From a virus, in the IMG/VR virus record IMGVR_UViG_3300046517_002304, positions 310,001 through 374,000 of that record: a DNA stretch of 64,000 nucleotides; one strand, 5' to 3'. The position numbers and the translations under genes were made by a program. The first letter of the stretch is position 1. Every line of letters begins with the position of its first letter. The notes below the pieces were generated by a model. That model saw only the letters and a list, made by a program, of their open reading frames with translations. It made no database searches and was not told the origin of the DNA. Of the stretch, positions 1 to 64,000 are shown one piece after another.

Positions 1-2
1 AA

Positions 3-146
3 GTATTAGATTATTTATACCTTAACCTCGGCAAGATCGCCAGCAATAGCGGTACAATTCAGTCATCTATCGGAGCCGTTTTTAGGGACTGGGAATATAA
101 AAATTCTGGGGACAAAGGCAGCTACACGCCTAACTACATCCCATAA
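3..146 (+). CDS. C-terminal part of an unknown plus-strand protein (cut by window edge)
   Basis: An open frame enters from the left edge and runs 47 codons to a TAA at 144-146, ending in YTPNYIP. The residue mix (DWEY, GSYTPNY) looks like real protein. It converges on the minus-strand gene 134-295 and overlaps its 3' end by 13 bases. No family recognised; with GroES it would be one of only two plus-strand genes here. Confidence 0.5.
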   Translation, partial: VLDYLYLNLGKIASNSGTIQSSIGAVFRDWEYKNSGDKGSYTPNYIP

Positions 147-295
147 GCGTAATCGTTCAGTCCACCGATTTCTACTCCACGCTTGCCCCTAATAAGCATC
201 GCTTTCCGCTCTCTCCGCGAAAGGACGGGAACGTAAACTAAAATCCACTCGCCCTTATGGGCTGGTTTTCGCTTTTTGCGTTTTATGATTGGCAC
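134..295 (-). CDS. Small basic protein, 53 aa
   Basis: GTG start five bases after the TGA of the upstream gene. The N-terminus is strongly basic (KRKKRK), followed by a hydrophobic WILVYVPVL stretch and a second basic patch, so nucleic-acid or membrane-surface contact is possible. Last gene of the unit headed by the motif at 973. No family recognised. Confidence 0.6.
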   Translation of the reverse strand: MPIIKRKKRKPAHKGEWILVYVPVLSRRERKAMLIRGKRGVEIGGLNDYAYGM

Positions 296-298
296 GAT

Positions 299-514
299 TC
301 ACCATCCCCACAGAACATTATGGATTAAATATATAGCCAATGCCGGCCCTTCCATTATTAAAAAGAAAAGGCTAATGGTTAGACACCAAGCGTACATGTC
401 TTCATTAATATAATTCAGAGTATTTTCAAACTTATACTTATAATACCATGCCGTAAGAGCAAATAGTGCCGCCACAAAGGCAAATACTATCATTGCTGCA
501 ACTGCTAGTGGCAT
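299..514 (-). CDS. Small membrane protein, 71 aa
   Basis: Two hydrophobic spans: AVAAMIVFAFVAALFALTAW near residues 3-22 and LTISLFFLIMEGPALAIYLI in the second half. I chose the ATG at 514, which overlaps the end of 505-669 by ten bases, over an upstream TTG at 556 because the overlap matches the coupling seen throughout the window. Function unknown. Confidence 0.65.
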   Translation of the reverse strand: MPLAVAAMIVFAFVAALFALTAWYYKYKFENTLNYINEDMYAWCLTISLFFLIMEGPALAIYLIHNVLWGW

Positions 515-669
515 TGTGGGCGCTGTTCTTCTGCTTGTTTGATCCAAGTAGAGCAATAGCCGATGCTATCATCATCATGCCAGCATGACCGTACTTTGCC
601 AATCCAGTACATCACAAGGATATCACTGGATTGTTTGGCAACAGCTTCGCAATATTGCCAAAAACTCAC
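505..669 (-). CDS. Hypothetical protein, 54 aa, GTG start
   Basis: GTG overlaps the TGA of 666-965 (GTGA coupling). The product begins MSFWQYCEAVAKQSSD and has four Cys and two His, but no clear CxxC pair. It overlaps the next gene. Function unknown; real-gene call rests on coupling and residue composition. Confidence 0.55.
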   Translation of the reverse strand: MSFWQYCEAVAKQSSDILVMYWIGKVRSCWHDDDSIGYCSTWIKQAEEQRPQCH

Positions 670-965
670 TTAACTTCCTCTACCAAGAGGATTTCTTCGT
701 CCGGCTGCTCTTCAGTAATTCGATCTCTTGCATGTTTCTTAGACACACACTGGAGAACAAAATACTTGCCGGATTTTGTTTCAATTCGCCAAGGGGCAGA
801 CTTAGAAAGCCCTTCAATGTTAGCCTTCTTGGGTTCCGCTTCAACGGCGACAGGAGCCGCCACCTCAACTGCTTTCTTCTTCATTGTTTTCCTTACATGA
901 ACTTCGGTGCCATTTTCGGTTGTCTGGCTACCAGATGCGGTTTCAGAACCTTTTTTCTTCATCAT
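666..965 (-). CDS. Hypothetical basic/acidic protein, 99 aa
   Basis: First gene of its unit, seven bases after the motif at 973. The start ATGATG gives MMKKKGSE. Residues 1-50 are low-complexity, rich in Lys, Glu, Ala and Thr; the second half (APWRIETKSGKYFVLQCVSK) looks folded, with an acidic tail. Function unknown. Confidence 0.75.
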   Translation of the reverse strand: MMKKKGSETASGSQTTENGTEVHVRKTMKKKAVEVAAPVAVEAEPKKANIEGLSKSAPWRIETKSGKYFVLQCVSKKHARDRITEEQPDEEILLVEEVK

Positions 966-972
966 GTCTTTC

Positions 973-984
973 TATGGATAACTA
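973..984 (-). promoter_or_regulatory. Boundary motif TAGTTATCCATA, copy 1
   Basis: Exact 12-base copy, 7 bases before the ATG at 965. Proposed promoter of the unit 134-965. Confidence 0.8.
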
Positions 985-990
985 AGGTTT

Positions 991-1066
991 GATTTTAAAA
1001 ACAATCATTCGGCTAATCCGCAAGTATCCCGGTGTTGCCACCCTGGTTTCACAGAGCTTAACCGAA
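991..1066 (-). terminator. Large-loop hairpin with T tract
   Basis: Arms at 1058-1066 and 1008-1016 form a 9-bp stem (TTCGGTTAA with TTAGCCGAA, one G-T) around a 41-base loop that can pair further. On the minus strand it is followed by TGATTGTTTTT. It lies in the gap after 1075-1206 and before the motif at 973, where a terminator or leader element would be expected. Confidence 0.5.
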
Positions 1067-1074
1067 CAATTGTC

Positions 1075-1206
1075 TTATGTCTTTTTTGGCTTCGGCCACT
1101 TCAGATCTGCGGAATTCACAACCCCTTTACCCCGCCATTTTCCCTGAAGTCGGTCCCACAGTCGCCACTTGTCTCCATCCCGACGCATAATAAATCTGAT
1201 TTTCAT
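1075..1206 (-). CDS. Small basic protein, 43 aa
   Basis: ATG one base after the TAA of 1208-1519. The product is rich in Lys, Arg and Trp (WRLWDRLQGKWRGKG) and ends in WPKPKKT. This suggests a nucleic-acid-binding peptide, but no family is recognised. Last gene of the unit headed by the motif at 1563. Confidence 0.6.
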   Translation of the reverse strand: MKIRFIMRRDGDKWRLWDRLQGKWRGKGVVNSADLKWPKPKKT

Positions 1207-1207
1207 C

Positions 1208-1519
1208 TTACGCCTTCTTCAATCCAGCGCCGGGGGTTTTCTTCTTGGCCGAAAAATGAATTCGGTTACTGTTGTCGTAATGCCATTCGAATCTGGAATC
1301 GCCGCGAACCAGACCCTTCATAGCCCACACCAAATCTTTATCGTCGCAAGAAATGGAAACCATTGAACCGCTGATGAGCGTCTTCAAGTGTTCCGCTGCT
1401 TTGCTTGCGGCAGCATTCTGAGTCGCTTCACGACGACGCTCAAATCCGTCTCGCTTACGCTTCTCTTTATTCCAATCTCCGAGGGAAAACCCTTCAGCGA
1501 AGTTGCCCTTGCCAGCCAT
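1208..1519 (-). CDS. Hypothetical basic protein, 103 aa
   Basis: Good ribosome site AAAGGA eight bases before the ATG, 43 bases after the motif at 1563. The N-terminal half is a charged helix (DWNKEKRKRDGFERRRE); the C-terminal half is mixed strand and helix and ends in KKKTPGAGLKKA. Function unknown. Confidence 0.75.
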   Translation of the reverse strand: MAGKGNFAEGFSLGDWNKEKRKRDGFERRREATQNAAASKAAEHLKTLISGSMVSISCDDKDLVWAMKGLVRGDSRFEWHYDNSNRIHFSAKKKTPGAGLKKA

Positions 1520-1562
1520 TTTAATTTCCTTTAAAAAAGGTTATTGAATTGTTATGAACTAG

Positions 1563-1574
1563 TATGGATAACTA
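1563..1574 (-). promoter_or_regulatory. Boundary motif, copy 2
   Basis: Exact copy. Its TAG is the stop codon of 1572-1769; 43 bases before the ATG at 1519. Confidence 0.8.
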
Positions 1575-1769
1575 AATTTCGATAATGTCTACAACAACGT
1601 CTTTTTCATCTAATATCAAAACTAAACATTCGGCATGTTTCTTATATTCATACAAATCTTTGTTATTCAAATTATCATTAGGTTTTTTGCGAACAGTTAG
1701 ATAACCCATTTTAACTAAATACTTTTCGGCTTTACCTACCTTCATTCCGATTGCGTTTGTTGTTTTCAT
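1572..1769 (-). CDS. Hypothetical protein, 65 aa
   Basis: Begins MKTTNAIGMKVGKAEKYLVKMGY, with a helical N-terminus and a strand-rich C-terminus (LVLILDEKDVVVDIIEI). The stop is the TAG inside the boundary motif. The start overlaps the end of 1766-2032. Function unknown. Confidence 0.7.
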   Translation of the reverse strand: MKTTNAIGMKVGKAEKYLVKMGYLTVRKKPNDNLNNKDLYEYKKHAECLVLILDEKDVVVDIIEI

Positions 1770-2032
1770 ATCTTGATAATTCTTGGGAATGCTTTTAATA
1801 TAACCTTATCAAATGCCTTACAGCAATCTTGCTGCAACCTGTCTATTACGGCATGTCTCCACGCGATATGAGATGGGCTAAGAAGACCCCCTGTAGGAGG
1901 GTCAACCTTATAATGCTTTTTCATACCTTGAAAAAATTGATCTTGCGATAAGCCAGTATCATTGTTCATAGCAACTTCTTGAGTAAATAAACCGCTTCTG
2001 ATATATCGCAATATGAATTCATTTTTAGTCAT
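1766..2032 (-). CDS. Hypothetical protein, 88 aa
   Basis: I chose the ATG at 2032 (MTKNEFILRY), which makes an ATGA overlap with 2029-2265, over an earlier start at 2062. Helical, with Lys/Arg-rich segments and SPSHIAWRHAVIDRLQQDC. No family recognised. Confidence 0.7.
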   Translation of the reverse strand: MTKNEFILRYIRSGLFTQEVAMNNDTGLSQDQFFQGMKKHYKVDPPTGGLLSPSHIAWRHAVIDRLQQDCCKAFDKVILKAFPRIIKI

Positions 2033-2265
2033 GGCTTGCTTTCCTTTCGCTCCGTATAACATTTTATCTCACTTACGTCTTGATATAATTTTGTGAATGA
2101 CTCTAATCCATGCTCTTCGCCTTGTGCGTTAATAAGAGCGGCAGCTTTATCGCAAATTACGCCGACTGTGAATCTGTCTCTACCTTCCCCTAAGCAATAG
2201 CACCAAGCACCGACCGCCATCCATTCTGGCTTAGGGCAGTCAGGATATATGTTAATCGTTGTCAT
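2029..2265 (-). CDS. Hypothetical protein, 78 aa
   Basis: Starts MTTINIYPDCPKPEWMAVG. Strand-rich, with one CYC pair. Coupled on both sides by short overlaps. Function unknown. Confidence 0.7.
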   Translation of the reverse strand: MTTINIYPDCPKPEWMAVGAWCYCLGEGRDRFTVGVICDKAAALINAQGEEHGLESFTKLYQDVSEIKCYTERKESKP

Positions 2266-2458
2266 GATTACTATTCTTTAAATCCTGTTTGTTTATTCTG
2301 CGGCGTCTTCGGCAGGCTCGCTCATATCTTTTCTTAGCCGCCCTTTTGTGTGCCGCACTTCTGTACCAGCCGCTATATTTTCTTGTGGCGGGATTATCAT
2401 GCCCGGGGCAACACCCGATATCTACCTTAGACAAATCGTCAAGAGCGTATGGTTTCAT
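2252..2458 (-). CDS. Small Arg-rich protein, 68 aa
   Basis: The ATG at 2458 overlaps the TGA of 2455-2604 (ATGA). Contains GCCPGHDNPATRKYSGWYRS and a very basic helix (RYERACRRRRRINKQ). Probably nucleic-acid binding by charge. A longer GTG start at 2482 exists but would overlap the upstream gene more. Confidence 0.65.
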   Translation of the reverse strand: MKPYALDDLSKVDIGCCPGHDNPATRKYSGWYRSAAHKRAAKKRYERACRRRRRINKQDLKNSNHDND

Positions 2459-2604
2459 TTGTAGTCGTCCGGGTTTAACCACTTGCCTTTTCGGATGCGA
2501 TAAATTAAATGCAATACACCACTAAGAATAAATGATCCTATTTCATAAATTGCGATGCCCGCAAATATTAGTAAGAGCCAAAAAAGTGGATTATTTTCGT
2601 CCAT
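2455..2604 (-). CDS. Single-span membrane protein, 49 aa
   Basis: Read in the gap. MDENNP is followed by the hydrophobic span LFWLLLIFAGIAIYEIGSFI and a basic tail (RIRKGKW), which suggests an N-out, C-in topology. ATGA-coupled to 2252-2458. Function unknown. Confidence 0.7.
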   Translation of the reverse strand: MDENNPLFWLLLIFAGIAIYEIGSFILSGVLHLIYRIRKGKWLNPDDYK

Positions 2605-2607
2605 TGT

Positions 2608-2808
2608 TCACCATTGCCAGCGAAGATGCGAAACAAGCCAAGCAACAAATCCAAGAAACGCAATATAACAAACCATGAGTATCACAAACTCAAATGGAGT
2701 TGCTTTCCCATGAGGCGTATCTGGATCACACCTTGAGCAAACCTCACCACGGCGGATTGCTTCGCGCTCTCCCATGTGTCGCTTGCACTGAGGGCAATGA
2801 GTTAGCAT
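2608..2808 (-). CDS. Zinc-ribbon membrane protein, 66 aa
   Basis: Residues 5-28 carry CPQC and CSRC, a four-Cys zinc ribbon. They are followed by one membrane span (FVILMVCYIAFLGFVAWLV). Small membrane-anchored zinc ribbon of unknown role, directly downstream of the Bax-inhibitor-like gene. Confidence 0.7.
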   Translation of the reverse strand: MLTHCPQCKRHMGEREAIRRGEVCSRCDPDTPHGKATPFEFVILMVCYIAFLGFVAWLVSHLRWQW

Positions 2809-2810
2809 AA

Positions 2811-3629
2811 TTAATCGTCCGAACTTCTAAGCTTAGCCAACAGCTTAAGAATTTCCAGATAGAGCCACACAATCGTTAGCATCAATCCGAAAGCCGCATA
2901 CCATTCATACCATCTGGGAGATTTGTTTTCAGCAGCATCCGTGATTATTCCAAAGTCCACAATGAAATTGAGGGCCGCAACAATCACAATCACCACACTA
3001 ATTCCGATTGACAACCAAGAATTGCCGTGGACGATTTCAACGGGAGCGCACCCAAACGCCTGCATAATGATATCAGTAAAATATAACAACAAAATTCCAC
3101 CCATCGCAGACAATAGCCCCACCATAAATCCTTGTGTTGGTCGCAGAATTCCGCTTGTATATAATACTCCCATTACGCCCGCAGTCCCCACAACGCCCGC
3201 CATAGCTTCCATAACGATGCCGGGGTATTGAGTTTCAAATCCCGCTGAGATTGCACCAAGCGCCAATCCTTCCAATGCAGCATAGATGGGAGCAGTAATC
3301 GGAGCGGAGCGTTGATAAAAAATAGTAATCAAGGCAATGACGAATGCTCCAAGGCACCCACCGATTGCCAATCCAATCACATTCGGAGGAAGATCAATTT
3401 GAACTAGCGGCTTTTTGCCGTTCTCATCTGCCGGAGTTTTTTCGGCTTGAATATGAGCATCCTTGAACGCTGCCGAATAACCAGCAGTTGTTTTAATCCA
3501 AGTATAAGAAAACGTGCATGCCATGATAGCAAGTAGAACTAGCGTTTTGAATGCCGCTCCTTGCACCGTAAACACATCTGTCTTCGTCAGTGAACGAGGT
3601 GCCGAACCTGAGAATGCTGGATTTGCCAC
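2811..3629 (-). CDS. Bax inhibitor-1/YccA family membrane protein
   Basis: 272 aa, GTG start with AAAGGA seven bases upstream, 27 bases after the motif at 3657. After a short cytosolic N-terminus with the family-like SLTKTDVF there are about seven hydrophobic spans, and a C-terminal WYEWYAAFGLMLTIVWLYLE segment typical of the BI-1/YccA/YbhL family. Members are pH-sensitive calcium leak channels or regulators of membrane proteolysis (YccA restrains FtsH). A phage copy might protect the host envelope or the FtsH balance during infection; that is inference. Confidence 0.85.
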   Translation of the reverse strand: MANPAFSGSAPRSLTKTDVFTVQGAAFKTLVLLAIMACTFSYTWIKTTAGYSAAFKDAHIQAEKTPADENGKKPLVQIDLPPNVIGLAIGGCLGAFVIALITIFYQRSAPITAPIYAALEGLALGAISAGFETQYPGIVMEAMAGVVGTAGVMGVLYTSGILRPTQGFMVGLLSAMGGILLLYFTDIIMQAFGCAPVEIVHGNSWLSIGISVVIVIVAALNFIVDFGIITDAAENKSPRWYEWYAAFGLMLTIVWLYLEILKLLAKLRSSDD

Positions 3630-3656
3630 AGTGTTCCTTTCAGGAAGTTTGATTCT

Positions 3657-3668
3657 TATGGATAACTA
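3657..3668 (-). promoter_or_regulatory. Boundary motif, copy 3
   Basis: Exact copy. Its TAG is the stop of 3666-3857; 27 bases before the GTG at 3629. Confidence 0.8.
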
Positions 3669-3857
3669 AAAAGTGATTTTGATGAATCCATGTTCTGGAA
3701 GTTGCACAGGGTCTTCCTTAATAAATGTTCCGTACTTAAGAACATAATATCCTTCGCCAGTATATTCTACTGGAAGCGACTCGCTATATAAAGTTTTAAA
3801 TGGTCGCGTTACCTTAGCGATTCGTTCCATTTCTGCAAGAGTAAATGTAGATGTCAT
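3666..3857 (-). CDS. Hypothetical protein, 63 aa
   Basis: ATGA overlap with 3854-4018. Strand-rich after an N-terminal helix (TLAEMERIAKVTR); ends HGFIKITF. The stop lies in the boundary motif. Function unknown. Confidence 0.7.
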   Translation of the reverse strand: MTSTFTLAEMERIAKVTRPFKTLYSESLPVEYTGEGYYVLKYGTFIKEDPVQLPEHGFIKITF

Positions 3858-4018
3858 GCCACCACTCCCATTTCGCGCAAGTTCGCAATGAACATTCCAA
3901 ACAGAACAGCAAATCCGACCGACACAAGTAGTCCAAGCAATCCATTAAGACTAAGCCAAGCCAGCAATGCTGCGGCCATTACTTCCGTCACAATGATTTG
4001 TTTGATGTGTGGTTTCAT
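3854..4018 (-). CDS. Membrane protein, 54 aa
   Basis: Read in the gap, ATGA-coupled at both ends. Two close hydrophobic segments (MAAALLAWLSLNGLLGLLV and GFAVLFGMFIANL) form a hairpin-like membrane protein. Function unknown. Confidence 0.75.
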   Translation of the reverse strand: MKPHIKQIIVTEVMAAALLAWLSLNGLLGLLVSVGFAVLFGMFIANLREMGVVA

Positions 4019-4677
4019 GCAAGCTCAGGATGGTTTTTGTATAGTTCATCCTTGATCTTGGCTAATTCCGTCATTGAAATTTCGTTTGGAAATCTTCCTA
4101 AGACATAACCATCGAAATAATACCGATACTCTGCCTTAGCTTTCATGCCATCGCTAAATACATAACATCCATTAGATTCAGGAAGCAGAACAGATGTTTC
4201 GGCCGGACCATCTGTTCTATGTCGGTTATCTTTATAATACCAACCCTCATGATACGTCCAACAAGAATTAGCAATGTAAGCAGGACCACCGACACGATGC
4301 CGTTGATTAAATTGATACCATTCTTTTGTCCCATTGGGATGGGTTATGGCAGGAAGATCATTATCTCTATGTAAGAGTCCATTTTGATACCACTCTTGAG
4401 TAATTTCATCTTTATATCTTGTAATAACTGCCGGTAAATCATTTTCACTATGCAATTCACCATTAGCATTGAACCACGACTCTTCAATCGCAGAACATCC
4501 CGCATCTTTTATAGTATGACACACATAACCATTTTTGGTTCCGATAACATCTTTTCCGTGTTTAAAATAAACAATTTTATCATCTATCCTTATATCTGCG
4601 AAAAGCTTCGGAAACGAAATCAGGCTTGCCGGAATTAAAGAAGACAATCCAGTGAGAATTTGACGACGATTAAGCAT
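4015..4677 (-). CDS. Tat-signal protein with HRxDGPA repeats, 220 aa
   Basis: Starts MLNRRQILTGLSS, a twin-arginine signal with a hydrophobic region and likely cleavage near residue 28. The mature part has five repeats of about 20 residues related to MORN-variant repeats (for example QEWYQNGLLHRDNDLPAI, then KEWYQFNQRHRVGGPA). One of eight Tat-signal proteins here. Likely exported folded through the host Tat system; ligand and role unknown. Confidence 0.75.
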   Translation of the reverse strand: MLNRRQILTGLSSLIPASLISFPKLFADIRIDDKIVYFKHGKDVIGTKNGYVCHTIKDAGCSAIEESWFNANGELHSENDLPAVITRYKDEITQEWYQNGLLHRDNDLPAITHPNGTKEWYQFNQRHRVGGPAYIANSCWTYHEGWYYKDNRHRTDGPAETSVLLPESNGCYVFSDGMKAKAEYRYYFDGYVLGRFPNEISMTELAKIKDELYKNHPELA

Positions 4678-4930
4678 GCTTCTTTCCTCTTTTCATTCTC
4701 CAAGGCTTGTTACCTTGTTCGTTGTTTAATACTTGATGCCCGAAAGGTTTGTTTTCGTCAACAGAGTTAAGATTATAACCACCAGCAAGTGACTCAGCAG
4801 CCTTTAAGGCTATGACTTCGCTACAATAACGCCCTTCACGATCATGCACACCTTCACTGCTAACGGCATATGCATGGTAAATGAATCCATCTGGATCGTT
4901 TGTGCGAATTAATACTTTACCTTTCCACAT
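4670..4930 (-). CDS. Hypothetical protein, 86 aa
   Basis: Starts MWKGKVLIRTNDPDGF and ends in the basic WRMKRGKKHA. The N-terminal strands with a central helix (VIALKAAESLAGGY) resemble a small alpha/beta fold. Overlaps the Tat-signal gene downstream by eight bases. No family recognised. Confidence 0.7.
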   Translation of the reverse strand: MWKGKVLIRTNDPDGFIYHAYAVSSEGVHDREGRYCSEVIALKAAESLAGGYNLNSVDENKPFGHQVLNNEQGNKPWRMKRGKKHA

Positions 4931-4941
4931 CAGTTTTTTCC

Positions 4942-5379
4942 TTATGCCAATTCAGGGACATCCATATGACCGACTGCTTCATAGAAAGCAAAAGACCTTC
5001 TGGCGTACCCTATAAAGTGCGGAGGGCTGCGATACCTACTCACGCTATTTGTAATGAATGATTTTTTCGCACCAAACGGCTCAGCTTTTTTAAATAATTT
5101 TCTGCCGATACCCTTACGCCGATGTCTAGTTTTAACATAGACGCCGATATCCAATGCATCGTGGTTATAGAAGTTTCCCAACAGCAAAGCCCCTACTGGG
5201 ATATTACCAATAAACGCCATGGCAATAAAAGATATTCTCTTTCGATCATAGACATGTATTTGATCTAAGGCAAGCGACTTCATCATACCTTGCTTATAAT
5301 ATAATTTGTGTCTTAAAATCAACTTGCAAAAATCTTGAATTTCTTTTTTAGAATTGCGGATTGTAATAATTTTAAGCAT
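4942..5379 (-). CDS. GNAT-family N-acetyltransferase
   Basis: 145 aa. Residues 60-110 show the GNAT core: FIGNIPVGALLLGNF, then DIGVYVKTRHRRKGIGRKLF, where RRKGIGRK fits the acetyl-CoA loop R/Q-x-x-G-x-G/A. Ends near AFYEAVGH, as in many GNATs. Substrate cannot be told. The ATG at 5379 follows GAAAG; a GTG at 5388 is an alternative start. Confidence 0.8.
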   Translation of the reverse strand: MLKIITIRNSKKEIQDFCKLILRHKLYYKQGMMKSLALDQIHVYDRKRISFIAMAFIGNIPVGALLLGNFYNHDALDIGVYVKTRHRRKGIGRKLFKKAEPFGAKKSFITNSVSRYRSPPHFIGYARRSFAFYEAVGHMDVPELA

Positions 5380-5566
5380 ATCGGACACTTTCTGGCTTTC
5401 GCTCCATAATTAAAAGACCATTTGAATCATACATCTTAACATGCCAATCCTGGAGATACTGCTCTGCAAAAATTCTTTCAGCATCTTCTTTACGATAACC
5501 ACAGAATCCCCTGCGAATTCCTCTATTGCGGTTATCGTAGCAGTTTACTGTAAAGGTTTCAGCCAT
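5372..5566 (-). CDS. Hypothetical protein, 64 aa
   Basis: Starts MAETFTVNCYDNRNRGIRRG. First gene of its unit, seven bases after the motif at 5574; there is no room for a normal ribosome site, only ATGATGT. Function unknown. Confidence 0.7.
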   Translation of the reverse strand: MAETFTVNCYDNRNRGIRRGFCGYRKEDAERIFAEQYLQDWHVKMYDSNGLLIMERKPESVRYA

Positions 5567-5573
5567 ACATCAT

Positions 5574-5585
5574 TATGGATAACTA
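5574..5585 (-). promoter_or_regulatory. Boundary motif, copy 4
   Basis: Exact copy, 7 bases before the ATG at 5566. Its TAG is the stop of 5583-6140. Confidence 0.8.
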
Positions 5586-6140
5586 ATGAGTAAAAGGCCC
5601 ATGATCGTCATGCCAGTCTTGGTCAATTTGTTGCTGGCTTCTGTTATCGGATGCATAGCGCCTATCTGCATCGTCATCTTCTTTTTTATCTTTATCTGAC
5701 GCAGAAAGTTCTGCCGCCACTTCGCCAAAATCCTTGGCAAATACGCTATCGTCTGAAAGTGCCTTTAATTCTTCATTGGTAAGATCAAATTTCTTTGTTT
5801 TTTCGGCTGCACAATCGTCATCAAAAATATCTTTTTGTGCGGTATCTAACAAGTTATAATCAAACAGTCTGCGAAACATGCCCACCGTTTGGCCCGGCAT
5901 AAAAATTGATTTAACATCATGCTTGACTGCTGTTATCCAAGTGATATCATGGTCCCTTCCATCGGGCCTTAATAAAGCACCAACAGCAACAACATCTAAA
6001 GACGCAAAATTAAGATTATTGCCAGATAACAGCTTCTTAAGTTCTTCTCGGCTATTGGTAAGTTTGCCGATCCAGAAGTCGTAAAGCAATTCTCTGGCTT
6101 CGTCCAGCGTTATGACGAGGACCGATTGTTTAATTGCCAT
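5583..6140 (-). CDS. Paralogous family E protein, 185 aa
   Basis: Shares with the next two genes an N-terminal pattern: a hydrophobic strand ending in LVITLDEARELLYDF, then a helix with a [LN]x[DS]xxxLKK motif. The C-terminal 60 residues are acidic and charged (DKDKKEDDDADRRY). Three tandem, diverged copies point to local duplication. Function unknown. Confidence 0.75.
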   Translation of the reverse strand: MAIKQSVLVITLDEARELLYDFWIGKLTNSREELKKLLSGNNLNFASLDVVAVGALLRPDGRDHDITWITAVKHDVKSIFMPGQTVGMFRRLFDYNLLDTAQKDIFDDDCAAEKTKKFDLTNEELKALSDDSVFAKDFGEVAAELSASDKDKKEDDDADRRYASDNRSQQQIDQDWHDDHGPFTH

Positions 6141-6142
6141 GA

Positions 6143-6832
6143 TTAATATCTTTCCTCAAATTCGCCAAGTGTTCTTCGGCTTTTCCGACAAGGAAGCATC
6201 CTGTTTGGAAGTCCATATTTTTGAAATGCCATTCTTTCAAAATCTCTTAGCCTACTAACTGAACCAGGCGGGTCTAACCAACCCAATTCATTAATGGCTT
6301 GAATTTCTTTATTCATACGATCATTAAAAGCACTATCATAGCTACGCCATGGGCTATATGCTACGTCGGATGCTCTTTTGGCTATTCTTTCTTCATTATG
6401 CTTACTAAGCATTGCCATCAACGGACTGTTCTTAGGTAGCATCGGCCCGTCATTAAGCGGCGCAACTGTTTTATCGTCGTCGCCTAATCCATGAAATTCA
6501 TTATACTTATCAAAAGCATCTCTTTCTTCTGGACTAAGATTATCATAAAACCATAAAGAATGCAAGACTTCGTTATCGCTAGATGCACACCCATAGACTG
6601 CTCTGGCCCCATATTTAGCAGCTACTTCTATTCCAATTCCGATATCGGAATACATATTACACGCTTCGTCATAGCTCATACTAGGAAAATGAGGAATAGA
6701 ATCAATAGTTCCTTCGGCAATTAATTTTTTCAAATGACTAGGATCATTGACAAGAGCATCAAATTGCCAGTCTATTAAGGCAACTCTCATCTCATCAAGC
6801 GTCAGAACGACGATAGGAAAAACTTCAGGCAT
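6143..6832 (-). CDS. Paralogous family E protein, 229 aa
   Basis: Middle copy of the three. MPEVFPIVVLTLDEMRVALIDW is followed by NDPSHLKKLIAEGTID, matching NDRNYLKESLKDGTIA in the next gene. The C-terminal part has extra helices and ends basic (CRKSRRTLGEFEERY). Two bases from its neighbours. Function unknown. Confidence 0.75.
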   Translation of the reverse strand: MPEVFPIVVLTLDEMRVALIDWQFDALVNDPSHLKKLIAEGTIDSIPHFPSMSYDEACNMYSDIGIGIEVAAKYGARAVYGCASSDNEVLHSLWFYDNLSPEERDAFDKYNEFHGLGDDDKTVAPLNDGPMLPKNSPLMAMLSKHNEERIAKRASDVAYSPWRSYDSAFNDRMNKEIQAINELGWLDPPGSVSRLRDFERMAFQKYGLPNRMLPCRKSRRTLGEFEERY

Positions 6833-6834
6833 GA

Positions 6835-7260
6835 TTATGTCACCCCAAAATTTAAATCAACTTCTCCCATACCCTTATTCGCAACTTCAGGTACAGTGGA
6901 CTCTTGTGCATTATTAAGTTGTATATCACCAAAAAGATGCTTAACCTTTTCTTGTTCTTCTTCGCTTAGATGCTTCCATTGCCATACCATTATCATCCCG
7001 CTTCCTGTCCCAATCTGACTAATATAAACCGCTCCAGCTTTATATTGAATTCCATATTTTTCTGCGAGATTGAGGTCTTCGTATTGATCGCAAACTTCTT
7101 TATGAGAAATACTATTAAAGTTACCAAGTCCAGCGATAGTCCCGTCTTTAAGAGATTCCTTGAGATAGTTTCTATCATTTAATAAAGTTTGAGTTCTCCA
7201 CTCAAGGAGTTCTTCCTTGGCTTCTTCAAATGACAGAATGACTATTGGGAAGGCTCTCAT
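6835..7260 (-). CDS. Paralogous family E protein, 141 aa
   Basis: First copy and shortest. MRAFPIVILSFEEAKEELLEW, LKESLKDGTIAGLGNFNSIS and a GAVYISQIGTGSGMIMVWQW segment that matches the GARAVYGCASSDNEVLHSLW segment of the 229-aa copy. Seven bases after the motif at 7268. Function unknown. Confidence 0.75.
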   Translation of the reverse strand: MRAFPIVILSFEEAKEELLEWRTQTLLNDRNYLKESLKDGTIAGLGNFNSISHKEVCDQYEDLNLAEKYGIQYKAGAVYISQIGTGSGMIMVWQWKHLSEEEQEKVKHLFGDIQLNNAQESTVPEVANKGMGEVDLNFGVT

Positions 7261-7266
7261 GATGAT

Positions 7267-7506
7267 TTATGGATAACTAATTTGGTATGGATAGCCAGTT
7301 ATTCCTTTGAGGAAATTCTTAGCTTCATTGCCTTGTTCGTATAACTCCGTGCCACTCGTACAAAAGCATCGTAGCGGCATATCTTTTAATTTTTTAAGAG
7401 TATTCATGTGTATAATTCTTACAAATACACAGCGAGACTGATCTTTTTCCAAGAGTTTAAGAACCCACTTGAATTCTTTTTCTACTTGCTTTTCTTTAGC
7501 GGTCAT
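7267..7506 (-). CDS. Hypothetical protein, 79 aa
   Basis: Starts MTAKEKQVEKEFKWVLKLLE. The C-terminus ISYP and its TAA are encoded by the boundary motif itself. ATGA overlap with the upstream gene. Function unknown. Confidence 0.65.
   Translation of the reverse strand: MTAKEKQVEKEFKWVLKLLEKDQSRCVFVRIIHMNTLKKLKDMPLRCFCTSGTELYEQGNEAKNFLKGITGYPYQISYP
7268..7279 (-). promoter_or_regulatory. Boundary motif, copy 5
   Basis: Exact copy, 7 bases before the ATG at 7260. Lies in the last codons of 7267-7506. Confidence 0.8.
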
Positions 7507-7757
7507 TTCGCAGCAAGCCTATTTTTGATTTCGTAGATAATATTTTCTGGAACCGAAACATATACATGCTGATCGCCCGAACGAAATGGGAAAGCAGCAA
7601 TTCTGTTTTTAAAATCAATATGGGCTATAAATAAATCTGGAGCTGTCAAATCATCTACCGAAATCGTAGCATCAAACTTAGGATGCTTTGATTTCTCAAA
7701 ATTCCAATGACGCTCTTCGGTCATATCGCCGATCTTGAACGCTTGTTCTGTAATCAT
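7503..7757 (-). CDS. Hypothetical protein, 84 aa
   Basis: I chose the ATG at 7757 (MITEQAFKIGDM) because AAGGA lies eight bases upstream. Earlier starts at 7766 and 7805 lie inside the upstream gene. Predicted beta-rich with a C-terminal helix. Function unknown. Confidence 0.65.
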   Translation of the reverse strand: MITEQAFKIGDMTEERHWNFEKSKHPKFDATISVDDLTAPDLFIAHIDFKNRIAAFPFRSGDQHVYVSVPENIIYEIKNRLAAK

Positions 7758-7758
7758 A

Positions 7759-7941
7759 TTATTCATCCTTATCCCAAACAACCCTATGTCCACCTTCATC
7801 GTCAATCATATAAACTAGTATAAGCTTATCACCAAACTGGGACTTTAATCTTATAATCGCATCAGAATCAGACGATGCACGAACGCAAGGAGGATGCTCA
7901 TCCCACTTGTTAAAAACCGCATAGTAATCAAACTCAGGCAT
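7759..7941 (-). CDS. Hypothetical protein, 60 aa
   Basis: Starts MPEFDYYAVFNKWDEHPP with the ATG overlapping the end of 7934-8140. Pattern of strand, helix (SSDSDAIIRLKSQFG), strand, strand. Acidic C-terminus. Function unknown. Confidence 0.65.
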   Translation of the reverse strand: MPEFDYYAVFNKWDEHPPCVRASSDSDAIIRLKSQFGDKLILVYMIDDEGGHRVVWDKDE

Positions 7942-8140
7942 CAAACACGACCGAATCGTTTTCGCCGATTGTCCATAATGTTGCTTTACTTAATAGCTTT
8001 TTAATAGCCGGAACCGGCACTGGCCATGCTCGCATGATTTTAATCATAGTCTTTTTGCCGCTTCCGAAATAGCCGGCAATGCAAAATTTCACAATGTTTG
8101 GAGTGTAGACCATTTCAGTTGATGCGAGTCGGTATGTCAT
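7934..8140 (-). CDS. Hypothetical protein, 68 aa
   Basis: First gene of its unit with AAGGAA directly after the motif at 8151. Contains GYFGSGKKTMIKIM, which resembles a phosphate-binding loop but lacks the Ser/Thr straight after GK. Function unknown. Confidence 0.65.
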   Translation of the reverse strand: MTYRLASTEMVYTPNIVKFCIAGYFGSGKKTMIKIMRAWPVPVPAIKKLLSKATLWTIGENDSVVFDA

Positions 8141-8150
8141 AGTATTTCCT

Positions 8151-8162
8151 TATGGATAACTA
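8151..8162 (-). promoter_or_regulatory. Boundary motif, copy 6
   Basis: Exact copy, 10 bases before the ATG at 8140. The leader AGGAAATACT is nearly the same as the groES leader at 39388-39397. Confidence 0.8.
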
Positions 8163-8164
8163 AA

Positions 8165-8362
8165 TCAAGATAGGTTACCTGGCATGCCCTGCACTTTATC
8201 TGCTAAATGGCGAATTGCCTTTTTAACGTCAGATAATTGCGCCATCGTATTATTACATGTTATACAACCTGCAAATTCATTAATTAATTTTACCACATCT
8301 TCTCTAAGAAGATAAACCCCTTCATCTATTGTGTCGGATTTCTTAATATCCAATATCTTCAT
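8165..8362 (-). CDS. Hypothetical protein, 65 aa
   Basis: Starts MKILDIKKSDTIDEGVYLLR. The LREDVVKLINEFA segment resembles CEMDVIDLLLEFA in 8388-8594 and RSDDVIELLRDMG in 45869-46051, so these may be one family. TGA lies just before the motif. Function unknown. Confidence 0.65.
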   Translation of the reverse strand: MKILDIKKSDTIDEGVYLLREDVVKLINEFAGCITCNNTMAQLSDVKKAIRHLADKVQGMPGNLS

Positions 8363-8387
8363 GGGACAGTAAAACTAAAATCATTTT

Positions 8388-8594
8388 TCATTGCATGCTC
8401 GCAATATTTTTTGCCAAGGTTTGAACATCACACCGAACATCCGTTTCTTGAGTTGCAGCGAATTCTAATAACAAATCAATAACGTCCATTTCGCAAAGAT
8501 ACTTTCGCCTGCTACCGACTGGATCAAAGCCGTTATCTACCGATACGCCGACGCGCACGCCAACCGGAATTGTTATAGAGCGAACTTTAATCAT
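8388..8594 (-). CDS. Hypothetical protein, 68 aa
   Basis: Starts MIKVRSITIPVGVRVGVSVD. Likely related to 8165-8362 by its MDVIDLLLEFA segment and helical C-terminus. ATGA overlap with the upstream gene. Function unknown. Confidence 0.65.
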   Translation of the reverse strand: MIKVRSITIPVGVRVGVSVDNGFDPVGSRRKYLCEMDVIDLLLEFAATQETDVRCDVQTLAKNIASMQ

Positions 8595-8794
8595 AATTCA
8601 ATTCCACTTATACCACAAGCATTTCCCATAAATTCTACGTCTAAGCCTTCGCCGACCAATGCCAATATATGCGTGGTCATATTTAATGCGTTGTATCCAG
8701 TAGCGTTCGCCTCCTTGGCTCCATCACGAAAAATGAGATACTCATTGTTTCTTATCGTTACTATATCGTTAGCCCTACATTCAGAAATTTTCAC
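8591..8794 (-). CDS. Paralogous family G protein, 67 aa
   Basis: MKISECRANDIVTIRNNEYL followed by IFRDG matches MKLRECKAMDVV...FLILRD in 15335-15562. This suggests a small beta-barrel-like family. ATGA-coupled. Function unknown. Confidence 0.65.
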   Translation of the reverse strand: MKISECRANDIVTIRNNEYLIFRDGAKEANATGYNALNMTTHILALVGEGLDVEFMGNACGISGIEL

Positions 8795-8988
8795 TTCGGT
8801 TCTCCCGTTAAAATCCAGTCAATCTTAGCAGCAGAGATAGCAACTCGGAGTTGTGCTTCTAGCGCTGTGGCCGATGTTGTTTTTCTATTTTTTAAAGCAA
8901 AGACGATTGACAGCAACTCAGCAGCCGAAATATCGCCATCAATTTTAACTCTATATTCTTCACCTGGAATTGGCTTAAGAGTAATCAT
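8791..8988 (-). CDS. Hypothetical protein, 65 aa
   Basis: ATG at 8988 (MITLKPIPGEEYRV), nine bases after AAAGG; a GTG at 8997 is an alternative. The helix AAELLSIVFALKN is followed by a second helix. Function unknown. Confidence 0.65.
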   Translation of the reverse strand: MITLKPIPGEEYRVKIDGDISAAELLSIVFALKNRKTTSATALEAQLRVAISAAKIDWILTGEPK

Positions 8989-9223
8989 TGCCACCAACCT
9001 TTATCTTGCGGTTTTCTTCTACTTGCATTTGAACTGCATGATAGCAATTTTTTACGCTATCTTCTCTATCGCAGCCATTGACATGGATTACCGGATTAAT
9101 ATCAAGGCAAACTGCTTCCATGCCGCTAGATAACACTAAAATATGAATTATACTATTCTCAACAACAACATGAACTAAATCACTGTCGTTGTTTAAATCA
9201 ATAATTCTGTTACGAAGCATCAC
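8975..9223 (-). CDS. Hypothetical protein, 82 aa
   Basis: Starts MMLRNRIIDLNNDSDLVHVV. Beta-rich first half, helix with DCDREDSVKN-like polar segment in the second half. ATGA overlap with 9220-9909. Function unknown. Confidence 0.65.
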   Translation of the reverse strand: MMLRNRIIDLNNDSDLVHVVVENSIIHILVLSSGMEAVCLDINPVIHVNGCDREDSVKNCYHAVQMQVEENRKIKVGGNDYS

Positions 9224-9909
9224 GCAACCTCAACCGAATGACCAAACACGTTTTCGCCGTTCATCTCACGAACGATGTCCCGAACTTCAAATACCCCAAG
9301 GTAAGAGATTTCATTGATGCTGTCACAAGCAACATCTCGGTAAATCACAGTCTTATCAAGACCCTGCCTGCCTTCCGGCTCCGGAGGAATGAAAGCCTCA
9401 ATTTCCGACTTAGGCACTTCTCGGAAATTAGGACTGACGGCAAAGTATTTAGACTTCGGATATCCACAGCAACAGATGGAAAGGTATCTGCGGTAAATGC
9501 CATCCTTATTGGTATGCTCAACCATATAAGGAGTTCCCGCCATCCTCACGCCCCAACTACGAGGCATAGCTTCAAAGTCGGATTCCTTGCCTTCCTTCTT
9601 CAGCCTGCCGTTGACCGCATTTTCATAATTAAAATCAACAATAGCCGTCAAATGAGTCTGCTTTACGATATTCCACTTCTTCTTAGGCTTATCCCAGAAT
9701 GGATTGCCAGTCTTGTGCAGATCCTTTGGAATCGTAGTGAAGTCCAGCCCAAGGACCACGGCTCCCTTGAGGTTTTTATCTGCTCTGTCTTGCATGATAT
9801 CCGCAAGAATTCCACTTACAGATTCAGCAGCATTGTTATAGTATTCTTGATTGTCCGCGTTGTTGCAGACCTCAACAATACTGGCAAGATTCAATTTGGG
9901 ATTGGGCAT
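9220..9909 (-). CDS. Hypothetical protein, 229 aa
   Basis: Well-formed protein starting MPNPKLNLASIVEVC with AAAGGA upstream. Middle part is beta-rich (GAVVLGLDFTTIP, HLTAIVDFNYENAV), with YLSICCCGYPKSKYF and an acidic C-terminus. First gene after the variant motif at 9931. No family recognised. Confidence 0.75.
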   Translation of the reverse strand: MPNPKLNLASIVEVCNNADNQEYYNNAAESVSGILADIMQDRADKNLKGAVVLGLDFTTIPKDLHKTGNPFWDKPKKKWNIVKQTHLTAIVDFNYENAVNGRLKKEGKESDFEAMPRSWGVRMAGTPYMVEHTNKDGIYRRYLSICCCGYPKSKYFAVSPNFREVPKSEIEAFIPPEPEGRQGLDKTVIYRDVACDSINEISYLGVFEVRDIVREMNGENVFGHSVEVA

Positions 9910-9911
9910 GA

Positions 9912-10043
9912 TTATTCCTTTCGTGAGCGAAATGGATAACTAGTGAAGAAACTCCTGAATGCATCAACTACATGTTTTGTTGTTAGCTGAACAATGTAAA
10001 TCAGTGTATATAAAAGACCGCCAAAGAAATTTTTGCCGAACAT
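9912..10043 (-). CDS. Small protein, 43 aa
   Basis: Read in the gap. TAATG overlap with 10043-10312. The hydrophobic segment FFGGLLYTLIYIVQL suggests a membrane anchor. Its last ten codons cross the variant motif at 9931, so they double as control DNA. Function unknown. Confidence 0.6.
   Translation of the reverse strand: MFGKNFFGGLLYTLIYIVQLTTKHVVDAFRSFFTSYPFRSRKE
9931..9942 (-). promoter_or_regulatory. Boundary motif variant (last base changed)
   Basis: TAGTTATCCATT, one mismatch, 21 bases before the ATG at 9909, inside the end of 9912-10043. Confidence 0.6.
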
Positions 10044-10312
10044 TATTCTTCATCCTCTTTTGTGTCTTTGTCCCTGGTTGCTTTCATAGCTAATCTTTTA
10101 GACGGATACTGGCCGTTTGCACAAACAACATAGCGGTGGTCAATTATAAACGAATGCCACGTTTGATTTTTATGTTGAACGACAAACCCTAATCCAGACC
10201 CAGGCGAAGGATTGCCTCTCCAGCTTAGTTGTCTATAAGTTGACAGGATAAAATCATCACGATTCTTCGGAAGATAAGGCTCTTCCGGATCTATTTTAGT
10301 CCATCTGTCCAT
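10043..10312 (-). CDS. Hypothetical protein, 89 aa
   Basis: Starts MDRWTKIDPEEPYLPKNRDD. Contains QTWHSFIIDHRYVVCANGQY and an acidic-basic tail. The central strands with an aromatic-rich core suggest a small beta domain. Function unknown. Confidence 0.7.
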   Translation of the reverse strand: MDRWTKIDPEEPYLPKNRDDFILSTYRQLSWRGNPSPGSGLGFVVQHKNQTWHSFIIDHRYVVCANGQYPSKRLAMKATRDKDTKEDEE

Positions 10313-10325
10313 GGTGTTTTCCTAA

Positions 10326-10661
10326 TTAAGAAATTCCACAAGCATTTAGAAGAAGTTTACGAAGCTCAATCATATTTGATTCGTGGTGTATACCAGATGA
10401 CATCCATTTATTATCGGCGGCATTTGCTATCGCAGATATTAGAACATCGGGAATACCTAATCTTTCACCAACGGACTGGTATGAGCTACATGGCCGATCT
10501 TTCAAGGCAGTTATCGGACAACAACTGCCTCCTTCTTGGAGCGAATTTCTAATAGGGGCCAATTCAGGAAAGGCTACGCCCCCCCATTTCAGGGACGACA
10601 CTCTGACATGCCAATTCCTTTTAGTCTTTCTTAAAGCGGCAATGAATTGTTTAAGATTCAT
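10326..10661 (-). CDS. MNLKQFIA family protein, 111 aa (family A)
   Basis: One of three paralogs (with 11139-11435 and 13746-14045). Shared layout: MNLKQFIAAL N-terminus, a NWHV strand, a CPIT motif near residue 50, a GIPDVLISAI-like helix and a C-terminal LRKLLLNACG. ATGA overlap with the upstream gene. The conserved CPIT suggests a functional Cys; function unknown. Confidence 0.75.
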   Translation of the reverse strand: MNLKQFIAALRKTKRNWHVRVSSLKWGGVAFPELAPIRNSLQEGGSCCPITALKDRPCSSYQSVGERLGIPDVLISAIANAADNKWMSSGIHHESNMIELRKLLLNACGIS

Positions 10662-11146
10662 ATCGCCGCTCCCGCATACATTGCCGCCGGATTTTTCAGG
10701 AAGTCTTTCATCCTAGCAACAACCATTTGTCTTGTAATAGGTCTTTTAGCATACATTCTTACGCCGAATAAATATTCAACGTCTTCATAGCTTAATTTTA
10801 AAATTTTTGCCAGTGTATACTTGGCTGTTTTCCACGTATCAGGATAAGGAAGATCAGTATTACGAGGCGAAGCGTTAATAGCTTCGTCAAAAGTCATACC
10901 GATTGGAATAACGAATGGCTGGCTCTGAGTAGGATGTGATTCATATTTACATAGATCAGGAAACGCTATAGGCAAATGTCCTCCAACGCACCCAGTTGTG
11001 CCACAACCTTCAGGATTTAACAAATCGCAAAAAGGATCATGTGTTCCACGGTAAGGAACACTCAGCACATAATTCATATCAAAGTGCTTGTCAAGAATTA
11101 TATTCTCAACAAAGCGAATGAGTTGTTTGAATCTGGTCTTATGCAT
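10658..11146 (-). CDS. CGTxxCxxGHLP family protein, 162 aa (family B)
   Basis: Paralog of 17688-18227. Shared core: a Gly-Cys-Gly-Thr-x-x-Cys-x-x-Gly-His-Leu-Pro motif followed by an aromatic FPDLCKYE helix, and a C-terminal EDVEYLFGV helix. The Cys/His spacing suggests metal binding, though only three ligands are evident. ATG at 11146 fits GGAG best; 11152 also possible. Confidence 0.75.
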   Translation of the reverse strand: MHKTRFKQLIRFVENIILDKHFDMNYVLSVPYRGTHDPFCDLLNPEGCGTTGCVGGHLPIAFPDLCKYESHPTQSQPFVIPIGMTFDEAINASPRNTDLPYPDTWKTAKYTLAKILKLSYEDVEYLFGVRMYAKRPITRQMVVARMKDFLKNPAAMYAGAAI

Positions 11147-11435
11147 TTTCATTTACTCCACAGGCATCTAGTAAAAGTTTACGGAGTTCAAACATGTTGC
11201 TAGTATGATGACACTCCAATACCATATTGTCAGCAGCGTGAACAATCGCTGTGATTAATACGTTTGGCAATCCAACGGAAATGCCGACTTCATCAAATTG
11301 CTGGCAGTCCGCACCCTGTAGTGATGTAATCGGACAAGAAAAATTATCATCGTCTCTAAGAATACTTTTAACTTTAGAAACATGCCAATGCTTATTGGCA
11401 TTCTTAAGTTCGGCAATGAATTGTTTGAGGTTCAT
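11139..11435 (-). CDS. MNLKQFIA family protein, 98 aa (family A)
   Basis: Second family A copy: MNLKQFIAELKNANKHWHV, CPITSLQGADC, GLPNVLITAIVHAADN and LRKLLLDACG. Flanks the family B gene together with 10326-10661. Function unknown. Confidence 0.75.
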   Translation of the reverse strand: MNLKQFIAELKNANKHWHVSKVKSILRDDDNFSCPITSLQGADCQQFDEVGISVGLPNVLITAIVHAADNMVLECHHTSNMFELRKLLLDACGVNENA

Positions 11436-11445
11436 GATTTATTTC

Positions 11446-11862
11446 TTAGTTATCAAACCAGAAGACAATGCGAGAGTCTTCGTAGCCCATCTCCGCAAGG
11501 TCTTCCGCATCATCAGGATATTGCGGGTAATAGTCAATTCTATTTCCGAATAAGTAACCAAACAAAGGTGGATAATTTCGGTATTCTTTAAAGTTTTCGT
11601 ACCAATCTTCTATTTCCCCGGCTTCTTTAGATGACAGCCAAGAATGGTCGTGATAATCTATTGCTTTAAGATCGGCATCAAACTTAGTTGTAAAACTAAG
11701 GTCAGCAGGCAACCCCCTTGGAGGGGCAATGGGTTCCAGCTTTCCTCGTACTCCAGCCATTTTAGAAAATAGAGAATAACTCTGTTCAACACGAGGATGA
11801 TTATAATGGTGCCATGTTCCATTAACTTTAATCTCAACGTGAACGTGAATGTCGCAGCTCAT
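11446..11862 (-). CDS. Conserved phage-type hypothetical protein, 138 aa
   Basis: Starts MSCDIHVHVEIKVNGTWHHY and contains DHSWLSSKEAGEIEDW. This MSCDIH and DHSWL pattern recurs in phage proteins of unknown function. Many His, Asp and Trp residues suggest metal binding. First gene of its unit, 11 bases after the motif at 11874. Confidence 0.75.
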   Translation of the reverse strand: MSCDIHVHVEIKVNGTWHHYNHPRVEQSYSLFSKMAGVRGKLEPIAPPRGLPADLSFTTKFDADLKAIDYHDHSWLSSKEAGEIEDWYENFKEYRNYPPLFGYLFGNRIDYYPQYPDDAEDLAEMGYEDSRIVFWFDN

Positions 11863-11873
11863 TGGCTATTTCC

Positions 11874-11885
11874 TATGGATAACTA
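11874..11885 (-). promoter_or_regulatory. Boundary motif, copy 7
   Basis: Exact copy, 11 bases before the ATG at 11862, with AGGAAA directly after it. Confidence 0.8.
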
Positions 11886-11974
11886 AACCGTCTCCGACCC
11901 CTGTGCAACTATCGGCCTATGCATGTCCGTTTCTTACGCCTGCACACTATTAACATGCACACTTTTTACGGTTT
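11885..11974 (-). other. Closed RNA structure in a unit gap
   Basis: Arms AAACCGT (11968-11974, overlapping the stop region of 11966-12166) and ACGGTTT (11885-11891) can pair over seven bases and enclose about 75 bases, with inner CCGA/TCGG pairing. No ORF lies inside. It could be a terminator or processing element at the unit end. Confidence 0.35.
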
Positions 11975-12166
11975 AGCTTTGCTTATTGCTTCGCTTTCGC
12001 TATTAGCCATTCCAGTCCACTTTACGGAATAGCTCATGTCGCCAAGTTGTTTGCGGCAATAGCGGCAACGCGGGAATCTATTTTTGGGAACTGGAGAACG
12101 CCCCCAGTAGTAGGATGCGCAGTCGCAATTAACTCTCAGCACCCAATAATAGAATTTCTTCGTCAC
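11966..12166 (-). CDS. Zinc-ribbon-like protein, 66 aa
   Basis: GTG start shares a base with the TAG of the TatA-like gene (TAGTG). Contains NCDCASYYWG, then CRYCRKQLGD, a probable four-Cys zinc ribbon. Ends in a helical SESEAISKAKP. Translationally coupled to the TatA-like gene; role unknown. Confidence 0.7.
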   Translation of the reverse strand: MTKKFYYWVLRVNCDCASYYWGRSPVPKNRFPRCRYCRKQLGDMSYSVKWTGMANSESEAISKAKP

Positions 12167-12336
12167 TAGGACTTGATGGCTTTATTGACTTCGCTGACAG
12201 TCGTCTTGACTTCGTCTTCAACGCCGCTCAGTCCCTTCTTGAATTGGACAAAGCTGCTGCCGACGCTGCGGGCGATTCCTGGAAGCTTGTTCCCGAACAG
12301 AACTGTCCCGACCAAAAGCACCAGTCCGATTTCCAT
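12166..12336 (-). CDS. tatA: TatA/Hcf106-like twin-arginine translocase subunit
   Basis: 56 aa from the ATG at 12336: MEIGLVLLVGTVLFGNKLP is the short TatA membrane span, then the FG hinge and LP, then the amphipathic helix GIARSVGSSFVQFKKGLSG with the FKKG hallmark, then a charged tail. TatA multimers form the pore-like element of the Tat pathway in the cytoplasmic membrane. The frame stays open upstream, and an ATT at 12354 would give MFGISYMEIG, the usual TatA N-terminus, at good spacing from GAGAG. No TatB or TatC in the window. It fits the eight Tat-signal proteins encoded nearby. Confidence 0.85.
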   Translation of the reverse strand: MEIGLVLLVGTVLFGNKLPGIARSVGSSFVQFKKGLSGVEDEVKTTVSEVNKAIKS

Positions 12337-12407
12337 GTAAGAAATTCCGAAAATGATTGCATCTCTCTTTCTTTATTGAGTGATTGAACGCGGGTTTTGT
12401 AATGTAT

Positions 12408-12419
12408 TATGGATAACTA
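12408..12419 (-). promoter_or_regulatory. Boundary motif, copy 8
   Basis: Exact copy, heading the TatA-like unit. 71 bases before the ATG at 12336 (53 before the possible ATT start). Its TAG ends 12417-12950. Confidence 0.8.
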
Positions 12420-12950
12420 AAGTTTTGAACCAGAAATCATAAACGCAATCGGTAAAGTAAATCTTTTTTTACCGATATCAAGTTTAATTTCCTCGCCTAA
12501 TAAACCATCAATCCATTTCTCATTAAATTGCTGTTCGCTGACAAAAGTGTTTATATCATTTCCCATATAAGAATTTATCACATGATAAAGATCATGGTCA
12601 ACTCCTACAAGATTCATTGCGTGTATACTTAGTTTGCCACACTTATTGCGCTTGGCCACATCACTTTGTTCCGCACCTAAAATAATACAAGTATAATTCT
12701 TAAGCAAATACTTTTTTAAGCTGGCGATTGTTTTTAAGCCATCAATCACAATTACATCATGTTCAATAAACATTGCATTAACAGCGCTATAAAGCTGGCG
12801 AAACTCACGGCTTTCAACTTGACCGCCCATTGCATTTTGGATGCGGTCTATATCTATCGATTTCTCCATACATGCCGCAGCATTATAAATTGCAGTAGGT
12901 ACGCATTCGTATTCTCTACAAGTAGAGCGAATTGTTATATCGGTTCGCAT
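12417..12950 (-). CDS. C39-like cysteine peptidase-related protein, 177 aa
   Basis: CREYECVPTAIYNAAACM near residue 10 places a Cys at the head of a helix as in C39/papain-like folds. LSIHAMNLVGVDHDLYHVIN near residue 110 supplies the His with a following Asp/Asn. C39-like domains cut double-glycine leaders or bind them. No signal peptide or transporter domain. Adjacent to the TatA-like gene across a motif. Catalysis is plausible, not shown. Confidence 0.55.
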   Translation of the reverse strand: MRTDITIRSTCREYECVPTAIYNAAACMEKSIDIDRIQNAMGGQVESREFRQLYSAVNAMFIEHDVIVIDGLKTIASLKKYLLKNYTCIILGAEQSDVAKRNKCGKLSIHAMNLVGVDHDLYHVINSYMGNDINTFVSEQQFNEKWIDGLLGEEIKLDIGKKRFTLPIAFMISGSKL

Positions 12951-13193
12951 TTAATCTCGGCTTTTGAGATGGCAGCGAGAGTAGATTGCCGTTAGAATAT
13001 GAGTTACAAGATCATTTGGCCCGGCGGTTACAGGAACAAACTTAAGTTTAAATCCTTCTGTGCTTGCTGGCTTACCAGCTACACAGAAATCAAAGTTCCC
13101 GCGACGGCGCAGTTTGCCGAAGCTATCTCGCAACTCATAACGGCCAGTTTGGCCGAATCCCTTTGAATCAGTGGTGGGGAAGATAGCTGTCAT
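12951..13193 (-). CDS. RYELRD family protein, 80 aa (family F)
   Basis: Paralog of 19921-20115: both have a Gly-rich lead-in, R[YW]ELR[DN]xxG[KR]L, a RGxxxFC strand and a downstream strand. A small beta domain of unknown function. ATGA-type junction with 13190-13756 upstream. Confidence 0.7.
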   Translation of the reverse strand: MTAIFPTTDSKGFGQTGRYELRDSFGKLRRRGNFDFCVAGKPASTEGFKLKFVPVTAGPNDLVTHILTAIYSRCHLKSRD

Positions 13194-13756
13194 GACTTAA
13201 AGAACTCAACCAGCGAAGCTTTAACGAATTCATCATTACTTACTTGAACTCCATTAATCCAATATTCTTCTGTACGAGTCCTGGAATCAGGGAGATATAT
13301 TTTTGCAGGTCCGTTAAGGCGATGAAGTTTCCCATTCTGCCACCATGCCGTAAGGCTTTTTGTTTCTACGGCAGGACCACCTATACGGTGAGGTCTTCCA
13401 TGCTGGTACCATTTTTTTTGGAGGATTTCTCCGTCAAGACTCTCTATAAAGGCAGGAGCGCCTGCACAATGCACGCTTCCCGTATCGTCGTAATGTGTTT
13501 CATGAATAAAATCACAGGAATTTCTTATTACTCGCTTCGGCTCACCATTTGAATAAAACCAAGCTTCTTTAAATCTAGTTTTTTTATAAACAACTAGCCC
13601 ATCACAGACCCCGTAAACATTGCCATTTAATTTCCCATACACAATTTCTTCCTTTTTAACTTCTGGTTCAGGGATAACTACCGCTTTAACTTCATTCTTG
13701 CCGAAGAATGAAAGCAAGCCAACGGGAAAAATGCTAAGGAAATTTCTACGCTGCAT
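13190..13756 (-). CDS. Tat-signal protein with HRxDGPA repeats, 188 aa
   Basis: ATG at 13756 with AAGGG eight bases upstream gives MQRRNFLSIFPVGLLSFFG, a twin-arginine signal with a VKA-type cleavage region. The mature part has a strand-rich domain, then four or so repeats ending in ..HRIGGPAVE and LHRLNGPAKIY. Overlaps the preceding family A gene by 11 bases. Probably exported folded; role unknown. Confidence 0.75.
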   Translation of the reverse strand: MQRRNFLSIFPVGLLSFFGKNEVKAVVIPEPEVKKEEIVYGKLNGNVYGVCDGLVVYKKTRFKEAWFYSNGEPKRVIRNSCDFIHETHYDDTGSVHCAGAPAFIESLDGEILQKKWYQHGRPHRIGGPAVETKSLTAWWQNGKLHRLNGPAKIYLPDSRTRTEEYWINGVQVSNDEFVKASLVEFFKS

Positions 13757-14045
13757 TTTTGATTCCCTTAAGACCACAGGCGTCTAAAAGAAGATTGCGA
13801 AGTTCTCTAATGTTCGGATCGTGTTGGCAGTGATTATCGGCCGCTACGACGATTGCCTGTCGTAACTCTTCCGGTATTCCAAGTTTTATACTAATGATAT
13901 ACCAATCACTAAAAGGTTTGTTTTCTAACGATGAAATTGGGCAACAATACTCGTAGTCGCAAGTTCTAATTTTGTTTTCAATTAATGATAATTGCCACTT
14001 TTTATTAGTGGCCTTCAGGGCGGCGATAAATTGTTTGAGGTTCAT
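13746..14045 (-). CDS. MNLKQFIA family protein, 99 aa (family A)
   Basis: ATG at 14045 (MNLKQFIAALKATNKKW) in ATGA overlap with 14042-14353. Third family A copy, with CCPISSLENKPFSDW, GIPEELRQAIVVAADNH and LRNLLLDACGL. Function unknown. It sits between two HRxDGPA-repeat proteins. Confidence 0.75.
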   Translation of the reverse strand: MNLKQFIAALKATNKKWQLSLIENKIRTCDYEYCCPISSLENKPFSDWYIISIKLGIPEELRQAIVVAADNHCQHDPNIRELRNLLLDACGLKGIKNAA

Positions 14046-14353
14046 GGTTTTTCGCGTCTCTGAAAATGACCGTTTAAATACCATTCTTTTGTACCGTTTG
14101 CTTGAATTACGGCAGGACCGCCTTTACGGTGAGGCTTACCATGCTTATACCATGCTTGCAAGCCGTCAGAGAAAATTATTGCTGGCCCATCTTCTCTGTG
14201 CAACTCTCCGTCTTCGTCAAACCAGCGTTGAACTCCGTCCTCGTCTACTGAATGAACGATTTTATTTTTTACTTGATGTTCGCTATCCTCAACCGGATGC
14301 TCAAAAGTAAATATCCGAACAGCAAGCAACAAAGAGAAAATGCTCGTTTGCAT
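14042..14353 (-). CDS. Short HRxDGPA-repeat protein with non-Tat signal, 103 aa
   Basis: N-terminus MQTSIFSLLLAVRIFTF is a short hydrophobic signal without a twin arginine. Then three repeats: QRWFDEDGELHREDGPAII, QAWYKHGKPHRKGGPAVI and KEWYLNGHFQRREKP. Looks like a shortened family member that has lost or swapped its Tat signal. 18 bases after the motif at 14372. Confidence 0.7.
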   Translation of the reverse strand: MQTSIFSLLLAVRIFTFEHPVEDSEHQVKNKIVHSVDEDGVQRWFDEDGELHREDGPAIIFSDGLQAWYKHGKPHRKGGPAVIQANGTKEWYLNGHFQRREKP

Positions 14354-14371
14354 GTTATCCTCCGAAAAGGA

Positions 14372-14383
14372 TATGGATAACTA
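14372..14383 (-). promoter_or_regulatory. Boundary motif, copy 9
   Basis: Exact copy, 18 bases before the ATG at 14353. Its TAG ends 14381-15124. Confidence 0.8.
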
Positions 14384-15124
14384 AGTTCTCGGACCAAAGT
14401 CGTGAGGGCTGAACATATGCCCGCCTGGACCGTAATCCAAGAGCAGTTGTTCATTATATCGCCTGAGCTTTACCGCATATGCAAGCGGATCTCTAGTTCC
14501 AGTTGCCAATGGGATTCTGTGGTGAATTTTTATTTTTCCATCTTTATCATTATAAAAAATAATATCACCACTATCACACCTAATCTGCGGAATACTCTCA
14601 GCATATGCAATGCAAGGATTAACAGAATGCTCTGATACTGGAACAGCAGGAAGATTATGAACGGCATTCCACCATTCTTCCCGATCCATACATTGACCAT
14701 TTAAAGCATAATAGCAAGTTTTACCGCTCTTCTGAATAACGGCCGGTCCATCTTCTCTGTGTCTAGCCCCATGCTGATAGTAGTGATGGCTATGAGTGCC
14801 ATCAACACATTTAATTATCATGGCCGGATTGTTGTCTCTATGAATAAGTCCATTTTCATCATACCAGCATTCTATAAGCGCTCCCTTTTTATAACGAACA
14901 ATCCCATCCTTAATGCCGATAGTTTCTTTTTCCCCGACAGAGTAAAAAATTCCATCATGGAAGTAAGATGGACTGTCTGCCATGTCGTCGTTTGGATATG
15001 TTGGGATTGGCTCCTCAGTATAAGAATCATCAGGCGATTCTGAGACAGCCGCAACGATAGGCTTAATTAAGCCAACGCTGGCGAACATTGCGGGGATTGC
15101 AGCAAAGAAATTACGTCGCTTCAT
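14381..15124 (-). CDS. Tat-signal protein with HRxDGPA repeats, 247 aa
   Basis: MKRRNFFAAIPAMFASVGL is a twin-arginine signal. An acidic linker follows, then repeats around residues 85-150 (IECWYDENGLIHRDNNPAMI, HYYQHGARHREDGPAVI). The C-terminal 100 residues form a different domain (IPQIRCDSGDIIFYNDKDGK, YNEQLLLDYGPGGHMFSPHD). Likely exported; the extra domain may carry the activity. Function unknown. Confidence 0.75.
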   Translation of the reverse strand: MKRRNFFAAIPAMFASVGLIKPIVAAVSESPDDSYTEEPIPTYPNDDMADSPSYFHDGIFYSVGEKETIGIKDGIVRYKKGALIECWYDENGLIHRDNNPAMIIKCVDGTHSHHYYQHGARHREDGPAVIQKSGKTCYYALNGQCMDREEWWNAVHNLPAVPVSEHSVNPCIAYAESIPQIRCDSGDIIFYNDKDGKIKIHHRIPLATGTRDPLAYAVKLRRYNEQLLLDYGPGGHMFSPHDFGPRT

Positions 15125-15127
15125 GGT

Positions 15128-15316
15128 TTATTCCTTAATTGCTCTTTTGAAGATGAAGGTTTTAATATTAGAAGATGTTACTAACGAAGAACTATGTTCA
15201 ACTCTTTCAATACTAACTAGCTCCCATCCATCATTGCCATACTTGTTTAGATACTCCTTTAGCAACCTAGCATCGGCCCCACAACAATCATTCTTTACCA
15301 TGTACTCCCACTTCAT
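15128..15316 (-). CDS. DUF4177-like protein, 62 aa
   Basis: MKWEYMVKND, then LLKEYLNKYGNDGWELVSIE and a final FIFKRAIKE. The WEY start, the LNxxGxxGWELVS core and the FIFKR end match DUF4177 (Pfam) closely. A small domain found in bacteria and phages with no known activity. Confidence 0.75.
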   Translation of the reverse strand: MKWEYMVKNDCCGADARLLKEYLNKYGNDGWELVSIERVEHSSSLVTSSNIKTFIFKRAIKE

Positions 15317-15334
15317 GATTGTTCTCCGCAGAAA

Positions 15335-15562
15335 TCAGCGGACATCTTGCTGTCCACCAACTGGAACTAAATGGCTAACCAGAGTAAGCCTTTGTCTATG
15401 CGAAAGCGGCCACACAATTTGATATGTCATACTAAATGAATTATAATTTTGTCCAGAGCAGAAGTCATCACATACATCTTGCCCTTTGTCTCGGAGAATA
15501 AGAAATCGTTCTCCATGGATATCTTCCACAACATCCATAGCTTTACATTCGCGGAGTTTCAT
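15335..15562 (-). CDS. Paralogous family G protein, 75 aa
   Basis: ATG at 15562 in ATGA overlap with 15559-15792. MKLRECKAMDVVEDIHGERF then LILRD matches 8591-8794. Two further Cys lie in DVCDDFCSGQNY. Function unknown. Confidence 0.65.
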   Translation of the reverse strand: MKLRECKAMDVVEDIHGERFLILRDKGQDVCDDFCSGQNYNSFSMTYQIVWPLSHRQRLTLVSHLVPVGGQQDVR

Positions 15563-15792
15563 TGGCCTTGAATCCTCAATTCCCATTTATTGGGCATTTG
15601 TAGACACGTTTGAATAGGGATGCCATCTATACTATAGGCATGCGGAGAAGCTAAAGTCATACCTCTAATTTCTGTAAATATAAGAAACCAATTATCTCGC
15701 ACAATAATCTGTGAAATACGAACATTTTTCTGCTGGCATTTGGTTATTACTGCCATCATCGCATAAAACGAATCCCTGTTTGAATTTTCCAT
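15559..15792 (-). CDS. Hypothetical protein, 77 aa
   Basis: First gene of its unit, with AGGAG directly after the motif at 15803. Starts MENSNRDSFYAMMAVITKCQ and has a beta-rich middle (RISQIIVRDNWFLIFTEIRG). Function unknown. Confidence 0.7.
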   Translation of the reverse strand: MENSNRDSFYAMMAVITKCQQKNVRISQIIVRDNWFLIFTEIRGMTLASPHAYSIDGIPIQTCLQMPNKWELRIQGQ

Positions 15793-15802
15793 GATTGCTC
15801 CT

Positions 15803-15814
15803 TATGGATAACTA
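15803..15814 (-). promoter_or_regulatory. Boundary motif, copy 10
   Basis: Exact copy, 10 bases before the ATG at 15792. Its TAG ends 15812-16018. Confidence 0.8.
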
Positions 15815-16018
15815 AATCAATGAAACTTGTGAAGGATGTACTCCATAAATACTATGCCCTTCAGTATTAGAAATCAACCACTCAGCATTTCTACCCCACC
15901 TTGGATTTTTACTTACTGCTATAAACTCCCCGATAAAATCGTTAAATAATTCTTTATGTCCCATTTCGTCTACGCCAGATACTTTAACTTTCGTGCAGTA
16001 GGCGGGAGGATTTTCCAT
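15812..16018 (-). CDS. Hypothetical protein, 68 aa
   Basis: Single-gene unit. Starts MENPPAYCTKVKVSGVDEMG, beta-rich with a WGRNAEWLISNTEGHSIYGV segment. The leader AATAATC has no ribosome-binding sequence. Function unknown. Confidence 0.7.
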   Translation of the reverse strand: MENPPAYCTKVKVSGVDEMGHKELFNDFIGEFIAVSKNPRWGRNAEWLISNTEGHSIYGVHPSQVSLI

Positions 16019-16025
16019 GATTATT

Positions 16026-16037
16026 TATGGATAACTA
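16026..16037 (-). promoter_or_regulatory. Boundary motif, copy 11, joined to a terminator
   Basis: Exact copy, 7 bases before the ATG at 16018. The T tract of the hairpin at 16037-16070 runs directly into it. Confidence 0.85.
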
Positions 16038-16070
16038 AAAATAGCGGTAGGAATTCCTACCGCTATTTTT
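16037..16070 (-). terminator. Perfect 17-bp palindromic terminator
   Basis: A 34-base perfect inverted repeat centred on GAATTC, with GC-rich arms (TAGCGGTAGG) and A/T ends, giving a strong hairpin with a T tail on the minus strand. It ends the one-gene unit 16093-16377. It would also work on the plus strand. Confidence 0.9.
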
Positions 16071-16092
16071 CAAAGTTGCCAATCAACAGCAA

Positions 16093-16377
16093 TTAGTCCT
16101 TCTTGATGGTCCTGGCACCGGCAAGGAACTCCCGCACTTCTTTCGCAGCGTTGCGCATCGCACAACCGAACGCCCAAACCGTAGGCTTCACGTTACGCTT
16201 GTCGTTCTGAAGAATCAGATCGGCAAGCATTTCGGCCTGAGGAGCATTCAGACAAACCGAAACCGTCCCTTGGAACGGCTTCGCGTTGAATGTCCCGGTC
16301 GGCTGGTATTCGGTCTGAGCCACTTCCGTTTCGTCAACCGGCTCACGCTCAATCGGCTGACCATTGAACTGCACCAT
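16093..16377 (-). CDS. Hypothetical protein, 94 aa
   Basis: Single-gene unit with its own motif (16449) and strong terminator. The segment VCLNAPQAEMLADLILQND resembles CVMNSEQAELLTNLILDLAD of 50477-50776, so the two are probably paralogs. Helical C-terminus with KEVREFLAGARTIKKD. Isolation suggests separate, possibly high expression. Function unknown. Confidence 0.75.
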   Translation of the reverse strand: MVQFNGQPIEREPVDETEVAQTEYQPTGTFNAKPFQGTVSVCLNAPQAEMLADLILQNDKRNVKPTVWAFGCAMRNAAKEVREFLAGARTIKKD

Positions 16378-16448
16378 TGTCGCATCTCCTTAAGTAAAAA
16401 AAGTTTTTTTCAATTAGTTAAGGCTTATTGCCTAACTTTCCGAAGTCT

Positions 16449-16460
16449 TATGGATAACTA
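16449..16460 (-). promoter_or_regulatory. Boundary motif, copy 12
   Basis: Exact copy, 71 bases before the ATG at 16377, giving this unit one of the longest leaders. Confidence 0.8.
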
Positions 16461-16512
16461 AAAATCGTTCGGGCCACTTTAACTGTTGGAGCAATATTTC
16501 CGGCTAGCAGGA

Positions 16513-16854
16513 TCAGCTCTCGTTTCCTTCTGCATACCCCTTGTGAGGGCGTGAATCCATGCAGAGAGATGTGCGTGACGCACCACCGGACGATTGTAGT
16601 TTATCTATCTCGGGTAAAAGCCAATCTAAATAACATTTGCTAATCTGCCTATTGGCGTACCAATACGCGCCTACAAACATAATTGCACCAAGCCAATTTT
16701 CTAAACCAAACCGTTTCTCCACATAATGGCCTATGCATCCTGCTGCAAGAATATTAGCTATAAGCCATTTAACAGCGAAGCGAATAATTAAAAACCATAA
16801 AGCTTTATTCGTGCTTGCACTTGCACTCTTCAAAGATTGTTCGGGTATGTCCAT
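16513..16854 (-). CDS. Membrane protein, 113 aa
   Basis: Two spans: ALWFLIIRFAVKWLIANILA and NWLGAIMFVGAYWYA, joined by a short loop, with a polar C-terminus. The ATG at 16854 (MDIPEQSLKS) makes a 50-base overlap with 16805-16993, larger than usual here, so the start is uncertain. Function unknown. Confidence 0.6.
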   Translation of the reverse strand: MDIPEQSLKSASASTNKALWFLIIRFAVKWLIANILAAGCIGHYVEKRFGLENWLGAIMFVGAYWYANRQISKCYLDWLLPEIDKLQSSGGASRTSLCMDSRPHKGYAEGNES

Positions 16855-16993
16855 CGGCAGCAAATATCTCCCAAAATTCCTTCGCATTGATGCGTTTGAA
16901 TATGAGCGTTCCTTTATGAAGCTTACTGCCCGAATGCAGAACAGCTTTCTTCAAGTCCTTGGTGTGCTTTTGCTCTTTAGCCCAATTATGCAT
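16805..16993 (-). CDS. Hypothetical basic protein, 62 aa
   Basis: ATG at 16993, two bases after the TAA of 16996-17178. MHNWAKEQKHTKDLKKAVL, then GTLIFKRINAKEFWEIFAAD and a C-terminal CKCKHE that may bind metal with upstream His. Function unknown. Confidence 0.6.
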   Translation of the reverse strand: MHNWAKEQKHTKDLKKAVLHSGSKLHKGTLIFKRINAKEFWEIFAADGHTRTIFEECKCKHE

Positions 16994-16995
16994 TA

Positions 16996-17178
16996 TTAGG
17001 ATTGCTCCGTTATAGCAAAAACCCCATCTTTCCATGCCACATTGTCTGTAGGAAACTTACCATAAATCCAATTATTATAAGCCGCATCCCAATCAGGGGA
17101 CTTATTTGTAATAATTATCGTTGGAGTTTCTCCACCGAATTCACTACAGTTTTGTAATTTGATTACTTTGTATGCCAT
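16996..17178 (-). CDS. Hypothetical protein, 60 aa
   Basis: Starts MAYKVIKLQNCSEFGGETPT; TAATG overlap with 17178-17387. Short alpha/beta pattern with an aromatic core (WDAAYNNWIYGKF). Function unknown. Confidence 0.65.
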   Translation of the reverse strand: MAYKVIKLQNCSEFGGETPTIIITNKSPDWDAAYNNWIYGKFPTDNVAWKDGVFAITEQS

Positions 17179-17387
17179 TATACGCTCACCTTTCGGAAAT
17201 CTTCAGGAATCACAGAACCTTCAATCATAGGATCTGAAAGCCATGCGCCTTTGATTGTTTTATAACCAAGCCTAGTGTGCAAAGCATACATTTCCGCATA
17301 ATACTTAAACTGCTCAAACGAATCATAATTTTTCTGAAGGCGGCAACGCCAGCCAGTAATCCCAGATTTGCACTTTACACGTTTCAT
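17178..17387 (-). CDS. Hypothetical basic protein, 69 aa
   Basis: ATG at 17387, ten bases after the motif at 17398, gives MKRVKCKSGITGWRCRLQKN. A longer frame reads back through the motif and is rejected. Helix QFKYYAEMYALHTRLG. Function unknown. Confidence 0.7.
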   Translation of the reverse strand: MKRVKCKSGITGWRCRLQKNYDSFEQFKYYAEMYALHTRLGYKTIKGAWLSDPMIEGSVIPEDFRKVSV

Positions 17388-17397
17388 GATGCTCCCA

Positions 17398-17409
17398 TAT
17401 GGATAACTA
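17398..17409 (-). promoter_or_regulatory. Boundary motif, copy 13, joined to a terminator
   Basis: Exact copy, 10 bases before the ATG at 17387. Directly follows the TTTTT of the hairpin at 17409-17437. Confidence 0.85.
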
Positions 17410-17437
17410 AAAACCCCACACCGAAACCAGCATGGGG
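17409..17437 (-). terminator. Intrinsic terminator running into the motif
   Basis: Arms CCCCA and TGGGG with further pairing inside (about 10 bp including G-T pairs, four-base loop), followed on the minus strand by TTTTT that leads into AGTTATCC. Ends the unit 17460-20115. Confidence 0.8.
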
Positions 17438-17459
17438 CCATATGATATGATTGTCGGCC

Positions 17460-17684
17460 TTATTCATCATCGCCGTCAAGAGTCCATCCGGGCGGCTTCC
17501 ATTCATCGCCTTCAATGCGACCAAACCCACCGGCAAAACCATGCCGACCATTTCCAAAATTGTTATTATTGTTTCTATAATTCTCTGATGTTCTGACTGT
17601 TGCGTCAGCGTAATGATTCATTACGATAGCCGTCAAAATACAGCCGCCGATAAATGCAACAAGAGCAGTTATGATTATTGTCAT
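17460..17684 (-). CDS. Membrane-anchored Asn/Gly-rich protein, 74 aa
   Basis: One N-terminal span (IIITALVAFIGGCILTAIVM) followed by a polar domain with a NNNNN run and a Gly-rich stretch (GNGRHGFAGGFGRIEGD). Last gene before a terminator. Topology suggests an N-terminal anchor. Function unknown. Confidence 0.7.
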   Translation of the reverse strand: MTIIITALVAFIGGCILTAIVMNHYADATVRTSENYRNNNNNFGNGRHGFAGGFGRIEGDEWKPPGWTLDGDDE

Positions 17685-17687
17685 ATA

Positions 17688-18227
17688 TTAGTGCCGTTCT
17701 GGCCGATTGAGTGAGTCAGGAAAAAACTCCCCTTTGGTAAACTTATAATACATGGGAGCCATCTTACCGGCAACAAAATCACGAATCCTGTCTGCTACAA
17801 TATGAGGATTTCTAGCGTTGCCACTAGGATAATGACTTTCCACAAACAGATATTGAGCATCTTCTTCTGTAATTTCAAAGAATTTAGCAGCAACTTTGCG
17901 GGAATGTTTCCATCTAAAATATAGATCAGAAACATCTACGTCTTTTATGTCTTCGCCGATAAACTTAACAAAATAAACGCCCTTGTCGCGCTGATGATTC
18001 TTGAGTGGGTTTTTGCACTCATACTCAAAAACTTTCGGAAAAACTAACGGCAAATGACCAACAGCACAAGCTTGTGTGCCGCATTCATTGACGATAGGTT
18101 CGTCCAGCTCACGAGGGATACCAAAAACCAAGTTATGTAAATTAAACCTTGCTTGAATTACTTTAGTGTCAAGATAATCCGCAAATATGAGTAAGTTCTG
18201 ATCTGCTTCTGGACTTCTGGTGTTCAT
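17688..18227 (-). CDS. CGTxxCxxGHLP family protein, 179 aa (family B)
   Basis: ATG at 18227 in ATGA overlap with 18224-18382. ECGTQACAVGHLPLVFPKVF then EYECKNP matches 10658-11146 closely, as does EEDAQYLFVESHYP. Second copy of a Cys/His motif family, about 7 kb away from the first. Function unknown. Confidence 0.75.
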   Translation of the reverse strand: MNTRSPEADQNLLIFADYLDTKVIQARFNLHNLVFGIPRELDEPIVNECGTQACAVGHLPLVFPKVFEYECKNPLKNHQRDKGVYFVKFIGEDIKDVDVSDLYFRWKHSRKVAAKFFEITEEDAQYLFVESHYPSGNARNPHIVADRIRDFVAGKMAPMYYKFTKGEFFPDSLNRPERH

Positions 18228-18382
18228 TTGCACCCTATCTTTGCCATGCAGCAAATAGCCGCCAACGCGACGAAAGGAGTTAGCCAGCTTTGGCCAAGGT
18301 AAGCAAGCGCAAGGATTGTAGCATCACCGATACACATAATTAGCAAAATGCAAATAACTGATGTCAAGTTATTTTTACTCAT
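18224..18382 (-). CDS. Membrane protein, 52 aa
   Basis: Read in the gap. Two hydrophobic segments, LTSVICILLIMCIGDATILA and LTPFVALAAICCM, with a short basic tail. Eight-base overlap with 18375-18596 and ATGA with 17688-18227. Function unknown. Confidence 0.7.
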   Translation of the reverse strand: MSKNNLTSVICILLIMCIGDATILALAYLGQSWLTPFVALAAICCMAKIGCK

Positions 18383-18596
18383 GTTCATTCCAAACTCGCT
18401 TAATGTCTTCCCACATAATTTTAAAAACCCAATAAATCAATAGAGCGAAAACTAAAAGGGTGGCGACATCATCAAACGTCGGATTAAGGCTACACATCTT
18501 TTTAGCCTTTAAGAACAAAATAAAGACCACATAAGCTACGAATATCTTCAGCATTTCTCCGATAGATTTTAATCTTGACTTCCAGTTAAATTTCAT
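18375..18596 (-). CDS. Membrane protein, 73 aa
   Basis: ATG at 18596 (MKFNWKSRLKSIGEMLKIF) just after the TGA of 18598-18819. Two spans: IFVAYVVFILFL and VATLLVFALLIYWVFKIMW. Function unknown. Confidence 0.7.
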   Translation of the reverse strand: MKFNWKSRLKSIGEMLKIFVAYVVFILFLKAKKMCSLNPTFDDVATLLVFALLIYWVFKIMWEDIKRVWNEHE

Positions 18597-18597
18597 G

Positions 18598-18819
18598 TCA
18601 TCCGCCCAAGTTTGGGTTATGTGGCTTCTGGTAAAACTTAGTTTGATCGCCGGACTCAACAATCGTATAATTAACTCTTGTCTTAGTAATCATTCCCATG
18701 CCGCCACGATGACTGGTTTTGAGCTGCTTCAGCCTGGCTCTGACATTAGCATAAGAATCTGTCATTAGGACTCTCTGCTTACCCTTACGATGCTCAATCA
18801 GGTCGTAGAGTTGTTTCAT
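18598..18819 (-). CDS. Hypothetical basic protein, 73 aa
   Basis: ATG at 18819 gives MKQLYDLIEHRKGKQRVLMT. Basic helices (YANVRARLKQLKTSHRGG) followed by strands. Charge pattern fits nucleic-acid binding. Function unknown. Confidence 0.65.
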   Translation of the reverse strand: MKQLYDLIEHRKGKQRVLMTDSYANVRARLKQLKTSHRGGMGMITKTRVNYTIVESGDQTKFYQKPHNPNLGG

Positions 18820-18821
18820 AA

Positions 18822-19424
18822 CTAACTCCCCATGCTGAATTTGTAGACCCACACATCTTCCCAATGACCATCAAGCCTGACGTTCTCTAAAAATACATGA
18901 TGATAATCACCCGTAGCCCTAATCATTTCTTCTGCAAACACACAAATTTGTAGCCACGTAGGACTAAAGGCTACTTCGCTTTTATAATTTCCTTCATCTG
19001 ATTTTTGGACAAACTGAACCTTACCGACAACAGGAACGTCATCCAGATTATCTATAGGAACATCGTTTGCATCGCTCTTATACGCAGAATAAAATACATG
19101 CACGAGGCCGCCAACTTGTGATGAAACAATATCATGAACTCTTTTCCTAATATCTACATACGCATCCCTAGATTGCGTTGCTATTTTTTCATGTTCTTTT
19201 TGCTCTTTTTTAGTGTGAAGAGCATGCCCTTCATCATCACAAGCGCGAACAACCGTGTTCGGGGTCATATAAGTTAAAGTATACTCGGGACCAAGAACTG
19301 GCATACTGGCCGGATTACGGCGAGGTGCCGCAGGAACAAGCCTACGATAAAGAATATCATTGCGGCGAAAAAATCCTTTGGGCTGGATTTCCGCAAGCGA
19401 AACTATAACTTGTTCTTTATTCAT
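18822..19424 (-). CDS. Hypothetical protein, 200 aa
   Basis: Well-formed protein starting MNKEQVIVSLAEIQPKGFFR. Contains a long charged helix (HTKKEQKEHEKIATQSRDAY), a beta-rich C-terminal part (VPVVGKVQFVQKSDEGNYKS) and a WEDVWVYKFSMGS end. Overlaps 19417-19692 by eight bases. No family recognised. Confidence 0.7.
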   Translation of the reverse strand: MNKEQVIVSLAEIQPKGFFRRNDILYRRLVPAAPRRNPASMPVLGPEYTLTYMTPNTVVRACDDEGHALHTKKEQKEHEKIATQSRDAYVDIRKRVHDIVSSQVGGLVHVFYSAYKSDANDVPIDNLDDVPVVGKVQFVQKSDEGNYKSEVAFSPTWLQICVFAEEMIRATGDYHHVFLENVRLDGHWEDVWVYKFSMGS

Positions 19425-19692
19425 GATTGGTCGCCTTATCTGTCATACGATTAAATTCTATTTGAGTCTCAACTTCGCTTAATAAAACATCCAAAGATGA
19501 ATCTTTGCTAGAAATTAAAAATCCACTAATTAATTGCTCTAAATGAACCAGAGTCATTCTCCTAGGCCATGTTCTCTTAAGAAACAGCAATTCGGTTAAA
19601 CAGCCGTCACAAATAAAACGAGATTGACCAAAGATAGTCTTCTCGCATAGGATTTTTTGACAATCCCCTCTGTCACACTTGCGAAGGCCCAT
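19417..19692 (-). CDS. Zinc-ribbon protein, 91 aa
   Basis: Starts MGLRKCDRGDCQKILCEKTI with CDRGDC and, further on, FICDGCLTEL: two Cys pairs that would form a zinc ribbon in residues 6-33. A helical tail follows (LSEVETQIEFNRMTDKA). Function unknown. Confidence 0.7.
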   Translation of the reverse strand: MGLRKCDRGDCQKILCEKTIFGQSRFICDGCLTELLFLKRTWPRRMTLVHLEQLISGFLISSKDSSLDVLLSEVETQIEFNRMTDKATNHE

Positions 19693-19695
19693 CCT

Positions 19696-19917
19696 TTAAT
19701 ATCCAGTCAGCACAAGTTTTTCAAATTCCACCTTGAACTCCACTCCGGTTTCATTGTCTTTAATAACGCAATCATTTTCATACAGAGTAGAGATGTTTCC
19801 TTCAATGAAGGTCGGCGTACTCGCCCCGTTAAGGAAAAGATAGCAGGCAACTTGATTTCCAACTTTAAACATAGCGTTTACTTTGGCTTTCTGAAATGAG
19901 AAGTATCGGAGATCCAT
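19696..19917 (-). CDS. Hypothetical protein, 73 aa
   Basis: Starts MDLRYFSFQKAKVNAMFKVG; a beta-strand pattern (QVACYLFLNG, TFIEGNISTLYENDCVI) like a small beta barrel. Function unknown. Confidence 0.65.
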   Translation of the reverse strand: MDLRYFSFQKAKVNAMFKVGNQVACYLFLNGASTPTFIEGNISTLYENDCVIKDNETGVEFKVEFEKLVLTGY

Positions 19918-19920
19918 GTC

Positions 19921-20115
19921 TTATTCCGGCAATTCTGCAAGGATCGCGTAATAGTTAATCGTATATTCGTCAGCATTCTTCTTTGGAAGATTTGCCATAC
20001 AGAATCCGTAAGTTCCGCGACACATAAGCCTACCATCGGGATTTCTTAATTCCCAACGGCCCGAACCGTCATATCCCATTGGCTTACTCGGCGGAATTCT
20101 TGGTTTAATGCTCAT
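19921..20115 (-). CDS. RYELRD family protein, 64 aa (family F)
   Basis: First gene of its unit, seven bases after the motif at 20123. RWELRNPDGRLMCRGTYGFC matches RYELRDSFGKLRRRGNFDFC of 12951-13193. Function unknown. Confidence 0.7.
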   Translation of the reverse strand: MSIKPRIPPSKPMGYDGSGRWELRNPDGRLMCRGTYGFCMANLPKKNADEYTINYYAILAELPE

Positions 20116-20354
20116 GGTCGCTTATGGATAACTAGTTTATTTTCCCAATTTGCCCATTTACTATATGCATTATAAATTCTATGCTTTGCAGCAATCAAAT
20201 AATGAATACAAAATGAAACGGCGAAAGGCGAACATAAGTAGGCTATTTGCTCATTGCTTACGTCATTCCTTGTCAGAAGCGCCAGCACGATTAAAATTGC
20301 TCCAGCGATTGTCATCGGGAGCAAAACTCTCTTATTGAAATCGGCTTCTTCCAT
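20112..20354 (-). CDS. Membrane protein, 80 aa
   Basis: Two spans: LLPMTIAGAILIVLALLT and QIAYLCSPFAVSFCIHYLIA. The last codons (LVIHKRP) are encoded across the boundary motif at 20123, and the stop makes ATGA with the next gene. Function unknown. Confidence 0.7.
   Translation of the reverse strand: MEEADFNKRVLLPMTIAGAILIVLALLTRNDVSNEQIAYLCSPFAVSFCIHYLIAAKHRIYNAYSKWANWENKLVIHKRP
20123..20134 (-). promoter_or_regulatory. Boundary motif, copy 14
   Basis: Exact copy, 7 bases before the ATG at 20115, inside the last codons of 20112-20354. Confidence 0.8.
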
Positions 20355-20356
20355 GA

Positions 20357-20497
20357 TTAGTCTCCGTAAAGGTCTGATGCAGTGATTGCGAGCACGATTC
20401 CGAAAAGTATAACTCCCACATAATCATGCTTATATAACGATGAACACAGGCAGATAGCCGAAAGCACAGCGATTAATTTAGCTTTAAAGTTTTTCAT
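20357..20497 (-). CDS. Membrane protein, 46 aa
   Basis: Read in the gap. TAATG overlap with 20497-20811. Signal-like first span (KLIAVLSAICLCSS) and a second (VGVILFGIVLAITA). Function unknown. Confidence 0.65.
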   Translation of the reverse strand: MKNFKAKLIAVLSAICLCSSLYKHDYVGVILFGIVLAITASDLYGD

Positions 20498-20811
20498 TAT
20501 GGACACGACTTTTCGGCAATGCAAGTGCCTGGCGGAGGAATCGTCAAGGGATTATTGACCATCCCACGACGCTTTTTCTTGAATTCAAATCGTTTTTTGT
20601 TACTAATTTCAAATTGATGTGACAAAACTACGTCAGAACTAGCGGCGGAAATATTCCCATGAATAAGGTGAGTCGCAAGACGAACATCGGACAAATCAAA
20701 GCCATAATCAAGCAGTTGCCTTAAATGCTGCTCAACTAAATTTGAGATTTCGTGGGCGAAATCATTCGTAGGCTGATGAACGATATTACCGTATTCATTT
20801 GAAATTTTCAT
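20497..20811 (-). CDS. Hypothetical protein, 104 aa
   Basis: First gene of its unit. Starts MKISNEYGNIVHQPTNDFAH, helical, with a basic KRFEFKKKRRGM patch and PPPGTCIAEKSCP tail. Function unknown. Confidence 0.7.
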   Translation of the reverse strand: MKISNEYGNIVHQPTNDFAHEISNLVEQHLRQLLDYGFDLSDVRLATHLIHGNISAASSDVVLSHQFEISNKKRFEFKKKRRGMVNNPLTIPPPGTCIAEKSCP

Positions 20812-20821
20812 GATGATGTCT

Positions 20822-20833
20822 TATGGATAACTA
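20822..20833 (-). promoter_or_regulatory. Boundary motif, copy 15
   Basis: Exact copy, 10 bases before the ATG at 20811. Its TAG ends 20831-21013. Confidence 0.8.
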
Positions 20834-21013
20834 TTCGCTGACACTCGGCAAGCCATATTGCCGCCGGAAATAGTTAATATGAGCAAGTTGAACCTGTGTT
20901 CTTTTCACTGGAGTTCCGTCAAGGCACTTATTTTCGCTGTCAGGAATGTGAGCATTAATACGTTTAATTTCTTCGGCAGGGAGCTGAGGGCATCGCGTTA
21001 CATTGCTTTTCAT
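20831..21013 (-). CDS. Hypothetical protein, 60 aa
   Basis: MKSNVTRCPQLPAEEIKRIN; helical and basic in the second half (VQLAHINYFRRQYGLPSVSE), which suggests a small helix-turn-helix. ATGA overlap with the GNAT gene. Function unknown. Confidence 0.6.
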   Translation of the reverse strand: MKSNVTRCPQLPAEEIKRINAHIPDSENKCLDGTPVKRTQVQLAHINYFRRQYGLPSVSE

Positions 21014-21489
21014 GATTGATCCTTATATAGAACTAATTCGTAATTCCAGCCGGCATCCCCCCATTTTTGGATTATACTTTGAGTAAATCCAAACTTCTCA
21101 TATAAATGAATGGCGACCTGATTGGTTTTACGAACATCTAAATGTATTGACTTACAGCCATCTTCTTTTGCTACTTTAATTAAAGAACCAAGTAATAGAT
21201 TGCCATATCCTTTATTTCTATATTGTTCTTTAATATAAAGTCCGTGTAGCTTAACTACACCATCTGGCCAGTATGCTAATGATCCATCCCCGAAATTATC
21301 TTTATCTGTAAAAAGAATAAAACGTTTGCCAGTTAATTGAATTCTAGCATCAACTTTATCGGCACCACTATAAATTACAGGATTTATTTTTTCATCAGAC
21401 CCAACTATTTCTGCCTCCCCGATAGGAGCATCATTTATAAAGAATCTAAAATTTCTTTTAAACAATAAGAAGGTTGGATGGGTGCTCAT
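21010..21489 (-). CDS. GNAT-family N-acetyltransferase, 159 aa
   Basis: Residues 95-120 carry VKLHGLYIKEQYRNKGYGNL, the GNAT motif A with R-x-x-G-x-G, and the C-terminus has NQVAIHLYEKFGF, the usual motif B end. Acetyl-CoA binding is likely; the substrate is unknown. Sits with the J-domain and SWIM genes. Confidence 0.85.
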   Translation of the reverse strand: MSTHPTFLLFKRNFRFFINDAPIGEAEIVGSDEKINPVIYSGADKVDARIQLTGKRFILFTDKDNFGDGSLAYWPDGVVKLHGLYIKEQYRNKGYGNLLLGSLIKVAKEDGCKSIHLDVRKTNQVAIHLYEKFGFTQSIIQKWGDAGWNYELVLYKDQS

Positions 21490-21806
21490 TTTCCGTAGGC
21501 GATTTCCAGAACTTCAAATGCTGCACAGACCTCTACGAATCTGTCGTTGGATTCTTTGGAATTACCGTTGCGGTCAGGATGGTACTTGCCCACAAGCTTT
21601 TTATAAGCCTTCTTAATTTCATCCCATGTAGGCTTGCCACGCAATCCCAAGACTTCAATCGGGTTTAGCTCGCCGACGACTTCTCGGGCAACATCAACAC
21701 CCATCCTATCGTGGAAGCATGCTCGCCATTGTGCGGCATCACCATATCCCTCAATTTCAGGACTATAGGTTTTATACCCATCAAGGATGCCGCGCTTTTT
21801 AGCCAT
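21486..21806 (-). CDS. J-domain (DnaJ-like) protein, 106 aa
   Basis: The C-terminal 60 residues form a J domain: EVLGLRGKPTWDEIKKAYKK, then YHPDRNG with the HPD tripeptide that stimulates Hsp70 ATPase, then FVEVCAAFEVLE. No zinc or substrate domains, so it could recruit host DnaK to phage targets. ATGA-coupled to the GNAT gene. Confidence 0.85.
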   Translation of the reverse strand: MAKKRGILDGYKTYSPEIEGYGDAAQWRACFHDRMGVDVAREVVGELNPIEVLGLRGKPTWDEIKKAYKKLVGKYHPDRNGNSKESNDRFVEVCAAFEVLEIAYGK

Positions 21807-22045
21807 TACGCTATTTTCGCCTCGTATGGCTTTTCAAAACCTGGAAGACCAAGCGCCTTCAAGTGCTTGCAATGTCGGTGAATTTTCCAACCGGGGCAGG
21901 AGCAAGCGAAATGTCGCTTCTGAATATTTTGAGAAACAATGTAAACCCTGTTAGATGTTTCTGAACGAATCTCCATACGATTCGTCCATTGCCCATTATC
22001 GGGCAACGCCAGAGTACCAGCAGGTTTTCGGATTAGGTTTGCCAT
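21806..22045 (-). CDS. SWIM zinc-finger-like protein, 79 aa
   Basis: Residues 47-62 read FACSCPGWKIHRHCKHLKAL, which fits the SWIM pattern CxC...CxH, a zinc-binding module found with DNA-binding proteins and helicases. Otherwise beta-rich. First gene of its unit, with AAAGGA directly after the motif at 22056. Confidence 0.8.
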   Translation of the reverse strand: MANLIRKPAGTLALPDNGQWTNRMEIRSETSNRVYIVSQNIQKRHFACSCPGWKIHRHCKHLKALGLPGFEKPYEAKIA

Positions 22046-22055
22046 GATGTTCCTT

Positions 22056-22067
22056 TATGGATAACTA
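22056..22067 (-). promoter_or_regulatory. Boundary motif, copy 16
   Basis: Exact copy, 10 bases before the ATG at 22045. Follows the ATTTTT tail of the candidate small RNA. Confidence 0.8.
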
Positions 22068-22227
22068 AAAATCAGTGGAGGTGCTGAGGAGTGACCTCAG
22101 GTCCAGTCAAGTGCTATCAATTATCAGAAGTCGTTTTTAAGGCGTTTTTCTTCTTTCCATCTACCACGATGGGATAATTGGGGTTCACCGCTGTCGATTC
22201 ACATTCACCCCCAAATCATTTTATGTT
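22067..22227 (-). ncRNA. Candidate stand-alone small RNA, about 160 nt
   Basis: A unit with its own motif (22228) and terminator but no gene over 30 codons. The 5' part can form TTGGGG/CCCCAA (22209-22214 with 22178-22183). The 3' end has a hairpin CTGAGG/CCTCAG (22095-22100 with 22084-22089) inside TGGA/TCCA, then ACTGATTTTT. A GTG frame of 23 codons (VNPNYPIVVDGKKKNALKTT...) lies inside, so a micropeptide is the alternative. Confidence 0.55.
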
Positions 22228-22239
22228 TATGGATAACTA
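22228..22239 (-). promoter_or_regulatory. Boundary motif, copy 17
   Basis: Exact copy with no gene within 180 bases downstream; heads the candidate small RNA. Its TAG ends 22237-22536. Confidence 0.8.
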
Positions 22240-22536
22240 ATAATCCCTATGATTAAAAGGATCTATCCGAGACATATGCCCCACCAAAAAATAAACCAGG
22301 ATAGCCCACGGCACCACGATAGACACGGTTACGCCGCAGAGTGCCGCTCCTAGCCATTCGCCGCAACCAGCAGCCTTAAGTGCCCCAACGTACAGCCAAT
22401 CTAAAAATTTGCCATACCAAATTGTCAAGTAAATCATTAATGAAATAAATGGCCCAAGTAGTACGAAAAAGGTGATATTCTTGCCCTTTTGTGTGCTGAC
22501 GAATGAACCGAAAAATTCAAACAATTCGCCGAACAT
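22237..22536 (-). CDS. Membrane protein, 99 aa
   Basis: AAGGAG eight bases before the ATG at 22536. Two or three spans (NITFFVLLGPFISLMIYLTI, LGAALCGVTVSIVVPWAILV), ending in GHMSRIDPFNHRDY. The stop lies in the motif. Function unknown. Confidence 0.75.
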   Translation of the reverse strand: MFGELFEFFGSFVSTQKGKNITFFVLLGPFISLMIYLTIWYGKFLDWLYVGALKAAGCGEWLGAALCGVTVSIVVPWAILVYFLVGHMSRIDPFNHRDY

Positions 22537-22546
22537 GATTATCTCC

Positions 22547-22834
22547 TTAAAGAGTTGCTCTGCTACCGCCAAGTCCGCTAGGACATTCCCCGCCTCTTGA
22601 ACAATAATACATCATATTTTTATACAAGCAAAGTCCACAGGCCGAACAATTTCCAACAACAGGATTAGGTGATTTGTCTTGATATGGCCATTTAGAATGG
22701 CCGTCATGATCTGGATTAATAGCGGGAGGCCACGTTCCAAAATCGCTCTTAGGTACAGCATTTCGCTTAGCGATATCATCAGATGATTTAAATTTATCAC
22801 TGATATTTTGGATTACATTCTTAAGCCACGCCAT
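22547..22834 (-). CDS. Cys-rich hypothetical protein, 95 aa
   Basis: ATG at 22834 with GGAG upstream, overlapping the end of the repeat protein. The C-terminal part has NCSACGLCLYKNMMYYCSRG then GECPSGLGG, which fits a zinc or iron-sulfur ribbon. Function unknown. Confidence 0.7.
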   Translation of the reverse strand: MAWLKNVIQNISDKFKSSDDIAKRNAVPKSDFGTWPPAINPDHDGHSKWPYQDKSPNPVVGNCSACGLCLYKNMMYYCSRGGECPSGLGGSRATL

Positions 22835-25073
22835 TAGGTTTCTCCTCAGGTATTTTTGATTCAGACATTTTTTTCTTACCAATTATCAACGCAACCTCTT
22901 TATGAATATCCCCCAATAATTCTTGCAGGTTCTCAATCTCTGAAGACTTGCAAATCTTGGTATGATCGATACTATCGCAGATACTAGGCTTAGGGCAGCC
23001 CTTATTAAAATAAGCAAATGCAGAGACTTCGTAGTCGCTACTTTGTACCACAACACAATCCTTCTCTAGTGTTATGAGAAAACGAGTCCAACGCATTTTT
23101 TTATCTGACACTCTCCAATGAGGAATTCCATTAGGCTTGGCAATACGATTCCACTCATAAAGATATTTGTTTTCTTGAGTAATCTCAGGAGGGACCACAG
23201 CCAAAACAACGGCCGGTGGGGAATTCTTGTTAAGTTTCGGAAACTCAAAATCATCTATTTCATCAGAAACTTCGCCGATTAAACTAACAATAGCCTCGCC
23301 TCTTTTATAATAACCACCAACATCGTATCCTGCTTCTTGAAACTTTTCAAGTCTAATTCTGCAAGAGTTATTTAGAGCATCCAAGAAAATTCGCATGCCT
23401 ACGGCGTCCAAAACACGGCCAATAATTTTCTCTGTCTCATTATAAATTGCAGTTTCTTTGTCTGCTTCACTCTGTTCCGCCAACACACCCGCTTTTAAAA
23501 CAGGATCTTTCTCCATCTTATCACGAATTACTTCAGCAAAGTTATCCGTGGTTTTTTTGGCGTTAGTCATTTCAGGAGCAACTATCTGCACAAAAGATGT
23601 GATCTGTGTCAACAAGGCTTTTGACATCTGGATATCAGAAAAATTAATTCCTATCTGACCATCAATAATGTGACGTATGTAATACGCAATATCTTGATCA
23701 AAATTTACAGTACGAACCATTTTACTTCTTATAAATTTAATAGATATACATTTTAACTTTTCATCTAGAGATATATCCACTAATCCATCGTGGTTATCCT
23801 CATTGTAAATTCGCCAATAACTAACTTCAGGCGCAGGTACATTATAATATTCCCAATAATACTTATGTTTCTTTTTAGCATTGGCTTTAAAAATTTCAGA
23901 TGCTTTTTTCTCAATGTCCTTTGTCAAACTGTCAAAATTATTGATGTCCATAGGAGGACAAACGCCAGTATGTCTAATTGACATGTAAATATCGTTTATT
24001 AAATCATCGTTAAATGTTATTAACGATATTTGTTTTCCGCCCCAATGGGCGATTTCAATCGCTTCGTTATTATAGATTGATAAAGATAATATGGGAGTAT
24101 CCTTAGACAATATTTTCCAGTAATCATTGTCTTCTCTGGTTTTAGGACAATACTGCCAAGTATATTTGTGAGCACTTGTAATGGTTTTTTCGTTTTGCAT
24201 CTTCTGGTTCTCAACAAATCTCTTATTACAACTCTCTGTTATTACAGTGATTGCATCCGCCCCATCTTCTACCCTAACTTTTTGTGGTGCGCCAAGGAAT
24301 CCGTTAACGATTTCTCCTACCATATTTTCAATACTAAGAAGTAGCCCATCGAGGCTCTCAACATTATGAAAATCATATCCTTTAGATGCAAGAGCATCAC
24401 ATATATTTTCGTGCAAAGCTGCTCCGAACCTTATTTTTTTCATATCTATAACATTTATATTTTGTAAAAATGAAAAGACTATAGAAATTAGTGAAGGGTG
24501 CCAGTTGGCATTATCGCTTTTCCCGCCATCTATAGCGATAGATACAGCCGGCGTGTATACTACATCCCTTACCTGCCAATGAGAAGATCCTGCATCATCG
24601 ATATGATGAACCCAATTATACCGTTTAGTGTTTTCTTCCTGCTTATGAGTGTTGATTGTATGCGCAAGTTCAACAGCAGAAGGATTGCTTTTCGCTGCAT
24701 TGGCTTGAACTGGTTTACTTTTAACCTTAGTTTTTGTTCTCGCAACCTTGGCCATAGTCTTTACGGGTGCAATCATGGCCGCCGCCTTCGCTTTAATATC
24801 GTCAAACATGTCAACAATTCCAGCCACAGAATCAATTTTACATTTTTTAAGATGTGAGAATACCATCTGTCCTAATCCGCCATTGAAAATTTCAGATAAC
24901 ATCGTAGCTCCAACTACTCTTAAGGCATAATCTCTAACAACTATCCTATGGCCCAAAGCCATAGGATCTTTCTCTATACTCAAACTGACTGCCGGTGATG
25001 GACGACTATGTAAAACAATCTCCCATAAATCACTGCCATCACGACAAGAGGTATATCGCCATTCTTTTGTCAT
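22821..25073 (-). CDS. Large repeat protein, 750 aa
   Basis: Longest gene of the window. ATG at 25073 (MTKEWRYTSC) follows the TGA of the metallopeptidase gene. Five diverged units of about 100-150 residues begin near residues 4, 150, 302, 403 and 635, each with an aromatic lead (for example KRYNWVHH, HKYTWQYC, HKYYWEYY) and a W-x-V/I strand about 12 residues on, then a helical part. Residues 95-145 are Ala/Lys-rich. No signal or enzyme motif; a multi-domain binding protein is likely. Confidence 0.8.
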   Translation of the reverse strand: MTKEWRYTSCRDGSDLWEIVLHSRPSPAVSLSIEKDPMALGHRIVVRDYALRVVGATMLSEIFNGGLGQMVFSHLKKCKIDSVAGIVDMFDDIKAKAAAMIAPVKTMAKVARTKTKVKSKPVQANAAKSNPSAVELAHTINTHKQEENTKRYNWVHHIDDAGSSHWQVRDVVYTPAVSIAIDGGKSDNANWHPSLISIVFSFLQNINVIDMKKIRFGAALHENICDALASKGYDFHNVESLDGLLLSIENMVGEIVNGFLGAPQKVRVEDGADAITVITESCNKRFVENQKMQNEKTITSAHKYTWQYCPKTREDNDYWKILSKDTPILSLSIYNNEAIEIAHWGGKQISLITFNDDLINDIYMSIRHTGVCPPMDINNFDSLTKDIEKKASEIFKANAKKKHKYYWEYYNVPAPEVSYWRIYNEDNHDGLVDISLDEKLKCISIKFIRSKMVRTVNFDQDIAYYIRHIIDGQIGINFSDIQMSKALLTQITSFVQIVAPEMTNAKKTTDNFAEVIRDKMEKDPVLKAGVLAEQSEADKETAIYNETEKIIGRVLDAVGMRIFLDALNNSCRIRLEKFQEAGYDVGGYYKRGEAIVSLIGEVSDEIDDFEFPKLNKNSPPAVVLAVVPPEITQENKYLYEWNRIAKPNGIPHWRVSDKKMRWTRFLITLEKDCVVVQSSDYEVSAFAYFNKGCPKPSICDSIDHTKICKSSEIENLQELLGDIHKEVALIIGKKKMSESKIPEEKPNGVA

Positions 25074-25074
25074 T

Positions 25075-25518
25075 TCACTTACCAAATCTACGAGCAAGGT
25101 CTTCGTAAAGATACTGAATATCTTCCTTAGTCTCATACGCCTTATCAAAAGGCAGCTTAGGGTAAAACTTACGCATTTCCTTCATACCCCATTTATCAAC
25201 CCATCGCTCTGCTTTTAACGCTACTTTCTTGACAAGGTAATAACTTTCGTCTCGGTGGTAATTATACCACAAATCATTAAAAATGCAATGCAAATGTCCA
25301 AGTTCATGGAAAAGAGTGGATATTAAAATAGATAGATGTTTACGGCGATTCTTCGGATCAAAGAAGATATTGTCAACAAGCTTGGAATTGATTGTTATAT
25401 GGCGAGTATGTCCATTTGCTTCAGCAGAAAAATCAATACTCTTATTAAAATTTACCCGACATGCCCCATACATTTTGGCAAGCCGCTTCATTTCCTGAAT
25501 TAACTTTTTTCGGTCCAT
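25075..25518 (-). CDS. Zinc metallopeptidase (HExxH), 147 aa
   Basis: ISTLFHELGHLHCIFND near residue 88 is a classic HExxH zinc site in a helix. The upstream strand HITINSKLVDN and downstream ALKAERWVDKWGMKEM, with a Glu that may be the third ligand, resemble small ImmA/IrrE or phage-type gluzincins. Substrate unknown. First gene of its unit; the large repeat protein follows directly, so the two may act together. Confidence 0.75.
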   Translation of the reverse strand: MDRKKLIQEMKRLAKMYGACRVNFNKSIDFSAEANGHTRHITINSKLVDNIFFDPKNRRKHLSILISTLFHELGHLHCIFNDLWYNYHRDESYYLVKKVALKAERWVDKWGMKEMRKFYPKLPFDKAYETKEDIQYLYEDLARRFGK

Positions 25519-25528
25519 GATAGGATTT

Positions 25529-25540
25529 TATGGATAACTA
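25529..25540 (-). promoter_or_regulatory. Boundary motif, copy 18
   Basis: Exact copy, 10 bases before the ATG at 25518. Confidence 0.8.
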
Positions 25541-25545
25541 AGATA

Positions 25546-25770
25546 TCATAGTGACCAAATGAGTATTCCGCCAATTGTTAGAGCGCTCATCTTCCAGGCG
25601 AAGCTAATAGTTCTAGAGAAACGCTGCTGATCGCTTACAGAAGGAACAAAGCGAAGCAATAACCAATCAAAAGCGCATCCATACATTCCGCCCAATAAAA
25701 CAAAAGAAAAGAACCATGTTACAATACATTGCATTGCCTCTAAAACAGTTGCCATGCATTCAATTATCAT
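25546..25770 (-). CDS. Membrane protein, 74 aa
   Basis: ATG at 25770 in TAATG overlap with 25770-25979; the long upstream extension of this frame is rejected because it would run through that gene. Spans CIVTWFFSFVLLGGMYGCAF and a C-terminal WKMSALTIGGILIW. Function unknown. Confidence 0.65.
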   Translation of the reverse strand: MIIECMATVLEAMQCIVTWFFSFVLLGGMYGCAFDWLLLRFVPSVSDQQRFSRTISFAWKMSALTIGGILIWSL

Positions 25771-25979
25771 TAAAGCAACCAATACGCAAGATGGGCCAGT
25801 GGTGTTATTTTTAAGGAGAACTTCGCCATCCTTGCGATATGCTGTTCGTCCCACTCTATCATACCTATCGATGATAAAAACATAGTTATCAACATTCCAA
25901 ATAAGAATACATAACAGGCATAAACTCCTGTCATAAGTAAAAATTTTAAGAGCCATTCTATGGCTACGGCGTCAATCAT
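25770..25979 (-). CDS. Membrane protein, 69 aa
   Basis: Starts MIDAVAIEWLLKFLLMTGVY; one long or two short spans in residues 8-38, then an amphipathic C-terminus. ATGA with 25976-26125 and TAATG with 25546-25770. Function unknown. Confidence 0.7.
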   Translation of the reverse strand: MIDAVAIEWLLKFLLMTGVYACYVFLFGMLITMFLSSIGMIEWDEQHIARMAKFSLKITPLAHLAYWLL

Positions 25980-26125
25980 AGTTGGCTCAAAATCCTACCA
26001 GTCATCCAAGCTACACACATATAAAAAATATGAACTCTTGGGTTTTCCTTGGCATCTTTATTGATAGTGAAGTAAACCAATAACACGCTCGTTAAAAGAC
26101 CTGTAAGAAAAATTTCTTTACCCAT
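25976..26125 (-). CDS. Small membrane protein, 49 aa
   Basis: Read in the gap. MGKEIFLTGLLTSVLLVYFT is a single N-terminal span, followed by a basic and aromatic tail. AAAGG lies upstream. Function unknown. Confidence 0.65.
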   Translation of the reverse strand: MGKEIFLTGLLTSVLLVYFTINKDAKENPRVHIFYMCVAWMTGRILSQL

Positions 26126-26143
26126 GATTTCGCCTTTATTGGT

Positions 26144-26338
26144 CTAGTTCCAGAATTTATGGCCGCAAACATCACACATATGCAAACTATAATAGATTTG
26201 TATATCTCCGAATGTTCCCGCCTTTGATTCTTGTCTATGTTTGATAATCGTTGTTGAATTGTGTGATATATGACACCAGATCGGCATCCATGTAATAGCC
26301 GAAATAACTCTCCAGATTGTCTTGAAAAGCTTGGTCAT
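26144..26338 (-). CDS. Hypothetical protein, 64 aa
   Basis: MTKLFKTIWRVISAITWMPI then two His and a C-terminal HMCDVCGHKFWN, where CxxC with His could bind zinc. ATGA overlap with the next upstream gene. Function unknown. Confidence 0.65.
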   Translation of the reverse strand: MTKLFKTIWRVISAITWMPIWCHISHNSTTIIKHRQESKAGTFGDIQIYYSLHMCDVCGHKFWN

Positions 26339-26580
26339 TTATTTCTAGTTCGGTTTTTGAATTTTCTAGTTCGGAACTCACCTTGGAAGAATAGCCATGT
26401 TAAATGATATGGCAGCAAATCCTTAACAACATGATAATCGTGAAGTAGATTGTCCTTCGGTGTATACCAGCACAGATGAGGCATCCATGAATTTTTAGGA
26501 AATAACAGCTTAAGCCTGCCGCAAAAACGGTGGCGAAACATGATAACAATTAAACCAATTAAACAATTCCCGTACTTCAT
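26335..26580 (-). CDS. Hypothetical protein, 81 aa
   Basis: Starts MKYGNCLIGLIVIMFRHRFC with a short hydrophobic segment; aromatic and basic, ending FRTRKFKNRTRNK. Possibly membrane-associated. Function unknown. Confidence 0.6.
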   Translation of the reverse strand: MKYGNCLIGLIVIMFRHRFCGRLKLLFPKNSWMPHLCWYTPKDNLLHDYHVVKDLLPYHLTWLFFQGEFRTRKFKNRTRNK

Positions 26581-26625
26581 GGCATTTCTCCTTAATGCTC
26601 AATCGTTCCATCCATATTTAATTAA

Positions 26626-27024
26626 CTAATCATAATAAATTTCTGATACAATTTTCTCTTTGCCGTCATGATAATCTTCAATATAAATTTTGATAGAAAC
26701 ATCTTTAATCTCTAAAGAAAATATACGATGATATTTGCCTCTCTTTTCAGAATCAGTGGCATTCCTGTATTTATGCTGAAAATGGGTAAGGCAAGCGATT
26801 AAATCATGGTCAGAGCGAAGTGCGATACTATCATTATCTGGAAATGAATAATGGTCGCCGCTACCATATACTTGAAATTGATGGTCGTTTTTATTTTTAG
26901 GCCAATCTTTGTGCGTTCCCACCTTCCAGCATCTATTAGCCTTAAGCCATTCGGCCATCTCTTGGTTAATAGAGAATCCACCAAATTTAGTGTTGATAAT
27001 TATTCTTGTTGAAAGGGATTCCAT
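26626..27024 (-). CDS. Hypothetical protein, 132 aa
   Basis: Starts MESLSTRIIINTKFGGFSIN. Alpha/beta, with a helical QEMAEWLKANRCW segment and C-terminal strands (FSLEIKDVSIKIYIEDY). Function unknown. Confidence 0.7.
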   Translation of the reverse strand: MESLSTRIIINTKFGGFSINQEMAEWLKANRCWKVGTHKDWPKNKNDHQFQVYGSGDHYSFPDNDSIALRSDHDLIACLTHFQHKYRNATDSEKRGKYHRIFSLEIKDVSIKIYIEDYHDGKEKIVSEIYYD

Positions 27025-27026
27025 GA

Positions 27027-27281
27027 TTACACCAGCACATAGTAATTTTTGGGGCGAACAGCAAAAACATAAGGCTCACTAAGAAAGTCATCTTGGTTTG
27101 CATTAAACAATGCTTCGGCAACTTTTTCTGCATCTTTTTTATTCTGGAACAAAAGCGGAATATCATCATCGAACATATCAGTATCTAAAAATTTAAATTT
27201 AAATTTTTTGGGACTTGTATACTTCATCAAGTATTCATGGGAACCGCCATCATAAATTACATATTGATTCTTACTCGCCAT
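27027..27281 (-). CDS. Hypothetical protein, 84 aa
   Basis: ATG at 27281 (MASKNQYVIYDGGSHEYLMK) overlaps the end of 27271-27558 by 11 bases; a much longer N-terminal extension is rejected. Strand, KKFKFKFLD strand, helix KKDAEKVAEALFNA. Function unknown. Confidence 0.7.
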   Translation of the reverse strand: MASKNQYVIYDGGSHEYLMKYTSPKKFKFKFLDTDMFDDDIPLLFQNKKDAEKVAEALFNANQDDFLSEPYVFAVRPKNYYVLV

Positions 27282-27558
27282 AATCTTCCTCCGGTATATT
27301 CTGGGGACAACTTTTGTACTTACACTCATTGTTCTTATATTCCTTACTGCCGCAATCGGGACACTCATCATCAAACAAAATCCCGCATTTCTCTTCAAGC
27401 AATTTCTCAAAACATTCCGCAATTACCTTGCGGGTTTCTTCTCGCTCTTGGCAAAAATGTGCTTCAATGTTATCGGGGATTGATGGAAAATCAATCGTTC
27501 CGGTGCAGCCAGAAAGGCCAACGGAGGAATCGCCGGAGGTATGAATGAATATTTTCAT
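27271..27558 (-). CDS. Zinc-ribbon protein, 95 aa
   Basis: First gene of its unit. MKIFIHTSGDSSVGLSGCTG, a central helix (REETRKVIAECFEKLLEEK), then CPDCGSKEYKNNECKYKSCP: a four-Cys ribbon near the C-terminus. Function unknown. Confidence 0.7.
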   Translation of the reverse strand: MKIFIHTSGDSSVGLSGCTGTIDFPSIPDNIEAHFCQEREETRKVIAECFEKLLEEKCGILFDDECPDCGSKEYKNNECKYKSCPQNIPEEDYGE

Positions 27559-27568
27559 GTCAGCGCCT

Positions 27569-27580
27569 TATGGATAACTA
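27569..27580 (-). promoter_or_regulatory. Boundary motif, copy 19
   Basis: Exact copy, 10 bases before the ATG at 27558. Its TAG ends 27578-27724. Confidence 0.8.
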
Positions 27581-27724
27581 AATGGCTACAAAAATCAATC
27601 CAAAAATCACCAAGACCGTACCGACAACAAAACAGAAGTCTAAATCTCTTGTTCTATACGCTGCTGATTTATAAAATGAATACGCTGCACCGAATAAGCA
27701 TTTAATAAGAACTAGAAATGACAT
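27578..27724 (-). CDS. Small membrane protein, 48 aa
   Basis: Read in the gap, with AAAGGA upstream. Spans LVLIKCLFGAAYSFY and CFVVGTVLVIFGLIFVAI. The stop is the TAG of the boundary motif. Function unknown. Confidence 0.65.
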   Translation of the reverse strand: MSFLVLIKCLFGAAYSFYKSAAYRTRDLDFCFVVGTVLVIFGLIFVAI

Positions 27725-27735
27725 AGCAAATTCCT

Positions 27736-27939
27736 TTAGTTGTTTGGCATAGCGACAAACAATTTTGCAAGTCCATCCATAAAAGTTTCGGTATACCTAG
27801 TAATATCCTCAGGAATACCTGCAAGAAGGCAATCTGTCTGGTGGTCTTGTGTATGATAGTTGGTAAGTGCTTGATTAATAAAAGCATTGTGCTGCGCGAG
27901 AAGACGATTCACAATTTCAAGCTTTTGTTCAGTACTCAT
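27736..27939 (-). CDS. Hypothetical helical protein, 67 aa
   Basis: Starts MSTEQKLEIVNRLLAQHNAF; all-helical with several His and Thr. Function unknown. Confidence 0.65.
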   Translation of the reverse strand: MSTEQKLEIVNRLLAQHNAFINQALTNYHTQDHQTDCLLAGIPEDITRYTETFMDGLAKLFVAMPNN

Positions 27940-27942
27940 TTT

Positions 27943-28179
27943 TCACCACTTTAGGGAAATTTCTTTAACTTGAACCGTCTCAAGCCGGATGTCTTCAGTC
28001 GCGGTTGTTGCCAGTAAGGGATCAAGCAACAAATCATCGGCATCTTCTTTTTCGTCTAATCCGTAAGTTATCGGATTATTAACGCAGTGAAGGGGTTGCC
28101 ATCCACTAGAAGTCCACACAACATTTTCTTGACTGTGCCCGGCGTCGGCAACAATTATTAGTCTTTTTATTTGTGGCAT
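27943..28179 (-). CDS. Hypothetical protein, 78 aa
   Basis: Starts MPQIKRLIIVADAGHSQENV, an alpha/beta opening, then an acidic loop (GLDEKEDADDLLLD). TAATG overlap with 28179-28313. Function unknown. Confidence 0.65.
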   Translation of the reverse strand: MPQIKRLIIVADAGHSQENVVWTSSGWQPLHCVNNPITYGLDEKEDADDLLLDPLLATTATEDIRLETVQVKEISLKW

Positions 28180-28313
28180 TAGAACAAATCCTTCCAGCGA
28201 ACATGGCGATTATGGTGCGTCATCATATGGCGGTCAAAACCGCTCACAAAAGAAATTGCGAACATCGTTAGTCCTATAAAACAAATTCCTTGAATACCCA
28301 TTAAGATCAGCAT
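28179..28313 (-). CDS. Small membrane protein, 44 aa
   Basis: Read in the gap with AAGGA upstream. Span LILMGIQGICFIGLTMFAIS, then a His-rich tail (HMMTHHNRHVRW) that might bind metal. Function unknown. Confidence 0.65.
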   Translation of the reverse strand: MLILMGIQGICFIGLTMFAISFVSGFDRHMMTHHNRHVRWKDLF

Positions 28314-28322
28314 TTTTATTCC

Positions 28323-28637
28323 TTAAACGGCTACAGGCTCTTCGGAGGATTCTTCATCTTCGCAGATAATACCATGGCAGGTTCCATCAGAAAAAAGTAA
28401 GAACAAACAGGACTGGTAACCAATTCCATCCGTGTAGATGGTAGTGCTTACAACAGCCTGAATGTTTTTTCCTACTGTCCTTGCCAACTTAATCTGCCTG
28501 TACTTCGGCAATTCCATTTTGCCAGAAACCAACTTCAGATCAGAGGAATTAATCTTATTCCCCTTGGCGTCTACGATGACGACAAGTTTCTTTTCTGGAT
28601 TTGGCGTAATCCAAGTAGATTTATCCCAGCCCATCAT
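28323..28637 (-). CDS. Hypothetical protein, 104 aa
   Basis: ATG in ATGA overlap with 28634-28858. Beta-rich (KKLVVIVDAKGNKI, YRQIKLARTVGKNI, SCLFLLFSDGTCHG) with an acidic C-terminus. Function unknown. Confidence 0.7.
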   Translation of the reverse strand: MMGWDKSTWITPNPEKKLVVIVDAKGNKINSSDLKLVSGKMELPKYRQIKLARTVGKNIQAVVSTTIYTDGIGYQSCLFLLFSDGTCHGIICEDEESSEEPVAV

Positions 28638-28858
28638 TTGCTTTCGTTCTTAGATCTTTTTTCGTACCACGAAACGACGCGAGGATCAACCCACTCAACC
28701 TTCTTCCGCAACTGCTTCAATGCATCCTTAGCTGTAATCTCGCCAAGTCGCACAGCAGAACGAAAGCCAGTAGACTTGGCCTTCGGCGCTTCCTTCACCA
28801 CTTCGGTAACGGGTTCAGCAGTAGTAACAACGTCAGACTTTTTTGCTTTTCGGGGCAT
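28634..28858 (-). CDS. Small basic protein, 74 aa
   Basis: Lys/Ala/Thr-rich N-terminal tail (MPRKAKKSDVVTTAEPVTEV), then a helical part with AKDALKQLRKKVEW. Possibly DNA-binding by charge. Overlaps 28833-29207 by 26 bases. Function unknown. Confidence 0.65.
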   Translation of the reverse strand: MPRKAKKSDVVTTAEPVTEVVKEAPKAKSTGFRSAVRLGEITAKDALKQLRKKVEWVDPRVVSWYEKRSKNESK

Positions 28859-29207
28859 TGTATGCTTTCAGGTGGTCAGATGGAACTCGTATCGAGACAA
28901 ATTTTGCTTTTTTTCTAAATTCTACAAGACTCCAAGAAATACCTTTTCTCCATTCCTGCCTCATAACCACACCGTTCATTCCCCATAGTGATGGGTACTG
29001 AAGTGCTACTTTTACCTTAACCCCTTTGCCTATCATAAACGGATGTTGCGGAAGAGCATTAACGACCTTTTGAAACTCTCCGTTTTTCACACAAGAAACA
29101 CAACCGAATAATGGTCTACTACGCTTGTCTGGTCTATTGTCGCGTTTAAACGCAACTGCTGCATTTTTCGCTAAAACTCTTTCGCCACATGATGCACACT
29201 TTGCCAT
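28833..29207 (-). CDS. Zinc-ribbon protein, 124 aa
   Basis: First gene of its unit. Two CxxC pairs (CASC at residue 4, CVSC near 37) frame a zinc ribbon with basic loops. The C-terminal part is beta-rich (GVKVKVALQYPSLWGMNGVV) like an SH3 or KOW barrel. Could bind RNA or a host protein; not shown. Confidence 0.7.
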   Translation of the reverse strand: MAKCASCGERVLAKNAAVAFKRDNRPDKRSRPLFGCVSCVKNGEFQKVVNALPQHPFMIGKGVKVKVALQYPSLWGMNGVVMRQEWRKGISWSLVEFRKKAKFVSIRVPSDHLKAYNAPKSKKV

Positions 29208-29214
29208 ATAACCC

Positions 29215-29226
29215 TATGGATAACTA
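29215..29226 (-). promoter_or_regulatory. Boundary motif, copy 20
   Basis: Exact copy, 7 bases before the ATG at 29207. Its TAG ends 29224-29628. Confidence 0.8.
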
Positions 29227-29628
29227 AAGACTCTCTTGGTATTCACGCAAGGCATTTCTGAAAAGAACAAATCTCTCATACATGATTATCAAAGACTGTT
29301 TAGGCATCCATTGCAGTCTTTTCTTCTTGTCATAATAAGAGTGAATAAGATGTTCTGTTTCTTGGATTTGCGTTAAATAAGTGCCGCATCTTGCCTTGAT
29401 CGGCCAGATCGGATGGTTCATCGCGGCATCTACCTCTAAATTAATCAATAAATTAGACAAGCGATTCTTTTGTTCGACGGCTGCGAAAACGACTAACTGA
29501 AAGTCCTCCTTGCCAGGCAAATAGTGTATTAAGGTATGCAGATTAGCATCAATAATTGCAAGTTCATGCGCACCCTTCCAGTAAAAGGCGCGAGTTTTAT
29601 CAATGACTTCTTCTTGTTTTTTAGACAT
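29224..29628 (-). CDS. Hypothetical helical protein, 134 aa
   Basis: Starts MSKKQEEVIDKTRAFYWKGA; mostly helical with QLVVFAAVEQKNRLSNLLIN. Could be a coiled-coil or helical-bundle protein. Function unknown. Confidence 0.7.
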   Translation of the reverse strand: MSKKQEEVIDKTRAFYWKGAHELAIIDANLHTLIHYLPGKEDFQLVVFAAVEQKNRLSNLLINLEVDAAMNHPIWPIKARCGTYLTQIQETEHLIHSYYDKKKRLQWMPKQSLIIMYERFVLFRNALREYQESL

Positions 29629-29637
29629 GGTTGCCGA

Positions 29638-29841
29638 CTAGCGCCACAAAAAATTGACAATTATCTCGGGCCATGTACTCATGTATGTATCATAAATCCA
29701 TATCGCACCACATACGCCGACACAAGCGCACATCAAGAATAAACGAGGCATTTTTTTAGCCTGTTCGTCAAAGGTTAATGACATACAAGCAATAAAGCAA
29801 TACGCAATAACGGCAAACATTTGCTGAAATGTGCTACTCAT
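29638..29841 (-). CDS. Membrane protein, 67 aa
   Basis: Two spans: MFAVIAYCFIACMSLTF and PRLFLMCACVGVCGAIWIYD. Eight-base overlap with 29834-30157. Function unknown. Confidence 0.7.
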   Translation of the reverse strand: MSSTFQQMFAVIAYCFIACMSLTFDEQAKKMPRLFLMCACVGVCGAIWIYDTYMSTWPEIIVNFLWR

Positions 29842-30157
29842 CTGTTGGCCTATCTACAAAAAAGGATTTTCCGCTTTCACAGACATAAATCTTTTGCTGA
29901 TTAAAAACCTTACAAGCATCCGTCAACAAACTTTTAAATGCCTTAAGTTTTGATTTCACGATACTCACATACAACACTCTACTGACATCCCATATCACAG
30001 ACCCCGCGTCAGATTTCCAGGTTCCCCGAACTTTGCCGGCGTAGGTTTCGCCTCCAGCTATATCCCTAAGCTTACCGCGAAACCGATCAAAATCGCTTTC
30101 ATCGTCCAGCGAATTTTTGCTACCGTTTATCGGAATTAGTATTCTATATTCGGTCAT
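29834..30157 (-). CDS. Hypothetical protein, 107 aa
   Basis: ATG at 30157 (MTEYRILIPINGSKNS), ten bases after the variant motif; the longer frame reading back through the motif is rejected. Two halves with strand-helix pattern, ending in YVCESGKSFFVDRPTDE. Function unknown. Confidence 0.7.
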   Translation of the reverse strand: MTEYRILIPINGSKNSLDDESDFDRFRGKLRDIAGGETYAGKVRGTWKSDAGSVIWDVSRVLYVSIVKSKLKAFKSLLTDACKVFNQQKIYVCESGKSFFVDRPTDE

Positions 30158-30167
30158 GGTGAGTGAT

Positions 30168-30179
30168 AAGGGATAACTA
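30168..30179 (-). promoter_or_regulatory. Boundary motif variant (two mismatches)
   Basis: TAGTTATCCCTT, 10 bases before the ATG at 30157. Its TAG ends 30177-30416. Confidence 0.6.
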
Positions 30180-30416
30180 ACGCCCCTCAATTTTCTCCGC
30201 GATTACTGACATCCACATAATAAGACACTGGCACAAATACCCAACTCCTGCAAGAGGCCAGCCAAAAATAGACCTGATGCACTTAAGCATCCATTGTGTA
30301 TCTTTCGGATAATTGACTAACCATCCACCAGAACCAACGAAAATCCCACCAGTGAATAGAAATAAAATCATGAGAATATAAAATGGAAGAGCTAGTGCTT
30401 TTCTTACGTATTGCAT
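30177..30416 (-). CDS. Membrane protein, 79 aa
   Basis: Two or three spans: ALPFYILMILFLFTGGIFVG and FGWPLAGVGYLCQCLIMWM. Stop in the boundary motif. Function unknown. Confidence 0.7.
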   Translation of the reverse strand: MQYVRKALALPFYILMILFLFTGGIFVGSGGWLVNYPKDTQWMLKCIRSIFGWPLAGVGYLCQCLIMWMSVIAEKIEGR

Positions 30417-30419
30417 TTT

Positions 30420-30659
30420 TTAGCTCGTCAGTTTGTAGCCATTTTTTTCAAGAAGCCATTTCAGATCATACGAATCAACCGACTGCTCCGCTGCATAGGT
30501 TTTAACCGTTAACTTATTGTCGTAATCCCAAAAATCCTTCATGAACCCAAGCTCAATACCATTGAGTTCAATAGTTGTGTATTTTGCCCAACCACCGAAA
30601 GGAAGCTTTCTTTTCGCTCCTTCTCGGATATGCAATTCGGTAAGTTTAATTGGTTTCAT
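30420..30659 (-). CDS. Hypothetical protein, 79 aa
   Basis: First gene of its unit. Starts MKPIKLTELHIREGAKRKLP; alpha/beta with YDLKWLLEKNGYKLTS at the end. Function unknown. Confidence 0.7.
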   Translation of the reverse strand: MKPIKLTELHIREGAKRKLPFGGWAKYTTIELNGIELGFMKDFWDYDNKLTVKTYAAEQSVDSYDLKWLLEKNGYKLTS

Positions 30660-30669
30660 GATGGGTCTT

Positions 30670-30681
30670 TATGGATAACTA
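30670..30681 (-). promoter_or_regulatory. Boundary motif, copy 21
   Basis: Exact copy, 10 bases before the ATG at 30659. Confidence 0.8.
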
Positions 30682-30714
30682 ATTTGGGGTCTGGTTCTCT
30701 AACCCACTCTATGG

Positions 30715-30921
30715 CTATTCGTCCTCACAGAGAATTTCACCATCCATAATTTCTATTTTTTCGTTACAAAAACAACATTCGCAAGTATACAAAACAGATA
30801 CATTGTTTTCATAAATTGATATCTTATTTAATGTCCCACCATTATGCGGGCATTTATGAGACTTAAGCCAACCTCGTATCATGTCCTGCTCTTTTTCAGG
30901 AAATAAATTATTGGTGCTCAT
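30715..30921 (-). CDS. Cys-rich hypothetical protein, 68 aa
   Basis: HKCPHNGG near residue 22 and YTCECCFCNEKIEIMDGEI near 46 give a possible zinc-binding set of Cys/His. ATGA overlap with 30918-31136. Function unknown. Confidence 0.65.
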   Translation of the reverse strand: MSTNNLFPEKEQDMIRGWLKSHKCPHNGGTLNKISIYENNVSVLYTCECCFCNEKIEIMDGEILCEDE

Positions 30922-31136
30922 TCGGCACTTCCAGTTAGAATAGAGAAGTCTTTAGGCAGATTAAATTCTTCTGCCGTATCTTTGCTTGGCGATGTTATGC
31001 CGGAAATGTTAACGAGTAATCCATGATCGGCAAACGCGCTAGGAAGCACGTAGAGAATCGCCGGACCATCCAGATTAGCATCTGGAATCGCATTGGCCGC
31101 GTCCCGCAGTTGCCTAAGAGTGATATTTTTTAACAT
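30918..31136 (-). CDS. Hypothetical protein, 72 aa
   Basis: Starts MLKNITLRQLRDAANAIPDA, a helix followed by strands (AILYVLPSAF, GLLVNISGIT). This layout recurs in phage proteins with LRxAxxxIPD. Overlaps 31114-31719 by 23 bases. Function unknown. Confidence 0.65.
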   Translation of the reverse strand: MLKNITLRQLRDAANAIPDANLDGPAILYVLPSAFADHGLLVNISGITSPSKDTAEEFNLPKDFSILTGSAE

Positions 31137-31719
31137 ATATCGCGGCCTTAATATGTGCTCGCTGTAGTTCAGTTAATTGATGCTGCGTATCAAGAATGGC
31201 CTGTAAATGATCTATATCACAGTCCACCAATCGCTTCCATCGGAAGTGCTCTTTGCCGCTCTTTCCGTAGGTTCCCCACAATTTAAACCCATTTTCATCT
31301 ACGTAAAATCCATCTACAACACGAAAAGGTTGCGCGGAATCATCTTCCTCTATTTCTTTAACTGGCGACTCTATTTTCACGCTAAGATGTTCAGGAAGTT
31401 CTGGAAACTTAATTGGTTGCCAGCAAATAACCGATCCATCTGGAAACGAACCCCATGACGACGAACGCCAGTGCATATTTTCATAACGTCCTTTACGAAC
31501 ATATGGTAAGTCTACATTTTCCGTATTGTGTTTAACAACTATAAAGCACTCTTCTTTATTGTCTGGCAATTCATCCTTGCAATAAATCCAGTCATCATTG
31601 CTAATTTCTGGAATATCCACTTTTACTTTAGGAGTATCGGCATTATTAGCCTTGCAGCCCCCAATAAATGGAAGCAGACCAGCCAACGGAAGCGATGATA
31701 GAAAATTTCTGCGTTTCAT
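31114..31719 (-). CDS. Tat-signal lipoprotein, 201 aa
   Basis: MKRRNFLSSLPLAGLLPFIGG then Cys at residue 22: a twin-arginine signal whose LPFIGGC end is also a lipobox, so the protein would be exported by Tat and lipid-anchored. No HRxDGPA repeats. The mature part has WIYCKDELPDNKEECFIVVK then GSVICWQPIKFPELP, like a DUF551-type fold, and a basic C-terminus. Role at the envelope unknown. Confidence 0.75.
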   Translation of the reverse strand: MKRRNFLSSLPLAGLLPFIGGCKANNADTPKVKVDIPEISNDDWIYCKDELPDNKEECFIVVKHNTENVDLPYVRKGRYENMHWRSSSWGSFPDGSVICWQPIKFPELPEHLSVKIESPVKEIEEDDSAQPFRVVDGFYVDENGFKLWGTYGKSGKEHFRWKRLVDCDIDHLQAILDTQHQLTELQRAHIKAAIYVKKYHS

Positions 31720-32135
31720 GATTTCTTGACATCCTTAACGAGTTCAGCCGCCTTCTCAATCAAGAAGACGTTTGGAGCTACGTAAGCTTTAAGCGCTGCC
31801 TTAGACGAAGAAAGGCCATTGGTTATGCAGATGGGGAATACTGCGGCAAAACTAATAACAAGAATTACAACAGAAATAATACCCTTTGCAAATCCAGTAT
31901 CGCTTACCCATTCGGACAACCATGCTTTTTTAACAATAAAATAAATCGCTACAACAGCAGCGGTAAAAAAGAATAAACAAAAACTTGCCTGCAAACAATT
32001 TGACCATATTTCCCAAGTAATAAACTGTTGGACGGTTTCTGGGATTTTATCCTCAGCGAACTCCGCTCCTTTCTTGCCGATAACTTCAAGATAGTCCAGA
32101 TACTTAACAAGCCGAACCTTAATTTCCTCGTTCAT
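31716..32135 (-). CDS. Membrane protein, 139 aa
   Basis: ATG at 32135 with GAGGAG seven bases upstream. Two spans: FCLFFFTAAVVAIYFIV and GIISVVILVISFAAVFPI, flanked by helical charged ends (AELVKDVKKS). ATGA with the Tat lipoprotein gene. Function unknown. Confidence 0.7.
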   Translation of the reverse strand: MNEEIKVRLVKYLDYLEVIGKKGAEFAEDKIPETVQQFITWEIWSNCLQASFCLFFFTAAVVAIYFIVKKAWLSEWVSDTGFAKGIISVVILVISFAAVFPICITNGLSSSKAALKAYVAPNVFLIEKAAELVKDVKKS

Positions 32136-32430
32136 AGTACTCCTCAATTTTCTTGTTAGAAAGATTGTCTGCGATTGACCTTAATAATTCTTTTTCAGAT
32201 GTTAATATCAAAATTTTATCACCGTCAATTAAACGATAGAACACGAAGCTCTCTTCGCCTATATTAACGCCAGGAAAAACTCTCTTAGACTGCATCTTTT
32301 CAACGGCTTCAATAATCAAATGATTAAGAGCAAACTTACCATATCCAATAGTGGATAGATGGAGAGTTTCCTTAAAAATAGTAGGCAGTAATTCAAGGAC
32401 TGCCTTATGTACTTTTTCAATCGGCGTCAT
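32119..32430 (-). CDS. Hypothetical protein, 103 aa
   Basis: Starts MTPIEKVHKAVLELLPTIFK; helical first half, strands FVFYRLIDGDKILILTSEKE, then a helix. Resembles a small sensor or chaperone-like fold but no family is certain. Confidence 0.65.
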   Translation of the reverse strand: MTPIEKVHKAVLELLPTIFKETLHLSTIGYGKFALNHLIIEAVEKMQSKRVFPGVNIGEESFVFYRLIDGDKILILTSEKELLRSIADNLSNKKIEEYYERGN

Positions 32431-32438
32431 GTTTTACT

Positions 32439-32648
32439 TTAAAGAAGAGCAGCAAGCTTTTTAAGCTGGGAAACAGTGATATATGAATCGTTATCATCCG
32501 GTTCGATATAACATTTATCACCGACTTTAACCTCAGAAAAAGAATCGTCGGCATCTTTCCAAATAAATGATTCGTCAATCAAATAAATTCTTTGACCATG
32601 CTTAACAGCATATGTTAAGCCGAATCTAGCTATAGCGGTGCCATTCAT
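32439..32648 (-). CDS. Hypothetical protein, 69 aa
   Basis: Starts MNGTAIARFGLTYAVKHGQR; beta-strand pattern with KVGDKCYIEPDD and a C-terminal helix QLKKLAALL. Function unknown. Confidence 0.65.
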   Translation of the reverse strand: MNGTAIARFGLTYAVKHGQRIYLIDESFIWKDADDSFSEVKVGDKCYIEPDDNDSYITVSQLKKLAALL

Positions 32649-32651
32649 TTT

Positions 32652-32888
32652 TCACCAAGAGATTGAGTAAACTTGCGTCTGGCTTTCGTCATCAGGCGTT
32701 TTATATACATGCAAACCATTGTCTTTAAGCATCTTCACTACAGCATCATTATAAAGATAAAAACCACTCACAGAATTCTCTTGTGTTATGGCATAATCTA
32801 TAAGATTAGAAATAATTCCAATACACAGTTTGGTATCATCATCTTCTGGAAGAACAGAGATATTTGTAAGTAAATCAGCTAAATTCAT
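32652..32888 (-). CDS. MNLADLL family protein, 78 aa (family D)
   Basis: ATG at 32888 in ATGA overlap with the next copy. MNLADLLTNISVLPEDDDTK, a central helix and a C-terminal YSISW. First of three tandem paralogs (with 32885-33109 and 33143-33379). Function unknown. Confidence 0.7.
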   Translation of the reverse strand: MNLADLLTNISVLPEDDDTKLCIGIISNLIDYAITQENSVSGFYLYNDAVVKMLKDNGLHVYKTPDDESQTQVYSISW

Positions 32889-33109
32889 GACCACTTAACC
32901 ATTGTGCCGTATTTTTTAACATTAATAACAAGACCCTCAAACTGGAGAGAGTTTGTTTCTTTGTCTCCAATTTTTTGCTCTAGCTCAGTGAAATTCTGTC
33001 CAGTAGATGCACAAGAAAACAAAATAGACACTGTGCCAAGCAAGGACTTCAAGTCCGGGTTGTCCTTTGATTCTTTGCTTATTTTTCGGAGTAAATCGGC
33101 CAAATTCAT
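32885..33109 (-). CDS. MNLADLL family protein, 74 aa (family D)
   Basis: MNLADLLRKISKESKDNPDL, a central helix and a C-terminal strand ending VKWS. Tandem paralog of its two neighbours. Function unknown. Confidence 0.7.
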   Translation of the reverse strand: MNLADLLRKISKESKDNPDLKSLLGTVSILFSCASTGQNFTELEQKIGDKETNSLQFEGLVINVKKYGTMVKWS

Positions 33110-33142
33110 AGTTCGGCAATTATAGCAGAATAAATGGTTCTG

Positions 33143-33379
33143 TCAATCCCAAGAAAGAGTGTATGACTGTTTATTTTCATCAAATACCGGCGGGGAAATT
33201 CTAACTCCTTCGTCAACTAACATATCATATACTTTACGGGATGCGATATACATATCTGTAGCAAGCATGCCATTTGCAGAATACTGAATAAGCACGCCAG
33301 CAATTTTATTGAACACTTGAATATCCTTTTCATCTTCGTGAAGATGACTCAATTTTTTTAAATAGTCTGCCATCTTCAT
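33143..33379 (-). CDS. MNLADLL family protein, 78 aa (family D)
   Basis: MKMADYLKKLSHLHEDEKDI, KIAGVLIQYSANGMLATDMY, ending SYTLSWD. Third tandem copy. Function unknown. Confidence 0.7.
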   Translation of the reverse strand: MKMADYLKKLSHLHEDEKDIQVFNKIAGVLIQYSANGMLATDMYIASRKVYDMLVDEGVRISPPVFDENKQSYTLSWD

Positions 33380-33381
33380 GG

Positions 33382-33540
33382 TCAGCCTCGTTTGCTATTC
33401 TGTATTTCGGCAACAGCCCTTTTGTAAACATCTGTATTATGGTCAATAGGATGCTTTTTGTGTCCATGAACGTCCAGGGACACAAACGCCAGTGTTCCCA
33501 CCACTAAAATCAAACAGCAAATGAAAAAAGTGATTGCCAT
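33382..33540 (-). CDS. Small membrane protein, 52 aa
   Basis: Read in the gap with AAAGGA upstream. N-terminal span ITFFICCLILVVGTLAFVSL, then a His/Lys-rich tail (HGHKKHPIDHNTDVYKRA). Function unknown. Confidence 0.7.
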   Translation of the reverse strand: MAITFFICCLILVVGTLAFVSLDVHGHKKHPIDHNTDVYKRAVAEIQNSKRG

Positions 33541-33549
33541 GATGGTCCT

Positions 33550-33825
33550 TTATGAGGATTTTCTGCCGATATAGGTATAAGAAAAAAATGCATAGATGAA
33601 TATAGCCAGCAAAACGTCCTTCCATGGATGAAAGAAGAACGCCGCAGCGAAATCACCAACAACAAATAATCCTAAAATAATAGAAATAAAGAATCCTGAC
33701 GGATTACACCCCGGCTCCAAACCGCCCTTCATAAGCGAAGGGTAAAAAACTCCCAAAAAGGCAGTAGGGAGTAATCCAATCATAGAAAGAGCCAACAAAA
33801 TTTGCATAGCTATTGGTCCCATCAT
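33550..33825 (-). CDS. Membrane protein, 91 aa
   Basis: Three spans: MQILLALSMIGLLPTAFLGV, FFISIILGLFVVGDFAAAFF and DVLLAIFIYAFFSYTYIG. ATGA with the next upstream gene. Function unknown. Confidence 0.75.
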   Translation of the reverse strand: MMGPIAMQILLALSMIGLLPTAFLGVFYPSLMKGGLEPGCNPSGFFISIILGLFVVGDFAAAFFFHPWKDVLLAIFIYAFFSYTYIGRKSS

Positions 33826-34445
33826 TCATCTCCTTCAACTGAAGCAAGTTCTTCCTCGGCAGTTGCTTTTTCCATGAATTTTTCGTCTTCCGCTACAACG
33901 TCTTCGTCGGTCTTGACGTTTTGGTATGGTCTAGACAACCACCAAGCACAACTCAAATCGCTGCATTTTCTAACTTCTTGAGTCTGAAAACTTGTACACA
34001 TAAGACAATTCAGTTTCTTAGAAGCATTTGTGCTGCCTTTAACAACAAGATCAACAAGAGGCAAGTACTGTTGCTTGTTATGCGAAACACAAACCTGCTT
34101 CATTGCACTGACGGCGGCATTGTATTTCGGATTTTTCTTAAACTTTTCGCCTCTACTTTTACGGTCTTTCCTTCCGTCAAGCATCGCCTGCTTATGCTCT
34201 GGCGACATTTTCACGCCAGCAGCACGACCACGCTTACCGGGAACCGTCTTTACCACAATCTTCCAATCACGGATTCGCAGCAACACAACCGAAAAAGTAA
34301 TCGGCTTAGGAGGCGACATTTTATTATAAATGTCGGCCACCTTTGTGGCCAAAATACTGTTATTCGCAAGACCACCATTTGCTTCAGCAGAAGTAATGGC
34401 AGCTTCAAATTTCTTTCGATCAACAGGGATTACGGCTCGGCTCAT
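33822..34445 (-). CDS. Basic protein with a C-terminal zinc ribbon, 207 aa
   Basis: Middle part is strongly basic (PGKRGRAAGVKMSPEHKQAM, RKDRKSRGEKFKKNPKY). A CLMCTSFQTQEVRKC segment with CSDLSCAWWLSRPYQ gives a four-Cys zinc site, followed by an acidic tail. This looks like a DNA- or RNA-binding protein. First gene of its unit, 32 bases after the motif at 34478. Confidence 0.7.
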   Translation of the reverse strand: MSRAVIPVDRKKFEAAITSAEANGGLANNSILATKVADIYNKMSPPKPITFSVVLLRIRDWKIVVKTVPGKRGRAAGVKMSPEHKQAMLDGRKDRKSRGEKFKKNPKYNAAVSAMKQVCVSHNKQQYLPLVDLVVKGSTNASKKLNCLMCTSFQTQEVRKCSDLSCAWWLSRPYQNVKTDEDVVAEDEKFMEKATAEEELASVEGDE

Positions 34446-34477
34446 GATTGTTCCTTTATTGGAAGATTATGCCGTGA

Positions 34478-34489
34478 TATGGATAACTA
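34478..34489 (-). promoter_or_regulatory. Boundary motif, copy 22
   Basis: Exact copy, 32 bases before the ATG at 34445, after the TAA of 34493-34687. Confidence 0.8.
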
Positions 34490-34492
34490 TTA

Positions 34493-34687
34493 TTACATCC
34501 AATACCAGCAAGCACCACAGACAACTAAAATAGTTGTAATCAGTCCAATCAATGCACAGGTAGCCAGTCCGCATCCATCCCGACTCTCAATCGGAACAAA
34601 TACGCTTATCAACATTGTTGGTAGAAAACCAACGGCTAGGAAAAAATACCACAACGGTGTCAAGATAAAATTAGCGATGAATCCCAT
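34493..34687 (-). CDS. Membrane protein, 64 aa
   Basis: Two spans: LTPLWYFFLAVGFLPTMLIS and ALIGLITTILVVCGACWYW. Last gene of a long unit. Function unknown. Confidence 0.7.
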   Translation of the reverse strand: MGFIANFILTPLWYFFLAVGFLPTMLISVFVPIESRDGCGLATCALIGLITTILVVCGACWYWM

Positions 34688-34690
34688 GAT

Positions 34691-35209
34691 TTACTCCAAG
34701 TTGATTGTTAGCCCCATTGATTGCATTTTAAGCAACGCCTCCGCATTACCCATTGCATCATCAACGGGATGATGCGTATGTTTGGTTTTTCGTAAATGCT
34801 TGCAGTTAACAAACATGCTCTTGGCCATTCCCTTATAAAGAGAATTAAGGTTGGTTGACGAATGGCCGAATGGATTGCTTCCAAGAATATCATGAAAATA
34901 ATAATTAACAAACTGCCAGTCAAATCCGTTGTTATCAGAAATAAATCTCGGATGCTCTTTATTGTGGGCCTTGATCCATTCTGCAAATGCCTTCATACCA
35001 AAAACCGCACCAGGGAAAGTCAGCGTTTTCTCTCTGGTTAAGCCACTAACGGCCAATGCTTCTGGAACAAACTTATCTGAAATTGGACAAAACTCAGCAT
35101 AAAAAGTTTTGTCCAACTTTGAATCAACTAAAACCGCACCAAGTTGCACCATGGAGTATAATCCAGGTGCCGGGCCGTCTGATTCAATGTCAACCATTAT
35201 CCAAGACAT
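34691..35209 (-). CDS. DnaQ-like 3'-5' exonuclease, 172 aa
   Basis: DEDDh signature: MVDIESDGPAPGLYSMVQLG (motif I, D and E), SDNNGFDWQFVNYYF (motif II, D), and HHPVDDAMGNAEALL (motif III, H and D). Single-domain proteins of this type are RNase T or oligoribonuclease-like, or proofreading-type exonucleases. Substrate (DNA or RNA) cannot be told; the RNA-ligase gene close upstream favours a role in RNA trimming. Confidence 0.85.
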   Translation of the reverse strand: MSWIMVDIESDGPAPGLYSMVQLGAVLVDSKLDKTFYAEFCPISDKFVPEALAVSGLTREKTLTFPGAVFGMKAFAEWIKAHNKEHPRFISDNNGFDWQFVNYYFHDILGSNPFGHSSTNLNSLYKGMAKSMFVNCKHLRKTKHTHHPVDDAMGNAEALLKMQSMGLTINLE

Positions 35210-35212
35210 TTT

Positions 35213-35386
35213 CTACATCCTTATCATGTATGTGAGTGTTAGAAACAGTATCAAGAATCCCACAAACCCAGATGCAATAACATCATTATTTTCCACGGTC
35301 TGAATTCGGAACAAAGTGAAAAACAAATGCACCGGCAATAGTCCCACAAGAATGCACGGCAATACCAAGCATGTTATTAAATACAC
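35213..35386 (-). CDS. Membrane protein, 57 aa
   Basis: Read in the gap. GTG start shares a base with the TAG of 35386-35505 (TAGTG), with AGGAG six bases upstream. Spans YLITCLVLPCILVGLLPVHL and GFVGFLILFLTLTYMI. Function unknown. Confidence 0.7.
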   Translation of the reverse strand: MYLITCLVLPCILVGLLPVHLFFTLFRIQTVENNDVIASGFVGFLILFLTLTYMIRM

Positions 35387-35505
35387 TAAAAACTCCTAAA
35401 CAAAAACCAAACGGCTAATCCAAAAACAATGATACAATAAAACATAAATTCGGGAGAGAATCTTTGTGCAATCCACATTGCGATGATTGAAAGTTTTTTT
35501 AGCAT
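35386..35505 (-). CDS. Small membrane protein, 39 aa, inside the ligase 3' end
   Basis: ATG at 35505 (MLKKLSIIAMWIAQRFS) with GGAACG upstream, then span FMFYCIIVFGLAVWFLF. It lies in another frame inside the last 110 bases of the RNA-ligase frame. The TAGTG junction with 35213-35386 supports it as a real gene. Confidence 0.55.
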   Translation of the reverse strand: MLKKLSIIAMWIAQRFSPEFMFYCIIVFGLAVWFLFRSF

Positions 35506-36151
35506 GATTTCGTTCCCAAAATTGAGTCCATTGATCCGTATAAACTCGTTTTAATTCTTCTCTATAAGCTTGAGTTTTAATTTTAAACATCTTAAGATGA
35601 TGGCCAGAACCAATCTTGGCTACAATGCCTTCGGGAATTCTTGTTTTAACCGGATACTTTGACTCAATACTGAACGTTCCATCTTGAACTGATTTAATAA
35701 ATTCTTGATTTAGATTGCCGACATAAACCAATTCCGCTACAGGCATTCCTCCGAATACATCGTGAAACTCTTTCGGGGAAACAAAACCCTTTTTGTGAAC
35801 ATTAACATCAAACATAACCACATCATACTTCTTATCAGGCAGATGACTACCGGCAAAAGAACCATCACCAAAAAACTCTCCATAAACGGTTATACTTTGT
35901 GCTCCACGAAATAGTTTTTCTTTCTTAAAAATACGGTGTAATTCATCTGCATGTTTATTAAGAAATAAGGGAATCGCTGGACCATAAATCGGTTCATTTT
36001 CATCCATAAGACGATGTCTTAAACCAAATTTATAAAAACCATTTCTTGGCGACCATTCATATCTGGTTGAACTACCGTCCATTTTAATCGTCGCGTAGCA
36101 AAAAGCATGCTCGGCCTTAGACGAACCAGCGATAGACGGGTACTCTTTCAC
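35396..36151 (-). CDS. RNA ligase (nucleotidyltransferase), 251 aa as read
   Basis: Motif I TIKMDGSSTRYEW (Lys23, the adenylation site), then GEFFGD (motif III), DVVMFDVNV (IIIa), EGIVAKIG (IV) and LKMFKIKT (V): the full set of covalent nucleotidyltransferase motifs. Seals nicked or broken RNA through ligase-AMP. The last 33 residues look unlike a ligase and overlap the 39-aa membrane gene, so the 3' end may hold a frameshift (a run of seven A lies there). A short C-terminus after motif V fits Rnl2/Rnl5-like minimal ligases. Confidence 0.8.
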   Translation of the reverse strand: MKEYPSIAGSSKAEHAFCYATIKMDGSSTRYEWSPRNGFYKFGLRHRLMDENEPIYGPAIPLFLNKHADELHRIFKKEKLFRGAQSITVYGEFFGDGSFAGSHLPDKKYDVVMFDVNVHKKGFVSPKEFHDVFGGMPVAELVYVGNLNQEFIKSVQDGTFSIESKYPVKTRIPEGIVAKIGSGHHLKMFKIKTQAYREELKRVYTDQWTQFWERNHAKKTFNHRNVDCTKILSRIYVLLYHCFWISRLVFV

Positions 36152-36399
36152 GGCTTCACATCCGAATTTGCATCGGGCGATGTTCTGGCTTCATGGCTTT
36201 CTTTATTCTTCCAAATGTATTTGGCGCGCTTTAAATCACGCAGCAATTGTTTGGCGATTGTCTTTTCATCCTTAGTATAAAAATGTTCGTTATACATCAG
36301 CATATCTTTCAGCGCCCTTTTAATAATGTTCTTTTCGATATTATAGATATACTGAAATCTAGATAACCGAGGACGGCGGGGTTTGCTTTCAGGGGTCAT
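36148..36399 (-). CDS. Small basic protein, 83 aa
   Basis: Very basic helical protein (MTPESKPRRPRLSRFQYIYN, KTIAKQLLRDLKRAKYIWKN). ATGA with both neighbours. Likely nucleic-acid binding; next to the ligase. Function unknown. Confidence 0.65.
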   Translation of the reverse strand: MTPESKPRRPRLSRFQYIYNIEKNIIKRALKDMLMYNEHFYTKDEKTIAKQLLRDLKRAKYIWKNKESHEARTSPDANSDVKP

Positions 36400-36671
36400 T
36401 CTATGTTCGCTTCTTTAACGGCAAGTAGCAATGTTTCTGATTCATTGATCCAGGATATTTTTAATTTCTTAATCTCTTCCTTTAAACAATATTTTAAAGA
36501 GGCCGTACGATCAATGAACCCGCTTAATGATGAACGCTGGCAATCTAATCCTATAGAAATAAATTGACTGCTGTATCTTAAATTAATGTATAATTTGCCA
36601 AGCATGTAAGTATATTCGCCAATATTTTTGAACCCGATTGAAATAAGATAATTTTTATTATGCTTTTCCAT
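36396..36671 (-). CDS. Family C protein, 91 aa
   Basis: MEKHNKNYLISIGFKNIGEY, then a beta-strand pair and a C-terminal helix. Member of a seven-copy family marked by an acidic start, [YF]L..[LIV]GF near residue 10, and a Lys-rich helix near 65. Function unknown. Confidence 0.7.
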   Translation of the reverse strand: MEKHNKNYLISIGFKNIGEYTYMLGKLYINLRYSSQFISIGLDCQRSSLSGFIDRTASLKYCLKEEIKKLKISWINESETLLLAVKEANIE

Positions 36672-36673
36672 AA

Positions 36674-36955
36674 CTACACTTTCGGTATTTGACTAATGGC
36701 ACTAACTAAATCATCTATGCTAGCCAAAATTCTAATGCGTAAATTTTTAACAGTATCTTTAACAAATGTCGGACTAATTGGTTCCTTAGTAGAAAAAGCG
36801 CCACTTTGAACTGGTTTATCCCCCGCAAATAGATAAACATACCCGAAGTTTAATGTATGAGTTGCCAGATCAAACCGAACACTATTCTTAGTATAACAAA
36901 GAGTCCCTGTTTTTTTAAACCCTAAGTCTATTAACTGCTTTACTATTTCTTCCAT
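36674..36955 (-). CDS. Family C protein, 93 aa
   Basis: MEEIVKQLIDLGFKKTGTLC, strands, then LRIRILASIDDLVSAI. The N-terminus is close to that of 37097-37375 (GFTKTGTYSF). Function unknown. Confidence 0.7.
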   Translation of the reverse strand: MEEIVKQLIDLGFKKTGTLCYTKNSVRFDLATHTLNFGYVYLFAGDKPVQSGAFSTKEPISPTFVKDTVKNLRIRILASIDDLVSAISQIPKV

Positions 36956-37089
36956 TACAATTTTGCCTCACTAATAGCATCAACTACTGTGCCAAATTCA
37001 CTGACATGCACATTAATATGATTACGATGATAGGACTTCCAAGCAGGCAAAAACCCAAGCCCTACTAAATAATCATTAATTTCTTTCAT
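36955..37089 (-). CDS. Shortened family C protein, 44 aa
   Basis: Read in the gap; TAATG overlap with 36674-36955. MKEINDYLVGLGFLPAWKSY keeps the family N-terminus, and VDAISEAKL keeps the end, but the middle third is missing: an internally deleted copy. Confidence 0.6.
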   Translation of the reverse strand: MKEINDYLVGLGFLPAWKSYHRNHINVHVSEFGTVVDAISEAKL

Positions 37090-37096
37090 TATAACC

Positions 37097-37375
37097 TCAA
37101 AACGACGGAGAGTTCTGAATAGTCTCTATAGTTTTAGCAACAGAGTTTAACGTTTCTAATTTTATTTTTTTAATAAACTCCGGAAGCATTTCACGAAATA
37201 CGCTTTTGCAGTTAATTACTCTTGAAGCCGTGATCACTCCAACGCCATCTTTTAAATAAATCATTCCTTCATCTTTACCCCACCCGAGGTTAACAAGCAT
37301 GCTTCCTTTTTGGAACGAATAGGTGCCCGTTTTAGTAAAACCCACTTCAATTAAATATTGGATGTTATCTTCCAC
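37097..37375 (-). CDS. Family C protein, 92 aa
   Basis: MEDNIQYLIEVGFTKTGTYS, strands (SMLVNLGWG, GMIYLKDGVG), then IKLETLNSVAKTIETI. The start is nearly identical to that of 37915-38199. Function unknown. Confidence 0.7.
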   Translation of the reverse strand: MEDNIQYLIEVGFTKTGTYSFQKGSMLVNLGWGKDEGMIYLKDGVGVITASRVINCKSVFREMLPEFIKKIKLETLNSVAKTIETIQNSPSF

Positions 37376-37377
37376 AA

Positions 37378-37623
37378 TTACCTCACATAAGAATCAAAAA
37401 TTTGCCATTTACCATTTATAAACTTGCCGTATATCGCTTTTTCATCTGTTCCTTCGCACTCAGCAAAAAATCTAGGACAATCAGCAGCATACAAAGTTTT
37501 GTTTAAGACCTTAAAAGGACGTAAACCAAGACAAGATGTATTGCGCTTATCATCCACCCATATAATATCACCTACGTTTACTTTTGTGATTAACTCCCTT
37601 TCAAGAGAATATTTAAATATCAT
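37378..37623 (-). CDS. Hypothetical protein, 81 aa
   Basis: Starts MIFKYSLERELITKVNVGDI; beta-rich (DIIWVDDKRNTSCLGLRPFK) like a small barrel. Not recognisable as a toxin or RNase. Function unknown. Confidence 0.65.
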   Translation of the reverse strand: MIFKYSLERELITKVNVGDIIWVDDKRNTSCLGLRPFKVLNKTLYAADCPRFFAECEGTDEKAIYGKFINGKWQIFDSYVR

Positions 37624-37625
37624 AA

Positions 37626-37901
37626 TTAGACAATCGCATTAAGTGCCGCAAGTTTAGATTTATGAGTGCTTAACTTTTTTTCGTGATCGGCTATAAGTGC
37701 GTCAAAGTCCTTGAGATAGATACATGACATTTCCGATTCTGTTCCATCTATAAACTTCACAAGAACATTTCTGGTAGGATAACGCGATTCGCTAATGGAA
37801 AGTTCTTTTATAATTTTACCAGGACATTGTGCTCTAAATGCCGTATAAACCAATTTTCCGATTAAATTAGATGTGCCACTGTAGTCAATGCATTTAGCCA
37901 T
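37626..37901 (-). CDS. Hypothetical protein, 91 aa
   Basis: ATG at 37901 (MAKCIDYSGTSNLIGKLVYT) with AGGGAA upstream; the longer frame overlapping the previous gene is rejected. Beta-rich, then a C-terminal helix DHEKKLSTHKSKLAALNAI. Function unknown. Confidence 0.65.
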   Translation of the reverse strand: MAKCIDYSGTSNLIGKLVYTAFRAQCPGKIIKELSISESRYPTRNVLVKFIDGTESEMSCIYLKDFDALIADHEKKLSTHKSKLAALNAIV

Positions 37902-37914
37902 GATTATTTCCCTG

Positions 37915-38199
37915 TTAAAATACCGGTGACCTTCGGACCATTTCCACAATTTTTGCAGATTCACCAAGACATCGCAACTTTACCTGTTTGTACCACACGG
38001 CAAAATATGCCCGCAAACTATCTTCTGATGAAAATGTTATCATTCCCATTCGCCGATTATCTTCAGTGTAAAGATACATACATCCAGTATATTCTCCCCA
38101 ATGCAAAGTAACAGATAAATTATCTAGTTGGTAAGTACCACTAGATCCGGGCACCAATTTAAATCCTAATTCCTTCAAATACGCAATATTGTCTTCCAT
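37915..38199 (-). CDS. Family C protein, 94 aa
   Basis: ATG at 38199 gives MEDNIAYLKELGFKLVPGSS, then TLHWGEYTGCMYLYTED, where HWG-x-x-x-G-x-x-YL parallels 37097-37375, and KLRCLGESAKIVEMV. Function unknown. Confidence 0.7.
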   Translation of the reverse strand: MEDNIAYLKELGFKLVPGSSGTYQLDNLSVTLHWGEYTGCMYLYTEDNRRMGMITFSSEDSLRAYFAVWYKQVKLRCLGESAKIVEMVRRSPVF

Positions 38200-38200
38200 A

Positions 38201-38371
38201 TTATTTCTTAGAAAGCTGCTGAATTCCTTCGGTCTGCATCTGGATTTGCTGTTGTTTTTCAGCAAAATCTCGTTCCTTCTTAGCATCAGCCCATAAAATC
38301 AATGTCATCAAAGACGCCAGCATAGCGAATATTACGATGCTATCAAAGATGCTTTTCTTGATTTCAGTCAT
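38201..38371 (-). CDS. Small membrane protein with coiled coil, 56 aa
   Basis: Read in the gap. Span IVIFAMLASLMTLILWA, then a charged Gln/Glu/Lys helix (KKERDFAEKQQQIQMQTEGI), the layout of a phage spanin or holin-like anchor. No lysis neighbour supports that, so function is unknown. Confidence 0.65.
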   Translation of the reverse strand: MTEIKKSIFDSIVIFAMLASLMTLILWADAKKERDFAEKQQQIQMQTEGIQQLSKK

Positions 38372-38738
38372 TTCTTCTATCTCTAGCTATTTTAGAGTTA
38401 GGAAAACACGAGTCCAAATGTTCATTAATAGCCTTTTCATAATCATTGACAGCAACAGTCAGTTTGTACACCAAGTTACCAGTTTTTTCCTCCGCAATTT
38501 CCGCCGCACGATCTTCAACTTGCCGATCAAAATCACTATGAATACGATGCAATAATTCTTTAAAAGAAAATTCCAGTCCATTGATTTTTAAACTGACTTC
38601 CAACGGTTCGCCAGGAACATGGTTCAGGCTTTTATTCAAGCCATCTGATGTTCTTTGTGCAAGTATAGCACACAAAGCCCATTCTGTCAATGGATCTGCC
38701 GTCGCAGCGGCACGGTCAAATTTTATTTGTTCTGACAT
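38364..38738 (-). CDS. Hypothetical helical protein, 124 aa
   Basis: Starts MSEQIKFDRAAATADPLTEW; helical throughout (EERAAEIAEEKTG-like segment near residue 75, AVNDYEKAINEHLD). Function unknown. Confidence 0.7.
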   Translation of the reverse strand: MSEQIKFDRAAATADPLTEWALCAILAQRTSDGLNKSLNHVPGEPLEVSLKINGLEFSFKELLHRIHSDFDRQVEDRAAEIAEEKTGNLVYKLTVAVNDYEKAINEHLDSCFPNSKIARDRRND

Positions 38739-38742
38739 GATT

Positions 38743-38946
38743 TTACCAATTAACCAAAATTGTTATATGCTGGAAAAGCCATATTAGGCCACCAAGAGCG
38801 ACAGGAATTGCTCCCAAGCTACAGAAAACCTCTAAGAAAAACTCTCCGTCAAACGATTCTGGACAACGACGATATTGGTATAATGCAACCAATCCGCCAA
38901 TCACCCATAAACAAATAGATGCCATAAGAAACCAGTTCATTTTCAC
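38743..38946 (-). CDS. Membrane protein, 67 aa
   Basis: Two spans: WFLMASICLWVIGGLVALYQ and EVFCSLGAIPVALGGLIWLF. Directly downstream of pth2. Function unknown. Confidence 0.7.
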   Translation of the reverse strand: MKMNWFLMASICLWVIGGLVALYQYRRCPESFDGEFFLEVFCSLGAIPVALGGLIWLFQHITILVNW

Positions 38947-38950
38947 ATCC

Positions 38951-39328
38951 CTAGTAGAGTTTTAAATGCTTTGTGAACGGGTCAATTTTCTCTGCATAGT
39001 CTGGCCCGATAGCCAAACAAGTTTTTGTAGGAACTCCATGAAATTCAGTCAACCCGCTGTCAGTAATAAGATAAACTTCAATTCCGGCATCCTTTACTTT
39101 CTGATACAACTCTAACATCTCTTGTTCGGAATCTATCTGTAAAACAATTTTGGGGAAATGGTTCTCCAGCCAAAACTTCTGAACATCGGTATAACTGGAC
39201 GTATTATTTTTAAAATCAGAATGCGCTCGGATAAACGCCATTACTGCATGGGACAATTGTGCAAATTCTTTTCCTTTACGTACCTTCAGATCATTACGGA
39301 TAACTATACTTTGTTTTATTTTTGACAT
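38951..39328 (-). CDS. pth2: Peptidyl-tRNA hydrolase 2 (Pth2)
   Basis: 125 aa, close to the family length. SIVIRNDLKVRKGKEFAQLS matches the Pth2 N-terminal strand and the catalytic-Lys/His helix (HAVMAFI follows). The C-terminus has ITDSGLTEFHGVPTKTCLAI then GPDYAEKIDPFTKHLKLY, the family signature. It cleaves peptidyl-tRNA released from stalled ribosomes. This is the archaeal/eukaryotic type, uncommon in bacteria. First gene of a 17-gene unit; the leader has no ribosome-binding sequence. Confidence 0.92.
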   Translation of the reverse strand: MSKIKQSIVIRNDLKVRKGKEFAQLSHAVMAFIRAHSDFKNNTSSYTDVQKFWLENHFPKIVLQIDSEQEMLELYQKVKDAGIEVYLITDSGLTEFHGVPTKTCLAIGPDYAEKIDPFTKHLKLY

Positions 39329-39335
39329 TTTTTTC

Positions 39336-39347
39336 TATGGATAACTA
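39336..39347 (-). promoter_or_regulatory. Boundary motif, copy 23
   Basis: Exact copy, 7 bases before the pth2 ATG at 39328, back to back with the groES control region. Confidence 0.8.
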
Positions 39348-39373
39348 AAAACGACACTATCTTATGTTTAACC

Positions 39374-39387
39374 TAGTTTATATAATA
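39374..39387 (+). promoter_or_regulatory. Motif-like element upstream of groES
   Basis: TAGTTTATATAATA ends 10 bases before the groES ATG. It resembles the minus-strand motif with two extra bases, and the leader AGGAAATACA nearly equals that at 8151. It also contains TATAAT, so a host sigma-70 promoter is an alternative. Confidence 0.5.
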
Positions 39388-39397
39388 AGGAAATACA

Positions 39398-39697
39398 ATG
39401 GCAATTACAGCAATCAAGCCGTGCGGAAACCAAATTTTGATCGAACTTCTAACTGAAAACGAACTAATGAATACCACTCTATTCGTTCCAGAAGGCTCCC
39501 AGGGCGCTGGTTCGGCTCCACAGGGAGTTGTCCTAGACTTTGGTCCACAGTTTGACGGAGCAAAGTGGGGCGTTCAGAAGGGCGATAGAGTTATTGTGCA
39601 GGGAACTTTTATTCCAGTGCCCAAGGTAGGGAACGGCCACCGGGCCATGGGATTAACCGAGTTTCAGCACATCAAGGCTGTTCTAGTTGAAGGCTAA
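39398..39697 (+). CDS. groES: GroES-like co-chaperonin, 99 aa
   Basis: AIKPCGNQILIELLTENELM opens like GroES (IRPLGDRVLVK). The loop region TTLFVPEGSQGAGSAPQGVV fits the mobile loop and its return strand, and GVQKGDRVIVQG matches the KVGDxVxF strand. The C-terminal strand HIKAVLVEG fits the family end. It caps host GroEL, as T4 gp31 does for capsid folding. No groEL here. The only complete plus-strand gene in the window. Confidence 0.85.
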   Translation: MAITAIKPCGNQILIELLTENELMNTTLFVPEGSQGAGSAPQGVVLDFGPQFDGAKWGVQKGDRVIVQGTFIPVPKVGNGHRAMGLTEFQHIKAVLVEG

Positions 39698-40249
39698 CGC
39701 TCTTTGCACTTCAGAAGCAAAAAATCTGGTCATATGTTTACGGACTTTTATATGATCCATGCCTACATCACTGCATAGCATGATGTAGGCAATTGCTTTT
39801 TCTATGTCGTCGTTATACTTTTTACAAGCATCATACATAATCTTCGCCGTATCTTCGTCTAAATCATCTTTTGCATGATTGCACAGAGCACACATTGTCT
39901 GCATGTTAGAAAGATCGTCTTTTCCGCCGCAACTGGCTGGAAGTATATGATCTTTCGTTATTAAAATATATTTATCCTTCGGTGTTTTATGATATAAGTT
40001 AAAATGTGCTCGGCCAGTTGATTCATATGGGCGCTGAAGAATAAAAATATTACCAACTACTCCGCATCGCACGCAAGATAGGCTTTTAATAAAGGTTCGA
40101 TATCTCATTGAGAACATTTTAACTTTAAACGTTTGCTCTCCTACTTTATACTCTTTATCCGTATCCGAAACGTACGGCAAAACAGCATCAATGGCAAATT
40201 CGCCAAAGGTTTGATTAGATTGCCAAGTGTCTATCAATGACATCCCCAT
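39683..40249 (-). CDS. HNH endonuclease, 188 aa
   Basis: CVRCGVVGNIFILQ supplies the first Cys pair; then ILITKDHILPASCGGKDDLS carries the DH of HNH, and NMQTMCALCNHAKDD the N and second Cys pair, giving a Cys4-type HNH. TAATG overlap with 40249-40689. Converges on groES with a 15-base overlap. Homing or host-DNA nuclease; not inside an intron as far as can be seen. Confidence 0.85.
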   Translation of the reverse strand: MGMSLIDTWQSNQTFGEFAIDAVLPYVSDTDKEYKVGEQTFKVKMFSMRYRTFIKSLSCVRCGVVGNIFILQRPYESTGRAHFNLYHKTPKDKYILITKDHILPASCGGKDDLSNMQTMCALCNHAKDDLDEDTAKIMYDACKKYNDDIEKAIAYIMLCSDVGMDHIKVRKHMTRFFASEVQRALAFN

Positions 40250-40689
40250 TATCGCATCCTGAAATCAAAATAAAAGATAGCGGTGTAGTAGAGACAAAGG
40301 AAGTGAATAAATTGATCAAACCCAACCGTGGTAAAGAACCAATATTTATTATCGCTTTGCCACAACTTGGCAGTTAGCCTACTGGTAATAGCATCAGTGA
40401 TAAAGTGTAATATCCAGTTTGCTATACAAAAAGCCAGTAACATACGCGAATCAAGCTCCTCCGCATAGGAAAACTGTCTTATAATAAAAAGTCCTACGCC
40501 TAAGATACACGTATAAATAGAAACATGAGCGCACAAAGTCGCCAGCCCCTTGCTTTTATTCTCTGCCAGATACCGTCCTTGACACACAAAATCTCCGATA
40601 AAGTGGAGTAGCATAATTAAAGCAAATCCACCATTGAAGATATACAGCATATCTTCCAGGTGAAATTTCCAAAGGTCAATTATTGACAT
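40249..40689 (-). CDS. DUF3307-like membrane protein, 146 aa
   Basis: Four to five spans. LIMLLHFIGDFVCQGRYLAE fits the DUF3307 start (HxxGDFxxQ...A..K), followed by CAHVSIYTC and NWILHFITDAITSRL with conserved His, Asp and Thr. The role of the family is unknown. Confidence 0.75.
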   Translation of the reverse strand: MSIIDLWKFHLEDMLYIFNGGFALIMLLHFIGDFVCQGRYLAENKSKGLATLCAHVSIYTCILGVGLFIIRQFSYAEELDSRMLLAFCIANWILHFITDAITSRLTAKLWQSDNKYWFFTTVGFDQFIHFLCLYYTAIFYFDFRMR

Positions 40690-40934
40690 TATGATAGCTC
40701 CTGTTTATTATTATTTAAGTACATTCTAGCTTTTCCTTTACGGATAACTAAATCTTTATCCCAGATATTGCCCATATAAATTCCTGGTAAATCTTTCTTA
40801 AATGCTGTTAATAAGTATCCATAATTATTAATGCCAGTAATTCTTGCGCGGATGTAATGACCAAACGTCATTGCATAATTATGATCCACATGAACATGAT
40901 CGCCTACTTTAAAATTAGCCGTTGTCTTATCCAT
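40689..40934 (-). CDS. SH3/KOW-like small protein, 81 aa
   Basis: NFKVGDHVHVDHNYAMTFGH and RARITGINNYGYLLTAFKKD look like a small beta barrel with a KVGDxV start, common in KOW/SH3-like proteins. TAATG-type junctions on both sides. Function unknown. Confidence 0.65.
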   Translation of the reverse strand: MDKTTANFKVGDHVHVDHNYAMTFGHYIRARITGINNYGYLLTAFKKDLPGIYMGNIWDKDLVIRKGKARMYLNNNKQELS

Positions 40935-41302
40935 TACCTTATCGCCTGTTTGGTTCCAACGCTTATGAATGGATACCCGCCCATAATATAAACATAGCCA
41001 ACTTCATCATGAGTTAACTGAGTAATCTGCGTACCATAAGCAACGTCAGCATCAACAATGGTATCATTAGTTAACTTGGCTTTATTAATTTTCTTTTCAT
41101 CTGCCGGAATGACAAGCCGTATATGAAACCAATAACCATACATAGTTGAATGTTTTAATTCAATAGATTGAAGTTCATAATGTCCGTCGTCTATTAAGAT
41201 GTTTTCTCCCCTGGTGTTTACATATACTTTCCCTGGAGCATCATGGTGGAATCTCCAAAAAATAAACGTAAGAATAAAAACGGCAATGAATAGTTTTTTC
41301 AT
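40934..41302 (-). CDS. Membrane-anchored protein, 122 aa
   Basis: N-terminal signal or anchor MKKLFIAVFILTFIFWRFHH, then a beta-rich domain probably outside the membrane (GYWFHIRLVIPADEKKINKA, YIMGGYPFISVG). Function unknown. Confidence 0.65.
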   Translation of the reverse strand: MKKLFIAVFILTFIFWRFHHDAPGKVYVNTRGENILIDDGHYELQSIELKHSTMYGYWFHIRLVIPADEKKINKAKLTNDTIVDADVAYGTQITQLTHDEVGYVYIMGGYPFISVGTKQAIR

Positions 41303-41313
41303 GATGATTTTCC

Positions 41314-42384
41314 TTAGTTACTCCAGTTAGATGGGACACTACTCTTAACTGCTTCAATCAAAAATGGAGTAGGGTCCAAAAGATTATCTGGCTGATCTTC
41401 ATCTAATCCCCAACTAATGCTCTTAGTGGTTCCGTGAGCATACAGTTCTATATGAAGCATTGATGTAGAATGATACGGAATATCGCTTCTTTTTTTACTA
41501 TCTTTAAGTACTGGTTTAACAAAGCCAATCATTTCGTTCTTCTGAACTACTCGTCCGACCGTAATACCTGGGTTTTCTGTTATTTCACCATAATTGATAA
41601 CACCAGTTGCGCCAGCAACCAACACAGATCGGGTATTATTCCACCATGGCGACCCCGCTTTCTCGCCTGTGAAATCTTCAACGGCAACCACAACGCCTCT
41701 CTCCATAGCAAAAACGTGCGCATCCTTACTGCAATAAAGATCAACTCCAGTATGATGGTCATATTTACGAGCTACACCGAATGCGCCTGGATGTTTGCCT
41801 GTCGGGATAAATTTACTTTTAAGTATAGAGTAATGATATACTGGATATCTCCATACAAAGAATCGCTTAACAGAATCAACAATGTCAGAAATTTCTGTCA
41901 TTCCTCCCACGCCAACATCGCCACAAACCAATTCTTTAAGAACTGGTTGCCAAATGGTCAAATGAGGAACGTGGCGCTGTACGATGCTGATATGCTCCAT
42001 GGTAATAGGATGTTCCCACATTGCGGTATTAGCCGCAGGAGCAAGTACGATAGGCTTAGTGCGGTCCCATGCCCTATAGATACTGGTCAGAAGATTATCG
42101 CAGATACCATTAGCAAATTTAGCCAAGGTATTCATGCTAAGCGGAGCTATAACCAGCACATCCGCTTTTCTTCTAAGATCTATATGGAGTACGCTTTGAT
42201 GAGAATTCCAACAATCCCATTCAGAAGCATCATCAAAAATCGTGCCGAAATATTCAGGCAGAGTAAACCGCTTCGCGGATTCTGTGAAGACAACGTCAAC
42301 ATGGCCAATTTCTGAAAGTTCTCTCTTGATTTTTGGACCAAGAGTTGCTGCCACACTGCCAGTTATGCCAAGGAGGATATTCAT
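41314..42384 (-). CDS. coaC: Phosphopantothenoylcysteine decarboxylase (CoaC) fused to an M23-like domain
   Basis: 356 aa. Residues 1-180 are a CoaC flavoprotein: GITGS FMN loop, active His67 in LHIDL, VIAPLSMNTLAKFANGICDN, PAANTAMW with Asn119, and the lid Cys154 in CGDVGVGGM. It should make 4'-phosphopantetheine for coenzyme A. Residues 195-345 resemble an M23 (LytM) domain: HHTGVDLYCSKDAHVFAMER with zinc ligands His211 and Asp215, and MLHIELY with His311. The two catalytic His positions are Met309 and a YGE site, so it is probably a binding domain like LECT2 rather than a peptidase. I know of no such fusion. Confidence 0.88.
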   Translation of the reverse strand: MNILLGITGSVAATLGPKIKRELSEIGHVDVVFTESAKRFTLPEYFGTIFDDASEWDCWNSHQSVLHIDLRRKADVLVIAPLSMNTLAKFANGICDNLLTSIYRAWDRTKPIVLAPAANTAMWEHPITMEHISIVQRHVPHLTIWQPVLKELVCGDVGVGGMTEISDIVDSVKRFFVWRYPVYHYSILKSKFIPTGKHPGAFGVARKYDHHTGVDLYCSKDAHVFAMERGVVVAVEDFTGEKAGSPWWNNTRSVLVAGATGVINYGEITENPGITVGRVVQKNEMIGFVKPVLKDSKKRSDIPYHSTSMLHIELYAHGTTKSISWGLDEDQPDNLLDPTPFLIEAVKSSVPSNWSN

Positions 42385-42386
42385 GA

Positions 42387-43103
42387 TTAGTAGTATCCTT
42401 CAATGATATCAATTAAGCCTGCTGCATTATAAATGGGTAAAGAGTGCTTCAGAAAAAACGGCTCTTTATTCGGCCTAACAACCGTCAAATTATGATTTCC
42501 ACTTTTTATTTCATTAAGGAGATTACCAACACACATATCGGCATTAGTAGATTGGATCTGTTTTTCACAAGCTTCAATCAGATACTTCTGCGAAACATCC
42601 GTCAGAAGTTTAAATCCGACAAGCAATGCAAACGGACACCATTTTTTAACCAGCTTAATAATCTTGGTTGTCTTCTTAAGACTTATAATTAACTCCTCTT
42701 CATTGGAGCTAATCTTCCCATTGGATGGAACGGGCGCATAATCACTGACTGCCGCAGCCAGTATGATTACATCTGGTTCGTATTCGCCACAAGAATATCC
42801 TTTAACCTTATCAAAGTAATCGTTGTAGTCTACGTACTCAACACCATCGTATTGCTTAGAATAGCTGTTATAATTCTCAAGCATTTCATATACATTATCT
42901 TCTGCTTCAATTCCTTTTGTAGCATCAATGCGTTTAGAGAATGGAGTATCGGAGCCTTTGGCATAAATGAAAACAACTTCATGGCCAGCTTTCATAGCGG
43001 CCAGAGCAAGGATAGAGCCAAATCGGCCAGTAGAATTGTTGCCGATATGACGCACATCATCAATGGGCGCTTTGGTGCCACCGGAGGTTATGAGAAATTT
43101 CAT
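42387..43103 (-). CDS. coaB: Phosphopantothenate-cysteine ligase (CoaB)
   Basis: 238 aa. LITSGGTKAPIDDVRHIGNN then STGRFGSILALAAMKAGHEV is the nucleotide-binding start of CoaB; ILAAAVSDYAPVPSNGKISS and LVGFKLLTD follow in order. It joins cysteine to 4'-phosphopantothenate. In most bacteria CoaB is the C-terminal half of CoaBC; here it is a separate gene just upstream of coaC, so the phage covers both steps. Confidence 0.9.
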   Translation of the reverse strand: MKFLITSGGTKAPIDDVRHIGNNSTGRFGSILALAAMKAGHEVVFIYAKGSDTPFSKRIDATKGIEAEDNVYEMLENYNSYSKQYDGVEYVDYNDYFDKVKGYSCGEYEPDVIILAAAVSDYAPVPSNGKISSNEEELIISLKKTTKIIKLVKKWCPFALLVGFKLLTDVSQKYLIEACEKQIQSTNADMCVGNLLNEIKSGNHNLTVVRPNKEPFFLKHSLPIYNAAGLIDIIEGYY

Positions 43104-43300
43104 GATTTTGGCCTAGCTTTCAGACATGCTTTTACAGCATCAGGACGAACGTAATCATAATGCACAGATTTACCCATTATGTTTTTTGACGGATCAGTAC
43201 CTTCACGATGGCACTCCCAATCCCACAATCGTTCTGATCGCCGACTATAAAAAATTATCCAATGATATGGGGTGTCAACAAATTCTTGTGCTGGACGCAT
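43100..43300 (-). CDS. Hypothetical protein, 66 aa
   Basis: First gene of the coaB-coaC unit, ten bases after the motif at 43311, ATGA-coupled to coaB. MRPAQEFVDTPYHWIIFYSR, then RLWDWECHREGTDPSKN. Aromatic and basic. Function unknown. Confidence 0.65.
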   Translation of the reverse strand: MRPAQEFVDTPYHWIIFYSRRSERLWDWECHREGTDPSKNIMGKSVHYDYVRPDAVKACLKARPKS

Positions 43301-43310
43301 GATGCTCTCT

Positions 43311-43322
43311 TATGGATAACTA
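43311..43322 (-). promoter_or_regulatory. Boundary motif, copy 24
   Basis: Exact copy, 10 bases before the ATG at 43300; heads the coaB-coaC unit. Confidence 0.8.
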
Positions 43323-43589
43323 AAACCATCCTACTTCTTCGTCTTCTGGTACTTGGAAATGACAAAACTGACTTGGCATACCATTCTTATAAACTTGAAG
43401 CACCATTGCCGCCCATCTATGATAATCTTGGCTGGACTTAAGCCATTTATGGATAGTTTTATAATCCATATTTAGATCGTCATCTTTCGCTTGCTCCAAT
43501 AACTCTATGCATCTATTATACTGATCGATAAAAGCCGGCTTGAAATATTCTCTAGCGGCTTCTATTTCTTCTGGCGTCCAGTTAGGCAT
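43320..43589 (-). CDS. Hypothetical helical protein, 89 aa
   Basis: Starts MPNWTPEEIEAAREYFKPAF; helical, with LEQAKDDDLNMDYKTIHKWL. Eight-base overlap with the winged-helix-like gene. Function unknown. Confidence 0.65.
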   Translation of the reverse strand: MPNWTPEEIEAAREYFKPAFIDQYNRCIELLEQAKDDDLNMDYKTIHKWLKSSQDYHRWAAMVLQVYKNGMPSQFCHFQVPEDEEVGWF

Positions 43590-43839
43590 TATTTTTTAAT
43601 TTTAATAATCCTTTTTCGGTAATGACAAAATCCCCGCGACAACCACAAGGGCATCCATCAACTAGCCCTCTTTTTATCATAGATTTCATTTTGGCTAAGA
43701 CAAGTTTTCCAGAGGCGTCAACCGGCATTGCATGCGAAACAGAATCGGGAAACTGCATGCCAAACCAATTGTGCCATTTAGTAGGGTTCTTGGCCAAGAA
43801 TTGTAAGATAGGAAGATCAGGAATATCTTTACATTGCAT
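43582..43839 (-). CDS. Winged-helix-like protein, 85 aa
   Basis: Helices with KLVLAKMKSMIKRGLVDGCP then FVITEKGLLKLKNNA, where GLV...ITEKGL is the usual recognition-helix and wing pattern. CPCGC may bind zinc. Could be a small regulator. Heads a two-gene unit. Confidence 0.6.
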   Translation of the reverse strand: MQCKDIPDLPILQFLAKNPTKWHNWFGMQFPDSVSHAMPVDASGKLVLAKMKSMIKRGLVDGCPCGCRGDFVITEKGLLKLKNNA

Positions 43840-43848
43840 AATAAACCC

Positions 43849-43860
43849 TACGGATAACTA
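43849..43860 (-). promoter_or_regulatory. Boundary motif variant (one mismatch)
   Basis: TAGTTATCCGTA, 9 bases before the ATG at 43839. Its TAG ends 43858-44295. Confidence 0.6.
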
Positions 43861-44295
43861 AATCCCCTTCATTAACAGGCTGGCGTCTTCGCCGCGCTCC
43901 ATTAATTCTTGTCTTACCCCGTTGCGAAATTTAACTCTGGATGGGATTTTAGATTTGATTGGGTATATGGCGGATAGGTAGCCGACAAGTTCATCGGTAT
44001 CGGTTCTTGATATATCAATGTCTGATATGAAATGGTCTAAAGATTCCATGTCATTGCTTTTTATAAAACCGGCAACAAAATTAATAATCTTGCTCGTTTT
44101 AGGACTAACTGCTTTTTTAATGCGTATAAGACTTACACACTGTACAAAGCCTCTAATAATTAAAAAGGAAATAGTTAAGATAAACGTAATGGCACTAGTA
44201 ATTTCCCATGACTTTGTCCATTTATTCAGCGCTAATATCAGTACGCAAATAAATGTTATTAGTACGATCAGATCATCAATCTTGATCTTTTTCAT
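43858..44295 (-). CDS. Membrane protein, 145 aa
   Basis: Two N-terminal spans (LIVLITFICVLILALNKWTK, AITFILTISFLIIRGFV) and a helical cytosolic domain. Stop in the variant motif; ATGA with 44292-44531. Function unknown. Confidence 0.7.
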   Translation of the reverse strand: MKKIKIDDLIVLITFICVLILALNKWTKSWEITSAITFILTISFLIIRGFVQCVSLIRIKKAVSPKTSKIINFVAGFIKSNDMESLDHFISDIDISRTDTDELVGYLSAIYPIKSKIPSRVKFRNGVRQELMERGEDASLLMKGI

Positions 44296-44531
44296 TCTTT
44301 TCTTTGATAAATATAGTTTTTATGCGGATCATATTCCCCGATAACATCATCCCAGTTGTATTTCCAGAACTGAGCGGCCATAACCATAATGTTTAACTTG
44401 GCGTATCCTAATAATGCATAATTAAGATAATTCGTGGTGTTATCTTTTTCCATCAGATTAAGAATATATCCACTAGCCATCCAAAATCGGTGAAGAATAA
44501 AATAAACACTAAGAATGATTAAAAATACCAT
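44292..44531 (-). CDS. Membrane protein, 79 aa
   Basis: ATG at 44531 (MVFLIILSVYFILHRFWMAS) right after the TGA of 44533-44670; a longer frame through that gene is rejected. Span at the N-terminus, aromatic C-terminus. Function unknown. Confidence 0.65.
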   Translation of the reverse strand: MVFLIILSVYFILHRFWMASGYILNLMEKDNTTNYLNYALLGYAKLNIMVMAAQFWKYNWDDVIGEYDPHKNYIYQRKE

Positions 44532-44532
44532 T

Positions 44533-44670
44533 TCATTGTCCCAGGTAAAGTTCAGAGGATGGAAAGTAATTCTTAGCGACAGCAAATAAAATCACTATCG
44601 CAATAACAATTAAAACTGCCGGGAAAAGGCAGCAAGACAAATCAGACAGGATAGATTTAATAAGTTTCAT
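44533..44670 (-). CDS. Small membrane protein, 45 aa
   Basis: Read in the gap. MKLIKSILSDLSCCLFPAVL then IVIAIVILFAVAKNYFPSSE: a single long span with a basic start. Overlaps 44657-44839 by 14 bases. Function unknown. Confidence 0.65.
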   Translation of the reverse strand: MKLIKSILSDLSCCLFPAVLIVIAIVILFAVAKNYFPSSELYLGQ

Positions 44671-44839
44671 TTGAATTTTTTACTTCCAGTTTAAAAGAAC
44701 TCAGCCACATTGGCTCAGATGCAAATTTAAGATAACAAAAATAAAGCAAACACAAAACTTTAAAATTAGAACTATAAAGTATCTGGGTGCTTCCTTTTAT
44801 TGGTGCCCATCCTAGATATTCGGCTGTTACAGAATACAT
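44657..44839 (-). CDS. Hypothetical protein, 60 aa
   Basis: Starts MYSVTAEYLGWAPIKGSTQI, then a hydrophobic segment FKVLCLLYFCYLKFA. Possibly membrane-bound. One-base junction with 44839-45147. Function unknown. Confidence 0.55.
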   Translation of the reverse strand: MYSVTAEYLGWAPIKGSTQILYSSNFKVLCLLYFCYLKFASEPMWLSSFKLEVKNSNETY

Positions 44840-45147
44840 TAGTCTTTATACATGCCTGTTTTTAGATACGTGTGAGTCGGAATATTAGAATCAACCAAAG
44901 TATACATCGTCGGTGGATTACCTTGAAATTCCCCTACTTTGGCCGCATCCCATAAAAGAGACGATGTATCACCGCCAGAGATTTTAACATCAAATTTAAT
45001 GTCGTTTTTCTTGATCAACTCAGTCTTACATCCATGTTTTGCGCATAGCTTCACAAATTCATTCAAGGCATCTTGTAAGGGCATATTATAACGACCGACC
45101 TCAATTGGGTCGGAATTGTGGTGATTGTATGTGTATACTGAAATCAT
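44839..45147 (-). CDS. Hypothetical protein, 102 aa
   Basis: Starts MISVYTYNHHNSDPIEVGRY. Helix ALNEFVKLCAKHGCKTELIK with strands around it. Function unknown. Confidence 0.7.
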   Translation of the reverse strand: MISVYTYNHHNSDPIEVGRYNMPLQDALNEFVKLCAKHGCKTELIKKNDIKFDVKISGGDTSSLLWDAAKVGEFQGNPPTMYTLVDSNIPTHTYLKTGMYKD

Positions 45148-45160
45148 TTAATTATACCAT

Positions 45161-45469
45161 TTATTCCTTGATCGTGACCTGATTGCCGGTAAACGAAAGG
45201 TTAAGGTCTGTAGGAGATTGACCATTTGGATTATAGTGTAATCGCCACGTAAAATCATTTTGTAAATTTGGTTTGTCAAAAAGTTGCTGTGAGCTAAGCT
45301 GACCTATCGCATTAATAATATTTAATTTAAAATCCCTTGCTCTATTGGTAGGATCATCAAAGTAAAAAACTACGCTATCAGCATATCTGGCAACTTGCGT
45401 AACATGAATATTATGAACCCTGCACAATTCCCCGAATAATTGTTCGGCATGACTTAAGTTAGCGCTCAT
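45161..45469 (-). CDS. Hypothetical protein, 102 aa
   Basis: Starts MSANLSHAEQLFGELCRVHN; an N-terminal helix, then strands and helices (RARDFKLNIINAIGQLSSQQ). Function unknown. Confidence 0.7.
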   Translation of the reverse strand: MSANLSHAEQLFGELCRVHNIHVTQVARYADSVVFYFDDPTNRARDFKLNIINAIGQLSSQQLFDKPNLQNDFTWRLHYNPNGQSPTDLNLSFTGNQVTIKE

Positions 45470-45493
45470 CTTTATCTTTCTTAATGAGAAAAT

Positions 45494-45787
45494 CTATTTC
45501 AATAAGTTTTGAGGAATTTCCATATCAAAACTAAATTGTTCCACTAGCAGTCCTTTGTCAAATGCTAGCGCAAATCGGGCTGCTGTACCTGGTAGAGAAA
45601 GACAAGCTAAAGTACGACCATCAACATCGTCAACTAAGATAGTGGCTACAGCAACCAAAACATGCAAGTTTGGTTTTAGAATACTATTAAGCGCTAATGC
45701 GATAGGACACTTATCACACTTTTTTTGCTCACCATTGCTGATATGCTCATGAGAAACCTTGACATTTGTCATTTTGATAGAACTCAT
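45494..45787 (-). CDS. HIxxG...CPxALA family protein, 97 aa
   Basis: KVSHEHISNGEQKKCDKCPI then ALALNSILKP matches KHIAKGSRRGTSTCPTALAI of 58722-58958: a small duplicated family. Beta-rich C-terminal half. Follows the structured repeat at 45814-45860. Function unknown. Confidence 0.7.
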   Translation of the reverse strand: MSSIKMTNVKVSHEHISNGEQKKCDKCPIALALNSILKPNLHVLVAVATILVDDVDGRTLACLSLPGTAARFALAFDKGLLVEQFSFDMEIPQNLLK

Positions 45788-45813
45788 TTTTAATCTTTCT
45801 AAAATTTAAGACC

Positions 45814-45860
45814 TAGATGCATCTGCTCAGAAAGGAGGTTTGGATTGCTGTAAGCATCTA
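45814..45860 (-). repeat. Structured intergenic repeat, copy C
   Basis: Closing stem TAGATGC/GCATCTA (7 bp) around a loop sharing TTACAGCAATCCAAA with copies A and B. Lies between 45869-46051 and 45494-45787. No strong T tract, unlike the other two. Confidence 0.65.
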
Positions 45861-45868
45861 TTGTTTCG

Positions 45869-46051
45869 TTAGTTAGCCATCTGAATGATGGCTTCTCTTA
45901 ATTCTTTTGCCCTAAGATTAGCTAAATCTCTATCTTCGGCACAAGAACAATCATTTCCCATATCTCTTAGTAATTCTATTACATCATCTGACCTGATGTA
46001 TGCAGAACCACCAATTTCACGCATTCTAAATGTCCAATTGACTAATGGCAT
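45869..46051 (-). CDS. Hypothetical protein, 60 aa
   Basis: Starts MPLVNWTFRMREIGGSAYIR. SDDVIELLRDMGNDCSCAED resembles 8165-8362 and 8388-8594. Helical C-terminus (LREAIIQMAN). Function unknown. Confidence 0.65.
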   Translation of the reverse strand: MPLVNWTFRMREIGGSAYIRSDDVIELLRDMGNDCSCAEDRDLANLRAKELREAIIQMAN

Positions 46052-46063
46052 GATTCTTTTCCT

Positions 46064-47533
46064 TTACGCCGAAATTTCGGCGTACCTTTCATTGTTAAGA
46101 ACTTCCAGCATAGACTCATACGGAGTCACGGAAATTCCGCCAAGCAAATACTTCAAAATGACTGGCGAACAGCCGCTCACAAGATAAGTTCCACGCTCGT
46201 CCTTCTTCACCGGAACGCCCTTCTCCGGAGTTGCATTCACGTTCCAGAAAACAAGCTTCGGCATTTCATAACCGCTTTGCTCGTACTTCTGCTTAATAAC
46301 TTCAAAATTAGTTTTATCATTATCTCTGCATGCAACATCAAACTGCATGTCGGAAATAATGTAAAGCACATTCGGCATTTGATGCAAAGGAACATTATTC
46401 TCCACCGCAGTAGAGAGAACCACATCAAACACCGCTTGCAGGTTAGTGTTCTGATTCCAGTCAGCACGACGCAAGTTAGCGTCCTTTTCCTTCAACGTCT
46501 TGCCCTTCAACTTCTGCAAAGACGGTCGGTTAGAAAAAGTAATGAAAGCATCCTTGAATGCACCCTGATTGCGCTCCGCAAAGTAGATTGCCAGTGAAGT
46601 GCAAACATCCAAAGGATTTCCGTTCATGCTACCGCTAACGTCAGCGATAACAAGACCATTATGCGGATTATCCTTAAGATAATCAGGAAGCGCCTTCCAC
46701 TGCAACTCTAAGGACCGAGCCTGTTGCTCATCGGAATATCTAATGGCCTTTATAATATCATAAGGATAAAGAGTTCCTGCCTTAATTTCAGCTTCGCCCT
46801 TTTCCACTTTTTCCAAGTATTCGGTATATCTCTCACCGTCATGCTTATGAAATGCCGTTCGGTAAATCATGCTTGCACGACTAGGAACACGCTCATAGTT
46901 AATGGCGTCCCATTTTCCTGCACACATATTCTTCTCAACAATATTAATGCGGGTTCGCAGACCAACCAGCATCTTGCGGTATTCCTTCGCAGAATATCCA
47001 AGGCGATTTGACAGGAAATTCGCCAGTTGAACCGTCTTTTTGCTGCTGGTGTTGTTGGACGGCATCCACTTACCAAGCAACGAAACTTCTCCGCTGCTGG
47101 AAAGGTCGGCATTCAACTGCTTAGAAATAAATTCAAGTACCGCCTGTTCACATGGCGTACCAATCAAACAAAACAAGTCATCCCATCGTCCGAAATGAGG
47201 AATGTGCTTGATGTTTTTAAGAACAGCTTCCTTATGATTATTAGCAAGGAACGTCAAAAGACGACGAACTACATCGCGTTCGCCTTGCCCACCACGAATA
47301 TCGCGGAAGTGAAGCAGACATCGCAATGCTAGAGTATTGTCCTCTGAAAATGCTCTACCGAACAGATGTTCAACACTTTCCCAATTACCTTTTAGGGAAG
47401 AACGACAAGCCGCACCCATCGCATAGAAGTCTAGCAAATCAGACTTCGTAGACTTGAGCGTCTTGGCTCCGTTCGCAGTTTCAGTGGTATTGAGGCTATC
47501 CTCAAGGTTATTTACGAATGTATTTTCGTCCAT
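46064..47533 (-). CDS. DUF2828 / TROVE-like protein with von Willebrand A domain, 489 aa
   Basis: Residues 40-285 are helical with LLHFRDIRGGQGERDVVRRL and HIPHFGRWDDLFCL, the signature of DUF2828 and Ro60-like TROVE repeats. Residues 292-450 are a vWA domain with a full MIDAS (DVSGS at 298-302, later NTNLQ and ISDMQFD). Ro60 relatives bind Y RNAs and misfolded RNAs. In this phage it sits in one region with an initiator-like tRNA, RNA ligases and RNase Z, which fits RNA quality control. First gene of its unit, 33 bases after the variant motif. Confidence 0.85.
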   Translation of the reverse strand: MDENTFVNNLEDSLNTTETANGAKTLKSTKSDLLDFYAMGAACRSSLKGNWESVEHLFGRAFSEDNTLALRCLLHFRDIRGGQGERDVVRRLLTFLANNHKEAVLKNIKHIPHFGRWDDLFCLIGTPCEQAVLEFISKQLNADLSSSGEVSLLGKWMPSNNTSSKKTVQLANFLSNRLGYSAKEYRKMLVGLRTRINIVEKNMCAGKWDAINYERVPSRASMIYRTAFHKHDGERYTEYLEKVEKGEAEIKAGTLYPYDIIKAIRYSDEQQARSLELQWKALPDYLKDNPHNGLVIADVSGSMNGNPLDVCTSLAIYFAERNQGAFKDAFITFSNRPSLQKLKGKTLKEKDANLRRADWNQNTNLQAVFDVVLSTAVENNVPLHQMPNVLYIISDMQFDVACRDNDKTNFEVIKQKYEQSGYEMPKLVFWNVNATPEKGVPVKKDERGTYLVSGCSPVILKYLLGGISVTPYESMLEVLNNERYAEISA

Positions 47534-47566
47534 CGTATGCCCTTTCTATGTTTTGAGATTTTGTAA

Positions 47567-47578
47567 TATGGGTAACTA
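47567..47578 (-). promoter_or_regulatory. Boundary motif variant (one mismatch)
   Basis: TAGTTACCCATA, 33 bases before the ATG at 47533. Its TAG ends 47576-47974. Confidence 0.65.
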
Positions 47579-47974
47579 AGAATGATGAAGGTTGTTAAAT
47601 TCTTCTTCGGTAATGTGCCTTGTAACTGGATAGGCGTTTACGTAAAGTGGTTGCCCAAGAAAATTTTGGTAGTAAGATTTATACCCTATGCCATTATAAT
47701 ACCATCGTTGAACACCGCCACACGCAGAAGAATAAATAGCAGGCAAATCATCATCACAATGAATTTGGCCTTCTTTGTTAAAATAAGTCTTTTCCACCGA
47801 GCATTTTTGCCAAACTACAATTCCATCACGAACGCAATAAGTCATTTCCCCTCTTTTAAACTTAATAAACTTAGATTTCTTGGCAAGAATCTCTGGCTTA
47901 CTTTCCGCCTTTGCAAATGGCAAGAAAGAAAGCAATCCAGCAGGAATGAATGCAAGGAAATTACGTCGCAGCAT
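47576..47974 (-). CDS. Tat-signal protein with a short HRxDGPA-like repeat, 132 aa
   Basis: MLRRNFLAFIPAGLLSFLPF then AKA at the likely cleavage site: a complete twin-arginine signal. The mature part keeps one clear repeat (KTYFNKEGQIHCDDDLPAIY) and a degraded second (QRWYYNGIGYKSYYQ). Shortest Tat member. The last gene of its unit; the tRNA lies between it and the secreted proteins. Confidence 0.75.
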   Translation of the reverse strand: MLRRNFLAFIPAGLLSFLPFAKAESKPEILAKKSKFIKFKRGEMTYCVRDGIVVWQKCSVEKTYFNKEGQIHCDDDLPAIYSSACGGVQRWYYNGIGYKSYYQNFLGQPLYVNAYPVTRHITEEEFNNLHHS

Positions 47975-48042
47975 TTGATTGTTCCTGAAAATTAACGAGA
48001 TTCATTTTTGCGTAAAGCTTTGTTGCTGTTAGAATCTCAAAT

Positions 48043-48116
48043 GGCTGTGGTCAGATTTGAACTGACGATCTCAAGGTTATGGGCCTCGCGGGGACTCCAG
48101 GCTCCCCCACACAGCG
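48043..48116 (-). tRNA. tRNA-Met (CAT), initiator-like
   Basis: Full cloverleaf of 74 bases. Acceptor pairs 2-71 to 7-66 are intact; the 1-72 pair is C-C, unpaired as in bacterial initiators. D arm GGGG/CCCC has G11-C24 (initiator-type purine-pyrimidine). Anticodon arm CGAGG-CCCATAA-CCTTG, T arm GTCAG-TTCAAAT-CTGAC, A73, no CCA encoded. Anticodon CAT with C33 in place of the near-universal T33. The anticodon stem has only two of the three initiator G-C pairs. Confidence 0.88.
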
Positions 48117-48121
48117 GCATG

Positions 48122-48145
48122 CTTACTTTTTTTCTAAAAAGTAAG
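48122..48145 (-). other. 10-bp hairpin just 5' of the tRNA
   Basis: Perfect stem CTTACTTTTT/AAAAAGTAAG with a four-base loop, ending five bases before the tRNA 5' end on the minus strand. Likely a processing or insulating hairpin, or part of the U-rich tail of the terminator before it. Confidence 0.55.
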
Positions 48146-48152
48146 AAAAATC

Positions 48153-48202
48153 AAGATGCATCTTCTTCACCAATGGAATTTTGGATTGCTGCAAGCACCT
48201 TT
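48153..48202 (-). terminator. Structured repeat terminator, copy B
   Basis: Closing stem AAGGTGC/GCATCTT (7 bp with one G-T), loop shared with copy A, then TTGATTTTTC on the minus strand. Lies after the stop of 48243-48815. Confidence 0.7.
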
Positions 48203-48242
48203 GTGAACACATATATAGCAAAAAAGTAGAAAAAAGTCAAGA

Positions 48243-48815
48243 CTAAATCGGCGGTCCAGAATTAGCGTAATAGTAACTCAAAGCCGCTTGGTAAGTAGTG
48301 CTCGCATCTTGATAGCGGGCCTGAGCCGTATCATAATCTGGTACAGCGGTGACGGTCCATAGGTCGGTGGCATTGTTAAAGTAAATTACTGCATCAGCAT
48401 ACTGAGGAGTATTCGGATACTGCGGAAACCACAGTCCATTACCGGCAATATAATTTCCATCGCCACGTAATTTATAATACTCTCCGAGATCCCAAAAAGT
48501 ATCTCCGGTTTGAAAATATCCGTTGCCACTAGCGATTAAGTTATTATAAGTAGCCTTCATATCATCCGACCATCTAGTCGGGGCCGATGGCAATGCTGCC
48601 TTATCATTCAAGGCGTCTTGCCAGGCATAACCAGCCTCGCCTCTCGCTGCTGCAACTGCCATTGATGCATTATTTGCAGCAGACAATGCCTGAGTTTGGG
48701 CTGTGGTCGGTTGATTCGGTTGCCCGCCACCCGGAGGACCGCCGCCATACTGAGCAAATGCGCTTGTCTGAGCCAACATCAAAACAACAAACGCCATCAG
48801 TTTTGTTTTCATCAT
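48243..48815 (-). CDS. Secreted Tyr/Trp/Asn-rich protein, 190 aa
   Basis: ATG at 48815 with AAGGA upstream. Sec signal MMKTKLMAFVVLMLAQTSAF with cleavage near AFAQ, then a Gly/Pro/Gln linker and a helical domain with YFQTGDTFWDLGEYY and YADAVIYFNNATDLW. It shares the layout ATGD...G..Y with 48936-49457, so the two are diverged paralogs. Flanked by structured terminators, so probably expressed at a set level. Function unknown. Confidence 0.8.
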   Translation of the reverse strand: MMKTKLMAFVVLMLAQTSAFAQYGGGPPGGGQPNQPTTAQTQALSAANNASMAVAAARGEAGYAWQDALNDKAALPSAPTRWSDDMKATYNNLIASGNGYFQTGDTFWDLGEYYKLRGDGNYIAGNGLWFPQYPNTPQYADAVIYFNNATDLWTVTAVPDYDTAQARYQDASTTYQAALSYYYANSGPPI

Positions 48816-48849
48816 TTTCCTTCTCAGGTTAGAATTTAAAATAAAAAAC

Positions 48850-48902
48850 AAAAGACGCATCCTCTTCGCCAATGGAATTTTGGATTGCTGTAAGCATCTT
48901 TT
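48850..48902 (-). terminator. Structured repeat terminator, copy A
   Basis: Closing stem AAAAGATGC/GCGTCTTTT (9 bp with one G-T), a 35-base loop, then TTTTGTTTTTTATTTT. Compared with copy B the stem bases change in a compensating way while the loop stays nearly the same. Confidence 0.75.
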
Positions 48903-48935
48903 GTTTTTTAGAAAATCATTTCAAATCTACGGCGA

Positions 48936-49457
48936 TTAGTTATAGCTATAAAAGTACCAAGCGTACCAGTATGCCATATATGCGCTGGTATAATTGCCTT
49001 TAGCTGCTTGCCAGTAGCTTTTAGCATTATTGGTATTATTAACGAAATACCCACTGGCCAAATTAGCGTCCGCTTTACACGCCGCCCAAAGCTGGAAGTT
49101 ATACTCGCTAACGGCTTGGTTGTACCAAGTAAGACCTGAATCGTACTCCGTTCCTGCATCTACATCATTAAAAACGCCGTCTACAACCAGAGAATCTCCC
49201 GTAGCGATATACCCGTTATAGGCATCAATTTGCCACTGCTGCCAACCACTTTTAATTCCCGGAAGACCAGCCTTAAATTCGGTAGCTGCTGTGGCTTCGG
49301 CGGCGGAATCAGCCTCGGCCGTTTCGGCTTGTCCCTTCAAAATTTCAGCGGTAGTTTTTGCAACACCAGCATCGTACTGGTCATCCGCTACTACATAACT
49401 ACACATTCCCAACGCCAAGACTAACGTTGCCAAAACTCCAGCCATTTTGTTCATCAT
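48936..49457 (-). CDS. Secreted Tyr/Trp-rich protein, 173 aa
   Basis: ATG at 49457 with AGGAG seven bases upstream. Sec signal MMNKMAGVLATLVLALGMCS ending VVADD, then an Ala/Glu-rich helix and a Trp/Tyr-rich domain ending YMAYWYAWYFYSYN. Paralog of 48243-48815. The aromatic tail suggests surface or membrane contact. Function unknown. Confidence 0.8.
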   Translation of the reverse strand: MMNKMAGVLATLVLALGMCSYVVADDQYDAGVAKTTAEILKGQAETAEADSAAEATAATEFKAGLPGIKSGWQQWQIDAYNGYIATGDSLVVDGVFNDVDAGTEYDSGLTWYNQAVSEYNFQLWAACKADANLASGYFVNNTNNAKSYWQAAKGNYTSAYMAYWYAWYFYSYN

Positions 49458-49531
49458 CTCAATTCTCCTTGTGAAGTGGGTAAAATTTACGACCGTTTTT
49501 ATAACAAAAAAGTAATCGGCTGTCAATAAGT

Positions 49532-49807
49532 CTAGGCAGATTTCTTGGCAGGACTTGAATCGTGCCATTTTATGATGGCTTTGACAGCAGCATTAATCAT
49601 ATCTTTTTTACTACTAAAATCTTTTTCCCAAAACATTCCGATGAAAAGTTTCCCGGGGGAATTCTTTTGAATTACATAGGCATTAAACGGGTTGACATCT
49701 GCTTTGAGCGATTCATGCTCAATGCTACCGATCAAAACGCTGTCGCGGTAAACCTGTTCAATATAAGATGTGCCTTCTTGCGTCCCTTGAACATTAACGG
49801 CTGGCAT
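49532..49807 (-). CDS. Hypothetical protein, 91 aa
   Basis: Starts MPAVNVQGTQEGTSYIEQVY; strands then a helix KKDMINAAVKAIIKWHDSSP. First gene of its unit, 39 bases after the motif. Function unknown. Confidence 0.7.
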   Translation of the reverse strand: MPAVNVQGTQEGTSYIEQVYRDSVLIGSIEHESLKADVNPFNAYVIQKNSPGKLFIGMFWEKDFSSKKDMINAAVKAIIKWHDSSPAKKSA

Positions 49808-49846
49808 GGCGTTTTCCTTTGAGGAAAGATGGTTTTCTAACTCGCT

Positions 49847-49858
49847 TATGGATAACTA
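49847..49858 (-). promoter_or_regulatory. Boundary motif, copy 25
   Basis: Exact copy, 39 bases before the ATG at 49807, just after the TAA of 49863-50465. Confidence 0.8.
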
Positions 49859-49862
49859 AATT

Positions 49863-50465
49863 TTAAACAAAACCTCGCGCCTTGCACGGTGCAATCAATT
49901 CGCGAAATGATTCAAGATCACACACAAAAAACCTATGACCTTTATAAAACCACTGTGTAAACGCCGGAAACTTATCGTCTTCTATTGCAGGCCCATCTTC
50001 ACGATGTCTGTTGCCATTGAAATACCATTCTCTTACTCCACATGGGTCAACAATCGCTGGCCCATCTTCACGATGACATATGCCATTTTTGAGCCACTCT
50101 TTCCTGCCGTCAGAATGAATAACGGCCGGGCCATTATCTCGGTGGCACACTCCATTTTTAAACCATGAACAATAACCGTCACGCCTCATTATTGCAGGCA
50201 AATCACCGTCTCTGTGAATTTGTCCTTTTTTATTATAAAAAGTAATTTCGCCCCTAACGGTGCTTTCTATGGTCTTATAAACCACTCCATCTACCGCACA
50301 TAAAATTAAATCGCCAAGCATAACTGAATCTGGAATAGCAGAAACAGCATCAAGCGCAACATTCATTTCGCCAAATTCAACGTGAGCATCTTCTGCCTTA
50401 ACCTTAAAAGACAGCATGCCAATCAACGCCGAGGGTATAAAGGAAAGTAGAGTTCTTCTCTTCAT
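49863..50465 (-). CDS. Tat-signal protein with HRxDGPA repeats, 200 aa
   Basis: MKRRTLLSFIPSALIGMLSF then KVKAED: a twin-arginine signal with a clear cleavage region. Four repeats, for example CSWFKNGVCHRDNGPAVI, KEWLKNGICHREDGPAIV and REWYFNGNRHREDGPAIE. The regular spacing of 20-21 residues suggests an elongated beta sheet. Function unknown. Confidence 0.8.
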   Translation of the reverse strand: MKRRTLLSFIPSALIGMLSFKVKAEDAHVEFGEMNVALDAVSAIPDSVMLGDLILCAVDGVVYKTIESTVRGEITFYNKKGQIHRDGDLPAIMRRDGYCSWFKNGVCHRDNGPAVIHSDGRKEWLKNGICHREDGPAIVDPCGVREWYFNGNRHREDGPAIEDDKFPAFTQWFYKGHRFFVCDLESFRELIAPCKARGFV

Positions 50466-50476
50466 GATTTTGCTCC

Positions 50477-50776
50477 TTATGCCACTTCGGCAGATTTTTT
50501 GACGATCTTGTTCTTGCGACCAGACTGCTTGAAACTCTTGGACGCCTTCAACTGTTTTTCAAGTTGCTTGGCAAAAGCAAATACAGACGGAGGCAACTTG
50601 CCGCCTACCGTACTATTCGGATCGTCATAGCCGTCAAAGGCTATGCTCATTAATTCCAGCGCTTCTGGATGATCGGCCAAATCAAGAATTAAATTTGTAA
50701 GTAATTCTGCTTGTTCAGAATTCATTACACAGGTAATGTCAAAGCCAACGCTTACGTTAAATGCAGGAGTTCTCAT
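50477..50776 (-). CDS. Hypothetical protein, 99 aa
   Basis: CVMNSEQAELLTNLILDLAD matches 16093-16377. Both are first genes with long leaders after their motifs (65 and 71 bases), which suggests shared control as well. Basic C-terminus (SGRKNKIVKKSAEVA). Function unknown. Confidence 0.7.
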   Translation of the reverse strand: MRTPAFNVSVGFDITCVMNSEQAELLTNLILDLADHPEALELMSIAFDGYDDPNSTVGGKLPPSVFAFAKQLEKQLKASKSFKQSGRKNKIVKKSAEVA

Positions 50777-50841
50777 TTTCTATCCTCTAGTTGCCTTATG
50801 AAGTTTGCGTGAAGTTATGTTAAGATGGGTTATATAAGCAC

Positions 50842-50853
50842 TATGGATAACTA
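50842..50853 (-). promoter_or_regulatory. Boundary motif, copy 26
   Basis: Exact copy, 65 bases before the ATG at 50776. A weak hairpin GCATC/GATGC with ATCAATTTTCTT lies just before it (50855-50880). Confidence 0.8.
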
Positions 50854-50892
50854 AGAAAATTGATGCATCATAGATGCGACAATTGCTTCATG

Positions 50893-51519
50893 TTACTTAA
50901 CATCTTGCAAATAACGCTGAGTTTCAGCATCAATTCTTCCTTGTCTTGGAGTATTATCTTTATGATCCCATAACCATTTATGAGCAGGAATTCTAAAATC
51001 ATACTGTTCTTCATTTATTCCATATCCATAAAGATACCATGCCCGCCAGCCGGTTGTTGGGCTTGTAATGGCCGGGCCATCTTCACGATGACGCTCGCCG
51101 TTCTGATACCAAAATTCATCGCCACAGCTATAATAATGAGCGGGTCCACCATCACGATGCCTCTCGCCATTTTTATACCACACAAACTCGCCCCATCCAA
51201 ATTCAATAGCCGGACCATCTTCCCTGTGTCGTATTCCGTTAATAAACCATTCTTTGCTACCTTGCCAACCCTCTACCGCCGGACCATCATTTCTGTGAAG
51301 TTCTCCGGAAGAATTATAGTAACGCTTTGTACCGTAACGGTCAGTGCGACAACCACTCCCCCATCCAGGTGGTATTTCAGAATGAGTTAATTTAATAACG
51401 AAATTATCCGCCTTAGTAATTGATTCCGGCGCAACTTCAGTTGCTTTAGTTTCTTTCACAGAGAAGAAACCGGCAAACAGGCCAGCAGGAATTAATCCAA
51501 GGAAATTTCTACGCTTCAT
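50893..51519 (-). CDS. Tat-signal protein with HRxDGPA repeats, 208 aa
   Basis: MKRRNFLGLIPAGLFAGFFS is a twin-arginine signal. Four or five repeats: KRYYNSSGELHRNDGPAVE, KEWFINGIRHREDGPAIE, FVWYKNGERHRDGGPAHY and EFWYQNGERHREDGPAIT, then a helical tail. Two bases from the next upstream gene. Function unknown. Confidence 0.8.
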   Translation of the reverse strand: MKRRNFLGLIPAGLFAGFFSVKETKATEVAPESITKADNFVIKLTHSEIPPGWGSGCRTDRYGTKRYYNSSGELHRNDGPAVEGWQGSKEWFINGIRHREDGPAIEFGWGEFVWYKNGERHRDGGPAHYYSCGDEFWYQNGERHREDGPAITSPTTGWRAWYLYGYGINEEQYDFRIPAHKWLWDHKDNTPRQGRIDAETQRYLQDVK

Positions 51520-51520
51520 T

Positions 51521-52006
51521 TTAGCACCAAAGCCAGGTCAAATGTCCGAAATCAACTACTGGATCGGCTCCAGCTTCTTGTAGTTTTTTAATATCGTCCG
51601 CAAATGTAGCTCTAAAAATTTCAATTTCATCTGTCATATTAATGTCTGTCAAAGACTTGTATTTGATATCATAATTTCCAACATTACGAGCACTCCATGC
51701 ATTCTTTTTATTGTAAAGAGCAAAAGATACCTTATTGCGATTATCTTCTACAAAATAGAATTTATCTACTCCTAGCAATTCATTAAAATTAATAAGCACC
51801 ATTTCTTCAACGGCAATAGCAATAATTAAACTACCGCAACTCCGACAAAATTTACCAACATCTTCTCCCCAATGATGAAGAGATGGTTGTTTTTTATACT
51901 TATCGCACACTGCATTATTACAAGCATTAATTTGCCTTAGTGATGGACGCACCACCTGTTTAAGCTTAATATATGGACCAACGTATGAAAAGTAATCAGC
52001 GCTCAT
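51521..52006 (-). CDS. Hypothetical protein with a zinc-ribbon-like part, 161 aa
   Basis: CNNAVCDKYKK...FCRSCGS near residues 29-58 gives two Cys pairs, then a beta-rich domain (DKFYFVEDNRNKVSFALYNK). ATGA-coupled to the SET gene. Function unknown. Confidence 0.7.
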   Translation of the reverse strand: MSADYFSYVGPYIKLKQVVRPSLRQINACNNAVCDKYKKQPSLHHWGEDVGKFCRSCGSLIIAIAVEEMVLINFNELLGVDKFYFVEDNRNKVSFALYNKKNAWSARNVGNYDIKYKSLTDINMTDEIEIFRATFADDIKKLQEAGADPVVDFGHLTWLWC

Positions 52007-52389
52007 TTCATCTCCTTCAGTTTTTCTGCTGCCGCTTGATCAAATGAATAATAATTACAAGTTAATTCTTCTCCTGCCTTGATATCTCTTGCAGCAATTC
52101 CTAGTATGGAATCAAACGAATAAAGAATATTAGGATCATCTGAATGATTGCAGAACTTATCATTATCTCCCGGAAGATAATAAACGTCATCATGTAAAAA
52201 TGCATATGCTCTTACATGATCCGAAGCCGCAGGCGGGACAAACTCCGTATCCAACTCAATTTTAGGAATCATATTATCAAACTTAGTATCTAATTTAGAT
52301 ACAACTGTATCCTTAGGAATATCATGAACCGCAAACAATCCAAGTCCATGAATTTTGGATGCGGCTATATGCGTATCAACTAACAGCAT
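52003..52389 (-). CDS. SET-domain protein, 128 aa
   Basis: SKIHGLGLFAVHDIPKDTVV is the SET N-terminal motif; KFCNHSDDPNILYSFDSILG carries the NHS core, and AARDIKAGEELTCNYYSF the closing motif with Tyr. SET domains transfer methyl from S-adenosylmethionine to protein lysines. A stand-alone SET of this size is typical of bacterial and viral forms. The target may be a host or ribosomal protein; unknown. Confidence 0.9.
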   Translation of the reverse strand: MLLVDTHIAASKIHGLGLFAVHDIPKDTVVSKLDTKFDNMIPKIELDTEFVPPAASDHVRAYAFLHDDVYYLPGDNDKFCNHSDDPNILYSFDSILGIAARDIKAGEELTCNYYSFDQAAAEKLKEMK

Positions 52390-52676
52390 TATTGTAATTC
52401 CTTTTTAAGGAGTTCGGCAACATCATATAAATCAGGTATTTCCATGCCGTCTTTTACCTGAACCGTATGTACTGCGATATAATAATTAACATTTTGAGTG
52501 TACCAGATATTATGGTCTGGACTTTCAGCTTCCATTAAATGTTCGTCTGATAACTCTACGCCAGTATTCTCTTTAATAAATGCAAAAGCATCTTTTAATT
52601 TAATAAAGAATCTAATGGCATGACCTTCAACCCCGTTGATCGTCCGTGGTGAATACAATGCGCCATAAATATTCAT
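52389..52676 (-). CDS. Hypothetical protein, 95 aa (paralog pair)
   Basis: ATG at 52676 in ATGA overlap with its paralog 52673-52900. Shared: a strand start, then LKDAFAFIKENTGVELSDEH like LQDALDFINQNTDVDISSYD, and a tyrosine-rich YYIAVHTVQVKD strand. Tandem duplicate of unknown function. Confidence 0.7.
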   Translation of the reverse strand: MNIYGALYSPRTINGVEGHAIRFFIKLKDAFAFIKENTGVELSDEHLMEAESPDHNIWYTQNVNYYIAVHTVQVKDGMEIPDLYDVAELLKKELQ

Positions 52677-52900
52677 GGTGATTTCGCCTTTACTTCTTTT
52701 GCCTGTACTTCGGCCCAATACATCTGACTATTAGTGCTCCAAGACTTTAGCTCAGAACTACTTGAATTTATATCATACGATGAAATATCAACATCTGTAT
52801 TTTGATTTATAAAATCCAAAGCATCCTGCAAATCTTCAAACAACCCTGTATCCATTGGACCATCATGAATCTGACCATATTGGGCCATAAGAACAATCAT
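52673..52900 (-). CDS. Hypothetical protein, 75 aa (paralog pair)
   Basis: Starts MIVLMAQYGQIHDGPMDTGL; LQDALDFINQNTDVDISSYD matches the next gene. Ends in KEVKAKSP. Function unknown. Confidence 0.7.
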   Translation of the reverse strand: MIVLMAQYGQIHDGPMDTGLFEDLQDALDFINQNTDVDISSYDINSSSSELKSWSTNSQMYWAEVQAKEVKAKSP

Positions 52901-53145
52901 GGAACACTTTCAAAGTAAGTGGGGTTAATCGGATGATATGAAGTAACCAGTCGTCTTAAGTTTCTTAAAATACGATCTATGTCGGGCTGGGAGCCGCCGG
53001 CTTTTTGTATGTTTGCTCCGATGATATCTGTTATCTGATCGATACTAAAGCCATAACTGTACAAAATCCGGCAGTCGCTCTCAACATTTGCCAAAAAACG
53101 CTTAGTCTTGCGTTCGTCAAGTTTGTTTTTAATCCAAGAAATCAT
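52897..53145 (-). CDS. Hypothetical helical protein, 82 aa
   Basis: Starts MISWIKNKLDERKTKRFLAN; helices with ADIQ-like DIIGANIQKAGGSQPDIDRI. Function unknown. Confidence 0.65.
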   Translation of the reverse strand: MISWIKNKLDERKTKRFLANVESDCRILYSYGFSIDQITDIIGANIQKAGGSQPDIDRILRNLRRLVTSYHPINPTYFESVP

Positions 53146-53149
53146 CTAT

Positions 53150-53302
53150 TTATTTCCGTGTTATTGCCAATGCTAGTGCTATGAACACTCCAAGTCCAGC
53201 GCCCCAATATGCCATTCCAAATAAATCGCCAAATACACTAAACATAGAAACACATCCCAGTAAAACTGCTAAATTTACAATTAATTTGTCGTCGTTGCTC
53301 AT
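53150..53302 (-). CDS. Small membrane protein, 50 aa
   Basis: Read in the gap. Two spans: LIVNLAVLLGCVSMFSVFG and YWGAGLGVFIALALAI. TAA is five bases before the next ATG. Function unknown. Confidence 0.7.
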   Translation of the reverse strand: MSNDDKLIVNLAVLLGCVSMFSVFGDLFGMAYWGAGLGVFIALALAITRK

Positions 53303-53303
53303 T

Positions 53304-53615
53304 TTAGAAATCCGTAGGGATAGTAGAAATACTTGCTAGCCTATTCTCAATATCTGCTAGTAGATGTTTTTTGAATACCTTAACAATTTGAAGAAAATCA
53401 CTTTTATTAAACTGTTGAGCTACATTAACTTTCTGTCCATGTAGCGTATTTCCATTATTAACAAAATATAAATACCAATACATTGCAGAAGTAGGCTTGT
53501 ATATTTTAAAACTTTTGCACACGCTAGAATACATTGCGCATGCGGTAGACGAAATCTTTGCAGTTTCGTCTACCTCAAACCCAACGCTTTTTAAAAATTC
53601 AATTTCATTTTCCAT
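53304..53615 (-). CDS. Family C protein, 103 aa
   Basis: ATG at 53615 with GAAGGG upstream. MENEIEFLKSVGFEVDETAK, an aromatic middle (TSAMYWYLYFVNNG) and a C-terminal helix FKKHLLADIENRLASI. Family C layout. Function unknown. Confidence 0.7.
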   Translation of the reverse strand: MENEIEFLKSVGFEVDETAKISSTACAMYSSVCKSFKIYKPTSAMYWYLYFVNNGNTLHGQKVNVAQQFNKSDFLQIVKVFKKHLLADIENRLASISTIPTDF

Positions 53616-53623
53616 AAAACCCT

Positions 53624-53902
53624 TCAATCGTCAAACTTAATAAGGTAATCGCCGGCCTTCAGCTTACCTCTGAAACACAGGTCGTTCAACAAGTCCTCAA
53701 AAATATCACGAACATTATCCATTTCTTCGCCCTTTGCCTGAAGCTCAGCCACAATAGCATCGTCTAATTTCTCTGACGAAACAGACTCCTCTATCATGTT
53801 ATCGTCTTGCATAATCATATATGGAATATTAAAATCTACTCCATAAACTTCTTCAAAAAGTCTGCTCAAATTACAGGCATCGTATCTGATGAGCTTGGCC
53901 AT
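53624..53902 (-). CDS. Acidic hypothetical protein, 92 aa
   Basis: Starts MAKLIRYDACNLSRLFEEVY; acidic helices (KLDDAIVAELQAKGEEMDNV) and a C-terminal CFRGKLKAGDYLIKFDD strand. Function unknown. Confidence 0.7.
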   Translation of the reverse strand: MAKLIRYDACNLSRLFEEVYGVDFNIPYMIMQDDNMIEESVSSEKLDDAIVAELQAKGEEMDNVRDIFEDLLNDLCFRGKLKAGDYLIKFDD

Positions 53903-53913
53903 TTTGGGTTCCT

Positions 53914-54216
53914 TTATCTTGGGATTAGAGTAATCAGACCGATTAAATCATCAGTAAATTCTAACAAATCAATAATTATTTGTTTAACGATTGGGGAAAA
54001 TTCATTTCTTAAACTGGCAATCGGCAACTCACGCTTGAAATCTCTCATAAGTGCTGCATGTTTAAACCGCAAAACCCATCTATGATAGCTGCCGTCATCC
54101 AACTTCCAAGTATGGATGTTTATATTTTTACATGCTCCACTCTGAAAAGACTCAAATATTCCCTCGGAATTATCAACCATCCCAATTTCTTTTAAATATA
54201 AAATGTCGTCTTCCAT
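53914..54216 (-). CDS. Family C protein, 100 aa
   Basis: MEDDILYLKEIGMVDNSEGI, strands with RWVLRFKHA, and a C-terminal helix IIIDLLEFTDDLIGLITLIP. Family C layout. Function unknown. Confidence 0.7.
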   Translation of the reverse strand: MEDDILYLKEIGMVDNSEGIFESFQSGACKNINIHTWKLDDGSYHRWVLRFKHAALMRDFKRELPIASLRNEFSPIVKQIIIDLLEFTDDLIGLITLIPR

Positions 54217-54219
54217 GAG

Positions 54220-55041
54220 TCAAACCTTATGCACTTTATTTTCGTATAGGTAGTATACAGGAACTGGGAACTTCTGTCTAGACAGAAATTGATGAATTTC
54301 GTCCAAAGCATACCTGATTGAAATATGGTACAGGAACAAAGCATCAATCCTTTTATTTTTAATAACTTCCATTACACCATCAAAAGACGAATGAACATCG
54401 TATTTGATATCGTTTTTGTTTAAAAACGTACATTCATGGCAGAAAATACCACCGTCATACTCACCGTACTTGTCCAACGGAACCGTATCGCCTGAATACG
54501 TAAGCAATCCATGCTTGTAATCATTCGTAATCGGCGTTCCAGACTGCTTAAGTCTAATGATTTCGTCTACAGGAGCACAGCTATATTCTTCCTTTAACTT
54601 TCTGCGAACCTCGAATAACTGAAATCCAAGCGTAAGCGCGCCTTCAATATGCCTGCCTGGGAAACAATATACATATAGGTTTCTTCCTACTTCAACAACC
54701 TGATGTGCATCTACGGCAATCCACTCAATCTGGAATTGCGTATTATTGATTTCCTGCTCAAGATAAACCTTCATCTTAATAACACCCAAACTGCCCTTGG
54801 GATAAATAATTCTAAGAGGCTTATTGTTGTGGCCCTTACCAAATTCTCTTGCGTGAAAGAAACTTGGAAGACCAGATATATGATCTAAGTGACCATGAGA
54901 CAGCAGAATCGTTTCAACAGCGAAAATGCGTTCTTTAAGATTAAATGCGCACCCTTCGCCGCAATCAAAGAGGATACGGCTTGGCTGATGAAAAAGCCAC
55001 GTAGCATAGCCAGCCAATGAGCAACCTTCAAGATTCAGCAT
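54220..55041 (-). CDS. rnz: RNase Z (tRNA 3'-processing endonuclease), 273 aa
   Basis: Metallo-beta-lactamase motifs in order: IILFDCGEG-like FDCGEGCAFN, SHGHLDHISGLPSF (HxHxDH), PGRHIEGALTLGFQLFE, YSGDT, then CHECTF and LYHISIRYALDEI, the RNase Z C-terminal HxSxRY motif. It removes the 3' trailer of tRNA precursors, and the phage tRNA here lacks an encoded CCA, the usual RNase Z substrate. ATG seven bases after the motif at 55049, with no ribosome-binding sequence. Confidence 0.88.
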   Translation of the reverse strand: MLNLEGCSLAGYATWLFHQPSRILFDCGEGCAFNLKERIFAVETILLSHGHLDHISGLPSFFHAREFGKGHNNKPLRIIYPKGSLGVIKMKVYLEQEINNTQFQIEWIAVDAHQVVEVGRNLYVYCFPGRHIEGALTLGFQLFEVRRKLKEEYSCAPVDEIIRLKQSGTPITNDYKHGLLTYSGDTVPLDKYGEYDGGIFCHECTFLNKNDIKYDVHSSFDGVMEVIKNKRIDALFLYHISIRYALDEIHQFLSRQKFPVPVYYLYENKVHKV

Positions 55042-55988
55042 TTGTTTTTATGGATAACTATTTTGTTAGTTTTTAAATCCATGCTCATTAAGGATGTGCA
55101 TGGACCAACTATTTTCACTTTAGGATTATATACAATGCCTTTGCATTGTGTATATAAAAGCTTATCGTTCTCCCAATATTCCTTAACACCATTACTCCAC
55201 TCTACTGCCGGACCACCCACTCTATGCTGCAATCCATGTTTATGCCATGCCTTATATCCGCCCCTCATAATTACGGCAGGGCCGTCTTCTCGGTGTAAAT
55301 TACCATGAAAATACCATTCTTTCGTTCCATTGGTGTATTCGCAAGCCGGACCGGCTGCTCTATGTGGTTTATTATTAAAATACCAAATATTAGTTCCGTT
55401 TTCTTCCTCAATCGCCGGACCATCCTCACGATGAAGCATTCCGAGCTGCATCCACCTTTTTTGTCCGGATGCATATATTATGGCTGGACCTCCTATCCGA
55501 TGACACTGCCCATGATTCATCCAAGTAGTAGAAGATGGATTGATACGAGCAGGCCCATCTTCCCGATGGTATCTGCCATCTTCATCAAACCAAGACTCTT
55601 CATCATAATGTCCGCTTAACTTAAAATACCTTTTCTTTCCATTTATAAAACCGATTTTAATATCTTGACGACTTGAATCAGAATATTCTACATACTCCAT
55701 ATATTCTTTTTGTTCAGGCAATCCAAGCTTCTCTACATTAATGCCGCAAGTATAGATGAAATTTATAAGTTTATTTCTAAAGAAAGCCGAATCCTTAATA
55801 TCAAACTGTTCTTCGGCAGATTTCATAAACTCTTCATCGCACTCCTGTTTTTGAGTAAAAGCATAAACATTCTTAATATAAGAAATATAAAGCTTATCCT
55901 TCTTCGTGAAAGATTCCTTATCCACTCCTGTAGAAAGGAATGAAAGAAAGCCGGTCGGCAACAGTGAGAGGAAACTTCTTCGTAGCAT
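55035..55988 (-). CDS. Tat-signal protein with seven HRxDGPA repeats, 317 aa
   Basis: ATG at 55988: MLRRSFLSLLPTGFLSFLST, a twin-arginine signal. A helical domain of about 90 residues follows, then seven repeats (SWFDEDGRYHREDGPARI, MNHGQCHRIGGPAII, QLGMLHREDGPAIE, YFNNKPHRAAGPACE, YFHGNLHREDGPAVI and so on), the longest array here. The last codons read across the motif at 55049. Probably an exported, rod-like binding protein. Confidence 0.82.
   Translation of the reverse strand: MLRRSFLSLLPTGFLSFLSTGVDKESFTKKDKLYISYIKNVYAFTQKQECDEEFMKSAEEQFDIKDSAFFRNKLINFIYTCGINVEKLGLPEQKEYMEYVEYSDSSRQDIKIGFINGKKRYFKLSGHYDEESWFDEDGRYHREDGPARINPSSTTWMNHGQCHRIGGPAIIYASGQKRWMQLGMLHREDGPAIEEENGTNIWYFNNKPHRAAGPACEYTNGTKEWYFHGNLHREDGPAVIMRGGYKAWHKHGLQHRVGGPAVEWSNGVKEYWENDKLLYTQCKGIVYNPKVKIVGPCTSLMSMDLKTNKIVIHKNKC
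55049..55060 (-). promoter_or_regulatory. Boundary motif, copy 27
   Basis: Exact copy, 7 bases before the RNase Z ATG at 55041, inside the last codons of 55035-55988. Confidence 0.8.
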
Positions 55989-56001
55989 GATTAGCCTTTG
56001 T

Positions 56002-56163
56002 CTAGAATCCCGCAAGCATTAGATTCATAACCACAACATAAAAATCATTGTTAGCAGGTTGACAATCTGGATTGTCCGGACGAGCAAATGGATTATCCCA
56101 ATCGCGCACGATCAATGTGCAGTCTGCACCAGTAATCGGTTCGCCAAAAAGTATGATGCTCAT
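56002..56163 (-). CDS. Hypothetical protein, 53 aa
   Basis: Read in the gap; ATGA overlap with the RNA ligase gene. MSIILFGEPITGADCTLIVR, then DWDNPFARPDNPDCQPANND. Strand-rich and acidic. Function unknown. Confidence 0.65.
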   Translation of the reverse strand: MSIILFGEPITGADCTLIVRDWDNPFARPDNPDCQPANNDFYVVVMNLMLAGF

Positions 56164-57059
56164 GCGGGGACTTCGCTGGTTTTTCTTTTTAACAAAGCAT
56201 GAAACAAAAAAGCCGTCCTATTACTAATAGACTTTCTTGCTTCCTTGCTCATAACAATTTCGCCTTCGGCCTCCCTGGATACATCTTCCAACATAGCTTT
56301 GACTACATCTGCTGTTCCAGAAACCCCTATATCCTGGGGCAGCTTATCAAGCACATGACGCAATCTTTCCTCTACTACCCATTCTTCCGCTATAGCTCTT
56401 GCGTCATCAAGAACTTGAACATCGGCATCATTTACTTCACGAGGAGTTTTAGTTTCCATAAACTCTTTGCGCTTATGCTTACAAATAATTCTACCGCCAT
56501 TATTAAGAGTGCATTCCACGATGGGTCGTAAGACAACTCCCTCTCTGATATGATTGTCTCCCATGCCATTTTTAATAGCCTGAGTAGACGGCCTATCGCG
56601 TTCCGCGTCTATAGCTTCAAGAGTAGCCGGAATCTTCGCATAATCAACAAAATCTAATCCTAGTTTGCTACAAACATCATGAGCGTTAACAACAGACAGC
56701 CAAACTTCATCGTGTTGGCCATCGGCAGTGAAGGAAACCTTAACGTCAAATCCAGCAAACCTAAGATGCGGCCCATACCAAGCAGACATGCCCATCAGCT
56801 TTCCGCCATATGCTTCCCCAAAAACAGTACAGTCTCGGTCGGGAAACATTTCCAAAAACTTAGCGAGCAAGGTTGGCTGGTCAAATAATTTTAAGAAATT
56901 AACATGATTCGCACCACCAGAAGAAAAATGAATTTTCTTTTCAGCGAATTTCCAAGATAAATGACTCGAAGTCCCGTGAATTTTTTCGAGTGAAAATAAT
57001 TCCTTAAACATAAGGACGGTTGTGTCCTTATAAAGGTTAGAAATATGCATGAACCCCAT
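56160..57059 (-). CDS. Rnl2-type RNA ligase, 299 aa
   Basis: Motif I LEKIHGTSSHLSW (Lys26), the KxHGT form of T4 Rnl2; then CTVFGEAYGGKLMG (III), RFAGFDVKV (IIIa), EGVVLRP (IV) and IICKHKRKEFMETK (V). A helical C-terminal domain of about 90 residues follows, as in Rnl2. It joins 3'-OH and 5'-phosphate ends at nicks in duplex RNA, as in tRNA repair. Second RNA ligase of the window. Confidence 0.88.
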   Translation of the reverse strand: MGFMHISNLYKDTTVLMFKELFSLEKIHGTSSHLSWKFAEKKIHFSSGGANHVNFLKLFDQPTLLAKFLEMFPDRDCTVFGEAYGGKLMGMSAWYGPHLRFAGFDVKVSFTADGQHDEVWLSVVNAHDVCSKLGLDFVDYAKIPATLEAIDAERDRPSTQAIKNGMGDNHIREGVVLRPIVECTLNNGGRIICKHKRKEFMETKTPREVNDADVQVLDDARAIAEEWVVEERLRHVLDKLPQDIGVSGTADVVKAMLEDVSREAEGEIVMSKEARKSISNRTAFLFHALLKRKTSEVPA

Positions 57060-57070
57060 GGATTATTCTC

Positions 57071-57382
57071 TCAAGTATAGTAAAGTTCGTTCAGTCTGTC
57101 ATATACTTCTTTTTCTTGATATACTTCATCATGAATAGAATCTTCATCCTCATACACACCATCTTCTGTTTCGTCTTCATCTTCATTTTCTAAGAGAGCT
57201 TCATATTTTTGTTTAATTTCCTGCTGAAGCTTCTCAAGACCAAGCAAATACTCAAGCTCAGCCTGCAAAAGAAGACGGCAGTTATGTTCAGTCTGGCCAC
57301 GACAATAGCCACGATCAATGCCAACTACTTCATCGTCTCTGGCGTCAATCAATCCGAAATGAATTTTAGGCTTATCGCTCAT
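57071..57382 (-). CDS. Acidic hypothetical protein, 103 aa
   Basis: ATG at 57382 (MSDKPKIHFGLIDARDDEVV) in ATGA overlap with 57379-57522 and AAGGA upstream. The C-terminal half is extremely acidic (LLENEDEDETEDGVYEDEDS), as in DNA mimics or unstructured tails. Function unknown. Confidence 0.7.
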   Translation of the reverse strand: MSDKPKIHFGLIDARDDEVVGIDRGYCRGQTEHNCRLLLQAELEYLLGLEKLQQEIKQKYEALLENEDEDETEDGVYEDEDSIHDEVYQEKEVYDRLNELYYT

Positions 57383-57522
57383 GATTTGATCCTTTGTAAT
57401 GGCGCACCGCAATTTTTGCATCTAAGATTTAAAAAATCCATCGTTCGTAATTGCTGTCTGCAATATGGGCAAAGAATGGCTTTTTTCGTGAAGGTTACTG
57501 GCTTTAATGTAGTTCTACCCAT
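57379..57522 (-). CDS. Small zinc-ribbon protein, 47 aa
   Basis: Read in the gap. CPYC at residues 18-21 and CKNC at 35-38 form a compact four-Cys zinc ribbon with basic flanks (RRQQLRTMD-like). AAGG upstream. Could bind nucleic acid. Function unknown. Confidence 0.75.
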   Translation of the reverse strand: MGRTTLKPVTFTKKAILCPYCRQQLRTMDFLNLRCKNCGAPLQRIKS

Positions 57523-57524
57523 TG

Positions 57525-57818
57525 TTATACCTTATTAAAAGTAATTTGAAAATGTGTGAGATACCGATCTGCTGGCATACAAGTTTTCCACCCTACATTC
57601 TTGAATTGTTCTAGGGCTAATCTAACAGTATCATAATCATAATTACGTGTACGCATAATATATGGCGGCTGCTGCGATGCAGGAAACGACCGCAGCCGTG
57701 CATCTATCTCGCTCACAAGCCTTCTAATAAGCCATTCACGATGAGCATTATCGCCCATATACTTGGTTCCCCACTCATACGGCTGAGTGCCCATTTCAGA
57801 TGGCTTAATAAGATTCAT
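57525..57818 (-). CDS. Hypothetical protein, 97 aa
   Basis: Starts MNLIKPSEMGTQPYEWGTKY. Helix REWLIRRLVSEIDARLRSFP, strand, helix. ATGA overlap with 57815-57994. Function unknown. Confidence 0.7.
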   Translation of the reverse strand: MNLIKPSEMGTQPYEWGTKYMGDNAHREWLIRRLVSEIDARLRSFPASQQPPYIMRTRNYDYDTVRLALEQFKNVGWKTCMPADRYLTHFQITFNKV

Positions 57819-57994
57819 ACTTTTTCTTTCAGCATTTTTAGTTTAAATTTAGCCTTATCATACTTTGCCTTTGTCCCGGCATACTCTTCGGCAGAAACAT
57901 TAGCTTTATAATTAACTGAATCAAGCCGCTTCTTGAGGAAGGCGACATATCCTTCCTCCAATTCAACAGCGGATTTATGATGTTCTTTTTTCAT
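57815..57994 (-). CDS. Coiled-coil protein, 59 aa
   Basis: Read in the gap; ATGA at both ends. Highly charged helices (VELEEGYVAFLKKRLD, KAKYDKAKFKLKMLKEKV). Function unknown. Confidence 0.7.
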   Translation of the reverse strand: MKKEHHKSAVELEEGYVAFLKKRLDSVNYKANVSAEEYAGTKAKYDKAKFKLKMLKEKV

Positions 57995-58182
57995 TGCATT
58001 TCACTAAGAGTAAAAAATGCATCGCCAACTTTGCTGATGAGATAATGAGCTAATTGTTTTCGTTGCCAGATACTCATACCGGCAATTTCATCCCCTAATT
58101 TTTGAATATCATCGCCGTCAAAAGACGTTCCAATGACAGGATTATTAGGAGGAGGATTGAGCGCCTCTAATGTTTCAGGCAT
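57991..58182 (-). CDS. Hypothetical protein, 63 aa
   Basis: ATG at 58182 (MPETLEALNPPPNNPVIGTS); longer starts overlap the upstream gene. Helical C-terminus (SIWQRKQLAHYLISKVGDAF). Function unknown. Confidence 0.65.
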   Translation of the reverse strand: MPETLEALNPPPNNPVIGTSFDGDDIQKLGDEIAGMSIWQRKQLAHYLISKVGDAFFTLSEMQ

Positions 58183-58474
58183 TGCCAAACTCAGAATCAT
58201 CTTTGTCATCGGGACCATAGGTATTTCTAAACTTGCATAATTTAGTAATCACTTTTGCACACGACATATAGGCCAATGCCGTTAGAACAATTATCCACAA
58301 ACAAGCAGAAGGAATGAAAGTAATAGGAGAAATAATCCAAAGAAAAATCAACATCCCCCGACGCTTAAGGCATTCTTCATTCTTGTCTATAAAGTAATTA
58401 TAGAAATACAGCATTCCTAACAACAGATAGGAAATGATGACGTATTTCATCACAAAATCGGCACTAATGTACAT
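58175..58474 (-). CDS. Membrane protein, 99 aa
   Basis: Two spans: YVIISYLLLGMLYFYNYFID and LIFLWIISPITFIPSACLWI with a third weak one. Paired layout with 58955-59179, which also has FILSPVTFPFILPY. First gene of its unit. Function unknown. Confidence 0.7.
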   Translation of the reverse strand: MYISADFVMKYVIISYLLLGMLYFYNYFIDKNEECLKRRGMLIFLWIISPITFIPSACLWIIVLTALAYMSCAKVITKLCKFRNTYGPDDKDDSEFGNA

Positions 58475-58498
58475 GATTGTTCCTTTAGGGTGATGCTT

Positions 58499-58510
58499 TA
58501 TGGATAACTA
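58499..58510 (-). promoter_or_regulatory. Boundary motif, copy 28
   Basis: Exact copy, 24 bases before the ATG at 58474, directly after the TAA of 58511-58639. Confidence 0.8.
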
Positions 58511-58639
58511 TTATTGCTTGGAATGCTCAAAATGCTTATCGTGTGATTCAAAGCAATGAAAAACGTAAGGTAGATTTGTATTTTCATTTAATTGATCGAA
58601 ATGAATCTCGTTGAGATTTTCCAGTCTGATTCTTCGCAT
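58511..58639 (-). CDS. Small protein, 42 aa
   Basis: Read in a 230-base gap. MRRIRLENLNEIHFDQLNEN, then YVFHCFESHDKHFEHSKQ with five His and one Cys. No strong ribosome site. A weaker call than the other small genes. Confidence 0.5.
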   Translation of the reverse strand: MRRIRLENLNEIHFDQLNENTNLPYVFHCFESHDKHFEHSKQ

Positions 58640-58721
58640 GATAGGCTACATTCATCTTGATGTTCGCATTCTTTGCTTAATTTTTAAAAGCCGTCCAGTT
58701 TTTAGACTAGCTTACGTTGTT

Positions 58722-58958
58722 TTAGATTAGCTCAACTTCTATCGGCTGAACTTCGATTCTATTTTCAAAATCAGCCATAAACCTTCTAAGAACTCTGGGT
58801 GTCACGAATTGCTTTTCGTCTATCTGAATATAAAATCCACCAGCGAAAATCTTAGTCCCTTTCGGAACTACGTCCTTAATTGCCAAGGCAGTAGGACAAG
58901 TACTGGTCCCTCTTCTGCTGCCTTTAGCGATATGTTTTTCTGTGATGGAGAATTTCAT
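58722..58958 (-). CDS. HIxxG...CPxALA family protein, 78 aa
   Basis: ATG at 58958 in ATGA overlap with 58955-59179. KHIAKGSRRGTSTCPTALAI matches 45494-45787, then strands (GTKIFAGGFYIQIDEKQFVT) and a helix. Function unknown. Confidence 0.7.
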   Translation of the reverse strand: MKFSITEKHIAKGSRRGTSTCPTALAIKDVVPKGTKIFAGGFYIQIDEKQFVTPRVLRRFMADFENRIEVQPIEVELI

Positions 58959-59179
58959 GCTTGTCGCCATGCCCGAAAATGAATCCAACTAGCCATTCTA
59001 AAAATGGCATACGGCAGGATAAACGGAAACGTAACAGGCGAAAGAATAAAAAATCTAGCCCATTGATCTTCATTTTTGGCACAGCCACTTCTGTAGGCCG
59101 AAAGCCAAATTAAGCCGCATACAATGTAAGAAATAACAAAGTAGTATGGATCGCAGTAGACCTCAATTTTCGGCATCAT
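58955..59179 (-). CDS. Membrane protein, 74 aa
   Basis: Two spans: YFVISYIVCGLIWLSAYRSG and FFILSPVTFPFILPYAIFRM. Resembles 58175-58474 in layout and in the ILSPVTF segment (IISPITF there), so a likely paralog. Function unknown. Confidence 0.7.
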   Translation of the reverse strand: MMPKIEVYCDPYYFVISYIVCGLIWLSAYRSGCAKNEDQWARFFILSPVTFPFILPYAIFRMASWIHFRAWRQA

Positions 59180-59182
59180 GAT

Positions 59183-59551
59183 TTACTCCTTATCTCTCAA
59201 GGCTTCTACAAGGCATTTTGCTGTTGCTTGATTAGTGGCGCATGGCAAATTAGAGATATCCACGATTCTTAAAAAAGCGCTTACGTCATGTTCGTGAGGC
59301 TGAGGCGACATATGGTCCCGGAAAAAAAATACAGCATCTAGCTCTTTACGACTAGCCATTGCAGCCAAAACAATATCCCCTCCCAATGGACCATGCTCCA
59401 CTTTTTCACAGCTAATACCATATCGGACTAAAACATCGCCGGTGCTCCTAGTTGCAATAAGTTGATGCTTTGCAAAAAATGGACTGTGAAACATAACAAA
59501 TTGCAACAATGCCTCTTTCATTCCATCATGAGCAACAACTGCGATTTTCAT
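59183..59551 (-). CDS. mgsA: Methylglyoxal synthase, 122 aa
   Basis: ATG at 59551 in ATGA overlap with the NADAR gene. MKIAVVAHDGMKEALLQFVM is the family start; HQLIATRSTGDVLV, then EHGPLGGDIVLAAMASRKEL with the phosphate-binding GPLGGD, AVFFFRDHMSPQPHEHDVSA then FLRIVDISNLPCATNQATAK. It converts dihydroxyacetone phosphate to methylglyoxal and phosphate, a bypass that relieves sugar-phosphate stress but makes a toxic aldehyde. A small change from the usual FFRDPL to FFRDHM. Confidence 0.92.
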   Translation of the reverse strand: MKIAVVAHDGMKEALLQFVMFHSPFFAKHQLIATRSTGDVLVRYGISCEKVEHGPLGGDIVLAAMASRKELDAVFFFRDHMSPQPHEHDVSAFLRIVDISNLPCATNQATAKCLVEALRDKE

Positions 59552-60069
59552 ATCCCTTCTCCGAAATGAATTTGCTGCGCAATTAAATTTTTTCTTCCCT
59601 CGTTTCGCAAATCCATCCACATACAACCTACAACATTTTTGCCGAACCATTCACCATTAATAAATGCAGCTCCCCAAAACAAGCCTCTTCCACATTTTTG
59701 AATATTCTTTACTCTATTTGTACAATCTTCGATAATTATGGAATCGCCGGTTGCTTCCAGCCATTCATTTAAGTGATGGTGTTGACTTAATTTTAATCTC
59801 ATCCCTAATTTCATATTCCATAAATCTACAGCGCCCATCGGCTCAACAACCATTTTGTCCGCATTGCGTTTGGCTACAAACTTAACGGCCATTGGCGAAC
59901 GCTGTGCAACTATCTCTTTTTTAATATTTTCGTCAGCGAAACGAAGCCACTGAAACAAATGCTCATTCGTTCTGAAAGTGATGCCTTCATGAACAATCGG
60001 GAAGCCAGACATATTCCCCAACCAACCATTGGGAAGCTTGGATTTCGTAAATGTGGTGAAGGTTGGCAT
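59548..60069 (-). CDS. NADAR (YbiA/RibX-like) domain protein, 173 aa
   Basis: WLGNMSGFPIVHEGITFRTN then EHLFQWLRF is the NADAR start, followed by VDLWNMKLGMRLKLSQHHHL, LEATGDSIIIEDCTN, GLFWGAAFINGEWFGKNVVG and CMWMDLR. NADAR proteins act on ADP-ribose or riboflavin intermediates, and some remove ADP-ribose from DNA guanine and so undo DarT-type attack. Paired with methylglyoxal synthase. First gene of its unit. Confidence 0.88.
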   Translation of the reverse strand: MPTFTTFTKSKLPNGWLGNMSGFPIVHEGITFRTNEHLFQWLRFADENIKKEIVAQRSPMAVKFVAKRNADKMVVEPMGAVDLWNMKLGMRLKLSQHHHLNEWLEATGDSIIIEDCTNRVKNIQKCGRGLFWGAAFINGEWFGKNVVGCMWMDLRNEGRKNLIAQQIHFGEGI

Positions 60070-60076
60070 GGATTCC

Positions 60077-60088
60077 TATGGATAACTA
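60077..60088 (-). promoter_or_regulatory. Boundary motif, copy 29
   Basis: Exact copy, 7 bases before the ATG at 60069. Confidence 0.8.
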
Positions 60089-60089
60089 A

Positions 60090-60404
60090 TTATTTCTTAG
60101 CAGTAGGAATTTCAATCAGCCGAACGCTGTCCCACGAATCAGGAACAAACCAAGAAATGAAAAATCGCTTGTTGTTGATGTGATATGTTGCGATTTCCTG
60201 ATTTTTCTCAGCCACCTTTCCAAGAATACTGGACGCGGCAGGAGAAGTTGGATCAACTTTACTTAAATCAGAGCGAAGCTGTTCAATAGCGGCTTGTTCG
60301 CCCGTAAAATTAATCTGTTCCACACCGCCTATTATACAGGCAAAAAACAATACAAGGCATATAACACAAGTGAAAAGAATTTCGCCTTCTGTGAAGTCTT
60401 TCAT
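60090..60404 (-). CDS. Membrane-anchored protein, 104 aa
   Basis: One span near the N-terminus (EILFTCVICLVLFFACIIGG), then a helical polar domain (IEQLRSDLSKVDPTSPAASS) and a beta end. Function unknown. Confidence 0.7.
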   Translation of the reverse strand: MKDFTEGEILFTCVICLVLFFACIIGGVEQINFTGEQAAIEQLRSDLSKVDPTSPAASSILGKVAEKNQEIATYHINNKRFFISWFVPDSWDSVRLIEIPTAKK

Positions 60405-60408
60405 GGTT

Positions 60409-60543
60409 TCACTTTCTGATTGATTGGTCTATGATTGTTTGGATGAATTTATATAAGCAAATACAAAAACCAGCAAACCAAATCATGGCTATAATACCCT
60501 CCAGACAAAACCATCCCATCTCTTCTGCTAAAATAAAACTCAT
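60409..60543 (-). CDS. Small membrane protein, 44 aa
   Basis: Read in the gap with AAAGGAAAGG upstream. Span GIIAMIWFAGFCICLYKFI in the middle. Function unknown. Confidence 0.65.
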   Translation of the reverse strand: MSFILAEEMGWFCLEGIIAMIWFAGFCICLYKFIQTIIDQSIRK

Positions 60544-60548
60544 AACTT

Positions 60549-60830
60549 TTACCTTTCCTTTACCGGAGTATCTTTGACCTTGCTGATTTCCAAGTCAAGC
60601 AAATCCGCAAGCTTCCTTAAATGATCCGATGACATTATGGCCCCAGACAACTGGAATGTTGCCGAATTAGTGTAGGAACACAAGGTTAATTCTTGCGTAA
60701 TAAAAACATCACGGTCACCGTCTATCAGCGGAAGAGTCTCGTGAATATCGGTAGTTAAAATTAACTGTTCCCCCCCGTTTGATGTTTTATTAAAGGCATA
60801 AGACAATCTTTTTTTTACTACTGATGGCAT
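60549..60830 (-). CDS. Hypothetical protein, 93 aa
   Basis: Starts MPSVVKKRLSYAFNKTSNGG; beta-rich middle (FITQELTLCSYTNSATFQLS) then helix HLRKLADLLDLEISKVK. Function unknown. Confidence 0.7.
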   Translation of the reverse strand: MPSVVKKRLSYAFNKTSNGGEQLILTTDIHETLPLIDGDRDVFITQELTLCSYTNSATFQLSGAIMSSDHLRKLADLLDLEISKVKDTPVKER

Positions 60831-60833
60831 TTT

Positions 60834-61205
60834 TTACCTTTCGCTCCAAGGTGATGGATGAACACAATCATTGCAACCGGCGCAATAAACGCCATTTTTA
60901 TTGTTCCCGCCAAAATAACCGCAATCATCAAACTGAAGATTAATCTTCCCGCAATGACCGCAAGGCGTTAGATTCGCATCATATTCGCACGCTCTAACTA
61001 AATAATATATCTCGCCATTAACTGCATAATCTCCAACATATCCTAATAAAAAATCTGGACTTACATTTGTGTTAAAGTTTTTTTCTACACATTGAATTGA
61101 GCGTTCTCTAATTAAGTTCCTAAGCTGATATACTGTCATCCCCCAATACCTAGCAATAGAATCAAAGCATTTCTTATCTTTTTTACTTAACTTATTGAAG
61201 TGCAT
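60834..61205 (-). CDS. Zinc-binding hypothetical protein, 123 aa
   Basis: Helical N-terminus (DSIARYWGMTVYQLRNLIRE) that resembles a helix-turn-helix, then CGHCGKINLQFDDCGYFGGN and CAGCNDCVHPSP, a Cys-rich zinc domain. Follows the HNH gene with an 18-base overlap. Possibly a DNA-binding protein. Confidence 0.65.
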   Translation of the reverse strand: MHFNKLSKKDKKCFDSIARYWGMTVYQLRNLIRERSIQCVEKNFNTNVSPDFLLGYVGDYAVNGEIYYLVRACEYDANLTPCGHCGKINLQFDDCGYFGGNNKNGVYCAGCNDCVHPSPWSER

Positions 61206-61978
61206 ATGAATTCCCTACGCAATTCTAGAACTACATCTTTGACTTCTTGACCATTGATAATAATTAATTGCTTTCTGAAAAACTCAACTGCTGCACCAAT
61301 CGCTGGCCCTACGCGGTCAATTAATATCTTGTCTAAAATTGAAGACTTAATCTGTTCTTTAATTTGCTCTTTTGCTATACTTGTTTTCGGAATAAACTGC
61401 TCTAAAAAAGTTCTTTCGTTCTTTAATCTTATCAGATTATATCTACCCAAATATTTTCTCGGCACTAATGATGCTTCTCTATTTAAGCCTATATGCTTTT
61501 TCACAACTTCAATAACGACTTCATCTGTAATTGGATGTATATTTTGTTGCTGGCAATCCGATAATATCAACCTAAGTAATCCAAGACAACTCGCCCTATG
61601 CATCATTGCGTCTTGTATTATAATTCTTATCTTTTCTATAAGAGATAAGTCTTTTCCTATACACTCCAATAATTGCCCGCCGAATGATCGTAAATTTTTA
61701 ATATAGTAGCTTAACTTCTCGTCTTCCTCTTCCGCCCTACGTGAGTTACACTTTCTACAAGATAATACTGTTCTAGGCTCCCATGTCGGATTTGGCTTTA
61801 AGCGCTTGGCAAAGTTTAATCTTGAATTCAAGTGGTCAATAGTAGCGTCCTGCTCTTGTCTATTAATTTCTTTTGCGAGACTTGGCCTTAATGTGGTTGG
61901 CTTTTCACACCAATGACAACGCGGATCTAGTCGGTGTAAGCGCTCTAAACGCCTGCGGAGTCGGCGACTTTGGTGCAT
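61187..61978 (-). CDS. HNH endonuclease, 263 aa
   Basis: Residues 21-85: CHWCEK, ATIDHLNSR with the HNH His, then VLSCRKCNSRRAEEEDE with the second Cys pair. The rest is helical and basic (LGRYNLIRLKNERTFLEQFI). The second HNH in the window; target unknown. Starts MHQSRRLRRRLERL, overlapping the upstream gene by 34 bases. Confidence 0.8.
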   Translation of the reverse strand: MHQSRRLRRRLERLHRLDPRCHWCEKPTTLRPSLAKEINRQEQDATIDHLNSRLNFAKRLKPNPTWEPRTVLSCRKCNSRRAEEEDEKLSYYIKNLRSFGGQLLECIGKDLSLIEKIRIIIQDAMMHRASCLGLLRLILSDCQQQNIHPITDEVVIEVVKKHIGLNREASLVPRKYLGRYNLIRLKNERTFLEQFIPKTSIAKEQIKEQIKSSILDKILIDRVGPAIGAAVEFFRKQLIIINGQEVKDVVLELRREFICTSIS

Positions 61979-62256
61979 TCTGCTGGTTCCGGTATATCAA
62001 TGCTTTCATCCGTAAAATCTTCTATGTCAAAGTCAGCCTTCAACGCCTTGCCTCTTGATGACAACCATACTACCACATCTTTGTTATCTTGTGGATTTTT
62101 TTTAGTGTTATAAAACCTCATCCAAAATCTATCCTTGCCCATTCGCTCCATGTGAAACGAACATCTAGAAGCAGAATCAGATACAACAATTTCGTCTAAA
62201 TCACCGTGCTTATCAAGACGGATTAATAGATTACCGACCCTTATTTCTTTTGTCAT
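61945..62256 (-). CDS. Hypothetical protein, 103 aa
   Basis: ATG at 62256 (MTKEIRVGNLLIRLDKHGDL), chosen over a start at 62349 deep in the previous gene. Beta-rich (EIVVSDSASRCSFHMERMGK) with an acidic C-terminus. Function unknown. Confidence 0.65.
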   Translation of the reverse strand: MTKEIRVGNLLIRLDKHGDLDEIVVSDSASRCSFHMERMGKDRFWMRFYNTKKNPQDNKDVVVWLSSRGKALKADFDIEDFTDESIDIPEPAECTKVADSAGV

Positions 62257-62764
62257 TATTTTTCTTACCTTTAATTGGTTTTTTAACGGGCGGCTTTCTA
62301 GGGGCTGCCGGCCTTCTAGACCCACCATGAAACATATTAAATAAATCATTATAAGTCATATACGTTATTCCTTCTGACTGACGGGGAGCCTCAGCCTGCT
62401 GTACTCCTCCTTCGCCAGACTCGCGCTCTTCTGCTGCTTGCATGCCCCGCTCAAAATCGGAAGCTTGCTGTGCTGGAGCTGATCTACGTTGGTCGGTCTT
62501 CTTTGGTGTATTCCCATTAATCATGACATTTACATACTCTGTTGATAACTTCTTAACGTCAATTACGCGAGTGTCAACCGAAAACACCCAAGGCTCATTG
62601 TAGTATTGCCCTCCACCATTAACATGCAATCGCACTGCAATGAAAGGCAGTTCAATCGCCTTAATTTCCATTACAGATCCATATAATCCAGTATCGTTGT
62701 TGGTAGCAGTAATAAACATGCCAACGTCTAAATCGTCGGCGCGAGTGATGAACGGACTTGACAT
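62231..62764 (-). CDS. Hypothetical protein with a disordered basic tail, 177 aa
   Basis: ATG at 62764 with AGGAG upstream. The first 85 residues are beta-rich (DVGMFITATNNDTGLYGSVM), then a Gln/Glu/Arg-rich linker and a very basic tail (PPVKKPIKGKKNNDKRNKG). The tail suggests nucleic-acid binding. Function unknown. Confidence 0.7.
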   Translation of the reverse strand: MSSPFITRADDLDVGMFITATNNDTGLYGSVMEIKAIELPFIAVRLHVNGGGQYYNEPWVFSVDTRVIDVKKLSTEYVNVMINGNTPKKTDQRRSAPAQQASDFERGMQAAEERESGEGGVQQAEAPRQSEGITYMTYNDLFNMFHGGSRRPAAPRKPPVKKPIKGKKNNDKRNKGR

Positions 62765-62949
62765 TATTCTCTCCTCAGGAGCAATGATTCTACCTTGCAC
62801 TTCAAGGCATCAACCTCTTCCACATGCTCAAGATGATACTTCTTCATCAAGTGAGAAATCTGGTTGACGGCCGCAGTGTTATGGCAGTTTCTTTCAAGAA
62901 ATTCCAATGCAACTAAGGCAAGGGAAACTTCTTTTCTATTGAACTTCAT
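62764..62949 (-). CDS. Helical protein, 61 aa
   Basis: MKFNRKEVSLALVALEFLER, all helix, ending VDALKCKVESLLLRRE. TAATG overlap with 62231-62764. Function unknown. Confidence 0.65.
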   Translation of the reverse strand: MKFNRKEVSLALVALEFLERNCHNTAAVNQISHLMKKYHLEHVEEVDALKCKVESLLLRRE

Positions 62950-62951
62950 TA

Positions 62952-63131
62952 TTAGTGCCTGAGTTCCTCAAAGGAAATATAAAGTGCAGCAATAATGCAG
63001 GAAATAGCCGGGATAAGACATTCGGTATTTCCACTGCTAACCATAATCATACATCTCGTAAACGAGATGCCTAAAAAAACTAAAAGTAAAGTGCGGAAAA
63101 AGGCATGCGAAAGTCGTAGAAAGGTTTTCAT
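62952..63131 (-). CDS. Membrane protein, 59 aa
   Basis: Read in the gap. Span FRTLLLVFLGISFTRCMIMV and a second (LIPAISCIIAALYISF). First gene of its unit, with AGGAA directly after the motif. Function unknown. Confidence 0.7.
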   Translation of the reverse strand: MKTFLRLSHAFFRTLLLVFLGISFTRCMIMVSSGNTECLIPAISCIIAALYISFEELRH

Positions 63132-63457
63132 GATGGTTCCTTATGGATAACTAAGTTTCGAAAGGATGTTAAAATTTGATCATATTCATACGTAGCCGAA
63201 TTTCTTTCACTGTTTACCCATTCCGTAACCCACTGAATGGCCTTCGCCATATTCTCTTCTGTGATTGCGTCATAAGTCACCCAGCCATACTCGTCATCTA
63301 TCGTATAGCCAAACTCATGCCCATAATACGTTCTGCAAAATTTAAACTCAGCAATACTGTTATGGTGATACAAGCCTTTTTGATGCTTATCAGGAGTAAA
63401 CCCCCACTTAGTTAAGAAATCATGATCTGCTTGTGAAATGCCTTCTGGTAGATTCAT
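63128..63457 (-). CDS. Hypothetical protein, 109 aa
   Basis: ATG at 63457 in ATGA overlap with 63454-63834. MNLPEGISQADHDFLTKWGF then a strand-rich middle and a helix, vaguely like family C. The last codons (LVIHKEPS) read across the motif at 63142. Function unknown. Confidence 0.65.
   Translation of the reverse strand: MNLPEGISQADHDFLTKWGFTPDKHQKGLYHHNSIAEFKFCRTYYGHEFGYTIDDEYGWVTYDAITEENMAKAIQWVTEWVNSERNSATYEYDQILTSFRNLVIHKEPS
63142..63153 (-). promoter_or_regulatory. Boundary motif, copy 30
   Basis: Exact copy, 10 bases before the ATG at 63131, inside the last codons of 63128-63457. Confidence 0.8.
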
Positions 63458-63834
63458 GATTTCGCATTCCACAAAGAATTTTCAATGCAGGCTAATTCTT
63501 CGACGGCTCTTTTATGATGTAGAAGAATTTCATTAGTATCATAAAGGCAGGATTTCATGATTTGCCTGATTGCCCAAGCTACGGTGCGACTGGTAATTTT
63601 TCTTATAAAAGTATTTACTTTGGGAAATTCTGGTGAATAATAATCAAGACAAAAGTATTCTTCTTCCCAATGCTGGCACGCAAAATGCATGCCTTTAATA
63701 GTTTTATGTCTGATGTTTATAACCTTAATGTCAGCATCAGGCAGGCCGACCTCATCATTCTTATAAAGATAAATTGGATCACCAAATCCAAACTTATGCA
63801 GAATAGCAATTTGTCTGCTGGTAAGCTTCTTCAC
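63454..63834 (-). CDS. Hypothetical protein, 126 aa
   Basis: GTG start in GTGA overlap with the gene upstream. MKKLTSRQIAILHKFGFGDP, strands around GMHFACQHWEEEYFCLDYYS, then a helix. The layout parallels 63128-63457, a possible tandem pair. Function unknown. Confidence 0.65.
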   Translation of the reverse strand: MKKLTSRQIAILHKFGFGDPIYLYKNDEVGLPDADIKVINIRHKTIKGMHFACQHWEEEYFCLDYYSPEFPKVNTFIRKITSRTVAWAIRQIMKSCLYDTNEILLHHKRAVEELACIENSLWNAKS

Positions 63835-64000
63835 TGTATCTCTACCCCGTTACGGAGCCACAAATTCCACTGAATCATTTCTAATCGTCTTTTGCGGATA
63901 CGACGATATTCTTCTCTGGTAATCAGATCATCGCTTTTCATAAAACGATGAACATAACAATCTCGTAGCACGGTTCTATCCGCTATATCAAGACGGGTGT
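63831..64000 (-). CDS. C-terminal part of an unknown helical basic protein (cut by window edge)
   Basis: Frame open to the right edge, 55 codons before TGA: DDLITREEYRRIRKRRLEMI then QWNLWLRNGVEIQ. Basic helices. GTGA-coupled to 63454-63834. Confidence 0.55.
   Translation of the reverse strand, partial: TRLDIADRTVLRDCYVHRFMKSDDLITREEYRRIRKRRLEMIQWNLWLRNGVEIQ

Follow-up and report, generated by a model that had tools for sequence, protein, structure and literature searches.

Phages use holins and the Sec export of their hosts. In Tat export, the twin-arginine signal is read by TatC; TatA is then recruited by TatC and lets the folded cargo through by weakening or opening the membrane (PMC6708511, PMC9527704). 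As described in PMC9527704, an active TatA has a polar residue, a 12-residue hydrophobic stretch with a terminal Phe, a Gly and a second helix, and its C-terminal tail is dispensable. No report of a phage TatA, alone or with cargo, was found in open-access papers (subscription papers fell outside the search), in agreement with the earlier note on this DNA, which knew of no well-described phage tatA; one TatC annotation from a marine virus was retrieved (PMC10564846).

The window, i.e. the whole stretch of 64,000 nucleotides that was analysed, corresponds to bases 310001-374000 of a virus record of 511,233 bases (IMGVR_UViG_3300046517_002304), which may be incomplete. Genes for a T4-type major capsid protein (E = 2.8e-86), a portal, a ribonucleotide reductase, a DNA polymerase and a helicase are present in this record. 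Judged from these genes, the carrier of tatA is a T4-like megaphage, and capsid and portal bear out the earlier view that the gene is phage-encoded. The record has one TatA, and no TatC was seen across its 511 kb, as far as the record is complete. The relatives of the phage identified by its capsid are short contigs, unable to show the tatA region. Outside the window, the record has matches to PrkA kinase, DUF444 and SpoVR, which together make up the YeaG-YeaH-YcgB stress operon of bacteria, as well as an aldehyde dehydrogenase and a class III aminotransferase. The sole tRNA in the window is a tRNA-Met (CAT) at 48042-48116 (-).

Table 1. Features around the phage tatA, predicted Tat cargo of the window and further contigs carrying tatA
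Feature	Coordinates	Strand	Remarks
Phage tatA	12166..12336	-	56 aa from ATG; stop TAG 12166-12168; Pfam, conserved frame, predicted helices
Possible N-terminal extension (M)FGISY	12337..12354	-	ATT start at 12354, 62-aa product; in-frame reading, alignment to MFGIGPMEL
66-aa CxC...CxxC (zinc-ribbon-like) ORF	11966..12166	-	GTG start shares one base with tatA stop
Gene upstream of tatA, 177 aa	12417..12950	-	Cys/His pattern reminiscent of cysteine peptidases, by eye only
13-nt element TTAGTTATCCATA ahead of tatA	12408..12420	-	Overlaps stop codon of upstream gene
Predicted Tat cargo, MLNRRQILTGLSSLIPASLISFPKLFA	4015..4677	-	
Predicted Tat cargo, MQRRNFLSIFPVGLLSFFGKNEVKA	13190..13756	-	HRxxGPA repeats
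Predicted Tat cargo, MKRRNFFAAIPAMFASVGLIKPIVAA	14381..15124	-	
Predicted Tat cargo, MKRRNFLSSLPLAGLLPFIGGC	31114..31719	-	Possible lipobox; weak DUF551 resemblance
Predicted Tat cargo, MLRRNFLAFIPAGLLSFLPFAKA	47576..47974	-	Paralogue of other cargo
Predicted Tat cargo, MKRRTLLSFIPSALIGMLSFKVKA	49863..50465	-	HRxDGPA repeats
Predicted Tat cargo, MKRRNFLGLIPAGLFAGFFSVKETKA	50893..51519	-	Putative MORN-like repeat fold; fold matches MORN proteins
Predicted Tat cargo, MLRRSFLSLLPTGFLSFLSTG	55035..55988	-	HRxDGPA repeats; signal-peptidase site unclear
tatA contig G001/L002, 107 kb	95609-96610		Tat-signal protein
tatA contig G002/L073, 129 kb	116488-116733, 118547-119026, 58569-59063		Terminase and portal; Tat-signal proteins
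tatA contig G003/L074, 56 kb	9119-9544		Tat-signal protein
tatA contigs G004-G005/L096-L097			Two overlapping contigs, one phage type; major head protein; G005 Tat signal on papain-like protein

The tatA product (MEIGLVLLVGTVLFGNKLPGIARSVGSSFVQFKKGLSGVEDEVKTTVSEVNKAIKS, 56 codons; Table 1) matches the Pfam family PF02416 (TatA_B_E) with E = 5.7e-10 and 38.7 bits, compared to a cut-off of 21, the alignment covering residues 6-54 of a 64-aa reading and positions 1-50 of the 53 of the profile. Among the NCBIfam models, TIGR01411 (tatAE) scores highest, ahead of TIGR01410 (tatB), with 37.4 and 25.3 bits, respectively, and by these scores the product is a TatA/E and not a TatB. The curated cut-off of TIGR01411 is 53.9 bits; since four of five planctomycete chromosomal TatAs likewise remain below it (43-48 bits), this cut-off is not decisive here. 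A profile built from ten phage and planctomycete TatAs retrieves solved TatA structures (2mn6, E = 2e-10). The membrane-span region reads E-IGLVLLVGTVLF-G, i.e. a polar residue, a 12-residue span ending in Phe and a Gly hinge, and across 11 aligned TatAs the residues L, F, G, L, P, R, S and G are invariant. The predicted model consists of helix 6-20, a break and helix 24-61 in 62-aa numbering, with a mean pLDDT of 74. The features given for an active TatA (PMC9527704) are kept in the phage protein, which, based on profiles and motifs, is a true member of the TatA family. The earlier note had called the 56-residue product TatA-like, citing an FG hinge, LPxxARS in an amphipathic helix and FKKG: the HMM check has now been run with the result given above, LFG, LPGIARS and FKKG are all found, and the second helix is modelled, its amphipathy not having been computed.

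Compared to the TatAs of other phage contigs, 21-24 of 44 residues are identical in the tatA frame, with an excess of third-position changes, and the five alternative frames of the region give fewer identities between phages. Expression solely from another frame, which the earlier note had named as a refutation, can be ruled out, the TatA frame being the one conserved between phages. The start codon is less clear. No stop codon interrupts the frame over the 11 codons 5' of the ATG at 12336, but none of these is a usual start codon either, and the in-frame codons leading into the ATG are ATC-ATT-TTC-GGA-ATT-TCT-TAC-ATG. When FGISYME of the window is aligned to FGIGPME of L073, the L073 ATG coincides with the ATT at 12354; this ATT also lines up with the Met at which other TatAs begin (MFGIGPMEL). 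The real product may be 62 aa via a non-AUG start at ATT 12354 or 56 aa via ATG 12336.

An 80-bp gap separates tatA from the upstream gene, for which no Pfam family match was found and whose stop codon is overlapped by a 13-nt element, TTAGTTATCCATA, that precedes many genes of this phage. In the form TAGTTATCCATA, 51 minus-strand copies are present in the record, and a start codon often follows after 16-22 nt; AGTTATCCATA has 54 copies compared to 0-1 in random sequence. The distance from TTAGTTATCCATA to tatA, about 80 nt, is longer than the usual 16-22 nt, and the element is possibly a promoter or processing element. Since tatA follows both this gap and a recurrent element, it can be seen as part of the phage's own regulatory layout, which supports the earlier proposal that it heads its own unit. 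The TAGTG coupling to a zinc-ribbon gene holds as far as the overlap is real and CxC and CxxC are present, but this 66-aa Cys-rich ORF has no Pfam or PHROG match and no relative among the sequences fetched. Between 260 and 407 kb of the record, the minus strand has some 50 copies of TTAGTTATCCATA, in the window e.g. at 12408-12420, 14380, 16034, 20830 and 30678, and at 260-275 kb of the record the element makes inverted repeats with ATGGATAACT. Three paralogues of 98-112 aa starting with MNLKQFIA(A/E)L are located at 10326-10661, 11139-11435 and 13746-14084 (-) of the window; one of them was scanned against Pfam without a match.

What the earlier reader overlooked is the predicted Tat cargo of the phage itself. 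Canonical twin-arginine signal peptides (M-K-RR-N-F-L...) were observed on about 11 predicted proteins of the record, eight of them in the window. These meet the criteria of RR-x-F-L near the N terminus, an uncharged h-region and an AxA-like site, e.g. MKRRNFLGLIPAGLFAGFFSVKETKA and MLRRNFLAFIPAGLLSFLPFAKA. The PF10518 Tat-signal model, too insensitive here, gave no match across the record; TIGR01409 reached at best 16.6 bits against a cut-off of 16.7 (for a G002 protein), and 12.8 and 13.7 bits for two others. The majority of the cargo proteins carry putatively MORN-like HRxDGPA repeats and are mutually paralogous. For the cargo at 50893-51519, the model has a pLDDT > 90 over the repeats and is poor elsewhere. 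Its best PDB matches are MORN proteins (E ~1e-3, prob 1.0, TM 0.3-0.4), it also matches many phage proteins, and a neighbouring protein that shares the repeat scores below the cut-off of Pfam MORN_2. Relatives of the HRxDGPA repeat proteins in five tatA-less viral contigs keep the repeats and have no signal peptide.

The pairing of tatA with Tat cargo was observed to recur in four further phage types, with TatAs of 44-77 aa and each with at least one Tat-signal protein. In L074, a 78-aa gene stands between tatA and the cargo gene, all three being linked into one operon by ATGA overlaps; in L073, cargo genes lie on either side of tatA, ~1 kb upstream and 0.6 kb downstream; in G001, tatA and its cargo gene are 25 kb apart. 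Cargo genes adjoin tatA in three of the five phages, and for the proximity of tatA to cargo on four contigs a combined p = 0.004 of arising by chance was obtained. No TatC was found in G001, the only one of the other tatA phages searched. G004/G005 had been regarded as cargo-less, which was rejected as MKRREFLKLTAIGFVGAKFLSSG is present; the fixed signal rule missed it because of a Lys in the h-region. The papain-like family to which some cargo belongs has an invariant Gln, Cys, His and Ser-Trp-Gly and weakly matches cathepsin H (E = 0.008); Tat signals are found on its members in L127, L177 and L178 and on none in G001 and G002. Phage members of the family, only some with a Tat signal, were noted at L127:6006-7016, L177:2817-3815, L178:6928-7944, L088:8843-9796 (-) and L078:14554-15462, with the gene less than 10 kb from the terminase in L177 and L178. 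A different N terminus, of the type IV pilin methylation kind common in Planctomycetota, is present at L018:17797-18843 (-) (MKNRKAFTVVELIIVISVILVLMGLLVPAVNGVR, PF07963 at its cut-off).

We consider it reasonably probable that the phage TatA acts together with host TatC, increasing Tat capacity or adapting it to cargo made by the phage, a function that is inferred and not shown. A T4-like megaphage would have acquired a minimal TatA from a planctomycete-type host. During infection this protein would insert into the inner membrane, its N terminus facing outwards; once a twin-arginine pre-protein of the phage had bound, host TatC would recruit the phage TatA, whose oligomers would let the folded cargo cross the membrane. 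As no TatC is seen in the record, host TatC would be needed. The cargo would comprise the MORN-like repeat proteins encoded by the phage and some unrelated proteins. The likely gain for the phage is either capacity, TatA being the most abundant Tat subunit, or a better fit to its cargo. Assembly with host TatC, actual export, the benefit and the function of the cargo remain inferences, and any role of the cargo outside the cytoplasm, such as superinfection exclusion, envelope modification or proteolysis, is a guess. The earlier idea that the host Tat pore is boosted or retuned is strengthened by the predicted cargo in the record and in four other phage types, but boost and retuning are indistinguishable and transport has not been shown.

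Using one fixed rule, 20 RR signals were counted in 969 kb of contigs with tatA versus 2 in 986 kb without (rate test, p = 6e-5), while KK/KR/RK control pairs under the same rule are not enriched (15 versus 13). The RR counts are not independent, because the cargo genes of the record are largely paralogues, and some of the 20 matches are doubtful ORFs. The control contigs were not host-matched and are not known to infect Planctomycetota. In addition, L177 and L178, fragments related to G002, have Tat-signal proteins with no tatA seen, so such cargo may manage with host TatA, and Tat cargo may be common in the phages of these hosts, tatA being an addition in some. These fragments are also compatible with an unlikely alternative, namely that the phage TatA acts in altered or dominant-negative form to retune or block host Tat, with a change in the host proteins exported, the RR proteins of the phage being incidental users of the pathway. 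The very short forms (44-56 aa), and the possible loss of N-terminal residues if ATG 12336 is used, would fit this as well. However, the polar residue, the 12-residue span, Phe-Gly and the second helix needed for activity are kept, cargo genes lie next to tatA in most of the five phages, and blocking Tat would hurt the export of the phage's own cargo.

A boost directed at the host, in which extra TatA raises the export of host enzymes aiding infection and RR cargo is secondary, is judged less plausible still. It is conceivable because no Tat component is more abundant than TatA, and because TatE can take the place of TatA in E. coli (PMC6708511); it leaves unexplained why cargo genes recur beside phage tatA.

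Regarding the origin, 44 of the 45 cellular TatA relatives found are in Planctomycetota, in a search that used patterns from two phage TatAs and favours close relatives. In a TatA tree, the viral TatAs are placed among planctomycete ones, and one capture versus several is not resolved; the present TatA has a long branch and an unresolved position. The host is probably, not certainly, a planctomycete. A search for isolate-phage relatives gave no match for the TatAs of the window and L073, and one unannotated contig each for those of L002 and L096 (one an UNVERIFIED record of a Staphylococcus phage, the other a fecal record of 6.8 kb); E. coli TatA, used as a yardstick, matched only phage-filed records resembling bacterial contigs. 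The planctomycete affinity, long branch and unresolved position would also be expected from a host gene gained by chance, under little selection and without function for the phage. This is hard to reconcile with a protein conserved in its coding frame, a phage-wide 5' element ahead of the gene, its presence in five phage types and its ATGA coupling to other genes in L074, and we regard it as improbable. Weakest of all is a holin-like permeabiliser in which the TatA fold would bring about lysis, or release without lysis. Although TpeE holins resemble TatA in combining a short span with an amphipathic helix, and both may weaken membranes in a similar manner (PMC9527704), the sequence is that of a TatA at every conserved position, TpeE has no sequence similarity to TatA (PMC9527704), Pfam and PHROG scans of the tatA ORF gave no holin family, no endolysin was identified beside tatA (the sole PHROG hint being 9220-9909, E = 0.09) and the tatA neighbours in other phages are Tat cargo.

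The reading of a phage TatA working with host TatC can be extended, more tentatively and with somewhat less than even confidence, to an export module for Tat that travels with the phage: where the hosts are Planctomycetota-like, phages would carry a minimal TatA dedicated to their own cargo (MORN-repeat, papain-like and others), which together with host TatC would give folded proteins a phage-specific route out of the cytoplasm. If true, export would be taken over in a new way, by a phage that brings both a translocase subunit for folded proteins and the cargo to match. The phage TatAs provide a ready test of the smallest working TatA (44-62 aa) and naturally occurring pairs of TatA and cargo, perhaps adapted to each other, and they draw attention to uncharacterised proteins which phages may deliver to the periplasm or the surface of planctomycetes. 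While TatA as such is a familiar protein, the new element would be a phage TatA with its own cargo, none having been reported in the open-access literature found.

Among known systems, the NCBI phage-filed records with tatA (Acinetobacter phage MD-2021a, Salmonella entries) likewise combine a TatA sequence with a phage label; they were rejected as phage tatA, as organism name, length and annotation look like those of bacterial contigs. The HRxDGPA/MORN-like proteins of Agrobacterium phage Atu_ph07 and uncultured Caudovirales have the same repeat and fold as the cargo described here; those relatives that were examined are without a signal peptide, whereas the versions of this phage carry Tat signals. 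Holins of the TpeE/BhlA type resemble the phage TatA in a short span followed by an amphipathic helix, in being phage-related and in the proposed weakening of membranes, but differ in having no sequence similarity to TatA (PMC9527704). The marine virus (PMC10564846) likewise has a Tat component in its genome, as a single annotation; this is a TatC and not a TatA, and the passage found describes no cargo. The closest counterpart is bacterial TatA/TatE (PF02416, TIGR01411), in particular its planctomycete branch, which agrees in length class, polar residue, 12-residue span, Phe-Gly hinge, LPGxxRS, FKKG and two-helix model, while the version described here has no tatC in its record, a short C-terminal tail and possibly a non-AUG start, and is encoded by a phage.
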